Below are positions 1 through 41,263 of a DNA stretch of 41,263 bases, piece by piece. Made by a program: the position numbers and the translations under genes. Each line of letters begins with the position of its first letter. Position 1 is the first letter of the stretch. The notes below the pieces were generated by a model. That model was not told the origin of the DNA. It made no database searches and worked only from the letters and a program-made list of their open reading frames with translations. Source of the stretch: a virus; the IMG/VR virus record IMGVR_UViG_3300017733_000012, positions 1 to 41,263 of that record. The stretch is one strand, 5' to 3'.

Positions 1-10
1 ATAGAGAGAA

Positions 11-223
11 ATGAATGACATAACCATATTCATATTTGGTCTTAGTTTTGCAGCAGTTGTTGGTGCAACCTTCGCATTTATGTGGAAGATGACAGGTGCT
101 GTATTAGAAGATGTGAATAAACCACGGAAACCACAAAGAACTGTACATCCAGAGATGAGAGATGCAAAGGATGGAGATGAGTTATTGGTTTTTAGGGGAC
201 TAAAAGACCCTGACGATAAATAA
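11..223 (+). CDS. Small membrane protein upstream of terminase
   Basis: A 70-residue protein of unknown function. Residues about 4-27 form one hydrophobic membrane segment (IFIFGLSFAAVVGATFAFMW); the rest is a polar tail rich in Lys, Asp and Glu. The ATG at 11 follows a purine-rich GAGAGAA. It ends three bases before the terminase start, so the two are probably co-transcribed and coupled. It is not the small terminase subunit gp16: it is too short and has a membrane anchor. Existence as a gene is likely from the tight spacing and even coding; function is not inferable. Confidence 0.7.
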   Translation: MNDITIFIFGLSFAAVVGATFAFMWKMTGAVLEDVNKPRKPQRTVHPEMRDAKDGDELLVFRGLKDPDDK

Positions 224-226
224 AGT

Positions 227-1876
227 ATGGCAACTAATGATGTATACCTAGGTAATCCCAACCTAAAGAAGGCGGGTACACCTATACAGTTTACAAAAAA
301 GCAAGTACAAGAATGGATTAAATGTAAAAAAGATCCAATATATTTTGCTACCCATTATATAAAAATCATTTCTCTTGATGAAGGTCTTGTTCCTTTTGAC
401 ATGTATGATTTTCAAAAAAGAATATTAGAGGACTTTCATCAAAACAGATTTAATATTGCTAAACTCCCTAGGCAGACAGGTAAGAGTACGACTGTTGTGG
501 CTTACCTTTTATACTATGCTATTTTCTATGATAGTGTTAACATCGGTATACTCGCTAACAAGGCAAGCACTGCAAGGGAACTACTTGGAAGACTTCAACT
601 AGCATATGAGAATCTACCAAAGTGGATGCAACATGGTATATTAGTATGGAACAAGGGTAATGTCGAACTTGAAAACGGATCAAAAATATTGGCTGCTTCT
701 ACGTCTGCTAGTGCAGTTAGAGGTATGTCCTTCAACATTCTATTCCTTGACGAGTTTGCATTCGTCCCTAACCATGTCGCAGAACAATTGTTTCCATCAG
801 TATATCCTACTATTACTTCTGGTAAATCAACTAAAGTCATAATCATATCCACTCCTAATGGTATGAACCACTTCTATAAGATGTGGGAGGATGCTAGGAA
901 CGATAAGAATGATTATATAACTAATGAAGTTCATTGGTCTCAGGTACCTGGTAGAGATTCCAAGTGGAAAGATGAGACAATAAAGAACACATCTAAAAGA
1001 CAATTTGCACAGGAGTTTGAATGCGACTTCCTAGGATCTGCTGATACACTTATCAGTCCATCCAAATTACAATGCATTCCGTTCAATGACCCAATTACGA
1101 GCAATGCAGGACTTGATGTTTTTGAGAGAGCAAAAGAAGATCACGAATATATTATTACTGTTGATGTTGCCAGAGGAATTGGTGGCGATTATTCTGCTTT
1201 CATCGTGTTTGATATCACCAGTCTCCCGTATAAGATCGTTGCGAAGTACAGAGATAATGAGATTAAACCTGTACTGTTTCCCTCGGTCATCTTTCAAGTA
1301 GCAAAGGAATATCATAATCCTTACATACTTGTCGAGGTAAATGACATAGGAGACTCGATAGCAGCAACACTAAACTATGATCTAGAATATCCTAATGTAC
1401 TCATGTGTGCCATGAGAGGTAGAGCAGGACAGATAGTCGGACAAGGATTCTCAGGTAATAAAACACAGTTAGGTGTTAAGATGAGTATCACTGTCAAGAA
1501 GATTGGATGTGCCAATCTAAAAGCAATCATAGAAGAAGATAAATTAACTTTTCAAGATTTCGATATTCTTCAAGAACTTACTACGTTCATACAAAGAAAG
1601 CAAGCATGGGAAGCAGACGAAGGTTACCATGATGACCTTGTTATGTGTATGGTATTGTTTGCATGGTTAGTCATGCAAGATTACTTTAAAGAAATGACTG
1701 ACACAGATGTCAGAAGAAGAATTTATGAAGAACAACGAAATCAAATAGAACAAGACATGGCACCATTTGGTTTTATAGATGATGGTATGGGAGATGATAC
1801 ATTTGTAGATGCTGATGGATCATTCTGGTATGGTGATAAGCAAGAAGAAGTAGGATATATGTTGCCTGACTTGTAA
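227..1876 (+). CDS. gp17: Terminase large subunit (gp17-like)
   Basis: DNA-packaging motor ATPase and headful nuclease that docks on the portal and pumps DNA into the prohead. The 549 residues show an N-terminal ATPase with Walker A RQTGKST (82-88), Walker B ILFLDE (171-176) and the coupling motif STPNG (208-212), followed by an RNase H-like nuclease with candidate metal ligands D313 (TVDVARG), E370 (LVEVND) and D469/D470 (YHDDLVM). T4 gp17 is about 610 residues, so this is a complete, slightly compact version. It is followed by a TAATG overlap with the next gene. No gp16 is recognisable just upstream, so the small subunit must lie outside the window. Confidence 0.97.
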   Translation: MATNDVYLGNPNLKKAGTPIQFTKKQVQEWIKCKKDPIYFATHYIKIISLDEGLVPFDMYDFQKRILEDFHQNRFNIAKLPRQTGKSTTVVAYLLYYAIFYDSVNIGILANKASTARELLGRLQLAYENLPKWMQHGILVWNKGNVELENGSKILAASTSASAVRGMSFNILFLDEFAFVPNHVAEQLFPSVYPTITSGKSTKVIIISTPNGMNHFYKMWEDARNDKNDYITNEVHWSQVPGRDSKWKDETIKNTSKRQFAQEFECDFLGSADTLISPSKLQCIPFNDPITSNAGLDVFERAKEDHEYIITVDVARGIGGDYSAFIVFDITSLPYKIVAKYRDNEIKPVLFPSVIFQVAKEYHNPYILVEVNDIGDSIAATLNYDLEYPNVLMCAMRGRAGQIVGQGFSGNKTQLGVKMSITVKKIGCANLKAIIEEDKLTFQDFDILQELTTFIQRKQAWEADEGYHDDLVMCMVLFAWLVMQDYFKEMTDTDVRRRIYEEQRNQIEQDMAPFGFIDDGMGDDTFVDADGSFWYGDKQEEVGYMLPDL

Positions 1877-2106
1877 TGGATCTTGAGAATCAATTTGAAT
1901 TAGAACATTTATTATTTAAAGAAAGGAGATGTAGGACATGTAATCAGATCAAGAATCTACTGGAAGATTTTTACATGTCAAGAAAACAAAAGAAAGGTTT
2001 ACCATCTGCATATTCTTACGAGTGTAAGGACTGTACGATTAAAAGAATAGTAGCAAAAAGAAAAAGTAAAAAGAAAATAAAGGAAGGTAACTATCCAGAC
2101 TGGTAG
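1876..2106 (+). CDS. Small Cys4 zinc-ribbon protein
   Basis: A 76-residue basic protein whose start overlaps the terminase stop (TAATG). It has two Cys pairs, CRTC near residue 19 and CKDC near residue 50, the pattern of a single zinc ribbon, and a strongly Lys/Arg-rich C-terminus that could bind nucleic acid. The Cys module resembles the first 35 residues of the endonuclease VII-like protein at 25453-25818, which also opens with CRTC, but no catalytic DH/H residues follow here. It could be a stand-alone DNA-binding zinc module or a remnant of an HNH-type nuclease. Function unknown. Confidence 0.65.
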   Translation: MDLENQFELEHLLFKERRCRTCNQIKNLLEDFYMSRKQKKGLPSAYSYECKDCTIKRIVAKRKSKKKIKEGNYPDW

Positions 2107-2146
2107 AGTGTTCGTGTGTTGTTTCCCCTGTGGAGTGATGGAAATC

Positions 2147-2154
2147 TCTAAATA
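2147..2154 (+). promoter_or_regulatory. Putative late promoter for gp18
   Basis: TCTAAATA matches the T4 late core TATAAATA at 7 of 8 positions. It lies 36 bases before the gp18 ATG, in an 84-base non-coding gap. In T4 this element is read by RNA polymerase carrying gp55, and gp55 is encoded in this window. Confidence 0.6.
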
Positions 2155-2190
2155 CTTTTAGATAAAATGATATCTTAGAGGTAAAATTAA

Positions 2191-4107
2191 ATGGCAAGTC
2201 AAGTCTCGCCTGGTGTTGTTATTAGAGAACGTGATCTATCTACTGGTGTCTTGGTTGGTGTTTCTGGTCTTCGTGCTGGATTCGCATCATCATTTCGCAG
2301 TGGACCTGTAGGCAAAATTACAAATATAGGATCTGAAAGAGAATTAATTAATACTTTCGGAGCACCAGCTGAGGCAAACGCTGCAGACTGGTTAGTAGCA
2401 GCAGAGTATCTCCGCTATGGTGGATCTCTTGCGGTTGTTCGTGCAGCAACTGGCGTATTAAACGCAACTGAAGATGGTTCAGCAGTATTAGTCGGATCAA
2501 AAGAAGATTACGATGCTGGTGCTGGTTCATCAGAAAAGTTTATTGCTCGTACTGCTGGTGCAGACGGAAACAATCTTTATGTTGTTGTAGTGGACAAAGG
2601 TCCTGATTTCACAATTACAACTGCATCAGCTCACGGTTTAAGTGTTGGTGGTACATACACTGACGATGCTGCTGTTGGACATGAAGTTGTAGAAGTTGTT
2701 AGTACAACACAGGTCAGAATTATTCAAGGAAGTGCTGCTCCTACTCCAGCTGCTGGAGATACATCTGCTGCATTCACTAATTCAATGTGGAACGCAACTG
2801 CAATTGGATCAACTGGTTTAACATATAAAGAAATAGGTCCTAGACCAGGTAGTTCAGCATTTGCAACAGAGCGTTATATCTCAATGGATGAGGTACACCT
2901 TGCAATTATTGACACTTCAACAAATACAGTTGTTGAGAGAATGACATATCTCTCTAAGATATCAGACGCTAAATCACCAGAGGGTGCTTCAATTTATTGG
3001 AAGAATTATGTAAATGAATATTCTAATTACATTTACGCTAGTGCATTAACATCTGCTGAGTTTACTACACTAGGAGAAGATCCTGGTGCTGCTGTTGCAT
3101 CTTATGGTGCTACATCTGCTGCTCCTATTAAGATCGCAAGAATTCTTAAGACTGCTGGTGGTGCATTATCAGGCGGTACTGATGATTACGCATATACTAC
3201 AGGAGAAATCGCTGCAGCATATTCACTATTCCAAGACACAGAAGAAACATCACTTGATTTTGTTATCATGGGTGGATCAATGGGTTCTGAGGCAGACACA
3301 CTTGTTAAGGCGGGTGCTGTTGCTTCTGTAGCAAACACAAGAAAAGATTGCATAGCATTCATTTCACCATGGAACGGTACTCAGATTGCTAGTTCTGGTA
3401 ACGTTGCATTAACTCCTGCACAACAATTAGAAAAGACTATTGATTTCTTCTCTAGTATTGGTTCTAGTTCTTATGTTGTTAAGGATAGTGGAATCAAATA
3501 CACATATGACAGATTTAACGACAAGTATTGTTATATCGGCACCAATGGTGACATTGCTGGTTTATGTGTTTCTACTTCTATTATTGGTGACGACTGGATT
3601 TCTCCAGCAGGAACATCTAGAGGTGGACTACAGAATGTAGTTAAACTTGCATTCAATCCTAACAAAGCAGCAAGAGATGATCTTTATACTTCAGCAATTA
3701 ACCCTGTTGTAGCATTTCCTGGTTCAGGTCCTATCCTATTTGGTGATAAGACTGCACTTGCTTCTCCATCTGCATTTGATCGCATCAACGTAAGACGTCT
3801 CTTCCTTAATATAGAGAAGAGAGCAAGAGTTCTTGCGGAAGGTGTATTGTTTGAGCAGAACGATACTATCACTCGTTCAAGTTTCAATGCTGCACTTAGT
3901 GGATATCTAAGTGAAATTCAAGCACGTAGAGGAGTAACAGACTACTTAGTTGTTTGTGATGAAACAAACAATACTCCAGAGGTCATAGATAGAAATGAGT
4001 TTGTCGCAGAAGTATTTGTGAAACCAACTCGCTCTATCAACTATGTAACTGTGACTGTTACAGCAACGAAGACAGGTGTTAATTTCACCGAAGTCGTTGG
4101 TAGATAA
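2191..4107 (+). CDS. gp18: Contractile tail sheath protein (gp18-like)
   Basis: Forms the contractile sheath around the tail tube. The 638-residue length is close to T4 gp18 (about 659). The N-terminus SPGVVIRERDLST is typical of sheath proteins, and the C-terminal part (RINVRRLFLNIEKRAR, then SFNAALSGYLSEIQARRGV) is the conserved sheath core that packs onto the tube. The middle is Ser/Ala/Thr-rich and variable, as expected for surface insertions. AGAGG lies about 9 bases before the ATG, and a late-promoter match sits upstream. It is followed after 21 bases by the tube gene, the T4 order 17-18-19-20. Confidence 0.96.
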   Translation: MASQVSPGVVIRERDLSTGVLVGVSGLRAGFASSFRSGPVGKITNIGSERELINTFGAPAEANAADWLVAAEYLRYGGSLAVVRAATGVLNATEDGSAVLVGSKEDYDAGAGSSEKFIARTAGADGNNLYVVVVDKGPDFTITTASAHGLSVGGTYTDDAAVGHEVVEVVSTTQVRIIQGSAAPTPAAGDTSAAFTNSMWNATAIGSTGLTYKEIGPRPGSSAFATERYISMDEVHLAIIDTSTNTVVERMTYLSKISDAKSPEGASIYWKNYVNEYSNYIYASALTSAEFTTLGEDPGAAVASYGATSAAPIKIARILKTAGGALSGGTDDYAYTTGEIAAAYSLFQDTEETSLDFVIMGGSMGSEADTLVKAGAVASVANTRKDCIAFISPWNGTQIASSGNVALTPAQQLEKTIDFFSSIGSSSYVVKDSGIKYTYDRFNDKYCYIGTNGDIAGLCVSTSIIGDDWISPAGTSRGGLQNVVKLAFNPNKAARDDLYTSAINPVVAFPGSGPILFGDKTALASPSAFDRINVRRLFLNIEKRARVLAEGVLFEQNDTITRSSFNAALSGYLSEIQARRGVTDYLVVCDETNNTPEVIDRNEFVAEVFVKPTRSINYVTVTVTATKTGVNFTEVVGR

Positions 4108-4128
4108 TTAAACAAAAGGTAAAAACAA

Positions 4129-4797
4129 ATGGCAACTAACAACGTATCTTCGTTCCTCCAAGTCATTGGTCAAGGCGTTAAGCCTAATATGTTCAATGTG
4201 GACATCCAATTTCCTGCTGGTTTTAATGATGCAACAATCAATGATCTCGCAGGAGGAGAACTAGCATCTGAGGGTGCTGGTGGTAATAACGGTAAAGAAT
4301 TAACTTCTATTCTTTGCAAGTCCGCAGCATTACCAGGATCAAACTTGGGTGTAATCGAAGTTCCTTTTAGAGGTAGAACAGTTAAAATCGCTGGTGATCG
4401 CACCTTCGATACATGGACTGCTACATTCTTTAACGATAAAAACTTCAAGATCCGTGCTCTATTTGAGCAGTGGGCAAATGAAATCAATACACACGCTGGC
4501 AACACTGCTGAAAGATTTCTTCCAGATGCTAGTGGTGATGGTTACATGGCAAATCTTTTTGTTACTCAATTAGAAAAAGATCAGACTGGTAGTGGTTCTG
4601 CAATAAGAACATATCAGTTACATCATTGCTTCCCAACTAACGTTTCTCAAATTGATCTTGCATATGATAGCAACGATCAGATTGAAGAGTTTACTGTTGA
4701 ATGGCAGTATTCATACTTCACTGCAGAGAAGTCAAAAGGTGGATCACAGAATCCAGCATCTAATAGATCTGAAGTAGCAACTGGAAAAGTCATATAA
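4129..4797 (+). CDS. gp19: Tail tube protein (gp19-like)
   Basis: Subunit of the inner tail tube through which DNA leaves the head. It is 222 residues, longer than T4 gp19 (163), as is common in marine T4-like phages. The pattern VPFRGRTVKIAGDRTFDTW followed by a NIN-like charged helix region and a late YQLHHCFPTNVS segment fits the gp19 family. It lies between sheath and portal genes with AAAGGT as ribosome binding site. No separate late-promoter match was seen in the 21-base gap, so it probably reads through from the sheath promoter. Confidence 0.93.
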   Translation: MATNNVSSFLQVIGQGVKPNMFNVDIQFPAGFNDATINDLAGGELASEGAGGNNGKELTSILCKSAALPGSNLGVIEVPFRGRTVKIAGDRTFDTWTATFFNDKNFKIRALFEQWANEINTHAGNTAERFLPDASGDGYMANLFVTQLEKDQTGSGSAIRTYQLHHCFPTNVSQIDLAYDSNDQIEEFTVEWQYSYFTAEKSKGGSQNPASNRSEVATGKVI

Positions 4798-4805
4798 TTA
4801 ACTCT

Positions 4806-4813
4806 GCTAAATA
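4806..4813 (+). promoter_or_regulatory. Putative late promoter for gp20
   Basis: GCTAAATA, matching 6 of 8 bases of TATAAATA, lies 29 bases before the portal ATG in the only gap between tube and portal genes. It is followed by TAAGTA, a context also seen in the match after gp23 (CTTAAATATAAGTA). Confidence 0.5.
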
Positions 4814-4842
4814 TAAGTAAGAGCACTATTATGACTAGGTAG

Positions 4843-6537
4843 ATGAGTCAATTATTTGGTTTCCAAATACAACGTAAGGAGGGAAAGAAGGGTCAGTCCC
4901 CTGTCCCTCCTAATGCTGAGGAGTCGATTGCTGTAGCAGCAGGAGGCTACTATGGAACGTATGTGGACACGGACAATCAAGCTCGTAATGAGTATGAGAT
5001 GATCCGTCGTTATCGTGACATGGCACTACACCCTGAGGTGGACAGTGCAGTTGACGAGGTAGTAAACGAGTTTGTTGTGAGCGATGCTCATGACACTCCT
5101 GTTGAAGTAAATTTAGATAACCTTGATGCTGGAATGAGTATCAAGAAAAAAATAAGAGATGAGTTTGAATATCTCAAAAGACTTTTAAACTTTGACAATC
5201 GAGCACATGAGATTGTCAGATCTTGGTATATTGATGGAAGATTATATTATCATAAAGTTATAGACCTAGAGAATCCTAAGAAAGGTATTACGGAACTTCG
5301 TTATATTGATCCTATGAAGATCAAGAAGGTTCGTCAAAAACTTGACCAGAAAAAGAACTTAGATTCATTGCAAAAACAGGCAATGAAAGGTACAGCATTA
5401 GAGTACGAGTACGGAACATTTGTAGATTACTATCTTTATAATCCTAAGGGTTTTTATAAAGGTGGTGTTTTAGGACCTGTTGGTGACATGTCATTGTCAC
5501 AAGGTGTCAAGATGGCAATAGATTCTATTACATTCTGCCCTTCTGGACTACAAGATTTAAACAAGAGAATGACTCTTGGTTTCCTACACAAGGCAATCAA
5601 AGCGATCAATCAACTTAGAATGATTGAAGACTCTCTAGTTATATACAGACTTTCTCGTGCACCAGAGCGTAGAATATTTTATATTGACGTAGGTAATCTT
5701 CCAAAGGTAAAGGCAGAACAATATCTCCGTGACGTCATGGCACGTTATCGTAATAAGTTAGTTTACGATTCCAGTACTGGAGAGATGCGTGACGATAAAA
5801 AGCACATGAGTATGCTAGAAGATTTCTGGTTACCACGTAGAGAAGGTGGTAGAGGAACAGAGATTACTACATTACCAGGTGGTCAAAACCTAGGTGAACT
5901 CAAAGACGTTGAGTATTTTAAAAAGAAATTATACAACAGTTTGAACTTACCTCCATCTCGTCTTACAGATGACAACAAAGGATTTAATCTAGGTAAGACA
6001 ACTGAGGTTCTCCGTGACGAACTTAAGTTTACTAAGTTCATTGGTCGTCTCCGTAAAAGGTTTAGTGAGATGTTCCAAGATATGCTTAAGACTCAACTGA
6101 TCTTAAAAGGAGTTATTGCTCCAGAAGATTGGGAAGATATGAAAGAGCATATACAGTATGACTTCTTATTCGACAATCACTTCAATGAATTAAAAAACAT
6201 TGAGATGTTTAACCAACGTATAGCAACTGTCACACAGATGGATCCTTTCGTTGGCAAGTACTTCTCCGTGGCACACATTCGTAAGGAAGTTCTTGGTCAA
6301 ACCAACAAGGATATGCGAGAGTTAGATAAGGAGATGCAGCAAGAGATTGATCAAGGTATTGTTATGTCGCCACAAGATGTGAATACATTTGATACTATGG
6401 ATCGTCAAAACACTGCTTTCCAACCAGAACTTCAAGCACAAGCAGCTGATGATGCTGTAGAAAGAGAGATAGATAAGGAAAAACGTAGACCTAAACCACC
6501 AGTTTCCGCATCTCAACCATCCAATAATAATAAATAA
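4843..6537 (+). CDS. gp20: Portal protein (gp20-like)
   Basis: Dodecameric portal vertex protein: nucleates prohead assembly, is the channel for DNA and the docking site for the terminase and tail neck. The 564 residues compare with 524 in T4. Conserved portal features include NEYEMIRRYRDMALHPEVDS near 48-67, the stem/wing region with RAPERRIFYIDVGNLP, and the crown-proximal GGQNLGELKDVEYFKKKLY. The C-terminal 60 residues are charged and probably disordered. It is the usual marker gene for cyanomyovirus diversity. It ends on a late promoter-like AATAAATA. Confidence 0.97.
   Translation: MSQLFGFQIQRKEGKKGQSPVPPNAEESIAVAAGGYYGTYVDTDNQARNEYEMIRRYRDMALHPEVDSAVDEVVNEFVVSDAHDTPVEVNLDNLDAGMSIKKKIRDEFEYLKRLLNFDNRAHEIVRSWYIDGRLYYHKVIDLENPKKGITELRYIDPMKIKKVRQKLDQKKNLDSLQKQAMKGTALEYEYGTFVDYYLYNPKGFYKGGVLGPVGDMSLSQGVKMAIDSITFCPSGLQDLNKRMTLGFLHKAIKAINQLRMIEDSLVIYRLSRAPERRIFYIDVGNLPKVKAEQYLRDVMARYRNKLVYDSSTGEMRDDKKHMSMLEDFWLPRREGGRGTEITTLPGGQNLGELKDVEYFKKKLYNSLNLPPSRLTDDNKGFNLGKTTEVLRDELKFTKFIGRLRKRFSEMFQDMLKTQLILKGVIAPEDWEDMKEHIQYDFLFDNHFNELKNIEMFNQRIATVTQMDPFVGKYFSVAHIRKEVLGQTNKDMRELDKEMQQEIDQGIVMSPQDVNTFDTMDRQNTAFQPELQAQAADDAVEREIDKEKRRPKPPVSASQPSNNNK
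6529..6536 (+). promoter_or_regulatory. Putative late promoter for core protein/gp21
   Basis: AATAAATA (7 of 8 to TATAAATA) overlaps the portal stop codon and ends 20 bases before the ATG of the small core protein. The local run of AAT repeats lowers confidence because the match could be compositional. Confidence 0.4.
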
Positions 6538-6556
6538 TAATTGCTACAAGAATATT

Positions 6557-6781
6557 ATGACTGAAAATACAGATGTTAATAAAGAACTTGGTTCTGTAGA
6601 TATTGTCGATAAGATTGACAATAACCAACGAGCGTCTGCTATTGATGCTATCCACGACTTGTTATTTGGCAAAGCTTCACAAGCAATGGCAGATTATAAG
6701 AAAGTGGTTGCCAATACATTCTTTGATGAACCAACCGAGACAGAGATACCAAACAATGAAACTGATAACGGAAACGATTGA
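6557..6781 (+). CDS. Small acidic protein, possible prohead core protein (gp67-like)
   Basis: A 74-residue acidic protein with a predicted helix (AIDAIHDLLFGKASQAMADYK, roughly residues 28-48) and an acidic Asn/Glu/Asp tail. It sits between portal and protease genes where T4 has the small prohead core proteins gp67 and gp68, and gp67 likewise is a short helix plus acidic tail. The assignment is from position and composition, not clear sequence identity. Its last 26 bases overlap the start of gp21. Confidence 0.6.
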   Translation: MTENTDVNKELGSVDIVDKIDNNQRASAIDAIHDLLFGKASQAMADYKKVVANTFFDEPTETEIPNNETDNGND

Positions 6782-7400
6782 AGACGTTAAACTCGTAACA
6801 GAGGAAAAAAACGGAAAGAAACTTCTTTATATTGAAGGAGTGTTCTTACAATCTGAGTTAAAAAATCGCAATGGTCGTATGTACCCCTTCACTGTTCTTG
6901 ACCGTGAGGTTAAGAGATATAATGAAGAGTATGTACAATCTAAACGTGCTCTCGGTGAACTTGGACATCCCGATGGTCCTACTATCAATCTTGATAGAGT
7001 GTCTCATAGAATTACTTCACTCAGAGCAGAGGGAAATAATTTTATTGGCAAGGCACAAATTTTAGACACACCAATGGGTAACATTGCTAAGAACTTACTT
7101 GGCGAAGGTGTTCAGTTGGGTGTTTCCTCACGTGGTATGGGAAGCATCGACAAGACAGAAAGTTGCAATGTTGTGCGTGATGACTTCATGCTCACCACTG
7201 CTGCAGACATAGTAGCAGACCCCTCCGCACCTGATGCTTTCGTTAATGGAATCATGGAAGGTAAAGAATGGGTTTGGTGTAACGGTATACTAAAGGAAAC
7301 TGAAGTTGCTAAATATAAAAAGATAATGAGCGACGCAAGTCGCAATGATGTAGAGGCAAAAACGCTCCAAGTTTTTGAGCATTTCCTCTCAAATCTTTGA
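6756..7400 (+). CDS. gp21: Prohead core protease (gp21-like)
   Basis: Serine protease that digests the scaffold and trims the capsid protein during prohead maturation. The ATG at 6756 gives 214 residues, close to T4 gp21 (212), and starts in register with the conserved N-terminal IEDVKLVTEEKNGKK; a longer frame upstream has no family similarity and lies in the preceding gene. Catalytic candidates are His71 in GELGHP and Ser124/Ser125 in LGVSSRGMG, the gp21 family signature. It overlaps the previous gene by 26 bases, suggesting translational coupling. Confidence 0.95.
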   Translation: MKLITETIEDVKLVTEEKNGKKLLYIEGVFLQSELKNRNGRMYPFTVLDREVKRYNEEYVQSKRALGELGHPDGPTINLDRVSHRITSLRAEGNNFIGKAQILDTPMGNIAKNLLGEGVQLGVSSRGMGSIDKTESCNVVRDDFMLTTAADIVADPSAPDAFVNGIMEGKEWVWCNGILKETEVAKYKKIMSDASRNDVEAKTLQVFEHFLSNL

Positions 7401-7403
7401 TTC

Positions 7404-7411
7404 TATAAATA
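7404..7411 (+). promoter_or_regulatory. Late promoter for gp22 (exact consensus)
   Basis: TATAAATA is an exact match to the T4 late promoter core, 40 bases before the gp22 ATG in the 51-base gap after gp21. One of three exact copies placed ahead of genes in the window. Confidence 0.75.
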
Positions 7412-7451
7412 ATTCATATCACTATACGGAAAATTATTAAGGTAAACTCTA

Positions 7452-8630
7452 ATGTCAGATAAACTTAACGAAAAATTTGAGGAGTTTGCTACCGAGCAAA
7501 AAGTGACTATCGTGGAAGGCGACCCTATGCCGACTGTTTCCGCAAACGTCATACCAGGCACAGGTAGCGAACCATCTCAGGTTTCTGATGCACAGACATC
7601 AAATGGTGGCGGGAAAGATCCTATGCCAACAGTTGATGCTGGTAAATCATATGGACAGTCTGCTCCTGCAGATTTAGGTGGTACATCCACCACTCCTAAT
7701 GAGCACGATGATGATGGTGAAGAGAATCCAGGTGCTAAGGCAGCCGCTCCAGTAGGAGATAAGGCAGCACAAAGCGATGGATCTGCTCAGACATCTAACA
7801 TTGGAGATGCTGGTGATCAGGGTACACAACCTACAGTTGGTGCAGATGCTGCATACGGAACTGGTACAGGTTCTAGTGTAACCTATCCAATCAAACCATC
7901 ATACGAAGACCTTGATGTTTCCGATGATGTCAATGCCCTATTAGAGGGAACAGAACTCTCAAAAGAGTTTGCTGAGAAAGCGAAGACTATCTTTGAAGCA
8001 GCAATCAAAGCAAAACTCAACGAAGAGTACGACAAGCTTGTAGAACACTTTGCTACAGAACTCGAAAAGCAAGTAGATACTGCTAAGGCAGAGCTTTCCG
8101 AGGAAGTAAATGGCACAGTTAACTACGCCATAGGTCAATGGATGGAGACTAATCAAGTAGCCGTTGATCGTGGAATCAGAAATGAGATCACAGAAGACTT
8201 CATTGCGGGTCTAAAGGGTCTCTTTGAGGAGCACTACATTTCTATCCCAGACGAGAAAGTCGATGTGGTAGAAGGTATGGCTGACTCTATTCGTGAAATG
8301 GAATCACGCCTTGACGAACAGGTCAAAGCTAATGTGAAATTACAAAAGCGTCTTGACGAATCTGCAAGAACAGTTATTCTGAAGAATGTTTCAGAAGGAC
8401 TAGCAGATACTCAGAAGGACAAACTCGCTGCACTCGCTGAGAGTCTAGAGTTTACATCTGAAGAGGAATTCTCTAAGAAGGTTACTACCATCAAGGAGTC
8501 TTACTTTACAGAAAAAACTGTAACACCAAGTGAAGTTGCAGACGAAACTCCAGTATTAGGAGCATCAGATAAGGATATTAGTCCAGCAATGGCACAGTAT
8601 CTTGATGCGATGAATCGTTGGGGTCAATAA
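7452..8630 (+). CDS. gp22: Prohead scaffold protein (gp22-like)
   Basis: Main internal scaffold around which the capsid shell forms; removed by gp21. It is 392 residues, longer than T4 gp22 (269). Residues 1-135 are low-complexity Gly/Ala/Ser/Asp-rich with repeated DPMPTV- and QTSN-type segments and look disordered; 145-370 are charged and helical with coiled-coil potential (for example EKAKTIFEAAIKAKLNEEYD). The conserved C-terminal feature is the short SPAMAQYLDAMNRW segment just before the stop, typical of gp22. Position between protease and capsid genes supports the call. Confidence 0.9.
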   Translation: MSDKLNEKFEEFATEQKVTIVEGDPMPTVSANVIPGTGSEPSQVSDAQTSNGGGKDPMPTVDAGKSYGQSAPADLGGTSTTPNEHDDDGEENPGAKAAAPVGDKAAQSDGSAQTSNIGDAGDQGTQPTVGADAAYGTGTGSSVTYPIKPSYEDLDVSDDVNALLEGTELSKEFAEKAKTIFEAAIKAKLNEEYDKLVEHFATELEKQVDTAKAELSEEVNGTVNYAIGQWMETNQVAVDRGIRNEITEDFIAGLKGLFEEHYISIPDEKVDVVEGMADSIREMESRLDEQVKANVKLQKRLDESARTVILKNVSEGLADTQKDKLAALAESLEFTSEEEFSKKVTTIKESYFTEKTVTPSEVADETPVLGASDKDISPAMAQYLDAMNRWGQ

Positions 8631-8632
8631 AT

Positions 8633-8640
8633 TATAAATC
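8633..8640 (+). promoter_or_regulatory. Late promoter for gp23
   Basis: TATAAATC matches TATAAATA at 7 of 8 positions, directly after the gp22 stop and 21 bases before the capsid ATG. Placement ahead of the most abundant virion protein fits a late promoter. Confidence 0.65.
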
Positions 8641-8661
8641 TATTTTTCTTAAAAGAGCAAA

Positions 8662-10083
8662 ATGTTTAACTCAAAAGCTCTAACAGAGAAGTGGTCACCT
8701 GTTCTAAGTCATGAAGGTGCTGGCACCATCAAAGACAATTATAGAAAAGCTGTTACCGCTGTTTTGTTAGAAAACACAGAGGCTACATTAAGAGAAGAAC
8801 GTGGAATGATCAATGAAGCATCCAACACAGTTGGTGCCATTGGTACAAGCGGTCTATCTGGTAGTGGTCTTGCTACAAATACAGGTGGTCTAGCTGGTTT
8901 CGATCCAGTGATGATTAGCCTCATCCGTCGTGCTATGCCAAACTTGGTAGCATACGACATCTGTGGTGTACAACCAATGAGCGGTCCTACAGGACTAATC
9001 TTTGCAATGAAGTCACACTATCAGCAAAATGGATCTGCACTAAGAGCTGGAAACGAAGCACTCTTCAACGAACCAGATCCTAACTTCTCTGGTAACACAC
9101 AAGGACCTGCTGCATTCAACGACCCTGCATCTCCTCTTGGAGACGGTGGTTCAACAGATGCTAACCCAGGTTTACTTAACGATACATCTGGTGGTGGTAC
9201 AACTGCTGGTAACTACGAGCGTACTGCTGGTAATATCGCTAGAGAAGACGCCGAAGTTCTAGGTTCTGGATCTACTCTCTTCAACGAGATGAGTTTCAGT
9301 ATAGAGAAAACTTCTGTTACTGCTAAAACAAGAGCACTAAAGGCAGAGTACACTCTAGAACTAGCACAAGACTTGAAAGCAATTCACGGTCTTGATGCAG
9401 AGCAGGAACTTGCTAACTTACTATCAAGTGAGATCCTTGCTGAAATCAACCGTGAGGTTGTTAGAACTGTTTATACAGTTGCTAAGTCAGGTGCACAAAA
9501 CAACGTTGCAAACGCTGGTGTATTTGATCTAGACGTAGATAGTAACGGAAGATGGTCAGTTGAGAAATTCAAAGGACTTATGTTCCAAATCGAAAGAGAT
9601 GCAAACGCAATCGCACAGCAAACTCGTAGAGGAAAGGGTAACTTTATCCTAACATCTGCAGACGTTGCTTCTGCTCTTGCTATGTCTGGTACTCTAGACT
9701 ACTCTTCTGGTTTAACAGGTGCTGGTGGTCCTTCAATTGGTGAAGTAGACGACACAGGTAACCTTTTAGTTGGTACAATGAATGGTCGCATCAAAGTTTA
9801 TGTTGACCCTTACTCAGCAAACGTATCTAATACACACTACTATGTTGTAGGATACAAAGGTACATCACCTTACGATGCTGGATTATTCTATTGTCCATAT
9901 GTGCCCCTACAGATGTTAAGAAGCATCGACCCATCTACCTTCCAACCAAAAATTGGTTTCAAGACTAGATACGGTATGGTTGCTAACCCATTTGTACTTA
10001 ACGGAAGCACTCCTGATGCTGAAGCTCTTACACACGGTAAGAACCAGTACTACAGAAGAGTTAGAGTAGCAAATCTAACATAA
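8662..10083 (+). CDS. gp23: Major capsid protein (gp23-like)
   Basis: HK97-fold shell protein. The precursor is 473 residues (T4 521). Conserved segments include FDPVMISLIRRAMPNLVAYD, the long E-loop region, TRALKAEYTLELAQDLKAIHG, and the C-terminal GLFYCPYVPLQMLRSIDP with KIGFKTRYGMVANPF. An I-N-E sequence at residues 50-52, followed by Ala, fits the gp21 cleavage rule (Ile/Leu-X-Glu), so the mature protein would begin at A53. An AAGAG element precedes the ATG and a strong terminator follows the stop. Confidence 0.98.
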   Translation: MFNSKALTEKWSPVLSHEGAGTIKDNYRKAVTAVLLENTEATLREERGMINEASNTVGAIGTSGLSGSGLATNTGGLAGFDPVMISLIRRAMPNLVAYDICGVQPMSGPTGLIFAMKSHYQQNGSALRAGNEALFNEPDPNFSGNTQGPAAFNDPASPLGDGGSTDANPGLLNDTSGGGTTAGNYERTAGNIAREDAEVLGSGSTLFNEMSFSIEKTSVTAKTRALKAEYTLELAQDLKAIHGLDAEQELANLLSSEILAEINREVVRTVYTVAKSGAQNNVANAGVFDLDVDSNGRWSVEKFKGLMFQIERDANAIAQQTRRGKGNFILTSADVASALAMSGTLDYSSGLTGAGGPSIGEVDDTGNLLVGTMNGRIKVYVDPYSANVSNTHYYVVGYKGTSPYDAGLFYCPYVPLQMLRSIDPSTFQPKIGFKTRYGMVANPFVLNGSTPDAEALTHGKNQYYRRVRVANLT

Positions 10084-10121
10084 GTGTGGAAAACTCCCTA
10101 ACATTGTTAGGAAACACAAAC

Positions 10122-10147
10122 AGGGATCCTACGGGATCCCTTTTTTT
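10122..10147 (+). terminator. Rho-independent terminator after gp23
   Basis: AGGGATCC (10122-10129) and GGATCCCT (10134-10141) form an 8-bp perfect stem with a TACG loop, running into seven T residues. It closes the head gene block 38 bases after the gp23 stop. Confidence 0.9.
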
Positions 10148-10150
10148 ATG

Positions 10151-10158
10151 CTTAAATA
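10151..10158 (+). promoter_or_regulatory. Putative late promoter after the gp23 terminator
   Basis: CTTAAATA (6 of 8 to TATAAATA) starts four bases after the terminator T-run and ends 37 bases before the next ATG. It shares the flanking TAAGTA with the gp20 element, and a new promoter is expected after a terminator. Confidence 0.45.
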
Positions 10159-10195
10159 TAAGTAGAGTAAAAAAATCCATGGACGATTATTGGCA

Positions 10196-10378
10196 ATGAA
10201 TCAATCATCTGTTATACTATTGTTATGCTTATCACCGTTACTGGTGATATTTCTTGTAATTAAAATTTCACTGTGGATTACTGAAACCATGAGATTTAGT
10301 TCAGAAACAGATAAACTAAAACGAATGCAACACGGACCTTACATCGTCTGGGACGAGGAGGATGATCTAGATGAATAA
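10196..10378 (+). CDS. Small single-pass membrane protein
   Basis: Using the ATG at 10196, 60 residues; a TTG two codons upstream is possible but needless. Residues about 5-28 form a strong membrane segment (VILLLCLSPLLVIFLVIKIS), followed by a charged cytoplasmic-type tail ending in acidic EEDDLDE. The stop overlaps the next ATG, so this and the next membrane protein are probably made as a pair. Holin or membrane-remodelling roles are possible but nothing in the sequence decides. Confidence 0.65.
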   Translation: MNQSSVILLLCLSPLLVIFLVIKISLWITETMRFSSETDKLKRMQHGPYIVWDEEDDLDE

Positions 10379-10727
10379 CAAAATTAAACACTACCTAAAA
10401 ACTAACGACATGTTATCTCAATACGGAAGAAACCTAATTTCTCAAGACAACAAAGTAAAAAAAGCATACGAAAAACCATTCTTTAAGACCAAGAAACAAA
10501 CTATGGTTAGTAAAGAAGAAGTTGAAGATATGATTGAGTTTGCTATCAACCAACACAATAGAAACGCTGGTCTAATTAGTATGGCACTAGGGTTTGCATT
10601 TATTGCCTTGTTTGCTGATGGTCTATTCAGAGTGTTAGGTTTAATACCTCCGTTTATGGGTATTGATGTGAGTGTCGTACAAGACGTAGTAGATAAACTA
10701 AAAGACGAAGTGCTAAGACAAACATAA
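10371..10727 (+). CDS. Membrane protein of unknown function
   Basis: A 118-residue protein whose ATG overlaps the end of the previous membrane protein by 8 bases, suggesting coupling. Residues 1-60 are basic and polar; about 67-94 are hydrophobic (GLISMALGFAFIALFADGLF) and would cross a membrane; the C-terminus is a short amphipathic helix. Its position between capsid gene and uvsY, behind a late-promoter match, suggests a late product, perhaps virion or lysis related. I do not recognise the family. Confidence 0.7.
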   Translation: MNNKIKHYLKTNDMLSQYGRNLISQDNKVKKAYEKPFFKTKKQTMVSKEEVEDMIEFAINQHNRNAGLISMALGFAFIALFADGLFRVLGLIPPFMGIDVSVVQDVVDKLKDEVLRQT

Positions 10728-10730
10728 ATA
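10723..10730 (+). promoter_or_regulatory. Late promoter for tail-tube-fold gene
   Basis: CATAAATA (7 of 8 to TATAAATA) overlaps the previous stop codon and lies 21 bases before the ATG at 10752, the same spacing as the gp23 element. Confidence 0.55.
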
Positions 10731-10751
10731 CTAAGTAGTCGAGATATTAAC

Positions 10752-11282
10752 ATGCCTTTAGGCGGAGCAGATTGGTATAAAGAACAACCAACCAATAGAA
10801 ACTTTTTAAACCCTATTGGTTTTATCCTCAAACTAGAAAAGTTTGAAGGTGTAGATTTCTTTTGTCAATCAGCAAACCTTCCTGATATCAACATGCCTAG
10901 TACTCAGGTAGCAAGTCAATTTAGAAACTTGCCTATTATACCTGGTGGAGGAGTAGAGTTTGGTGATCTTTCAGTGACCTTTATTGTAGATGAAGATCTA
11001 AAGAACTACAACAGTATATACAAATGGATGCGTGACAATGGTAATGCGGATCAGATGGCGAGAGAGACACCAGAGGAAGATATATTTACTAATGGTCAAT
11101 TACTGATAACCACCAGTGCATTCAACCCTGCATTTGTAGTAGACTATCAGAATTTATTCCCTGTAGCACTGACAAATTTGCAATTTGATGCTACAATAGG
11201 AGATGTAGAGTACATTACTGCACAGGTTACATTTAAACATCAGCAGTTCTTCCTACGTGATAAAACATTTAAGAAAATATGA
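10752..11282 (+). CDS. Tail-tube-fold protein (gp3 tail completion or gp19/gp54-like)
   Basis: A 176-residue structural protein. The central GGGVEFGDLSVTFIVDEDLK and following NYNSIYKWMRDN resemble the gp19/gp54 tail-tube fold family, and the C-terminus (ATIGDVEYITAQVTFKHQQF) is the matching final beta hairpin. Length equals that of T4 gp3 (176), the tail-completion and sheath-stabilising protein, and the position just before uvsY is where cyanophage gp3 is usually annotated, to my recollection. gp3 is therefore the leading name, with a second tube or tube-initiator protein as the alternative. Its stop overlaps uvsY (ATGA). Confidence 0.8.
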   Translation: MPLGGADWYKEQPTNRNFLNPIGFILKLEKFEGVDFFCQSANLPDINMPSTQVASQFRNLPIIPGGGVEFGDLSVTFIVDEDLKNYNSIYKWMRDNGNADQMARETPEEDIFTNGQLLITTSAFNPAFVVDYQNLFPVALTNLQFDATIGDVEYITAQVTFKHQQFFLRDKTFKKI

Positions 11283-11752
11283 ATTTTGATTCTCTTCATA
11301 ATAAATTTCAAAAACTTAGAGAAGAATGGGCAGAAGATAGTCATGTAGACTTTCAATTTAAGAACAAACAATATAGTGCTGACTTAGGACAACTCGCATT
11401 AGACATACCTTTCCAACACAATAAATACTTAAACCATTACACTGACATATCTCAAATAAAAACTTCTCTAGAGTTTGAAATTCGTAAATTAGTAAAGGAC
11501 AAACGTGAATACTATTCTGGTGAAGCAGATGCTAAGACGTATGCTGCTAAACCATTTGGATCACATATAAAGACAACTGAAAAGATGAAGGTCTACATAG
11601 AGTCTGATGATGAGATCATCAATCTAGAAGCAAAGATCAAGTATCTAGAACAGATGATGTACTTTCTAGATCATGTTATGAAGCAAATATCAAATAGAGG
11701 TTTTCAAGTAAAGAGTGCCATTGAGTGGGAGAAATTTGTTAATGGACAATAA
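11279..11752 (+). CDS. uvsY: Recombination mediator UvsY
   Basis: Loads the UvsX recombinase onto single-stranded DNA covered by gp32 in recombination-dependent replication. It is 157 residues (T4 137), mostly charged helix. The N-terminal LHNKFQKLREEWAEDSHVDF and the C-terminal helical region ending FQVKSAIEWEKFVNG are characteristic of UvsY. It starts on an ATGA overlap and is followed by uvsW on a TAATG overlap, the conserved uvsY-uvsW pairing of T4-like phages. Confidence 0.93.
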   Translation: MNFDSLHNKFQKLREEWAEDSHVDFQFKNKQYSADLGQLALDIPFQHNKYLNHYTDISQIKTSLEFEIRKLVKDKREYYSGEADAKTYAAKPFGSHIKTTEKMKVYIESDDEIINLEAKIKYLEQMMYFLDHVMKQISNRGFQVKSAIEWEKFVNGQ

Positions 11753-13215
11753 TGACACATCTTACAGTAAAGAAAAAGAATGAAGTTTATATAACTATTC
11801 ATTCTAATGAAGAGTACGTCCATAGAGAATTAGCGGACTACTTCACATTTGAAGTTCCAGAAGCAAAATTTTTAAAAAGAAATCCCAGATACAAATATTG
11901 GGATGGAACTATACGTCTATACTCCCCTGCTACAGGAGATTTGTATCATGGGTTGTTAGATCATCTACAGGTATGGGCAGCAGAGAAACAATATATTGTA
12001 GAGTATGAAAAGAATGATTGGTATGGAGATCTAAGTCAGGATAATAAACTAGTCTCATTACCAGCAGTAAAACAATACATGAAAAAAATCTCTAAGATAG
12101 AACCTAGAGATTATCAATACAATGCGGTGTATGAAGCTTTAAAATATAATCGTAAGTTACTTCTTTCTCCTACGGGTTCTGGGAAGTCTCTTATGATCTA
12201 CTCCATAGTCAGATACTATGCTGCCACCGCAAAGAAGATACTTATAGTCGTCCCAACTACATCCCTCGTTGAGCAGATGGTCAATGATTTTATTTCTTAC
12301 GGGTGGAGTGCTGACAACTTTGTACATAAAATTTATTCTGGTAAAGATAAGAATACTGACAAACCTATTATAATATCAACTTGGCAATCTATCTACAAAT
12401 TTCCTAAAAGATATTTTGATGATATAGATTGTGTGATTGGTGATGAAGCACATCTCTTTAAGTCAAAGTCATTGACAGGTATCATGACTAAGTTACACAA
12501 TGCCAAGTATAGGTTTGGTTTTACTGGTACTCTAGATGGGAGTAAGACTCACAAGTGGGTACTAGAAGGTTTGTTTGGCAAGTGTGAACAAGTAACTAAA
12601 ACAGATGATCTAATCAAGGAAGGTTACCTTTCTAATTTTAGGATAAAAATCCTACTTTGTAAACATGCTCCGCAATATTTTGAATCATATCAAGATGAGA
12701 TAGAATATCTTGTGGAGCATAAAGGTAGAAATAACCTCATAAAAAATCTAGTCAAAGATCTAGATGGTAACACCCTAGTACTATTTAACTACGTAGAAAA
12801 ACATGGTACACCATTATACGAACTAATAAATAGTAATGTAGACTCCGCACGTAAAGTATTTTTTGTGCATGGAGGAACTGACGTAGAAGATCGAGAAGAA
12901 GTACGCAATCTTACAGAGACGGAATCTAATGCAATTATCGTTGCCTCTTACGGCACCTTCTCAACTGGAATTAACATTAAGCGTCTTCACAACATCGTGT
13001 TCGCTTCACCATCAAAGTCCAGAATTAGAAACCTACAATCAATTGGTAGAGTTCTTAGAAAAGGAGAAGGTAAGGACATAGCAACGTTGTATGACATTGC
13101 AGATGACATTGGTGGACAGAACTATACGCTGAAGCATTTGAATGAAAGAGTAAACATATACAATACTGAAAATTTTAAGTATGAAGTTATAAGAGTAAAC
13201 CTTAGAGCAAACTAA
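11752..13215 (+). CDS. uvsW: RNA/DNA helicase UvsW
   Basis: SF2 helicase that unwinds R-loops and branched recombination intermediates and shuts off origin-dependent initiation. It has 487 residues (T4 503). An N-terminal domain (RNPRYKYWDGTIRLYSPATG) precedes the helicase core: Walker A SPTGSGKS (139-146), DEAH box at 231-234 (VIGDEAHLF), and motif VI-like QSIGRVLRKGEGKD near residue 425. Complete, with no frameshift. It is followed two bases later by an Sm-like gene, so the uvsY-uvsW unit extends to about 13.6 kb. Confidence 0.96.
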   Translation: MTHLTVKKKNEVYITIHSNEEYVHRELADYFTFEVPEAKFLKRNPRYKYWDGTIRLYSPATGDLYHGLLDHLQVWAAEKQYIVEYEKNDWYGDLSQDNKLVSLPAVKQYMKKISKIEPRDYQYNAVYEALKYNRKLLLSPTGSGKSLMIYSIVRYYAATAKKILIVVPTTSLVEQMVNDFISYGWSADNFVHKIYSGKDKNTDKPIIISTWQSIYKFPKRYFDDIDCVIGDEAHLFKSKSLTGIMTKLHNAKYRFGFTGTLDGSKTHKWVLEGLFGKCEQVTKTDDLIKEGYLSNFRIKILLCKHAPQYFESYQDEIEYLVEHKGRNNLIKNLVKDLDGNTLVLFNYVEKHGTPLYELINSNVDSARKVFFVHGGTDVEDREEVRNLTETESNAIIVASYGTFSTGINIKRLHNIVFASPSKSRIRNLQSIGRVLRKGEGKDIATLYDIADDIGGQNYTLKHLNERVNIYNTENFKYEVIRVNLRAN

Positions 13216-13216
13216 T

Positions 13217-13618
13217 ATGAAAGACGAAGAATTTTATTCAACAATAAAAATCGTAACTGGTGAAGAGATAGTAGCAAAGGTTATCTATCTTGAGGATGAA
13301 GATAAGGTTATGTTAGAGGATCCACTTCTAGTAGAAGTACAGAGGTCAAGGAAGGGTGCATTAGAAATTGCTGGTTTTGCATTCAAGGAATGGATGTCGG
13401 CGACGTTTGAAGACTTGTATGTTATGAATCGAGAACATATAGTAACAATGTCTGAAGTAGATCCTTCTATAAAAGAATTTTATGTAAAGACATTAGAAAG
13501 AATAAAGAGTGGTAAAACCTTAGCAAACACTGCAGACAAGTTACCTAGGAAGTCAGGCTATGTCGGGTCAGTCTCTAAATTCAAGAAGTCTTTAGAGGAT
13601 ATTTTTAAAAAGAGCTAA
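13217..13618 (+). CDS. Sm-like beta-barrel protein (paralogue 1 of 4)
   Basis: A 133-residue protein with a predicted short beta-barrel: IKIVTGEEIVAKVIYLEDED, then a DPLLVEV strand, a tryptophan segment (FKEWMSATFEDLYVM) and the strand HIVTMSEVDPSIKEFY ending in a helix. This order (TGE strand, xDP strand, aromatic W segment, I-V-T-x-S strand, Pro, Tyr helix) recurs in the three tandem proteins at 29120-30048. Sm/LSM-type barrels often bind RNA, but that role is inferred here. The C-terminal 40 residues are a basic tail. Confidence 0.7.
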   Translation: MKDEEFYSTIKIVTGEEIVAKVIYLEDEDKVMLEDPLLVEVQRSRKGALEIAGFAFKEWMSATFEDLYVMNREHIVTMSEVDPSIKEFYVKTLERIKSGKTLANTADKLPRKSGYVGSVSKFKKSLEDIFKKS

Positions 13619-13679
13619 GATCAACCTTAAACCCGCTACACGGTTAGTGTACTGGTTATCTAACAGTTTGTCAAGTACC

Positions 13680-13708
13680 TTTACAAAACTCCTTTCATTT
13701 GCTATACT
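13680..13708 (+). promoter_or_regulatory. Sigma70-type promoter for gp55
   Basis: TTTACA (13680-13685), a 17-base spacer and TATACT (13703-13708) match the bacterial housekeeping consensus at 5 of 6 positions in each hexamer with ideal spacing. Transcription would start near 13715, about 16 bases before the gp55 ATG. It is the clearest host-type promoter in the left half and would make the late sigma factor early or middle. Confidence 0.8.
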
Positions 13709-13730
13709 AAAGACATCATTCAACGCAGTA

Positions 13731-14222
13731 ATGAAAAGAAAAAAAACCGAGTACTATGTAAACAACAAAGAATTTCTCGCTGCGATCACTGTTTATCGTC
13801 AGAAAGTTCATGCTGCCGAAGAAGCGGGAGAAGCAAGACCCAGAGTTACGAATTACTTAGGGTCTTGTTTTTTAAAGATCGCAACGCATCTCTCATACAA
13901 ACCAAACTTTGTAAACTATATGTTTAGAGAGGATATGATTTGTGATGGAATAGAAAACTGCTTGCAGTACATAGACAACTTTGATCCCGAAAAATCAAAG
14001 AATCCTTTTGCTTATTTCACACAGATTATATACTATGCTTTTTTAAGACGTATACAAAAGGAAAAGAAACAATTAGAAATCAAAGGAAAGATACTGGAAA
14101 GGTCTGGATTTGATGAGGTAATGCACACTGACAGATATACTGGTAATATGTCAGGTATGAATGCTTCTTATTCTGATATGGGTAGCATCAAAGAAAACAT
14201 TGAGACCAAAATGAATCGCTAA
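13731..14222 (+). CDS. gp55: Late transcription sigma factor gp55
   Basis: Phage sigma factor that redirects host RNA polymerase to TATAAATA-type late promoters, normally with the gp45 clamp as activator. The ATG at 13731 gives 163 residues (T4 185); it starts with MKRKKTEYYVNNKEFLAAI, the conserved N-terminus, while upstream codons fall in the promoter. The core region DGIENCLQYIDNFDPEK and NPFAYFTQIIYYAFLRRI is the sigma region 2-like, core-binding and -10 recognition part. Both its target sites and the clamp gene are in this window. The stop overlaps the next ATG (TAATG). Confidence 0.94.
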   Translation: MKRKKTEYYVNNKEFLAAITVYRQKVHAAEEAGEARPRVTNYLGSCFLKIATHLSYKPNFVNYMFREDMICDGIENCLQYIDNFDPEKSKNPFAYFTQIIYYAFLRRIQKEKKQLEIKGKILERSGFDEVMHTDRYTGNMSGMNASYSDMGSIKENIETKMNR

Positions 14223-14377
14223 TGCCTAACGACTTATATGATGATATGCGTAGACTGAACGCACTTTATGAAGAACTAATGTGGAGTCACGATGATGATC
14301 TACAATTTATGATTGAAAACGGACGCATCGTTATTTTAAATAGAACACATGAAGAGTATATTAAGAAAACACACTAG
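14222..14377 (+). CDS. Small conserved-looking protein, 51 aa
   Basis: Starts on the TAATG overlap with gp55 and encodes 51 residues beginning MPNDLYDDMRRLNALYEELM and ending in a charged helix. Acidic N-terminal helix (DDMRRLNALYEEL) followed by a VILNRTHEEY strand-helix. No Cys, no membrane segment. The precise stop-start overlap and the next genes in the same chain support a real gene. Function unknown. Confidence 0.6.
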   Translation: MPNDLYDDMRRLNALYEELMWSHDDDLQFMIENGRIVILNRTHEEYIKKTH

Positions 14378-14390
14378 ACAAGTCGAGAGA

Positions 14391-14507
14391 ATGAATCGCT
14401 TTGAACGTAGACTTGCTGTCTCAAGAAAACTCAGAGAGATGTTTCCAGACTATCGTGGAGTCTATAAATTTACTGAATACCAGTTTATTGATTATGAAAG
14501 AATTTAA
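14391..14507 (+). CDS. Small basic protein, 38 aa
   Basis: ATG at 14391 after GAGAGA, 38 residues, starting MNRFERRLAVSRKLREMF and ending YQFIDYERI. Rich in Arg and aromatic residues. Its 3' end overlaps the start of the DUF4385 gene by 14 bases in another frame. Too short for a family call; kept because it fills an otherwise empty interval in a chain of overlapping genes. Confidence 0.45.
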   Translation: MNRFERRLAVSRKLREMFPDYRGVYKFTEYQFIDYERI

Positions 14508-14958
14508 TTATGAACTCGATTACAAGAGACTTGATTTTACAAACGAGGAGACTCGTAAACTATATCGTATTGGAAGAGGGGAGCAAGGGGTTCTATTGGT
14601 TCGCCCTTATACTAACGATATATGTGCTCATTGGAAATTCAAAACTCCACATGATGCAATAATTTCTAGTCATGAAATTTATGGCATGTATGTAGAATAT
14701 CAAAAGGATCAAGATTTTATTGGTATGGATATGTGTCGTAAATTTCTAGAGATGGGATTTACTAGATCAAGAAGATATGCAAATCACAACTCAGGCAGAA
14801 AGTATAAGAAAGGAACTAAGGAGGTTCTACCTCAAGAAACAGATCATGCTACAAGTAAATATGCTGAGTCAGCAAAAATATTTAAAAGAGTTCGTGATGT
14901 TGTTGCAAAATCCGAAACATATGTTACAATGAGAAAAGACTGGAGATCATCAGAATGA
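14494..14958 (+). CDS. DUF4385 family protein
   Basis: With the ATG at 14494 this is a 154-residue protein beginning MKEFNYELDYKRLDF. It carries the DUF4385 signature throughout: YRIGRGEQGVLLVRPY, HWKFKTPHDAI, DFIGMDMCRKFLEMGFTRSR and RRYANHNSGRKY. That family occurs in bacteria and phages and has no established biochemical role. The many invariant charged and Gly residues suggest an enzyme or nucleic-acid binder. A longer frame from 14401 (TTG) would overlap the whole preceding small gene and lacks family similarity. It overlaps the next gene by 4 bases (ATGA). Confidence 0.85.
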   Translation: MKEFNYELDYKRLDFTNEETRKLYRIGRGEQGVLLVRPYTNDICAHWKFKTPHDAIISSHEIYGMYVEYQKDQDFIGMDMCRKFLEMGFTRSRRYANHNSGRKYKKGTKEVLPQETDHATSKYAESAKIFKRVRDVVAKSETYVTMRKDWRSSE

Positions 14959-15473
14959 ATATCTTTGTTACAGATCCATCACCAACTACATCCGCTAGAC
15001 ATCTACCTGACAAACACGTTGTCAAGATGCCACTAGAAACTTGTCAGATGCTTTCTATTGTTTGCTCTGACAAGTGGGGTCATAATTACGGTGATCTACA
15101 TCGTCTTGATGGTCAAGCATACAAGACAGACAAGGGTGCATTTCGTAATCATCCTTGTACTATATGGGCAAACTCTTGCCTAGAAAATACATGGTGGTTA
15201 CTTGCACATGGTCTTGCTCTTTGCAACGAGTACGAGCATCGCTATGGCAAGTCACATAGTTGTGAGAAGACATTGATAGAAGCAACAACTATCATACCTT
15301 CTGCACCTAGTCCATACAAACCATCATCATTTACATTTGCAGGTCCTGACGAGTTCAAGTACGATACAAGTATTGACATCTTCACTGCATACAAACGCTA
15401 TGTTGCATCTAAACCTTGGGTTCCTACGAACTATCTTCGTGACCCATCTCGCAAACCAGATTGGATAAATTAA
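14955..15473 (+). CDS. Possible DNA glycosylase of the DenV (T4 endonuclease V) superfamily
   Basis: A 172-residue protein starting MNIFVTDPSPTTSARHLPDK. It has a DKHVVKMPLETCQML block, NHPCTIWANSCLENTWWLL and EYEHRYGKSH, which I recognise as a phage and bacterial family with conserved His and Lys. His21 and Glu28 are seven residues apart at the same relative place as catalytic His16 and Glu23 of T4 DenV, which excises pyrimidine dimers; DenV uses Thr2 as nucleophile where this protein has Asn2. Relatedness is therefore plausible but remote. UV repair would suit a sunlit-ocean phage. ATGA overlap upstream, TAATG overlap downstream. Confidence 0.7.
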   Translation: MNIFVTDPSPTTSARHLPDKHVVKMPLETCQMLSIVCSDKWGHNYGDLHRLDGQAYKTDKGAFRNHPCTIWANSCLENTWWLLAHGLALCNEYEHRYGKSHSCEKTLIEATTIIPSAPSPYKPSSFTFAGPDEFKYDTSIDIFTAYKRYVASKPWVPTNYLRDPSRKPDWIN

Positions 15474-15709
15474 TGGGAACAGAAATGTTAGCTATAAGAG
15501 ATCTATTGCTGTCTTGTCCACCAGTGTATACTTTACCTGGTACATGGACTAAATGCAACGCACTAATTCCACACTACAATGCAGATCCTAATTTCACATT
15601 AGGTATATCAATAGCAGTTATCACTATATTGTTAGCAGGATATGGTGTGTATAAAGGATTTTTTGCAAACAAAAATTTAACAGATCCATGGGACGATCAT
15701 GACGACTAA
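15473..15709 (+). CDS. PsbN-like membrane protein
   Basis: With the ATG at 15473 (TAATG overlap), 78 residues. Residues 1-38 are an extension with two Cys. Residues 41-62 are a single membrane helix (FTLGISIAVITILLAGYGVY), and the tail LTDPWDDHDD matches the very conserved end of cyanobacterial/chloroplast PsbN (GYxxY...LxDPFxxHxD). PsbN is a thylakoid protein needed for assembly of the photosystem II reaction centre rather than a subunit of it. PsbN is only about 43 residues, so this would be a PsbN-like domain with an N-terminal extension. A photosynthesis-support role is inferred; no psbA or psbD is in the window. Confidence 0.75.
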   Translation: MGTEMLAIRDLLLSCPPVYTLPGTWTKCNALIPHYNADPNFTLGISIAVITILLAGYGVYKGFFANKNLTDPWDDHDD

Positions 15710-15912
15710 TGTATCATAATAATTTTTTTACTGAGGAACAGTGGGAATGTATTAGAGTGTGTGTAGCAAACGCACCTATACCTTATGACATTACTAAGAA
15801 AAAGATTCCTGCTGAGATCTTAGATAAGATAGGTCAACCTAATAAAATAAAACATGAAGGTATTGAAAAAGTAAAATACGATCTAACACCATACGGAATA
15901 CATGAGAGTTGA
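15709..15912 (+). CDS. Hypothetical protein, 67 aa
   Basis: Starts on a TAATG overlap with the PsbN-like gene. The 67 residues begin MYHNNFFTEEQWECIRVCVA and contain two Cys in the first helix and a basic C-terminal half (KKKIPAEILDKIGQPNKIKH). No membrane segment. Member of the tight small-gene chain from gp55 to gp47. Function unknown. Confidence 0.6.
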   Translation: MYHNNFFTEEQWECIRVCVANAPIPYDITKKKIPAEILDKIGQPNKIKHEGIEKVKYDLTPYGIHES

Positions 15913-16081
15913 TAGACATAGAGACATTGCTGATGACCTTGAAGCAGAACTTCTATCTGAATTAGAAGGTATCACTAAACAACTACGTGGCAATATGACA
16001 CGACTAACCAGAGCAACATCTACTGGAAGATCATCCAAAGTTATTGAAATTGAGTATGAAATTAACGAAAGAACTAATTGA
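15902..16081 (+). CDS. Small charged helical protein, 59 aa
   Basis: ATG at 15902 overlaps the end of the previous gene by 11 bases. It encodes 59 residues beginning MRVDRHRDIADDLEAELLSE, mostly charged helix with coiled-coil potential (LEAELLSELEGITKQLRG), then a Thr/Arg-rich stretch and IEIEYEINERTN. It ends 26 bases inside the next gene. Function unknown; supported by placement and coding composition. Confidence 0.55.
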   Translation: MRVDRHRDIADDLEAELLSELEGITKQLRGNMTRLTRATSTGRSSKVIEIEYEINERTN

Positions 16082-16316
16082 CCAGATACAGGAAGCAATG
16101 CTTCATACCAAGAAAGATGGTAGTATCAACTGGAAAGATGAAGATGATGTGGTAGTACAGTTAGCAGGAACATTTGCTGCTGATAGATTCATTGTTATCA
16201 AAAACAAATCTAAAAGTCCTGTTGTAAGTGCTGAACCACATCCTTATTTTGATTATGAAAAGAAGGTGTTTACTAAAGATGGTAGAGAAGAATATATGAA
16301 AGAGCAAAAGAAATGA
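16056..16316 (+). CDS. Hypothetical protein, 86 aa
   Basis: Begins at ATG 16056 (MKLTKELIDQIQEAM); a TTG four codons upstream is less likely. An amphipathic N-terminal helix is followed by a beta-rich middle (DDVVVQLAGTFAADRFIVIKN) and a YFDYEKKVFTKDGREEYM tail. It overlaps the preceding small gene by 26 bases and gp47 by 4 (ATGA), so it is probably translated together with the nuclease subunit. Family not recognised. Confidence 0.65.
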   Translation: MKLTKELIDQIQEAMLHTKKDGSINWKDEDDVVVQLAGTFAADRFIVIKNKSKSPVVSAEPHPYFDYEKKVFTKDGREEYMKEQKK

Positions 16317-17353
16317 AGATAGCAATTATAACAGATCAACATTTAGATGGACGTAAGGGTTCTCTTCCGTTCTGGAATTTCTTTCAAAAATTTTATGATA
16401 ACATATTTTTTCCAGTTCTTGAGAAAGAAGGTATCACAACGGTATTTGACCTTGGCGACACCTTTGATAATAGAAAGTCTCTGGATTATAATACTTTTAA
16501 CAGAGTTAAGACTAATTACTTCGAGAGGTTAAAAGATTATAACGTACATATGATTCTTGGTAATCATTGTACTTACTATAAAAATACTAATAGGATAAAT
16601 TCTCCTGAGTTATTATTAGAAAACTATGAGAATATAACCATCTATTCTTCACCAGAACATATAACTGTTGGTGGTAAAAATTTTCTTATGATGCCTTGGA
16701 TTAATTCTGAGAATAAGAAAGAAGCAGTAGAAACTATGAAGAGTAGTAATGCTGACATCATGTGTAGTCACATGGAAGTTGATGGTTTTGAAGTTACACC
16801 AGGCATGCATTTTGATGGTGGATTTTCTGTTAGTGATTTTAAAAACTTTGATCGTGTATGGTCAGGACATTTCCATCACAAATCAAAAAGAGGTAATGTA
16901 CAATACCTTGGAAATCCTTATCAGATGTATTGGAATGATTACAAAGATTCTCGTGGATTTCATATCTATGATACTGAAACTGATAGACTTAAATTTGTCA
17001 GAAATCCTTACGAAATATTTGACAAGATCTTCTACGATGATGCCAAATATGACTACAACAAATCAAATGTATCTGATTATAAAGACAAGTACATCAAGAT
17101 TATTGTTGAAGAAAAACGTGACTACCAAATGTTCGAGACATTGGTTGATCGCCTTTACAACGTAGGAGCACATGATGTTAAGATAGTGGAAACCCTAGTT
17201 GACACAGATGACATTGATGATGTAGACTTAAAGACTAAGGATACAATGACTCTCTTGAATGAATATATTGACGAGGTGGATATCGCTGTAGACAAATCTT
17301 CACTCAAGAATGTCATGAGATCCCTATATATTGAAAGTTGTAACGTTGGATAA
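16313..17353 (+). CDS. gp47: Recombination nuclease subunit gp47 (Mre11/SbcD-like)
   Basis: Catalytic subunit of the gp46/gp47 complex that resects DNA ends for recombination and degrades host DNA. The 346 residues (T4 339) carry the calcineurin-like phosphoesterase motifs: DQH (8-10), DLGDTFDNR (46-54), LGNHC (82-86), SHMEVDG and SGHFHHKS, supplying the two-metal site. The usual GNHD/E is GNHC here, as is common in this family. It is separated from gp46 only by a small DUF3110-like gene, all joined by stop-start overlaps. Confidence 0.96.
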   Translation: MKIAIITDQHLDGRKGSLPFWNFFQKFYDNIFFPVLEKEGITTVFDLGDTFDNRKSLDYNTFNRVKTNYFERLKDYNVHMILGNHCTYYKNTNRINSPELLLENYENITIYSSPEHITVGGKNFLMMPWINSENKKEAVETMKSSNADIMCSHMEVDGFEVTPGMHFDGGFSVSDFKNFDRVWSGHFHHKSKRGNVQYLGNPYQMYWNDYKDSRGFHIYDTETDRLKFVRNPYEIFDKIFYDDAKYDYNKSNVSDYKDKYIKIIVEEKRDYQMFETLVDRLYNVGAHDVKIVETLVDTDDIDDVDLKTKDTMTLLNEYIDEVDIAVDKSSLKNVMRSLYIESCNVG

Positions 17354-17616
17354 TGTATGTACTTACACTGGAAAACCATGCAGAAGGAGTCTATTCTTTG
17401 TTTGATGCAGATAAGAATAGAGTCGTTCCCATATTTCAATTAGAAGATGATGCAAATAGATATCTTACAATGTTAGAAAATATATCAGAATATCCTTCCA
17501 TGAGGGTTGTGGAAATGGAAGATCATGTTATAATAGGAGCATGTCAAGATCGTGGACAAAAATTTTCCATCATCACACCTGACGATTTTATAATACCACC
17601 TGACGATTTAGAATGA
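17353..17616 (+). CDS. DUF3110-like protein between gp47 and gp46
   Basis: An 87-residue protein linked by TAATG to gp47 and by ATGA to gp46. MYVLTLENHAEGVYSLFDA, then VVPIFQLEDDANRYLTML and EYPSMRVVEMEDHVI follow the DUF3110 pattern known from cyanobacteria: an N-terminal strand, an FEDEDDAxRYxxxLE helix and a PxxxV strand. No enzymatic residues stand out. The sandwiched position suggests co-regulation with, or a role near, the end-resection complex, which is inference. Confidence 0.75.
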   Translation: MYVLTLENHAEGVYSLFDADKNRVVPIFQLEDDANRYLTMLENISEYPSMRVVEMEDHVIIGACQDRGQKFSIITPDDFIIPPDDLE

Positions 17617-19358
17617 TAGTTTTTGAAAAAATCCGTTGGAAGAATTTTCTCTCAACTGGAAATGTTTTTAGTGAGATTGACTTTACAGAAGGAAGAACAA
17701 ATTTAATCGTTGGTAGTAACGGTGCGGGTAAGAGTACCATCTTGGATGCTCTTACTTTTTCTTTGTTTGCTAGACCGTTTCGTAAAATTAGTAAGAGTAT
17801 GTTGATCAATAGTATCAACGAAAAGGATTGTACAGTAGAGATAGAATTTTCTATTGGTAAGAATGAATATAAAGTTGTTCGTGCCATGAAACCAAATAAG
17901 TTTGAGATCTATCATAATGGTGTGTTATGGGATAAGGAGAGTTCTGTAAACGAACAACAAAAGAATTTTGAGAACAGTGTTCTTAAGATGAACTACAAAT
18001 CATTTACACAGATTGTGGTACTAGGATCATCTACGTTCGTACCATTTATGAAGTTGTCTGTACCACAGAGACGAGAGATCATAGAAGATATACTAGACAT
18101 ACAAGTATTCTCTACTATGAATTTGTTACTAAAAGACAGAGTGAAAGAGAACAATGTAGAGATACGTGATGTAGATTATCAAATAGATTTATTAAAAGAT
18201 AAGATAGAGTTGCAAAAGCAGCACATGTTAACTTTAGAAAAGAGAACTGAAGAAGATATCAAGAAGAGACAAAAGCAAATAGAAGAATTTCAAACAACAG
18301 AGACGTGTGGTACAGAAGAGGTTTTGATTCTAACACAACAAATCGAAAGACTTAATAAAGAAATGAAAGAGTATTCTAAGTCCAGTGAGAAGTTGAAGAA
18401 GTTGAACACGTTTTTAATAAAGTTGACACATAAGTTGAACACATGCGAGAAAGATCGTAAGTTCTTTGAAGACCATGATGTTTGTCCTACTTGTTCTCAA
18501 GAACTAGAAAAAGAATTTGTTGCTACTATGACAAATGATTTGGATGATAAGATAAAAGACATCAGTTTTGGTAAAGACGAACTACTAGAAGCAATAGAAC
18601 AAGAAGAAAATAGATTAGAAAAATTTACTGAGTTGTCAACTGAAGTAAACAATATCAATACAACTATTAGTCAGACTAATTTTCAACTCATGACTATCAG
18701 GAAACAAATAACTGATATTGAAAAAGAGATAAAGGAATTGGAAGGAACTAATCCTGACAAAAAAGCAGAGTACAATAAATTAGAAACATTTATAAAAGAT
18801 AAAAAGAATTTCTCTAGACAATATTCTGATCTAAAGAAAGATGGTGATGTCCTGACAACAGCAGGACAACTACTTAAGGACAATGGGATAAAGACTAGGA
18901 TTATCAAGACTTATCTCCCTACAATGAATAAGTTAATTAACGATTTCTTACAAAGGATGGAGTTTTATGTCAATTTTACCCTTGATGAGAACTTTGAAGA
19001 AATAATTAAGAGTAGATACAGGGATATATTTTCATATGATTCGTTCTCAGAAGGAGAAAAAGCTCGCATTGATATTGCTCTTCTGCTCACTTGGCGTAGT
19101 ATTGCTAAGCTTAAGAATAGCGTCGATACTAATTTACTTATCTTAGATGAGATATTTGATGGATCACTAGATCAAACTGGTACATCTGATCTAGGATGGA
19201 TCCTGAGAAATTTTGATGAGAACACAAAAGTTTATGTAATTAGTCATAAACAGAATTTAGATGATAAGTTTGATAGAACTATAACAGTAGAGAAGAATAA
19301 AAACTATTCTACACTGGGTGTGACAGTTAACGAAGTTACACACTCACTGGTTGGGTAG
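17613..19358 (+). CDS. gp46: Recombination nuclease subunit gp46 (Rad50/SbcC-like)
   Basis: ABC-type ATPase partner of gp47. The 581 residues (T4 560) show Walker A GSNGAGKST (34-42), two long coiled-coil arms on either side of a zinc hook CPTC (291-294), the ABC signature FSEGEKARI, and Walker B NLLILDEIFDGSLDQTG with a final SH switch (VISHKQN). It clamps DNA and gates the gp47 nuclease. Complete and intact. Confidence 0.97.
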   Translation: MIVFEKIRWKNFLSTGNVFSEIDFTEGRTNLIVGSNGAGKSTILDALTFSLFARPFRKISKSMLINSINEKDCTVEIEFSIGKNEYKVVRAMKPNKFEIYHNGVLWDKESSVNEQQKNFENSVLKMNYKSFTQIVVLGSSTFVPFMKLSVPQRREIIEDILDIQVFSTMNLLLKDRVKENNVEIRDVDYQIDLLKDKIELQKQHMLTLEKRTEEDIKKRQKQIEEFQTTETCGTEEVLILTQQIERLNKEMKEYSKSSEKLKKLNTFLIKLTHKLNTCEKDRKFFEDHDVCPTCSQELEKEFVATMTNDLDDKIKDISFGKDELLEAIEQEENRLEKFTELSTEVNNINTTISQTNFQLMTIRKQITDIEKEIKELEGTNPDKKAEYNKLETFIKDKKNFSRQYSDLKKDGDVLTTAGQLLKDNGIKTRIIKTYLPTMNKLINDFLQRMEFYVNFTLDENFEEIIKSRYRDIFSYDSFSEGEKARIDIALLLTWRSIAKLKNSVDTNLLILDEIFDGSLDQTGTSDLGWILRNFDENTKVYVISHKQNLDDKFDRTITVEKNKNYSTLGVTVNEVTHSLVG

Positions 19359-19368
19359 CAAAAATATC

Positions 19369-19377
19369 TGTTATCAT
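19369..19377 (+). promoter_or_regulatory. Possible extended -10 promoter before the peptidase/vWA gene
   Basis: TGTTATCAT is an extended -10 (TGn plus TATCAT, 5 of 6 to TATAAT). The only -35-like hexamer, TTGGGT at 19351-19356, is weak and 15 bases away. It would start RNA near 19384, 17 bases before the ATG, in the 42-base gap after gp46. Confidence 0.4.
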
Positions 19378-19400
19378 GTGTATATACAAAGCACAGGCAC

Positions 19401-21599
19401 ATGGCAAACAAAGAAATCAAAGGCAATCTAGCAAGACTCCTCGCAACAGAGAATCTTGTTGTTGAGCACAAACAAACACCTACAGCATACTTCAATGTTG
19501 ATTCTAGAGTCCTAGTTCTTCCAAAGTGGGACAAAGCATCTGACGTCGTGTATGATATGCTTGTAGGTCATGAGGTAGGACATGCATTGTTCACACCTAA
19601 CGTAGACTTCAGAGAGCAAGTATCTTGTCCACAGGATTACGTCAATGTTATTGAGGATGCTCGTATCGAGAAACTCATGAAGCGTAAGTATCCTGGTCTT
19701 AAGAAATCTTTTGTTGGTGGTTACACAGAACTCAATGACAAAGACTTCTTCCAGATCTTTGACAAAGACCTTACAGAGTTTTCTCTTATTGATCGTATCA
19801 ATCTACATTTCAAGTTAGGTGCTCACGCTATGATGCCTTTTGAAGGTGCTGAGTATGTGTTTGTTGCTCGTGCTGACCTTGCTGAGACTTTTGATGAAGT
19901 GTGTAAGATTGCACAAGATGTTTATAACTATGCTAAGACACAAGAAGATGAGAAAGAGAAAACTGAAGTGCCTGTTTCTCAAACTCCATCTTCTACTGGT
20001 GGCGATAAAGAGTCTGATGACGAAGAAGGTTTTGGTAAATTACAAACTTCTGCTGAAGGTCAGAAGAGTGGTGGTTCCTCAGGAGTAGATCTAGAGGATG
20101 TTCAAGATGACTGGTATGATGAGGATGGTAACATGACCGAACCTGATGATGAGTTACTAAGTGACTTACTAGATGGTGAAGGTGAAGAGAATGAAGGTGG
20201 TATTGATAGTTCTTCTACACAGCAAGCATTCAATGAAGCACAAGAAAATCTTTCTTCTACTGATCATGGTACACCAACTACTTACATTGAGATACCAGAA
20301 AATGTTGACACTTCTAAGCACGTTGTAGATTGGAAAACAATCCATGGTTGGATTGATTCTCAAAGAGATGAGAGAGATGATTTTACTGATGTTGACGAAG
20401 ACTATAGAAAGTTTCGTAAGCAATCTCAGAAAGAAGTAAACTATATGGTCAAAGAGTTTGAGTGTCGTAAATCTGCTGATGCATATGCACGTGCTTCTAC
20501 TGCTAAGACAGGTGTTCTAAACACAGGTATGCTTCACACATACAAGTACAACGAAGATCTATTCAAGAGAGTTACAGTTATTCCTGATGGTAAGAATCAT
20601 GGTATGATCTTTGTTCTTGATTGGTCTGGTTCAATGTGCTATGAGTTGCTTTCTACTGCAAAGCAATTAATCAACCTAACTTCATTCTGTAAGAAAGTAC
20701 AAATACCTTTTGAAGTATATGCTTTCACAAATGAGTGGGGTGCAGCACAACGTGCTATCGACAATGATGCTACTATAGCACAAGACACACCATACTATCG
20801 TACATACCATGATGTTGATGAAAAAGAATTAGATAAAAACAAGTTCTATATTGACTCTTGGTTCTACCTAATGAACTTTGTTTCATCACGTTCTAATGGT
20901 AAAGACTACGAGCGTATGTGTCTAAATCTATTTCGTGAAGCATCTAAGCACAGAAGATATGGTTCATACTCATCAACAATAGGTCTTGGTTTATCTGGAA
21001 CTCCATTGAATGAGTCAATCGTTATGCTCAACCACATTCTTCCTACATTCAAAAAAGATAACAACTTACAAAAAGTAAACGTATGTATCTTAACTGATGG
21101 CGAAGCATGCACCAGTGCTTATGGTGCTGAGTATGATAGAGGAGAAGGTGAAATTGTAATTCGTGCACGTCGTATTGACTATGGTGTAGCATTACGTGAC
21201 CGTACAACTGGACGTACATACGAACAGTTTACATACAGCACTACTACTAACGTTTTCCTTAAGCAATTACGTGATCGTAATCCTGATGTAAATGTTCTTG
21301 GATTTCGTATCTTAGCAGGTAGTTCTCTTATGAATTTTGTTTCTAACTATGGTTCACCAGACTGCAACTATGCTGAGATTCAAAAGGAATGGAAGAAAGA
21401 GAAGTCTGCAGTTATCAAGAATCCTGCAGGATTTACTGAACTCTATGCTATCAATAACAAAGCACTTGACAATGACACAGAGTTCGTTGTAAAAGACAAT
21501 GCTAAAAAAGGTGACATCACCAGAGCATTCAAAAAAATGCTTGCTAACAAATCTGTTAACAAAAAATTACTTAACGCATTCGTAAGTAAGGTCAGTTAA
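19401..21599 (+). CDS. Zinc metallopeptidase-like plus vWA domain protein (CobT-like)
   Basis: A 732-residue protein with two parts. The N-terminal part has HEVGH at 57-61 inside VGHEVGHALFTP and a downstream NVIEDARIEKLMKRK, the zincin HExxH plus ED third-ligand arrangement. A Ser/Asp/Glu-rich linker (about 190-300) leads to a von Willebrand A domain with the MIDAS start FVLDWSGSM (D407, S409, S411) and LTDGE later. The layout resembles CobT and related vWA partners of MoxR ATPases, and the next gene is such an ATPase. Likely role: an ATPase-driven complex acting on a protein or metal cofactor; the substrate is unknown. Confidence 0.85.
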   Translation: MANKEIKGNLARLLATENLVVEHKQTPTAYFNVDSRVLVLPKWDKASDVVYDMLVGHEVGHALFTPNVDFREQVSCPQDYVNVIEDARIEKLMKRKYPGLKKSFVGGYTELNDKDFFQIFDKDLTEFSLIDRINLHFKLGAHAMMPFEGAEYVFVARADLAETFDEVCKIAQDVYNYAKTQEDEKEKTEVPVSQTPSSTGGDKESDDEEGFGKLQTSAEGQKSGGSSGVDLEDVQDDWYDEDGNMTEPDDELLSDLLDGEGEENEGGIDSSSTQQAFNEAQENLSSTDHGTPTTYIEIPENVDTSKHVVDWKTIHGWIDSQRDERDDFTDVDEDYRKFRKQSQKEVNYMVKEFECRKSADAYARASTAKTGVLNTGMLHTYKYNEDLFKRVTVIPDGKNHGMIFVLDWSGSMCYELLSTAKQLINLTSFCKKVQIPFEVYAFTNEWGAAQRAIDNDATIAQDTPYYRTYHDVDEKELDKNKFYIDSWFYLMNFVSSRSNGKDYERMCLNLFREASKHRRYGSYSSTIGLGLSGTPLNESIVMLNHILPTFKKDNNLQKVNVCILTDGEACTSAYGAEYDRGEGEIVIRARRIDYGVALRDRTTGRTYEQFTYSTTTNVFLKQLRDRNPDVNVLGFRILAGSSLMNFVSNYGSPDCNYAEIQKEWKKEKSAVIKNPAGFTELYAINNKALDNDTEFVVKDNAKKGDITRAFKKMLANKSVNKKLLNAFVSKVS

Positions 21600-21612
21600 C
21601 AAACTGTCCACT

Positions 21613-21630
21613 AGGGGTGGCAACACCCCT
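21613..21630 (+). other. GC-rich hairpin with GCAA tetraloop
   Basis: AGGGGTG (21613-21619) and CACCCCT (21624-21630) form a 7-bp perfect stem closed by a GCAA (GNRA) tetraloop. No T-run follows, so it is not a canonical terminator. It lies 13 bases after the peptidase/vWA stop and could be an RNA-processing or 3'-end stabilising element, or a weak attenuator. Confidence 0.55.
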
Positions 21631-21640
21631 TACTATCCAT

Positions 21641-21646
21641 TATACT
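21641..21646 (+). promoter_or_regulatory. Possible -10 element before the CobS-like gene
   Basis: TATACT is identical to the -10 of the strong gp55 promoter and sits 25 bases before the ATG at 21672. The -35 region (TGGCAA at 21618-21623, 17-base spacer) is poor and lies inside the hairpin. A promoter is possible but not established. Confidence 0.3.
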
Positions 21647-21671
21647 AAGTACAACAACAACAAATCTTAAA

Positions 21672-22769
21672 ATGCCATTCGCTCCTATTCCTGTAACAAC
21701 TGAAGACTTCGTTACATACTTGACAGAAAACTTCGGTACAGAAGTTAACACAAAAAATTTATTTCAAGCGTCAGAGCATTTTAATTGTTCACTCGCTACA
21801 GTAAAGAAAAGACTTAAGCAATACAAACAAGGTATTGGTAAGTGGGATCTAACTATCCAAGAAAAACTTGAGATCACTTACAATGCTCCTTCTGCATCTC
21901 CTGCTATTGCAGAGAATCTAATTCCTGACAAAGATCCTAACTTTGTTCCATTCGGTAACTTCTCTGATGTCAAGAAGATTATTCAATCAGGTATCTTCTA
22001 CCCCACATTCATCACAGGTCTATCAGGTAATGGTAAGACTCTAGGTATAGAACAAGCATGTGCACTGCTCAAAAAAGAATTGATCAGAGTCAACATCACT
22101 ATCGAAACAGACGAAGACGATCTTATCGGTGGATTCAGACTTGTCAACGGTGAGACAGTATGGCACAACGGTCCTGTTATCGAAGCACTTGAAAGAGGTG
22201 CTATCCTTCTTCTTGATGAGGTTGACCTAGCATCTAACAAGATACTTTGCTTACAATCTGTACTAGAGGGTAAAGGTTTATTCTTAAAGAAGACTGGTCG
22301 TTATGTAGAGCGTCGTTCTGGTTTCAACATATTTGCTACAGCAAATACTAAAGGTAAAGGATCTGAGGATGGTAGATTCATCGGTACTAATGTATTGAAC
22401 GAAGCATTCCTTGAGAGATTTGCATTGACATTTGAGCAAGACTATCCTACTGTTGCTACAGAGACAAAGATTCTTGAGAAAGCAGCATCATCACTTGCTG
22501 TTCTTGACAAAGAGTTTTGTTCCCACCTTGCTAACTGGGCAGACATCATCCGTAGAACATTTAACGATGGTGGTGTTGACGAAGTTATCTCAACACGTAG
22601 ACTTGTACACATCATCAGAGCATTTGCTATCTGGCAAGATCGTATGAAAGCAATCAAAGTTTGCACCAATCGTTTTGATGACGAGACAAAGCAATCATTC
22701 TTAGAATTATATGATAAGATAGATGCAGATGTAGTTCCAAACGAGGTAGAAAATGAAGCAACCGTTTGA
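21672..22769 (+). CDS. cobS: CobS-like MoxR-family AAA+ ATPase
   Basis: A 365-residue AAA+ ATPase with Walker A GLSGNGKT (116-123), Walker B ILLLDEVD (178-185), and the pre-sensor insert GFRLVNGETVWHNGPV typical of the CobS/MoxR group. Cyanophage homologues are routinely labelled cobS, a cobaltochelatase subunit, but no CobN is seen here and the N-terminal 80 residues look like a helix-turn-helix (FNCSLATVKKRLKQ). With the adjacent vWA/peptidase gene it is better viewed as a two-component MoxR-vWA system of unknown client. Expression is probably coordinated with that gene. Confidence 0.9.
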   Translation: MPFAPIPVTTEDFVTYLTENFGTEVNTKNLFQASEHFNCSLATVKKRLKQYKQGIGKWDLTIQEKLEITYNAPSASPAIAENLIPDKDPNFVPFGNFSDVKKIIQSGIFYPTFITGLSGNGKTLGIEQACALLKKELIRVNITIETDEDDLIGGFRLVNGETVWHNGPVIEALERGAILLLDEVDLASNKILCLQSVLEGKGLFLKKTGRYVERRSGFNIFATANTKGKGSEDGRFIGTNVLNEAFLERFALTFEQDYPTVATETKILEKAASSLAVLDKEFCSHLANWADIIRRTFNDGGVDEVISTRRLVHIIRAFAIWQDRMKAIKVCTNRFDDETKQSFLELYDKIDADVVPNEVENEATV

Positions 22770-22938
22770 TGGTTATCTAGGACACATCCTCCGTCTTAAA
22801 GACGGTAGGAGTGTTCGTATCTTAGGTGATGATGGCAGTGAATGGTCATCAACACATAAAATAAATGTTGTTGACCTTGACGGAAATGAATTTCAATGCT
22901 ATCATAGTGACATAGATCATGTATGGAGTGAGAATTGA
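22753..22938 (+). CDS. Small SH3-like protein, 61 aa
   Basis: Overlaps the end of the CobS-like gene by 17 bases and encodes 61 residues. LGHILRLKDGRSVRILGDDG and HKINVVDLDGNEFQCYHSD look like alternating beta strands of a small barrel. No catalytic or membrane signature. It is followed by GGAG and the TTG start of the next gene. Function unknown. Confidence 0.6.
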   Translation: MKQPFDGYLGHILRLKDGRSVRILGDDGSEWSSTHKINVVDLDGNEFQCYHSDIDHVWSEN

Positions 22939-23246
22939 AATACAATGAGCAAGAGATCTTGAAACAGATCTCAGAGTACATCTCTAGTACCTATGGTGCA
23001 CACTACAGTAAACATGGAATCCAAACATTGGATCTCATTGATTCTGTTGGTGATGCTGAAGCATTCTGTAGGTCTAACATTTTGAAATATGCTTCAAGGT
23101 ATGATAGAAAGGGAACAGCAAGAAAAGATCTATTTAAAATAGTTCACTATGCTGTTCTCCTTCTACATTTTAGCGATAAGTCTGCTAGAGCAGCAGAACT
23201 AAACGCAAACACACCTACAACCTTTTCAGTAGATTATGACAAATGA
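22935..23246 (+). CDS. DUF3310-type protein (possible nucleotide kinase-related)
   Basis: A 103-residue protein with the DUF3310 pattern: HYSKHGIQTLDLIDSVGDAE, then FCRSNILKYASRYDRKGTAR and a final helix. This phage family is related to the T7 gp1.7 nucleotide kinase region and is often found with replication genes. No in-frame ATG exists early; the start is TTG at 22935, supported by GGAG six bases upstream and a 4-base overlap with the previous stop. It ends on an ATGA overlap with gp45. Confidence 0.75.
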   Translation: MKYNEQEILKQISEYISSTYGAHYSKHGIQTLDLIDSVGDAEAFCRSNILKYASRYDRKGTARKDLFKIVHYAVLLLHFSDKSARAAELNANTPTTFSVDYDK

Positions 23247-23917
23247 GTAAAGTAACATTATCCAAAAAAACATTAGACGTTCTTAAGAACTTTTCGACTA
23301 TCAATTCATCAATTGTATTTCGTCAAGGTTCAACAGTTAGAACTATATCTAACGCAGAAAACATTTTAGCAAAGTTTACTGGCGAAGAAGTATTTCCTTC
23401 TGATTTTGCAATCTATGATTTGAGTCAGTTCTTGATGGGTATATCTTTGTTCAATGATCCACAGTTAGAGTTTACAAGTAAAGATTTTGTAAACATTAAA
23501 GGTGGTCGTCAATGTGCTAAGTATTATTTTTCTGATCCTGAGATCACATTAAAGAGTGCACCAGAAAAGAATGTAAAATTTCCTGGTTCTGATATACAAT
23601 TTTCTCTTACTGCTGAGGATTTAGTTAACATCCAAAAAGCATCTGCAGTTTATAGTTTACCTGATCTAACTTTCTATTCAGAAGAAGGATCAGATGTTAT
23701 TAAATTAATTCTGAGAGACAAAGAAAATGATACCAGTAATACTTACGATCTCTCTGTCAAGGGTACTACTACTGGCACCTTTTCTCTTGACCTTAAGATT
23801 GAGAACATTCGTGTTCTACCAAGTGACTATGTTGTTAAAGTATCTCAACAATTGATCTCTGAGTGGACAAGTCAAGATGCAGACCTCAAGTATTTTATTG
23901 CCCTTGAACCCGCATGA
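23243..23917 (+). CDS. gp45: Sliding clamp gp45
   Basis: Trimeric processivity clamp for the gp43 polymerase and, in T4, the mobile activator of gp55-dependent late transcription. The 224 residues match T4 gp45 in length (228). SKKTLDVLKNFSTINSSIVF at the N-terminus and the C-terminal DYVVKVSQQLISEWTSQD with DLKYFIALEP are typical. Two beta-rich PCNA-like domains can be followed through the sequence. Its stop overlaps the start of an oxygenase gene placed before gp44. Confidence 0.95.
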   Translation: MSKVTLSKKTLDVLKNFSTINSSIVFRQGSTVRTISNAENILAKFTGEEVFPSDFAIYDLSQFLMGISLFNDPQLEFTSKDFVNIKGGRQCAKYYFSDPEITLKSAPEKNVKFPGSDIQFSLTAEDLVNIQKASAVYSLPDLTFYSEEGSDVIKLILRDKENDTSNTYDLSVKGTTTGTFSLDLKIENIRVLPSDYVVKVSQQLISEWTSQDADLKYFIALEPA

Positions 23918-24537
23918 TGTTACATAAAGTTTTTTATGTTCCTATATTTACTTTTAGATTTGATAAGCATGAAATCTATGACTTCTCTGATATAGAAAAA
24001 CAGGGAAGAATAGATAGTCGTCCTAAAGGATGGACAACATCTGTCAATTCTACTTATCCTTTTATTACTGACAACGATAGATTAATATCTACTGATGTCA
24101 GAGATAATTTGATAAGAGATTTATCAAAACAAATTAAAAAACTTTTTATATCGAATGGTATACCAGATAAGTTTGTTGTTAATAATTTCTGGTATAATGT
24201 ATATCATGAGAATCAAGGGCAAGAACCACATACACACTTGACAGGTTGTATGGAACAAACACCGTACTGGTGTGGTATCTATTATAATAAAGGTGCTACA
24301 CCAACAACGTTTTTCCGTCCAGATTCTAACAATAGAGTTCATCAGTTCCCATATCAAAGTGAGGACTTTAGAGAATACTTTGCTGATAGTTTACAACCAA
24401 ATTTACATGATGGGGATGTAATATTATTCCCACCATATTTAAAGCATTGCGTTGACTTGACAACCAGTGCTAATATGAGATTAACATTTTCTTTTAATTT
24501 ACAATTACATAATGAGCAAAGAGTTCCTTTGGGTTGA
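23914..24537 (+). CDS. Putative 2OG-Fe(II) oxygenase (copy 1)
   Basis: A 207-residue double-stranded beta-helix protein of the phage 2OG-FeII_Oxy_5 type. The iron-binding pattern is visible as H106-T-H108 in EPHTHLTG, distal H178 in FPPYLKHCV, and R189 in MRLTFSFNL for 2-oxoglutarate. The first motif is HxH rather than HxD, as in several members of this family. It lies between gp45 and gp44, overlapping both, so it is made with the clamp machinery. Substrate unknown: hydroxylation of a protein, nucleotide or small molecule is possible. A second copy is at 28519-29094. Confidence 0.8.
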   Translation: MMLHKVFYVPIFTFRFDKHEIYDFSDIEKQGRIDSRPKGWTTSVNSTYPFITDNDRLISTDVRDNLIRDLSKQIKKLFISNGIPDKFVVNNFWYNVYHENQGQEPHTHLTGCMEQTPYWCGIYYNKGATPTTFFRPDSNNRVHQFPYQSEDFREYFADSLQPNLHDGDVILFPPYLKHCVDLTTSANMRLTFSFNLQLHNEQRVPLG

Positions 24538-25456
24538 GAAGTATCGACCTAACAAAGTCAAAGATTGTATCCTACCAGATACAACACGTAATGTCTTTCA
24601 AGGTTTTGTTGAACAAGGAGAACTACCTAACTTGCTATTGAGTGGTACAGCAGGAGTGGGTAAGACCACTATTGCTAAGGCAATGTGTGAAGAGATAGGA
24701 GCATCATACATTGTCATCAATGGATCTGACGAAGGTCGTTTTCTAGACACAGTTAGAAATCGTGTAAGACAGTTTGCTACAACTGTATCATTGACATCAG
24801 GTGCATCACATAAAGTTGTTATCATTGACGAAGCAGATAACACTACTAACGATGTACAACTGTCATTGAGAACTGCTGTAGAAGAGTTTCATAACAACTG
24901 TCGTTTTATATTCACATGTAATTTTATCAATAAGATTATTGAACCATTACATTCTAGATGTACAGTTGTAGATTTCAGAATCAAACCTGAGCAATCAACA
25001 CAATTACAAGGAGAGTTCTTTGTAAGGTTGAGAAGTATACTCACAAAAGAAAAGGTTGAGTATGATGATAAAGTTTTAGCAAAACTTATCAAAAGATATT
25101 ATCCAGATTGGCGAAGACTTATAAATGAATGTCAACGCTATGCTGCTACAGGTGCTATTACATCTGCAATTCTTGTTGATGTTGCTGATGTAAATTTAGA
25201 TACTTTACTATCATCACTTAAGAAAAAAGAATTTACTACAGTAAAGAGTTGGGTAGTACAACATATGGATAATGATCCCACCATGGTCATGCGTAAGATC
25301 TATGATAGTTTGTATGGTGTATTGAAACCCGCATCTATACCAGAGGCAGTTTTAATTATTGCAAAGTATATGAACAGTATCCCTATTGTTCCTGACCAAG
25401 AAATAAATTTGTTAGCATGTCTCACAGAAATCATGATGAGTTGTGAATTCAAATGA
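24512..25456 (+). CDS. gp44: Clamp loader large subunit gp44
   Basis: AAA+ ATPase that with gp62 opens and loads the gp45 clamp. The 314 residues (T4 319) show the N-terminal EKYRP motif, Walker A GTAGVGKT (45-52), Walker B VVIIDEAD (102-109) and the SRC arginine-finger motif (148-150). The C-terminal collar is helical. It overlaps the upstream oxygenase gene by 26 bases and the downstream nuclease gene by 4 (ATGA). Confidence 0.96.
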   Translation: MSKEFLWVEKYRPNKVKDCILPDTTRNVFQGFVEQGELPNLLLSGTAGVGKTTIAKAMCEEIGASYIVINGSDEGRFLDTVRNRVRQFATTVSLTSGASHKVVIIDEADNTTNDVQLSLRTAVEEFHNNCRFIFTCNFINKIIEPLHSRCTVVDFRIKPEQSTQLQGEFFVRLRSILTKEKVEYDDKVLAKLIKRYYPDWRRLINECQRYAATGAITSAILVDVADVNLDTLLSSLKKKEFTTVKSWVVQHMDNDPTMVMRKIYDSLYGVLKPASIPEAVLIIAKYMNSIPIVPDQEINLLACLTEIMMSCEFK

Positions 25457-25818
25457 AGATCTGTAGAACATGTAAAAAAGAAAAGGAGGACATTGCCTTT
25501 GAAATAACAACTGTTACAGCAAAGAAAACATATCGTCATGGTATGTGTTATGAATGCAGAAAGGTTGTTAGGAAGGTAGAGAGAGACCTAAAGAAAATAC
25601 ATGGTAAAACAAAACCTTTAGGAACTCCATGTGATTGTTGTGGTAGGACAGATCTACAATTAGTTTTAGATCATTGTCATGAAACAGGAAAACTACGTGG
25701 ATTTTTATGTAAAGTATGTAATACTAGTATAGGTGCACTAGGTGATAATCTAGAAGGCATTGAACGAGCAAGAAATTATTTGGTTGAAGCAATTATTTGG
25801 GAGGGTAAGAAACCATGA
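25453..25818 (+). CDS. Endonuclease VII-like HNH nuclease with extra zinc ribbon
   Basis: A 121-residue protein. An N-terminal Cys4 ribbon (CRTC at 4-7, CYEC at 32-35) precedes a recombination endonuclease VII core: Cys60 and Cys63, D73-H74 in LDHCHETGKLRG, Cys86 and Cys89 followed by N90 (CKVCN). These match the zinc ligands, Asp-His catalytic pair and Asn of T4 gp49, which resolves branched DNA before packaging. T4 gp49 is 157 residues; the C-terminal resolvase-dimer half is short here, so junction specificity may differ. The Cys ribbon resembles the 76-residue protein at 1876-2106. Free-standing homing nuclease is an alternative. Confidence 0.85.
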   Translation: MKICRTCKKEKEDIAFEITTVTAKKTYRHGMCYECRKVVRKVERDLKKIHGKTKPLGTPCDCCGRTDLQLVLDHCHETGKLRGFLCKVCNTSIGALGDNLEGIERARNYLVEAIIWEGKKP

Positions 25819-25898
25819 ATCACATTGGATTGGAAGTTGTATTTTGGACAGTGTTATCAGTATATCTCCTTGCTAAACTTGGAGTATTCAGAAAATGA
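25815..25898 (+). CDS. 27-residue single-helix membrane micro-protein
   Basis: ATG at 25815 overlaps the nuclease stop (ATGA) and its own TGA overlaps the Dam methylase start (ATGA). The 27 residues (N-terminal half MNHIGLEVVFWTVLSV) form almost entirely one hydrophobic helix ending in a basic FRK. The double 4-base overlap is the main evidence that it is translated, perhaps chiefly as a coupling element. Function unknown. Confidence 0.55.
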   Translation: MNHIGLEVVFWTVLSVYLLAKLGVFRK

Positions 25899-26737
25899 AA
25901 ACAAAGAGTTTAAAGTCATATAAAACACCACTAAGATATCCTGGTGGTAAGTCTAGAGCATTGAGTAAACTGTTTCAGTTTATTCCTGATCTAAAAGACT
26001 ATACAGAATTTCGTGAACCATTTTTAGGCGGTGGTTCTGTAGCAATAGAGATAGGTAAAAGGTATCCACACATAGACATATGGGTCAATGATCTATATGA
26101 ACCATTGTATAATTTCTGGAAAGTATTGCAATCAGATGGTCAGAAACTTAGAGACATATTGATACAACTCAAACAAAGACACTCAGATCCATCGTCTGCT
26201 AAACAATTATTTTTAGATGCTAAAGATTACCTAGCAAAACCAGTAGGAAATAAAATTGATCGTGCTGTATCATTCTATGTTGTAAACAAATGTTCTTTCA
26301 GTGGATTGACAGAGAGTAGTGCATTTTCTAAACAAGCATCGGAAAGTAATTTTTCAATGAATGGTATTGAAAAACTTCCAGAGTATTCTTTGATGATTAA
26401 GAAATGGAAGATAACTAATCTATCATATGAACAGATGTTATCTGATAAAGAAGGAACTTACATATACTTAGATCCACCATATGAAATTAAATCTAATTTG
26501 TATGGTAGAAAAGGAGATATGCATAAAGGATTTAACCATGATGAGTTTGCAACTATATGCGACAAGTCTACATCTCCTATGTTAATATCATATAACTCAT
26601 CACAGTTAATTAGAGATAGGTTTGATGGGTGGACAGTTGCAGAATTTGCACACACTTACACCATGAGGTCTACAGGATGCTATAATAAAGAACAAGCATC
26701 CAGAAAAGAATTAGTTTTATTTAATTATGAAATGTGA
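25895..26737 (+). CDS. dam: DNA adenine methyltransferase (Dam, D12 class)
   Basis: N6-adenine methyltransferase of 280 residues. The SAM-binding motif appears as LRYPGGKSRA (13-22), the FREPFLGGGSVAIEIG block follows, and the catalytic DPPY is at 193-196 (YLDPPYEI). The class predicts GATC-type recognition, and GATC is frequent in this window, so the phage genome would be heavily modified rather than depleted of sites. It lies between gp44 and gp62 in an operon of overlapping genes. Confidence 0.92.
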   Translation: MKTKSLKSYKTPLRYPGGKSRALSKLFQFIPDLKDYTEFREPFLGGGSVAIEIGKRYPHIDIWVNDLYEPLYNFWKVLQSDGQKLRDILIQLKQRHSDPSSAKQLFLDAKDYLAKPVGNKIDRAVSFYVVNKCSFSGLTESSAFSKQASESNFSMNGIEKLPEYSLMIKKWKITNLSYEQMLSDKEGTYIYLDPPYEIKSNLYGRKGDMHKGFNHDEFATICDKSTSPMLISYNSSQLIRDRFDGWTVAEFAHTYTMRSTGCYNKEQASRKELVLFNYEM

Positions 26738-26864
26738 AGTAACCCTATACAAAGCAGGAACTGTCTTCAAAGAAGAAGTGATTGCTAAAGACTATCAAGA
26801 CGCACGTCAAGTTGCTCTTGCTAGAAACCCTAACGCTAGAGTTGTTGGGGTAAATGCTAAGTAA
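26727..26864 (+). CDS. Small conserved-looking protein, 45 aa
   Basis: Overlaps the Dam stop by 11 bases and encodes 45 residues beginning MKCEVTLYKAGTVFKEEVIA and ending NARVVGVNAK. The sequence reads as strand-strand-helix-strand. I recall near-identical small proteins in many cyanomyoviruses, so it is probably a real conserved gene; no function is known to me. Its stop overlaps the next ATG region. Confidence 0.7.
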   Translation: MKCEVTLYKAGTVFKEEVIAKDYQDARQVALARNPNARVVGVNAK

Positions 26865-27084
26865 ATTTTGGAAGATATGGAAGTATGCACTAGGATCATT
26901 TAACGACGAGACAACTAAAAGATATGATGATATAATATGCATTATCAGATCCTTTATCTTCATACAGTTAGTAATTACTAACTGTTTTATTATTGCAGGA
27001 AATATACGACACTGGAACGACAATGTACCAACTGAAAGACTACCTATACAGCATCAACCAATCAAAGAAAAACATATTAGTTGA
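26854..27084 (+). CDS. Small membrane protein overlapping gp62
   Basis: A 76-residue protein with polar N-terminus (FNDETTKRYDD), a membrane segment about residues 28-50 (IICIIRSFIFIQLVITNCFI) and a polar tail. It overlaps the preceding 45-residue gene by 11 bases and runs 62 bases into gp62 in another frame, which is longer than other overlaps here. The long overlap could mean regulation of gp62 synthesis or simply an extended tail. Function unknown. Confidence 0.65.
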   Translation: MLSKFWKIWKYALGSFNDETTKRYDDIICIIRSFIFIQLVITNCFIIAGNIRHWNDNVPTERLPIQHQPIKEKHIS

Positions 27085-27412
27085 TGACATTGATGCGGAA
27101 AAGAAATATCCGACATATATTATTAACAGATGTCTAAGTTCCTTTACTGACACTGTGTTGTTTGCTAATGAGATGAACAAGAACCCTCATCTACCAAAGC
27201 GTTTGCAGTATGACTTTTATATAAATAGTGTGAAACCTAGGAAGAGATTCTCTCCTTGGGCAAAGAAAGATTCTATTGACTATCTTGAGATCGTAAAAGA
27301 GTATTATGGTTATAATGACGATAAGGCACTCCAAGCACTCAGAATTCTCACCAAGAATCAACTAGATTATATCAAAAAAGCATTAAGCAAAGGTGGCAAA
27401 CATGAACGGTGA
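27023..27412 (+). CDS. gp62: Clamp loader small subunit gp62
   Basis: Partner of gp44 in the clamp loader. With ATG 27023 it is 129 residues (T4 187), beginning MYQLKDYLYSINQSKKNIL. The segment YIINRCLSSFTDTVLFANEM and LQYDFYINSVKPRKRFSPW are typical of T4-like gp62. A TTG start at 26993 would add ten residues without family support. Marine T4-like phages have a short gp62 like this one. It overlaps regA by 11 bases. Confidence 0.92.
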   Translation: MYQLKDYLYSINQSKKNILVDDIDAEKKYPTYIINRCLSSFTDTVLFANEMNKNPHLPKRLQYDFYINSVKPRKRFSPWAKKDSIDYLEIVKEYYGYNDDKALQALRILTKNQLDYIKKALSKGGKHER

Positions 27413-27830
27413 ACTTGAGATTCAATGGAAGCAATCTGATATGGTTGAAGTCACATTGAACGAACCAGATGATTTCTTGAAAGTTCGTGAGACATTAACA
27501 CGCATAGGTGTAGCATCAAGAAAAGAGAAAAAGATATATCAATCCTGTCACATACTTCACAAACAGGGTAAGTATTATATCGTACACTTCAAAGAATTAT
27601 TTGCATTAGACGGAAAGAATACTAATTTATCATTAAACGATATTCAACGCAGGAATAGAATCGTGCAATTGTTATTAGATTGGGGATTAGTAACTACCAA
27701 TATTGTTAGCAAAGATAAGATATCAGATCTTGCTCCATTAAATCAAATCAAAGTATTAAGTTTCAAGGAAAAGAATGAATGGACGTTAGAATCCAAGTAT
27801 AATATAGGGAGAAAGAAACAAGAACCTTAA
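27402..27830 (+). CDS. regA: Translational repressor RegA
   Basis: RNA-binding protein that represses translation of early T4 genes by binding their initiation regions. With ATG 27402 it is 142 residues (T4 122). EVTLNEPDDFLKVRETLTRI, YQSCHILHKQGKYYIVHFKE and the C-terminal LSFKEKNEWTLESKYNIG match T4 RegA closely. The usual neighbour order gp44-gp62-regA-gp43 is kept, though hsp20, an oxygenase and three Sm-like genes now separate it from gp43. Confidence 0.95.
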   Translation: MNGELEIQWKQSDMVEVTLNEPDDFLKVRETLTRIGVASRKEKKIYQSCHILHKQGKYYIVHFKELFALDGKNTNLSLNDIQRRNRIVQLLLDWGLVTTNIVSKDKISDLAPLNQIKVLSFKEKNEWTLESKYNIGRKKQEP

Positions 27831-28003
27831 TGAAATATCATCTCTACGACGAACAGGAAAGACATCAAGGCAAGTTTAATTCTATTGAGGAATTAAGAAC
27901 GTTCTTATGTGATAGGAAGTATGATGTCAATTGTGACAAGGACATAGGTTGTACATTTGATTACATAAAACACATTAGATGGTTCTTTGAAATAGAAGAG
28001 TAG
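27830..28003 (+). CDS. Small protein, 57 aa, after regA
   Basis: Starts on a TAATG overlap with regA and encodes 57 residues (MKYHLYDEQERHQGKFNSIE to IRWFFEIEE). Two Cys around residues 35-41 and an aromatic C-terminus. It is the last gene before the tandem terminator. Function unknown. Confidence 0.65.
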   Translation: MKYHLYDEQERHQGKFNSIEELRTFLCDRKYDVNCDKDIGCTFDYIKHIRWFFEIEE

Positions 28004-28020
28004 AAACCGTAACGGTTTTT
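28004..28020 (+). terminator. First of tandem terminators after regA operon
   Basis: AAACCG (28004-28009) and CGGTTT (28013-28018) form a 6-bp stem with a TAA loop, ending in five T in all. It begins directly after the stop codon of the 57-residue gene. Confidence 0.65.
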
Positions 28021-28045
28021 GGGGGTTTGCACACCTCCTTTTTTT
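28021..28045 (+). terminator. Second of tandem terminators
   Basis: GGGGGT (28021-28026) pairs with ACCTCC (28033-28038), with one G-T wobble and a TTGCAC loop, followed by seven T (28039-28045). It closes the clamp-loader/regA operon. Confidence 0.8.
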
Positions 28046-28055
28046 GTGCTACAAT
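28027..28055 (+). promoter_or_regulatory. Possible sigma70 promoter for hsp20 operon
   Basis: TACAAT (28050-28055, 5 of 6 to TATAAT) follows TTGCAC (28027-28032, 3 of 6 to TTGACA) at a 17-base spacing. A second AT-rich -10 candidate, TATAAA, is at 28056-28061. A promoter is expected here because two terminators precede and a 60-base leader with a strong ribosome binding site follows. Confidence 0.5.
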
Positions 28056-28117
28056 TATAAAATATTAATGTGATGCCGAAAGGGTCACTTAATTTACGTC
28101 GCTTTACGGAGGACACA

Positions 28118-28519
28118 ATGGTAAACTATACATGGGAGCAATTTACTCCATTCACACTAGGACTCGATGAAACATTCAGCAGACTTGAAACTTTTGCAGG
28201 AACAGGAACAAACTATCCTCCTTACAACATCTATAATGGATCTGATTCTAGAACCATATTGGAGGTGGCTCTTGCAGGATTTTCGCAAGGGGACATTTCT
28301 GTAGAAACTGAAAGGAATGTTTTAACGATCTCAGCAGACAAATCTTCTAAGGAAGAAAAGAAGTATTCATACAAAGGAATATCTCACAAGAACTTTTCAC
28401 GTAACTGGCAACTGGCGGATGATGTAGAGGTTGAATCAGTAGATTTTAAAGATGGACTTCTCACAATAAAATTGATGAAAGAACTACCAGAGAAACAAAA
28501 ACGTCAGAAACATTTTTAA
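28118..28519 (+). CDS. Small heat-shock protein Hsp20
   Basis: ATP-independent chaperone that holds unfolded proteins. The ATG at 28118 has an excellent Shine-Dalgarno CGGAGGA (28107-28113), so the 133-residue form is preferred over an upstream in-frame start at 28070. The alpha-crystallin domain spans about 45-125: YPPYNIYNGSDSRTILEVAL, AGFSQGDISVETERNVLTIS and DGLLTIKLMKELP. The C-terminal I-x-I anchor is absent, leaving a basic tail. Hsp20 is a regular cyanomyovirus gene, possibly protecting host or virion proteins in infection. It leads the hsp20-oxygenase-Sm-like-gp43 unit. Confidence 0.92.
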   Translation: MVNYTWEQFTPFTLGLDETFSRLETFAGTGTNYPPYNIYNGSDSRTILEVALAGFSQGDISVETERNVLTISADKSSKEEKKYSYKGISHKNFSRNWQLADDVEVESVDFKDGLLTIKLMKELPEKQKRQKHF

Positions 28520-29094
28520 TGTTATATAATTTTCCTTCTAACTTTGTTTTTTATACCAAAGTTAAAGACCATGAACAATTAAAGAAAAAGTTATTACCTC
28601 AGATATATGCTAATGAATCTGGTATCACATATAAAGGTGAGTATCAAGATTCAATAACAAACTATTTTGAGGAGAACAACATTCTTCTTGACATGGAGGA
28701 GGAAATATATCATAATGTAGTATGGGATCCATTCAACCAAATGTTGGAGGATCCCAATTTGAATATCGTTCATAGACCACAGGAATCAAAACTGCAGTCT
28801 ATGTGGTATAATGTCTATCGTGATGGTAAGTGTTGGCATAAGACACATACACATCCGTCGTCTACATTCTCTGGCATATATCTCCTACATCTAGAAGGAG
28901 AGAATGGCACAGTGTTTACTCAACTTGGACATCAATTGTTTGAGATGAACTACAACACAAAAAACAATGTAGAGGGAGAGGTGATTATATTTCCATCATC
29001 TCTACCACATAGTGTGGTGTCTTTTGGAACTCATAAGGTTTCTATTTCATTTAACATTATGTCTAGAAATGAAAAGTATGGAAATATATTTTGA
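28519..29094 (+). CDS. Putative 2OG-Fe(II) oxygenase (copy 2)
   Basis: A 191-residue paralogue of the oxygenase at 23914-24537. The iron site reads H110-T-H112 in HKTHTHPSSTFSGIYLL, with distal H164 (SLPHSV) and K173 in KVSISFNIM where Arg usually binds 2-oxoglutarate. It overlaps the hsp20 stop by one base, so it is co-translated with the chaperone. The two copies share domain order but little identity outside the motifs, so the substrates probably differ. Target unknown. Confidence 0.8.
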   Translation: MLYNFPSNFVFYTKVKDHEQLKKKLLPQIYANESGITYKGEYQDSITNYFEENNILLDMEEEIYHNVVWDPFNQMLEDPNLNIVHRPQESKLQSMWYNVYRDGKCWHKTHTHPSSTFSGIYLLHLEGENGTVFTQLGHQLFEMNYNTKNNVEGEVIIFPSSLPHSVVSFGTHKVSISFNIMSRNEKYGNIF

Positions 29095-29119
29095 CAAATT
29101 TAATTTTAGGTGCTAGAAT
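29091..29119 (+). promoter_or_regulatory. Near-consensus sigma70 promoter at the first tandem Sm-like gene
   Basis: TTGACA (29091-29096, exact) is followed at 17 bases by TAGAAT (29114-29119, 5 of 6) with an extended TGC immediately before it. The -35 overlaps the oxygenase stop codon. RNA would begin around 29126, just inside the ATG at 29120, so it may serve 29445 and gp43 more than the first gene, or a start a few bases upstream gives a near-leaderless mRNA. Confidence 0.65.
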
Positions 29120-29452
29120 ATGGCTGTATCTGTTGTCACCTTTAAAACAGGTGATCGTGTTATTACAGAATTAAAAGAGATCTTTGATGAAGAAGGAGAC
29201 AACAAAAAAGGAGTCTGTCTTCTCATGGAAGAACCATATATTTTAACTCTTGATGGTAGCACACCACAGTATCTTACTGAACAATCTGGTATGGAATATC
29301 AGGTAAGGTTTAGTAAATGGAATCCTTACTCTCCCGATTGGCAGTTTAAGATTCCGTATGATTGTGTTATGACAATCAGTAGTCCAGAAAAAGGATTACA
29401 AGATGCTTATGAAAAGAAACTTCAAGAAAAAAAGGAACTAACAAATGAATGA
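29120..29452 (+). CDS. Sm-like beta-barrel protein (paralogue 2 of 4)
   Basis: A 110-residue protein: VVTFKTGDRVITELKEIFDE, a MEEPYILTL strand, the aromatic segment RFSKWNPYSPDWQFKIP, then DCVMTISSPEKGLQDAYEKK and a Lys/Glu tail. Order and spacing match the proteins at 13217, 29445 and 29791. This short-barrel pattern is like Sm/LSM or SH3 folds; RNA binding is plausible but unproved. It overlaps the next paralogue by 8 bases. Confidence 0.7.
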   Translation: MAVSVVTFKTGDRVITELKEIFDEEGDNKKGVCLLMEEPYILTLDGSTPQYLTEQSGMEYQVRFSKWNPYSPDWQFKIPYDCVMTISSPEKGLQDAYEKKLQEKKELTNE

Positions 29453-29825
29453 AGAATTGATTACTAATCATAATATGAGAATCGTTAGTCTTACAACCTC
29501 AGAACGTGTTCTGTGTTTGTTTGGTGAGATTAAAGGTGATGATGATAAGGTAGCAGGGTATAGAATGGTGTATCCATATCTACTTACTCTTGGAGAACTA
29601 AATGAGGATGGAACTATTCCTATTAACTATTCTAGATGGTGTCCATATTCTCCTATTGAAGATCATAGAATTAGTGGTGAGCATATTATTAGTGTCGTAT
29701 ATCCTGATAATAATATTGTCAAGAATTATGCTGACAGACTAAAAGAGATTGGTCTAAAGGATGAACAAATTTTCTACGAGGTAAAGGAAGATGGAGATAG
29801 CAGCGAATCTACTGCGACTGAGTAA
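29445..29825 (+). CDS. Sm-like beta-barrel protein (paralogue 3 of 4)
   Basis: A 126-residue paralogue: MRIVSLTTSERVLCLFGEIK, a VYPYLLTLGEL strand, INYSRWCPYSPIEDHRISG, then HIISVVYPDNNIVKNYADRL. The shared RWxPYSP segment makes the relation to the preceding gene plain. The C-terminal 25 residues are acidic and Ser-rich. It overlaps its successor by 35 bases, an unusually long overlap for this window. Confidence 0.7.
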   Translation: MNEELITNHNMRIVSLTTSERVLCLFGEIKGDDDKVAGYRMVYPYLLTLGELNEDGTIPINYSRWCPYSPIEDHRISGEHIISVVYPDNNIVKNYADRLKEIGLKDEQIFYEVKEDGDSSESTATE

Positions 29826-30048
29826 TGAATGGATAGTTGCCCAAGTTGATGAAGTAGAAGGTGAGACACTACCTGGTGATCCTGACTGTGTACTTCGTCA
29901 ACCTTTTATGGTAGACTATGAAGGTAACCTAAGTCAGTGGCCTAAGAACTCTGATGATCGTGAGGTAGTAGTCAGGTCAACTGACATTACTACCATTGTA
30001 AGTCCTAGTAAGGATCTACTTGCAAACTATATTAAATCCCTTGAATGA
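29791..30048 (+). CDS. Sm-like beta-barrel protein (paralogue 4 of 4)
   Basis: The shortest paralogue, 85 residues: LLRLSNEWIVAQVDEVEGE, VLRQPFMVDYEGNLSQWPKN, then STDITTIVSPSKDLLANYIK. The IVSP strand and Tyr helix end as in the other three, but the RWxPYSP segment is reduced to QWP. It is coupled to the DNA polymerase gene by an ATGA overlap, so it could affect polymerase translation or act with it. Confidence 0.65.
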   Translation: MEIAANLLRLSNEWIVAQVDEVEGETLPGDPDCVLRQPFMVDYEGNLSQWPKNSDDREVVVRSTDITTIVSPSKDLLANYIKSLE

Positions 30049-32534
30049 AGTTTTACACAAGTGTTGAACAAGCAGGAAATCGTCTCCTCGTAAGAGGATA
30101 CAATAATGGTGACAGATACAGCGTTCGGGTTCCTTTTAACCCAACGCTTTTTTTGCCCACAAAAAACTTTTCCAAATGGAAAACACTAGAAGGAGAATGT
30201 GTAGAACCACATAAGTTTGGTTCTATATCAGAAGCAAGAGAGTTTGTAAAACAATACAAAGAAATTCCTGACTTTGACATTTATGGGAATACAAGATTTT
30301 TATATCAGTACATCGCAGAACAACATCCAGAAGAAGAACTAAAGTTTGATAGTAGTAAGATTCGTATATTCAATATTGATATTGAGACTGCTGCTGAGAA
30401 TGGATTTCCAGACATAGAATCTGCTGATCAAGAGATACTTGCTATCTCTATCAAAGATAGTTTCTCTGGTAGAATTACTGTGTTTGGTGCAAGACCATAC
30501 GATAACAAAGATCCTATGGTTGATTACATGCACTTTAGATCGGAAGAAAGTATGATGAATGCTTTCTTAGATTACTGGCAAGCAAATTATCCTGATGTAA
30601 TTACAGGATGGAACGTGCAGTTGTTTGATATGCCATACATCTGTAATCGTATTGAACGTATACTAGGTGAGAAGTTTGTAAAATTATTATCACCATGGAG
30701 ATTGGTATCACAACGTGAGATCTTCATCAAAGGTCGTAAACAATTTGCGGTTGATACACTTGGTATATCTACACTTGATTACTTAGAACTATACAAGAAG
30801 TTTACTTATTCTAATCAGGAATCATATCGTCTTGACTACATCTGTAATGTAGAACTAGGAGAAAAGAAACTAGATCACTCTGAGTTTGATACATTCAAAG
30901 AGTTCTATGAGAACGACTGGCAAAAGTTTATTGATTACAACATCCATGACGTTCGTTTAGTTGATAAACTAGAAGACAAGATGAAATTGATTGAACTCGC
31001 ATACACTATGGCATATGATGCCAAGGTAAACTATGAAGATGTATTCAGTCAGGTTCGTATGTGGGACAACTACATCTACAATGAGTTAAACAAACGTAGG
31101 ATTGCCATACCCCCTAAGAAAGAAGCAACAAAGAATGAGAAATACGCAGGAGCATATGTTAAAGAACCGAAACCAGGATTCTATGATTGGGTTGTGTCTT
31201 TCGATCTCAACTCTCTGTATCCTCATCTTATTATGCAGTACAATATCTCCCCAGAGACACTCAGGGAAAGCAGACATCCCAGTGCGAGCGTTGAGGGGAT
31301 TCTAAATCAAAAGGTAGAGATTGATAAACAGTTTGCTACATGTGCTAATGGTGCACAGTATCGTAAAGACGTGCATGGTTTCTTACCAGAGATGATGAAA
31401 AAGATGTATGACTCTAGAGTCATCTTCAAAAAGAGAATGATTAAAGCAAAGCAACAGTATGAAAAAACTCCTACTGTTGAACTTACAAAAGAGATTGCTC
31501 GCTGTAATAATATACAAATGGCAAAGAAGATTTCTCTCAACTCTGCCTATGGTGCTATTGGCAACGAACACTTTAGATACTATAAGACAGCAAATGCAGA
31601 AGCAATTACACTGTCAGGACAGGTTTCTATCCGTTGGATAGAGAACAAAATGAACAGATACCTAAATAAACTACTCTCTACAGAAAAGGTAGATTATGTC
31701 ATCGCATCTGACACCGACTCAATATATCTTAATCTTGGACCTCTTGTTGATAAATTTTTTGCTGCTAAGTCTAGCGACAAAACAGCAGTTGTTTCCTTAC
31801 TTGACAAGATATGTCAAGAAAAATTGGAACCATTTATCGAGAAGAGTTATCAGGAGTTGGCGTCGTACGTTTCAGCGTACGAACAAAAAATGAGTATGAA
31901 GAGAGAGAATATTGCAGACAGAGGTATATGGACAGCAAAGAAAAGATACATATTAAATGTATGGGACTCAGAAGGAGTTAGATACAATGAACCCAAGATG
32001 AAGATCATGGGTCTAGAAACTGCTAGGTCATCAACACCAGCATACTTTCGGGATAAATTATATGCAGCGTTTCAGATTATTATCGGCAAAGACAATGATG
32101 AGCTTATCTCTTTCATCAATGGAGTCCGCAGCGAAACAAGGGAGCGACCCTATGATGAAGTCGCCTTCCCACGTGGAGTCAACAATCTATCCAAGTACAG
32201 ACATCCAACAAACATTTACTCAAAAGGAACCCCGATCCATGTCAGAGGGGCACTCTTATACAACTGGTACGTCAAAAAATATAAAGTAGAACATAAGCAT
32301 CCATTTATACAGGAGGGTGAGAAGATCAAGTTTATGTACTTGAAAACACCTAACCCTCTACATGAAAACTGTATCAGTTTCTTTGGTGAACTGCCAAAGG
32401 AATTTGGTATAGAGAAATATGTTGATTATCAAACACAATTTGAGAAGAGTTTCTTGGAACCTTTGAAAAACGTGCTACAATGTATAGGGTGGACACACGA
32501 AAAAGTTATTACTATAGGGAGGTTCTTTGAATGA
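30045..32534 (+). CDS. gp43: DNA polymerase gp43 (family B)
   Basis: Replicative polymerase with 3'-5' proofreading. It has 829 residues (T4 898). Exonuclease motifs: NIDIETAAE with D112 and E114, GWNVQLFDMP with D195, and NIHDVRLVD with D302. Polymerase motifs: A, SFDLNSLYP with D387; B, KKISLNSAYG (494-503); C, ASDTDSIY with D556 and D558; and the KKRYILNVWD block. The C-terminus ends ITIGRFFE, whose aromatic end fits a clamp-binding peptide for gp45. One intact reading frame, no intron or split. ATGA overlaps on both sides. Confidence 0.98.
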   Translation: MKFYTSVEQAGNRLLVRGYNNGDRYSVRVPFNPTLFLPTKNFSKWKTLEGECVEPHKFGSISEAREFVKQYKEIPDFDIYGNTRFLYQYIAEQHPEEELKFDSSKIRIFNIDIETAAENGFPDIESADQEILAISIKDSFSGRITVFGARPYDNKDPMVDYMHFRSEESMMNAFLDYWQANYPDVITGWNVQLFDMPYICNRIERILGEKFVKLLSPWRLVSQREIFIKGRKQFAVDTLGISTLDYLELYKKFTYSNQESYRLDYICNVELGEKKLDHSEFDTFKEFYENDWQKFIDYNIHDVRLVDKLEDKMKLIELAYTMAYDAKVNYEDVFSQVRMWDNYIYNELNKRRIAIPPKKEATKNEKYAGAYVKEPKPGFYDWVVSFDLNSLYPHLIMQYNISPETLRESRHPSASVEGILNQKVEIDKQFATCANGAQYRKDVHGFLPEMMKKMYDSRVIFKKRMIKAKQQYEKTPTVELTKEIARCNNIQMAKKISLNSAYGAIGNEHFRYYKTANAEAITLSGQVSIRWIENKMNRYLNKLLSTEKVDYVIASDTDSIYLNLGPLVDKFFAAKSSDKTAVVSLLDKICQEKLEPFIEKSYQELASYVSAYEQKMSMKRENIADRGIWTAKKRYILNVWDSEGVRYNEPKMKIMGLETARSSTPAYFRDKLYAAFQIIIGKDNDELISFINGVRSETRERPYDEVAFPRGVNNLSKYRHPTNIYSKGTPIHVRGALLYNWYVKKYKVEHKHPFIQEGEKIKFMYLKTPNPLHENCISFFGELPKEFGIEKYVDYQTQFEKSFLEPLKNVLQCIGWTHEKVITIGRFFE

Positions 32535-32707
32535 CTAGAAAAGTCTATGTTGTCACTTGGACTAACCACGTCGTTGGTCAGATTGATACCGATAGCATCA
32601 AATGTTTTGAGGACTATGAAACTGCTCGTTCGTTTGCAAAAATGATGAGTAGTGATTATGATTATGTAAATTTTTATGAGGATGAAGCAACACAATGGGA
32701 TTCTTAG
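32531..32707 (+). CDS. Small protein between gp43 and uvsX, 58 aa
   Basis: Begins on an ATGA overlap with gp43 and ends 13 bases inside uvsX. The 58 residues ([20 protein letters not shown] to EATQWDS) form two strands, a helix ([15 protein letters not shown]) and an acidic tail. The perfect overlaps support translation and coupling of uvsX to gp43. Function unknown. Confidence 0.65.
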
Positions 32708-33702
32708 ATACAGTAATTAAGGACAGTGGCAATGAGTTTGCTAGTATAGTAAGTGATGGAGTTGCTGCGGGTGACGTAGACAACTATGTTGACACTGGTT
32801 CATATATTTTTAATGCTCTTTGTAGCGGATCAATATATGGAGGGATACCTTCTAACAAAGTTACTGCACTTGCAGGAGAGAGCAGCACAGGTAAAACATT
32901 TTTTGCACTAAGTGTTGTTCGTAATTTTTTAGATGCAAATCCTAAAGGAGGAGTCATATACTTTGAGACAGAATCTGCTATTTCTAAAGAGATGATTGAG
33001 TCTCGTGGTATTGATTCTCAACGTATGGTATTGTTTCCAGTATCTACTATTGAAGAATTTAGAACACAAGCTTGTCGTATCGTAGACAAGTATATGAAAG
33101 AACCAAAGAGAGAACCAATGATGTTTGTTCTTGATTCTCTTGGTATGTTATCTACATCTAAAGAGATGGAAGATGTCGCTAACGATAAACAAGTTAGAGA
33201 CATGACTAAATCACAATTAATCAAAGGTGCATTTCGTGTATTGACTTTGAAACTAGGTCAAGCAAAGATACCTATGATTGTGACAAATCATACCTATGAT
33301 GTAATAGGATCTTACGTACCTACAAAAGAAATGGGTGGAGGAACAGGACTCAAGTATGCAGCATCAACTATCATCTACCTTGGTAAGAAGAAAGAAAAGG
33401 ATGGCACAACACTTGTTGGTAACATAATAAAATGTGAAGCAAAAAAATCTCGATTAACAAAGGAGGGAAGTAAAGTTGAAACTAGATTGTATTTTGATGA
33501 ACGTGGACTGGATAAGTATTACGGATTATTGGAGTTGGGTGAACAGTATGGGGTCTTTGAGCGTAAAGGAAATAGGATCGTTGTTGGTGGCAGCAGCGTA
33601 TATCCTTCTGCAATTCTTAAAGACCCAGAAAAATACTTTACCGAAGGAGTAATGAAACAACTGGAGGAGGCAGCAAGAAAGGAATATAGTTATGGTGGTT
33701 GA
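32695..33702 (+). CDS. uvsX: RecA-like recombinase UvsX
   Basis: Strand-exchange protein for recombination-dependent replication and repair, loaded by UvsY. The 335 residues (T4 391) carry Walker A GESSTGKT (61-68), Walker [10 protein letters not shown], and the DNA-loop region [16 protein letters not shown], with [20 protein letters not shown] following. GAGGA lies 12 bases before the ATG at 32695. The protein ends EYSYGG, with 11 bases shared with the next gene. Confidence 0.96.
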
Positions 33703-34630
33703 TACAATTTTATTTGGAGATTGTCGTGAGACTTTAAAAGAGTTTGATGGCAAGGCAAGAACTTGTGTCACATCACCACCTTATTATGGATTGCGTGACT
33801 ACGGTGGAGAAGAGTCACAGATAGGACAGGAACAATCACCAGAAGAATACATAAAAAATTTAGTAGAAGTATTCAGATCAGTTCGTGATGTCTTAACTGA
33901 TGATGGCACATTATGGGTAAACATAGGTGATAGTTATTACAACTATAGACCTGGTAAAGGACAAGCATTACCAAAACAAACTGTAAGTAAAACAAAACAA
34001 GATCTACCTGACAAGTGTGCTAAGAGAGGAAACAAATTAGAAGGTCTCAAAGAGAAGGACTTGATAGGTATACCATGGATGTTAGCATTTGCATTACGTG
34101 CAGATGGATGGTATCTACGTCAGGATATTATATGGCATAAACCTAATCCTATGCCTGAGTCAGTTAAAGATAGGTGTACTAAATCACACGAATATATTTT
34201 TCTACTTTCTAAAAATCGTAAATACTATTATAACAATGAAGCAATTAAAGAACCCGTCAAGCAAGACTGGGGCACTAGAGACAGGACTAAAGGTAAGTAC
34301 CATAATCCTGGTACTGGGTTGGTTCCTCATAGTGGGTTATCCAAGTCTTATGACAGGAAAAATAAGCGAGATGTTTGGACTGTAACAAACAAACCATATA
34401 AGGGAGCACACTTTGCTGTGTATCCACCTGACTTAATTGAACCTTGTATCAAGGCAGGGAGTGAAGAGGGAGACATAGTTCTAGATCCATTCATGGGATC
34501 AGGAACAACAGCAGTTGTGTCCAAATCATTAAATAGACATTATATTGGTTGCGAACTACATGAAGACTATGGTAGACTAATACAGAAGAGACTAAGTGAG
34601 AAATCATTTGCGAGGTTAAAACTAGAATGA
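33692..34630 (+). CDS. DNA methyltransferase, TSPPY type
   Basis: A 312-residue SAM-dependent DNA methyltransferase of the beta-type order: catalytic [11 protein letters not shown] at 27-37, the substrate region [20 protein letters not shown] and the SAM motif [13 protein letters not shown] starting near 263. TSPPY usually goes with N4-cytosine or a subset of N6-adenine enzymes, so the product base is uncertain and the target site is unknown. It is inserted between uvsX and gp41 and overlaps both. No matching restriction enzyme is adjacent, so it is probably an anti-restriction modification. Confidence 0.9.
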
Positions 34631-36012
34631 CAGAACGAATAGAAGAATCAATTCTAAGGAACCTCATTTACAATGAAACTTATTATAGAAAAGTTGTTCC
34701 TTTTATAAAAGCAGATTATTTCCAAGAGTACCATGAAAAAATTGTATTTGAAGAGATTGCAGACTTCGCTGCTAAGTACGATAAAGTACCTACTAAAGAA
34801 GTTCTCACAATTAATCTCCAGAACCGAGGAGATCTTACAGAAGAAACATTCAAAGATTCAGTACAGGGAATAAATTCTCTTTCTGATGATTGGGTTGATT
34901 ACGACTGGTTGTTAGATGCCACAGAAAAATGGTGTCAAGACCGTGCTATATACTTAGCACTCATGCAGTCTATTAAGATTGCTGATGGCGGAGAAACTAA
35001 GTTTACCAAGGGTGCTATACCTAGCATCTTACAGGATGCTCTTGCTGTCTCCTTCGACGAACATATAGGACATGACTACATTGAACAATCATCAGACAGA
35101 TATGAATTTTATCACAGGAAAGAAGAAAAAATTCCCTTTGATTTGGAAAAGTTTAACTTTATTACGAAAGGTGGTCTCCCTAACAAGACTCTCAACATCG
35201 CTCTTGCTGGTACAGGTGTCGGGAAGAGTTTATTCATGTGCCACATGGCTGGTTCCGCCCTCACTCAGGGCTACAACGTTCTCTACATTACATGTGAAAT
35301 GGCAGAGGAGAAGATTGCTGAACGAATTGACGCAAATCTTCTAAACGTAAACGTCAAGGACATCATGGAACTTCCTGAGGTTTTATTTAATTCAAAAGTA
35401 AATGAGATCTCTAGAAAAACACAAGGTAAACTGATCATTAAAGAGTACCCTACTGCATCTGCACATGCAGGACATTTTAAGGCACTCTTAAGTGATCTTA
35501 AACTGAAGAAAGATTTTGCACCTGATCTTATCTTTATAGACTATCTAAACATTTGTGCATCTGTTAGATATAAAGGTGCTGTTGTTAACTCGTATACTTA
35601 TGTTAAAGCGATTGCTGAAGAGCTTCGGGGTCTTGCTGTGGAAAGTAATGTACCTATTATCTCTGCCACTCAAACTACTCGTAGTGGGTTTGGTAACTCT
35701 GATCCCGATCTCACTGACACTTCTGAGTCTTTTGGTCTCCCTGCCACTGCTGATTTTATGTTTGCCCTTATATCTACTGAGGAGCTCGAGCAACAGGGTC
35801 GCATCTTGGTCAAACAACTTAAGAACAGATACAACGACCCGACTGCCTCAAGAAAATTTATTCTGGGAATTGACAGAGCGAAAATGAGGTTGTATGATGT
35901 AGCAGAAGATTCATCTGCCATCAATATAGAAGATGAAAAGGTAGGAGAAACCTTACAACAATTCTCACAAACACAAAACCGATTATCTAAATTTGCAGAA
36001 TGGAACGTATAA
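34627..36012 (+). CDS. gp41: Replicative helicase gp41 (DnaB-like)
   Basis: Hexameric 5'-3' helicase at the replication fork. It has 461 residues (T4 475). An N-terminal helical domain precedes the RecA-like motor with Walker A AGTGVGKS (194-201), NVLYITCEMAEEKIAERIDA, and Walker B LIFIDYLNIC, then the QTTRSG sensor region. The acidic C-terminus resembles the gp59/gp61 interaction tail. ATGA overlap upstream, 13-base overlap with mazG downstream. Confidence 0.96.
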   Translation: MTERIEESILRNLIYNETYYRKVVPFIKADYFQEYHEKIVFEEIADFAAKYDKVPTKEVLTINLQNRGDLTEETFKDSVQGINSLSDDWVDYDWLLDATEKWCQDRAIYLALMQSIKIADGGETKFTKGAIPSILQDALAVSFDEHIGHDYIEQSSDRYEFYHRKEEKIPFDLEKFNFITKGGLPNKTLNIALAGTGVGKSLFMCHMAGSALTQGYNVLYITCEMAEEKIAERIDANLLNVNVKDIMELPEVLFNSKVNEISRKTQGKLIIKEYPTASAHAGHFKALLSDLKLKKDFAPDLIFIDYLNICASVRYKGAVVNSYTYVKAIAEELRGLAVESNVPIISATQTTRSGFGNSDPDLTDTSESFGLPATADFMFALISTEELEQQGRILVKQLKNRYNDPTASRKFILGIDRAKMRLYDVAEDSSAINIEDEKVGETLQQFSQTQNRLSKFAEWNV

Positions 36013-36416
36013 AGCATGTGGACTTTGATAGGTACACTCATTTCGTGGATGCTGTCACAAGCACTCCTAGTAAGGATTTTAAATCTCTTGTTGATCGCTT
36101 GGGTGAACTTGACAGAGAAGGTGCCAATATTGAACGCCTTACCACTGCTGGTGTTGGGATTAATGCTGAAGGTGGAGAGTTCCTTGAGATCATTAAGAAG
36201 ATGGTATTCCAAGGTAAACCATGGAACGAAGACAACAGAGAACATCTGATCATTGAACTTGGTGACATCATGTGGTACGTAGCACAAGCATGTATGGCAC
36301 TCGAAGTATCGTTTGATGATGTGATTGCTACCAATGTTAAGAAACTAGAGAAGCGTTATCCTGAGGGATCTTTTGACGTTTACTTTTCTGAGAATAGGAA
36401 GAAAGGAGATAGGTAA
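36000..36416 (+). CDS. mazG: MazG-type nucleotide pyrophosphohydrolase
   Basis: A 138-residue all-alpha NTP-PPase. The metal-binding pattern is E57-G-G-E60-F-L-E63 and E86-L-G-D89 in IIELGDIMWYVAQAC, the MazG EExxE plus ExxD site. Cyanophage MazG was proposed to manage (p)ppGpp or the dNTP pool; the exact substrate is debated. It ends at 36416, with the next gene starting at once and an AAAGGAGA ribosome site inside its last codons. Confidence 0.92.
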   Translation: MERIKHVDFDRYTHFVDAVTSTPSKDFKSLVDRLGELDREGANIERLTTAGVGINAEGGEFLEIIKKMVFQGKPWNEDNREHLIIELGDIMWYVAQACMALEVSFDDVIATNVKKLEKRYPEGSFDVYFSENRKKGDR

Positions 36417-37598
36417 GTGGCATTCGACATCCTACCATCTACATTTGAAGAAGCTGGAAAAGCAGTAAAATTTATGAATGAAGCATCTGCTAAAGAAGCA
36501 TTGCGTTTGTACAGATATTTGCTTCAAAATTATGGAGATGTCGTACAAAATCCTTTAGCATTTGATTCTAGTAAGAAGAATGAATGTAAGATTATAAGGT
36601 TGTTAGAAGGTGGATTTACTATAAAACAACTTACAAAAGAATTAAGTCTCACAAAATTGAGACCAGATTTTGGTGATGGTAGTAGAGGAAAAAAAGGAAA
36701 GAATAATCAAGGAAGTTTATTTGAGAGAGACATGGAAGTCGCTCTTAACAAATGGATTGATACAAATACTATACAAAACAATAAATACAAAAGTTTTCTC
36801 GAAGACATAATAAAATATTATAAGTTAGAAAAATGTCAAAAAATTATTGTAGTTCCTGAGGGTAAATCAAATAAAAAAAGACCAATGAAATTAGTAAGTG
36901 AACATTGGGAAGTGGGAACTGCATCATATACTAATGGATATGACATAGGTTCTACTGTTACTGATATAACATTAGATACTGAATGTGATAATGTAAAACG
37001 TAAAATATATCTTTCACTTAAAACTAGTGGTACAACCAACCTATCTAATCTTGGATTAAAAACTAATGTATTTCCCGTAGAAGAAGTTAAGGCAGGAAAA
37101 ATAGAAAAGAAAGAAGGACAAGCATTAATAAGAACTTTTGGTTTGAATGAACAATTTTTATGTGCTACTTTTAATGAATATCAAAATGGAAATAGAAAAT
37201 ATCATCAAGTAGATACTAGACCAGTGTATAATCATCAATTAATAAAGGAACTTATAATGGGATCTCTAGGATATGGTTATCACTATGTGCATTTACAGAG
37301 AGGAACAAAAATTAAACATCTAGAAATAGATAAGAATTTTTTAGAAAGAGCATCCACTCCAAGAGATGTAAAAATAAGTTACGGTGGTGACACAGGAGGG
37401 AAAAAACGTGTTAATATACATATGGTGACTCCTGTATTTAACATGGTTTTTAACATCAGAAACACAACTGATAAAGGAACTACAGCAGATCCACTTCGTG
37501 TGTATCCTGACAAGTTACAGACAAAATATACAATCATAGGTGAGACTGTTGCAACAGGACATAAAGGAGATTCTACAGAAATAGCAGACGATAGTTAA
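36417..37598 (+). CDS. Unknown protein with possible PD-(D/E)XK nuclease fold
   Basis: A 393-residue protein starting at GTG 36417, supported by AAAGGAGA seven bases upstream. Residues 99-115 form a helix with E103 (GSLFERDMEVALNKWID), then a Lys-rich region, D176, D183 (STVTDITLD) and the strand IYLSLKTSG with K202. This helix-D-strand-xxK order is the layout of PD-(D/E)XK nucleases, with Ser instead of Glu before the Lys. The call is weak. The gene is visibly more AT-rich than the core genes and ends on a one-base overlap with the ligase-like gene. Function unknown. Confidence 0.55.
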   Translation: MAFDILPSTFEEAGKAVKFMNEASAKEALRLYRYLLQNYGDVVQNPLAFDSSKKNECKIIRLLEGGFTIKQLTKELSLTKLRPDFGDGSRGKKGKNNQGSLFERDMEVALNKWIDTNTIQNNKYKSFLEDIIKYYKLEKCQKIIVVPEGKSNKKRPMKLVSEHWEVGTASYTNGYDIGSTVTDITLDTECDNVKRKIYLSLKTSGTTNLSNLGLKTNVFPVEEVKAGKIEKKEGQALIRTFGLNEQFLCATFNEYQNGNRKYHQVDTRPVYNHQLIKELIMGSLGYGYHYVHLQRGTKIKHLEIDKNFLERASTPRDVKISYGGDTGGKKRVNIHMVTPVFNMVFNIRNTTDKGTTADPLRVYPDKLQTKYTIIGETVATGHKGDSTEIADDS

Positions 37599-38788
37599 TG
37601 GCAAACGTAACTCAACTAAAACACCTTGAACATTTGGAAGATGAAATGCTCAACTATGGAGTTGATGGTTGTATAGCGTCTGTTAATTTTCTCAAAGAAC
37701 TGAGAAAGATGCTTGGATGTGATAACAGTACAGGTTTTATGCAAACTAAATGGGATGGTGCACCATCAGTTGTATGTGGTACTGATCCTAATAGTGGTAT
37801 GTTTTTTGTTGGAACTAAATCTGTTTTTGCAAAAAATTCTAAGGCATGTTACGATGACGTTGATGTAGATTTATATTATGAAGGAGATCTTGCAGAAAAA
37901 TTAAAATATTCTTTGAAGTATTTTTCTACTTTAGGTATACAAGGTATAGTTCAAGGAGATTTACTGTTTACTACTGATGTAAAAAGAGAAACAGTTAGTG
38001 GAGAGAAATTATATACATTTACACCAAACACTATAACGTATGGTATACCTGTAGATCATCCTATAGGTGTAGCAACAGGTAAAGCAAAGATAGGTGTAGT
38101 TTTTCATACACATTATAGAGGTACTGATTTTCAAACTATGCAAGCAGTTGCTGGTGCAAAGGTAAAAGGATCTATTGATGTGTTATCTGTTGATAATGAC
38201 ACTCCAATGGATAGAGTTGGTTTGAATCATTCAGAAGAATTGTTGTTTGATAAGTATGTTGCTAACATAGAAAAAATGTGTGCTGAATCTGGAGACTTTT
38301 TAGATGAATTAACCACTCTTTCTGGTACTGCAGGAGATGCTAAATGGCATGTATCTTCATATCTCAAACAGTTTTTCAATAGTCAAATCAAAAATCAAAA
38401 GACTATATCAAATACAACAAAAGCACTCGAAGACTTGACTAATTTTTATCATAGTAAGGTAAAACCTCTTGCTGATAAGATAAAAACACCAAAGACACAG
38501 GTTGCTAAGAAGAAATTAATATATGATAGTGAAAACTATCTAATCAATAACGCTACAAAGTTCAAATCAATGCTAGGTTTGTACAAAGAGATACAAGAAA
38601 TCAAGAAATTTGTCATTGATAAACTAGATAAACTAGAAACTTTTAAAACATTTGTACAAACAGACACAGGATATAAAGTCACAGGTCCTGAAGGTTATGT
38701 TCTACATAAGAATGGAGACATGATTAAGTTTGTTAATCGTCTTGAGTTCTCATACAATAACTTTACTGTTGCAAAGAAATGGCGTTAG
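37598..38788 (+). CDS. Ligase/nucleotidyltransferase-motif protein (KWDG)
   Basis: A 396-residue protein. It has in order the signatures of the DNA/RNA ligase and capping-enzyme superfamily: motif I TKWDGAPS with candidate nucleophile K51, a Ia-like GTKSVFAKNSK (72-82), a III-like GIVQGDLLFT (116-125), a IIIa-like KIGVVFHTHYRG (164-175), motif IV PEGYVLHK (364-371, E365) and V-like DMIKFVNR with K377. About 130 helical residues (210-345) are inserted before motif IV, an uncommon feature. I recall related proteins in marine T4-like phages under a DUF name. ATP-dependent ligase or adenylyltransferase activity is an inference from motifs. Confidence 0.6.
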   Translation: MANVTQLKHLEHLEDEMLNYGVDGCIASVNFLKELRKMLGCDNSTGFMQTKWDGAPSVVCGTDPNSGMFFVGTKSVFAKNSKACYDDVDVDLYYEGDLAEKLKYSLKYFSTLGIQGIVQGDLLFTTDVKRETVSGEKLYTFTPNTITYGIPVDHPIGVATGKAKIGVVFHTHYRGTDFQTMQAVAGAKVKGSIDVLSVDNDTPMDRVGLNHSEELLFDKYVANIEKMCAESGDFLDELTTLSGTAGDAKWHVSSYLKQFFNSQIKNQKTISNTTKALEDLTNFYHSKVKPLADKIKTPKTQVAKKKLIYDSENYLINNATKFKSMLGLYKEIQEIKKFVIDKLDKLETFKTFVQTDTGYKVTGPEGYVLHKNGDMIKFVNRLEFSYNNFTVAKKWR

Positions 38789-39342
38789 TAACAAAACGAT
38801 GCTATATGACATTTGGTAGGTTTCAACCACCAACTACAGGACACGAAGCAAACTTTAATAGTGTAAAACGTGCTGCTGGTACAGATGATTATAGAATTTA
38901 CATTTCTCAGACAGTAGATACCAAAGGAAACAACCCTTTGCTGCCAGATAGAAAATTATTTTACATGAAAAAAATGTTTCCTATACACAAATCTAACATA
39001 TACAGCGGACCTAGAGATCCAGTAGCAGTTTTACAAGATATTATGATGGCAGGATATGATGAGTGTATATTTCTTGTAGGATCTGATAGAGTTAACGCTA
39101 TGCAGTGGATTCATAAATATAATGGAGACGAGTATTCTTTCCGAAAGTTAGACATCGTATCTTCTGGTAGTAGAGACGCAGATGGTGACACATTTGCAGT
39201 ATCTGGTACTAAAATGAGAAGAGCAGCGTTTGCTGGAGATTTTAAAACATTCAGATCTGGTATACCTACCAGTCTAAAAGAAGATGATTGTCGAATGATG
39301 ATGATGGAAGTAGCAGCGAATTTACCCGCAAACTATAAATGA
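38779..39342 (+). CDS. NadM-like nucleotidylyltransferase
   Basis: A 187-residue protein of the HIGH-type nucleotidyltransferase fold. The N-terminus FGRFQPPTTGHEAN (12-25) is the GRFxPxxxGH motif with Thr replacing the first His, and VSGTKMRRA (141-149) is the SxTxxR motif that binds the triphosphate; FLVGSDRV lies between. NMN adenylyltransferases (NadM) are the nearest named relatives, but many phage homologues have unknown substrates. It overlaps the ligase-like gene by 10 bases and the next by 4 (ATGA), so the cassette is one translational unit. Confidence 0.85.
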   Translation: MALVTKRCYMTFGRFQPPTTGHEANFNSVKRAAGTDDYRIYISQTVDTKGNNPLLPDRKLFYMKKMFPIHKSNIYSGPRDPVAVLQDIMMAGYDECIFLVGSDRVNAMQWIHKYNGDEYSFRKLDIVSSGSRDADGDTFAVSGTKMRRAAFAGDFKTFRSGIPTSLKEDDCRMMMMEVAANLPANYK

Positions 39343-39566
39343 TAAATTTTAAAAAATTACGAGAACAAGCACTAAGACAAGAGCAAAGACACGAAAAAGG
39401 TCTGAGCGAGGGTGATAGTGTCATGTCTTCAAGAACAGGAGTCAAAGGAACTATTCACAGAGTGGGTGGTAACTATGCAATTGTTATATCTGAAGAAGGA
39501 AAAATGTTCCGTGAGTGGATTAAGAATGTTAGAGCTATAAATAATACGAGAAGAACCTCCTTGTAA
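39339..39566 (+). CDS. Small barrel protein with KOW/SH3-like segment
   Basis: A 75-residue protein. A charged N-terminal helix (MINFKKLREQALRQEQ) is followed by GDSVMSSRTGVKGTIHRVGG and NYAIVISEEGKMFREWIKNV, a KOW/SH3-like GDxVxxxxGxxGxIxxVxxxY pattern. It closes the AT-rich cassette and contains an exact late promoter in its last codons. Function unknown. Confidence 0.65.
   Translation: MINFKKLREQALRQEQRHEKGLSEGDSVMSSRTGVKGTIHRVGGNYAIVISEEGKMFREWIKNVRAINNTRRTSL
39536..39543 (+). promoter_or_regulatory. Late promoter at start of right virion block (exact consensus)
   Basis: TATAAATA is an exact match, inside the last codons of the preceding gene and 27 bases before the ATG at 39571. It marks the switch back from early/middle genes to late genes. 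Confidence 0.7.
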
Positions 39567-39570
39567 GTAA

Positions 39571-40347
39571 ATGAAGAAGCAAGAAAGAATTAACACCGTC
39601 AGAAACAATGATGATTTTTCATCAGGTTTGATGGAACAATATAATAAGTGGATGGGTGGCGATTGCTTCCAAAACACTAACCTACCAGATTTACATTTAT
39701 CTGAAGCACCTTTTGATGGCATGGATCCACAGTCTAATGGTGCAGAGATAGAGAATACTCTGGTTAAAAAGAAAGGTCCTAAGAAAGAATCACCTAAAGC
39801 ACAACTTGCTACTAAGGAAGAGAACGAAGTTTTAGAACGTGAAGAGGTAGAGATTGACGGAGAACTATACGTCATAGAAAAGAGAAGATATGCTACTGAA
39901 GGTATGGCAGCAGCTCGTGATAACGTTGGTGCTTCTACATGCTGGAAAGGATATAAGGCAAAGGGAACTAAGAAGAAAGGTGGTAAAGAAGTTCCTAATT
40001 GTGTTAAAGAAGATGATTTTCATCATCAAAAAGATAAAGATGGTAACACAATTCCACACGAAGATGAGATAAAAGAAGGCAAGAAGGGTCTATATGACAA
40101 CATTCATGCAAAAAGAAAGAGAGGTGAGTCTCCAGCAAAACCTGGTGATAAAGGATATCCTGCTAAGAATGCATTCAAAAAAGCAGCAGAGTCAGTTGAG
40201 CATGTAACAGAGAAGAAGTTAGATCCAGTTGGTAAGGCAGACGCTGATATCGACAATGATGGTGACGTAGATAAGTCTGATAAGTTTTTACACGCAAGAC
40301 GTAAGAAAGTTAGCAAGATCATTGCTATGTCTAAGAAGAAAAAATGA
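39571..40347 (+). CDS. Lys-rich modular protein with Ca-loop motif, probable virion protein
   Basis: A 258-residue, highly charged, probably disordered protein. It strings together short modules: a CWKGYKAKGTKKKGGKEVPN segment (124-143), GLYDNIHAKRKRGESPAKPG (173-192), a DADIDNDGDVDKSDKF segment (224-239) that looks like an EF-hand/dockerin calcium loop, and a Lys tail. I recall the first two modules scattered through marine T4-like phage proteins. L43-S-E45 followed by Ala fits a gp21 cleavage site. An exact late promoter precedes it, so a head-associated structural role is likely. It ends on an ATGA overlap. Confidence 0.7.
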   Translation: MKKQERINTVRNNDDFSSGLMEQYNKWMGGDCFQNTNLPDLHLSEAPFDGMDPQSNGAEIENTLVKKKGPKKESPKAQLATKEENEVLEREEVEIDGELYVIEKRRYATEGMAAARDNVGASTCWKGYKAKGTKKKGGKEVPNCVKEDDFHHQKDKDGNTIPHEDEIKEGKKGLYDNIHAKRKRGESPAKPGDKGYPAKNAFKKAAESVEHVTEKKLDPVGKADADIDNDGDVDKSDKFLHARRKKVSKIIAMSKKKK

Positions 40348-40898
40348 AATCCTTTAATCAATTCAAAACTGATTCTAAGAAAAGAAAAGAAAAACTAAAG
40401 AACAAGAAGGTTGGCAACGTAGAAGTCATGCCCATTGTTAATGATGACGATGGCAAAGGTATGACTACTCGTGCTACTAATGAGGAGGTGTTAAATGAAA
40501 AGTCAGTCTCAAAGTCCCAACAAAGATTCTTCGGGATGGTTAGAAAAGCTCAAAAGGAGGGTGAGAAGAAAGCTTCCTCACCTGAGGTTGCCAGAGTTGC
40601 TGCCAGCATAAAGAAAAAAGATGCCAAGGACTTTGCATCTACTAAACATAAAGGACTACCAGAGAAAAAGGTAGCAAAAGAAGAGACTTGTGGTAAAGGA
40701 CAGTACTATTGTAATGATACTCAGAAGTGTAAACCCATTCCAAAAGGTATGAAAGTAAGGGATGATGGGTTTTTAACTAAAGAATCATTCGAGTCAGGTG
40801 TAATGAAAGCGAGGAGATATCATAGAGTAGGAAAACTCATGTCATTCAAGGATTTCATGAAGATTATGGGTGAAATTTTGGGGGAATGGGAAAAGTAA
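40344..40898 (+). CDS. DUF3008-containing protein with capsid-targeting-like N-terminus
   Basis: A 184-residue basic protein. The N-terminus MKSFNQFKTD resembles the capsid-targeting leader of T4 internal head proteins (MKTYQEFIAE). Residues 54-108 match DUF3008: SVSKSQQRFFGMVRKAQKEG, ARVAASIKKKDAKDFASTKH, GLPEKK. A Cys motif with C116, C123 and C129 (CGKGQYYCNDTQKCKP) follows. L50-N-E52 before Lys fits gp21 cleavage. Late-block position supports an internal or structural virion protein. The Cys motif could bind metal. Function otherwise unknown. Confidence 0.75.
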   Translation: MKSFNQFKTDSKKRKEKLKNKKVGNVEVMPIVNDDDGKGMTTRATNEEVLNEKSVSKSQQRFFGMVRKAQKEGEKKASSPEVARVAASIKKKDAKDFASTKHKGLPEKKVAKEETCGKGQYYCNDTQKCKPIPKGMKVRDDGFLTKESFESGVMKARRYHRVGKLMSFKDFMKIMGEILGEWEK

Positions 40899-40904
40899 TA
40901 AATA
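40897..40904 (+). promoter_or_regulatory. Late promoter for 65-residue gene
   Basis: AATAAATA (7 of 8 to TATAAATA) overlaps the preceding stop codon and lies 27 bases before the ATG at 40932. Confidence 0.5.
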
Positions 40905-40931
40905 GATACACACACATTATGGAATATTACC

Positions 40932-41129
40932 ATGTTTTCTTTTCTACTACCACTTGCAACGAAAGTTATTTCGGACGCAGTAAACAAAATTCCTGACAAC
41001 GAGGAACTTGGAGAAAAATTAATAGATATTTGCTTAGTTATCCTAGGTAAGGCAGTTAAACTGACCAAAACTGACATGGATGACAAGTTACTTGAGACTG
41101 TGAAGGCTGCTATTGCAGCAAAGGAATAG
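40932..41129 (+). CDS. Small helical protein, 65 aa
   Basis: Begins MFSFLLPLATKVISDAVNKI and is helical throughout, amphipathic rather than membrane-spanning (ELGEKLIDICLVILGKAVKL). Both flanks carry late-promoter matches, so it is probably its own late transcript. I recall similar small proteins next to virion genes in cyanophages, without a known role. Confidence 0.65.
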   Translation: MFSFLLPLATKVISDAVNKIPDNEELGEKLIDICLVILGKAVKLTKTDMDDKLLETVKAAIAAKE

Positions 41130-41135
41130 TCCTTT

Positions 41136-41143
41136 TATAAATA
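41136..41143 (+). promoter_or_regulatory. Late promoter for final gene (exact consensus)
   Basis: TATAAATA, an exact match, lies 32 bases before the ATG at 41176 in the 46-base gap after the 65-residue gene. Confidence 0.7.
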
Positions 41144-41175
41144 AAACTTAGAACAATACACGATTAGAGAAAAAG

Positions 41176-41263
41176 ATGTCACTTATTGGAACAACGGATG
41201 CTGCTGCATTCTCAAATAGTGTTGGTGTCACCAATGGCGATGCCACCGTAACAAAGAACGCTG
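41176..41263 (+). CDS. Partial CDS, probable virion structural protein
   Basis: Starts at ATG 41176 after GAGAAAAAG and runs out of the window after 29 residues (MSLIGTTDAAAFSNSVGVTN and on). The Ala/Ser/Thr/Gly-rich N-terminus and an exact late promoter suggest an abundant structural protein. Too short to name. Confidence 0.6.
   Translation, partial: MSLIGTTDAAAFSNSVGVTNGDATVTKNA

Follow-up and report, generated by a model that had tools for sequence, protein, structure and literature searches.

The virus record of 41,263 bases that was analyzed here over its whole length (the window) originates from a T4-like cyanophage, and its nearest records are S-RSM4, Sf-CH1b, and S-CAM4. The gene order in the window is DNA polymerase, UvsX, gp41, and MazG, followed by ORF1, ORF2, and ORF3. 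An earlier note on this DNA had placed three overlapping same-strand genes at positions 36417 to 39342, and these coordinates were borne out. ORF1 begins with a GTG start codon immediately 3' of the mazG stop and overlaps ORF2 by 1 nt, and ORF2 overlaps ORF3 by 10 nt. ORF4 is part of the same unit; in other phages, ORF4 and ORF3-family proteins are joined as one protein. The genes of the unit are as follows.

36417..37598, + strand: ORF1, 393 aa (phrog_8438), predicted PD-(D/E)xK-fold nuclease, hypervariable partner gene
37598..38788, + strand: ORF2, 396 aa, DUF6267 (PF19782, phrog_455), divergent covalent nucleotidyltransferase/ligase-like protein
38779..39342, + strand: ORF3, 187 aa (T4-GC190/phrog_3041, phrog_395), NMNAT-like HIGH-superfamily nucleotidyltransferase
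39339..39566, + strand: ORF4, 75 aa, aligns with phrog_395 positions 210-273, the C-terminal domain of ORF3-family proteins

The three genes had also been described as an AT-rich cassette, which was taken to suggest a separate origin. The description of their composition held for ORF1, whose GC content is the lowest among the 40 ORFs in the window (31.0%), and for ORF2 (32.4%), but not for ORF3, whose 36.7% is ordinary; moreover, the SbcC and SbcD genes in the window are equally AT rich (32-33% GC). Separate acquisition, as argued from AT content, was rejected, since ORF2 and ORF3 are lineage genes present in hundreds of T4-like phage records and other window genes are just as AT rich; only ORF1 is exchangeable. 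In a scan for late promoters, HATAAATA sites were no commoner than expected by chance.

The predicted nuclease and its exchange among relatives

ORF1 is predicted to be a PD-(D/E)xK nuclease in which SxK occupies the place where (D/E)xK is expected. The residues that would form its core lie at the following positions.

36723..36725, + strand: E103 codon, acidic helix residue, invariant in 27 relatives
36963..36965, + strand: D183 codon, invariant in 27 relatives
37014..37022, + strand: S200-L-K202 codons, SxK replacing D/ExK, S and K invariant in 27 relatives

The motif context reads T-D183-I ... Y-L-S200-L-K202. When the predicted model of ORF1 (pLDDT 83.6) was compared with the PDB by Foldseek, the best match was HinP1I (probability 0.97 and 0.82), with SwaI ranking next; a sequence search of ORF1 against the PDB returned nothing meaningful. 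Thus, the possible D-SxK nuclease core that had been proposed for the first gene was supported both by invariant residues and by the top structure match, and the check for a PD-(D/E)XK core was answered by a Foldseek match to the core fold.

Linkage was counted over the 104 loci left after redundancy was removed at 80% DUF6267 identity. At 77 of the 88 loci with enough sequence, an ORF of 200 aa or longer was found within 450 bp upstream of DUF6267, and a D...hSxK signature was present in 58 of these 77 upstream ORFs versus 34 of 445 background ORFs. The upstream nuclease-like ORF often abuts or overlaps DUF6267. A nucleotidyltransferase was located downstream of DUF6267, or fused to it, at no fewer than 57 of 70 loci, which is a lower bound given that the annotated nucleotidyltransferase of DLP6 escaped the pattern used. 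Fusions of DUF6267 to the nucleotidyltransferase (ORF2-ORF3) occur in S-PM2 and metaG-MbCM1. The proposed co-occurrence of the genes across T4-like phages was therefore confirmed as a gene order conserved in relatives.

Within this conserved order, relatives retain ORF2 and ORF3 but have repeatedly exchanged the nuclease-like gene upstream. Where pairs of DUF6267 proteins were 65 to 75% identical, ORF1 came from different families in 739 of 1,857 pairs, and the nucleotidyltransferases of such pairs had a median identity of 77%. Comparison of the upstream ORF families with hhalign mostly revealed no detectable homology, the exceptions being families 3-6 (80%) and, weakly, families 0-5, so that a single nuclease family comprising all upstream ORFs is suggested only at the level of motifs. 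Nor is the nuclease universal, since S-PM2 has no nuclease-like ORF upstream of DUF6267 and the gene preceding DUF6267 in one cluster is apparently that of the gp41 helicase.

Such exchange would be expected if ORF1 were a homing-like endonuclease, exchangeable and independent of the two metabolic genes next to it. Unrelated families replace one another at the ORF1 position while the neighboring genes are retained, and the family of ORF1 itself is small, with only 24 phage records. Nevertheless, we consider this explanation most unlikely, because most lineages have a nuclease-like ORF at this site, often in contact with DUF6267, and because some of the upstream ORFs carry capsid-targeting-like leaders.

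DUF6267 and the apparent lack of ligases in marine T4-like phages

ORF2 matched the Pfam family DUF6267 (PF19782), which has no assigned function, with an E value of 3e-118 and 395.8 bits (cutoff, 27) over residues 8 to 393. Across 89 aligned sequences of divergent relatives, K51, D53, G54, D121, E365, G366, V368, and K377 were invariant, as were H9 and H12, which lie N-terminal to motif I. The motifs were assigned as follows.

37748..37759, + strand: motif I, K51-W-D-G
37952..37969, + strand: motif III-like, Q119-G-D121-L-L-F, Asp for Glu
38228..38629, + strand: all-helical insert, residues about 211-344
38690..38701, + strand: motif IV, E365-G-Y-V, preceded by P
38723..38737, + strand: motif V, I-K377-F-V-N

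The series of ligase-superfamily motifs and the large helical insert that had been reported for the second gene are thus present at the positions described, and K51, E365, and K377, the three residues singled out for a conservation check, are all among those that do not vary. The insert is mostly missing from DUF6267 relatives of about 300 aa. Two departures from the usual motifs were evident, namely, an Asp (D121) in motif III where Glu is usual and a Val at position 379, so that motif V (KxK) lacks its second Lys. A regular expression for the order of motifs I, III, IV, and V, composed after the family had been inspected, matched 179 of 185 DUF6267 proteins versus 2 of 673 other ORFs of at least 250 aa. 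Together with the invariant residues of ORF1 and ORF2, this places the motifs beyond chance.

In the AlphaFold model of ORF2 (mean pLDDT, 91.5), K51 lies between two strands and motifs III, IV, and V lie on strands. A Foldseek search of the PDB with this model gave only noise, with no match to a solved structure, and a sequence search of the PDB likewise yielded nothing meaningful. Against predicted viral structures, ranks 1 to 16 were mainly DUF6267 proteins and DUF6267 fusions, and ranks 17, 18, and 20 were unnamed or uncharacterized proteins; the first clear named outsiders were RNA ligases, led by that of Atu_ph07 at rank 19 (probability, 0.87; E, 0.009), with several Rnl2 and RNA ligase A entries scoring below it. 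These ligase matches are weak (E of 0.009 or higher; TM by query length of 0.24 or lower). Alignment of DUF6267 with RNA and DNA ligase alignments by hhalign gave a best E of 0.014 (Rnl1), which is not significant; with alignments this small, the positive control (Rnl1 versus Rnl2) was missed as well, so that the comparison is uninformative. A T4 Rnl1-type query of viral contigs retrieved the RaK2 copy alone. Hence, the check for a ligase fold was answered in part, by the motifs and the low-scoring hits to RNA ligases among predicted viral structures but not by any solved structure; on those two lines of evidence, ORF2 very probably has a ligase fold, and the balance tips slightly toward ligase activity as well.

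The distribution of recognized ligases also bears on this point. Cyanomyoviruses have been reported to lack the g30 ligase as well as denA and denB, which function in host DNA breakdown (PMC2984593). The same review noted that distant g30 homologues had perhaps been overlooked but considered true absence more probable, as these phages can make use of the host enzyme instead (PMC2984593). Profile searches of 11 complete marine T4-like genomes that carry DUF6267 gave no match to PF01068 (ATP-dependent DNA ligase), PF01653, PF09414, or PF09511; the Rnl1 (PF09511) and Rnl2 (PF09414) profiles were likewise without a match among 12 DUF6267-bearing genomes, and the NAD+-dependent DNA ligase profile PF01653 matched nothing in the phage genomes tested. 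T4 and RaK2 have recognized ligases and no DUF6267, and in Paride a DNA ligase is present and the DUF6267 profile finds nothing; DLP6 has DUF6267 and a DNA ligase together. The ORF1-ORF3 trio is a natural candidate for filling both the ligase gap and the host-DNA-nuclease gap, although the absence of a ligase is no proof of replacement by DUF6267, because the host ligase could serve the phage.

If ORF2 is a ligase, it might act on RNA rather than DNA. It would then be an Rnl1-like RNA ligase that mends tRNAs or other RNAs cut by host defenses, assisted in many relatives by a 5'-kinase, and ORF1 would be a separate weapon against DNA. The spacing and sequence of motifs IV and V are indeed like those of T4 Rnl1 (EGYVAVMKDGSHFKIK), and RNA ligases are the nearest viral structures to ORF2. 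A P-loop kinase was found downstream of DUF6267 at 26 nonredundant loci (compared with 69 for the nucleotidyltransferase), 4 of the kinases being fused to the nucleotidyltransferase; several are of the AAA_33/Zeta type, with weaker matches to polynucleotide kinase profiles, and one locus encodes a HAD phosphatase with a weak polynucleotide kinase match. Other kinases at that position, however, are adenylate kinase-like (ADK E of about 1e-38), and there is no kinase between the ORF2 and ORF3 genes in the window or in the annotated cyanophage loci examined. Given in addition the location of the trio in the replication block and the lack of PF09511 and PF09414 matches in the DUF6267-bearing phages tested, RNA repair appears fairly unlikely.

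The NMNAT-like protein, NAD+, and virions

ORF3 carries the two motifs on which its assignment as a NadM-like nucleotidylyltransferase had been based (GRFxPxxxGH and SxTxxR).

38815..38844, + strand: GRFQPPTTGH motif
39199..39222, + strand: VSGTKMRR motif

The motif region aligns across 40 family members, and the best PDB matches of the family profile were the NadR and NadM NMN adenylyltransferases (E of about 0.013), in agreement with that assignment. ORF3 alone scored 19.5 bits against the HIGH-superfamily profile (cutoff, 21), PF01467 was matched by 33 of 40 ORF3 relatives at an E of 0.01 or lower, and the NadR profile matched ORF3 with an E of 7e-4 and a score well short of that profile's cutoff; a single-sequence search of the PDB found nothing meaningful. 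NMNAT-like is a better label for ORF3 than cytidylyltransferase, and a plain cytidylyltransferase was rejected, as the nearest solved relatives are NMN adenylyltransferases.

An NMNAT-like partner raises the possibility that DUF6267 takes AMP from NAD+ as a NAD+-dependent ligase and that ORF3 remakes NAD+ from NMN, with an adenylate kinase-like enzyme recycling AMP in relatives. The direct ORF2-ORF3 fusions and the ADK-like kinases that some relatives encode at this position are in keeping with such a cycle, and so are the invariant H9 and H12, since NAD+ ligases carry the NAD+-binding domain Ia N-terminal to motif I (PMC9503650). Yet only about 50 residues precede motif I in ORF2, domain Ia is not detectable there, PF01653 is unmatched, and the window is without kinases; a recycling ligase of this kind is quite unlikely.

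A T4-type capsid-targeting-like leader was found on 35 of 102 DUF6267 proteins, 18 of 69 nucleotidyltransferases, and 8 of 77 upstream ORFs, compared with 21 of 688 background ORFs, and several downstream kinases in relatives carry one as well. Examples in relatives are MKKFSAFLNEA and MQSFKQYLSEA; the former is the N terminus of T4-GC190 of S-SM1 and may be set beside MKTYQEFIAEA, the start of T4 IPIII as translated here. Purified S-SM1 virions have been found to contain T4-GC190, the family of ORF3 (PMC3037559), and NMNAT-like/cytidylyltransferase proteins have been detected in S-SCSM1 and S-CREM2 virions, for which the authors caution about carry-over (PMC9602691, PMC10665884). None of ORF1, ORF2, and ORF3 of the window has the leader peptide, so that packaging may or may not occur in the window's own phage.

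Proteins that enter with the virion might not seal nucleic acids at all. DUF6267 could instead adenylate or cap a protein, an RNA end, or a small molecule, with ORF3 protecting the NAD+ pool, in host takeover or counterdefense. Consistent with this are the NMNAT/cytidylyltransferase-like proteins detected in virions (PMC3037559, PMC9602691, PMC10665884), the capsid-targeting-like leaders, the missing second Lys of motif V, and the hypervariable partner gene, which is typical of conflict genes. On the other hand, DUF6267 and recognized ligases are distributed complementarily in the small set tested, and none of the PADLOC models of known anti-phage defense systems was matched. A role other than ligation is thus unlikely.

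A putative cut-and-seal module and its closest known systems

Our preferred reading, to which we give slightly less than even confidence, is that the trio is a cut-and-seal module in which a divergent polynucleotide ligase stands in for T4 gp30/Rnl. Marine T4-like phages would share a conserved module for processing ends, of which ORF1-ORF3 are the form present in the window. Its ligase would be ORF2, most likely a divergent polynucleotide ligase that adenylates a lysine and whose motif layout is closest to that of T4 Rnl1; its task would be the sealing for which T4 uses gp30 or the Rnl ligases. ORF1 would be a PD-(D/E)xK endonuclease with a fast-changing recognition part, its most likely target being non-self DNA of the host or of a rival, and ORF3 would be coupled to ORF2, most likely through supply of the cofactor NAD+ or AMP. 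In relatives with a capsid-targeting-like leader, the module probably also enters the cell together with the DNA. Gene order, conservation, the catalytic motifs, the nuclease-like fold match, the lack of recognized ligases in 11 relatives, and the leaders of relatives were observed directly, and the presence of the ORF3 family in virions is taken from the literature; the enzymatic activities, what they act on, the DNA that the nuclease attacks, and packaging in this phage are what we infer. The break-and-seal or nucleotide transfer pathway suggested in the earlier note thus finds support in the nuclease core, the ligase motifs, the NMNAT-like ORF3, and their co-occurrence, and none of the three outcomes named there as contrary to it (unrelated folds, variation at K51, E365, or K377, or genes that do not co-occur) was observed; separate acquisition finds no support. 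The swaps of the upstream gene, the kinases in relatives, the capsid-targeting-like leaders, and the absence of recognized ligases are observations additional to that note.

A more elaborate version is very unlikely. It envisages a virion-associated nuclease-ligase machine in which the exchangeable nuclease destroys rival or host DNA and the ligase protects the phage's own. In the same machine, a new ligase family would draw on NAD+ to adenylate its lysine in a self-sustaining NAD+ cycle, and a dedicated NMN adenylyltransferase, sometimes fused to the ligase, and the adenylate kinase-like enzyme of relatives would recycle NMN and AMP.

Marine T4-like phages are abundant, and a cassette in their replication block offers a candidate for each gap, the ligase and the host-DNA nucleases. 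DUF6267 is still labeled as being of unknown function and is matched in hundreds of phage records; if it joins strands, it would represent a divergent branch of ligases, marked by its insert and its altered motifs. In that case, the virion-borne "cytidylyltransferase" of several cyanophage proteomes would gain a partner and a possible reason for its presence. No earlier description of a nuclease-ligase-nucleotidyltransferase trio was found among the open-license PMC papers searched.

The trio may be compared with several known systems. ORF1 shares with the HinP1I-type PD-(D/E)xK restriction endonucleases the core fold (Foldseek probability, 0.97), the helix Glu, the Asp, and xxK but differs in having Ser for the second acidic residue, extra domains, and no established methylase partner. 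ORF3 resembles the NadR/NadM NMN adenylyltransferases in its GRFxPxxxGH and S(A/G)(S/T)xxR motifs and in its best PDB profile matches; unlike them, it has no recognized Nudix domain and no NadV alongside, and the kinase partner of its relatives best matches AAA_33/Zeta or ADK profiles. The leaders of relatives (MKKFSAFLNEA and MQSFKQYLSEA) are like that of the T4 internal head protein IPIII (MKTYQEFIAEA), whereas ORF1-ORF3 of the window are leaderless and would be enzymes rather than small inhibitors. With T4 RNA ligase 1 (Rnl1, gp63) and the covalent nucleotidyltransferase superfamily, ORF2 has in common the KxDG motif I, a downstream Lys (K74), an acidic motif III, the EGYV motif IV, and a motif V Lys at Rnl1-like spacing. 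It is set apart from them by the Asp in motif III, a Val where motif V usually has its second Lys, a large and entirely helical insert that separates motifs IIIa and IV, and the unique HLEHLED and RLEFSxxNFxxxKxW signatures, with no profile match. Finally, T4 gp30 DNA ligase, which has no detectable homology to ORF2, possibly shares its role and has a replication-block neighborhood in common with it; gp30-type ligases are absent from the DUF6267 marine genomes tested.

ORF4 to ORF6 and the right end of the window

The label "ribonucleotide reductase alpha subunit" carried by annotated homologues of ORF4 (39339-39566, + strand; phrog_4808) looks wrong, because in the nucleotidyltransferase family it is the C-terminal domain that ORF4 matched. 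Two further ORFs were assigned as follows:

39571-40347, ORF5, SSM1_191-type protein with DNDGDxDxSD and acidic repeats
40344-40898, ORF6, DUF3008-like protein

Both ORF5 features were present in the SSM1_191-type proteins. S-SM1 SSM1_191 (7061-8482 in the relative's locus L349) and similar proteins are annotated as cytidyltransferases yet lack any nucleotidyltransferase motif; this label is likely annotation carry-over. The N terminus of ORF6, MKSFNQFKTDS, was similar to a capsid-targeting leader. At 41136-41143, TATAAATA lies approximately 40 bp upstream of an ATG opening an ORF whose product is similar to the phrog_613 head protein; this site is a possible late promoter, although such sites in the window are no more frequent than expected by chance.

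Related loci and known systems

In relatives' loci L185 to L221, contigs of this phage type sit in bacterial and archaeal MAGs (e.g., Woesearchaeota and Planctomycetota), probably as binning artefacts. Between uvsX and gp41, the window differs from S-RSM4, which lacks the following gene at this position:

33692-34630, DNA methyltransferase (phrog_67)

P-loop kinases encoded between DUF6267 and the nucleotidyltransferase bore capsid-targeting-like leaders in several relatives (L115, L142, L120, and others), and adenylate-kinase-like enzymes were among them. In L191, L166, and L174, a P-loop kinase and the nucleotidyltransferase formed one fused protein, with a kinase part of the AAA_33/Zeta type in L191 and L174. 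These fusions are similar in arrangement to NadR, but the kinase belongs to another family.
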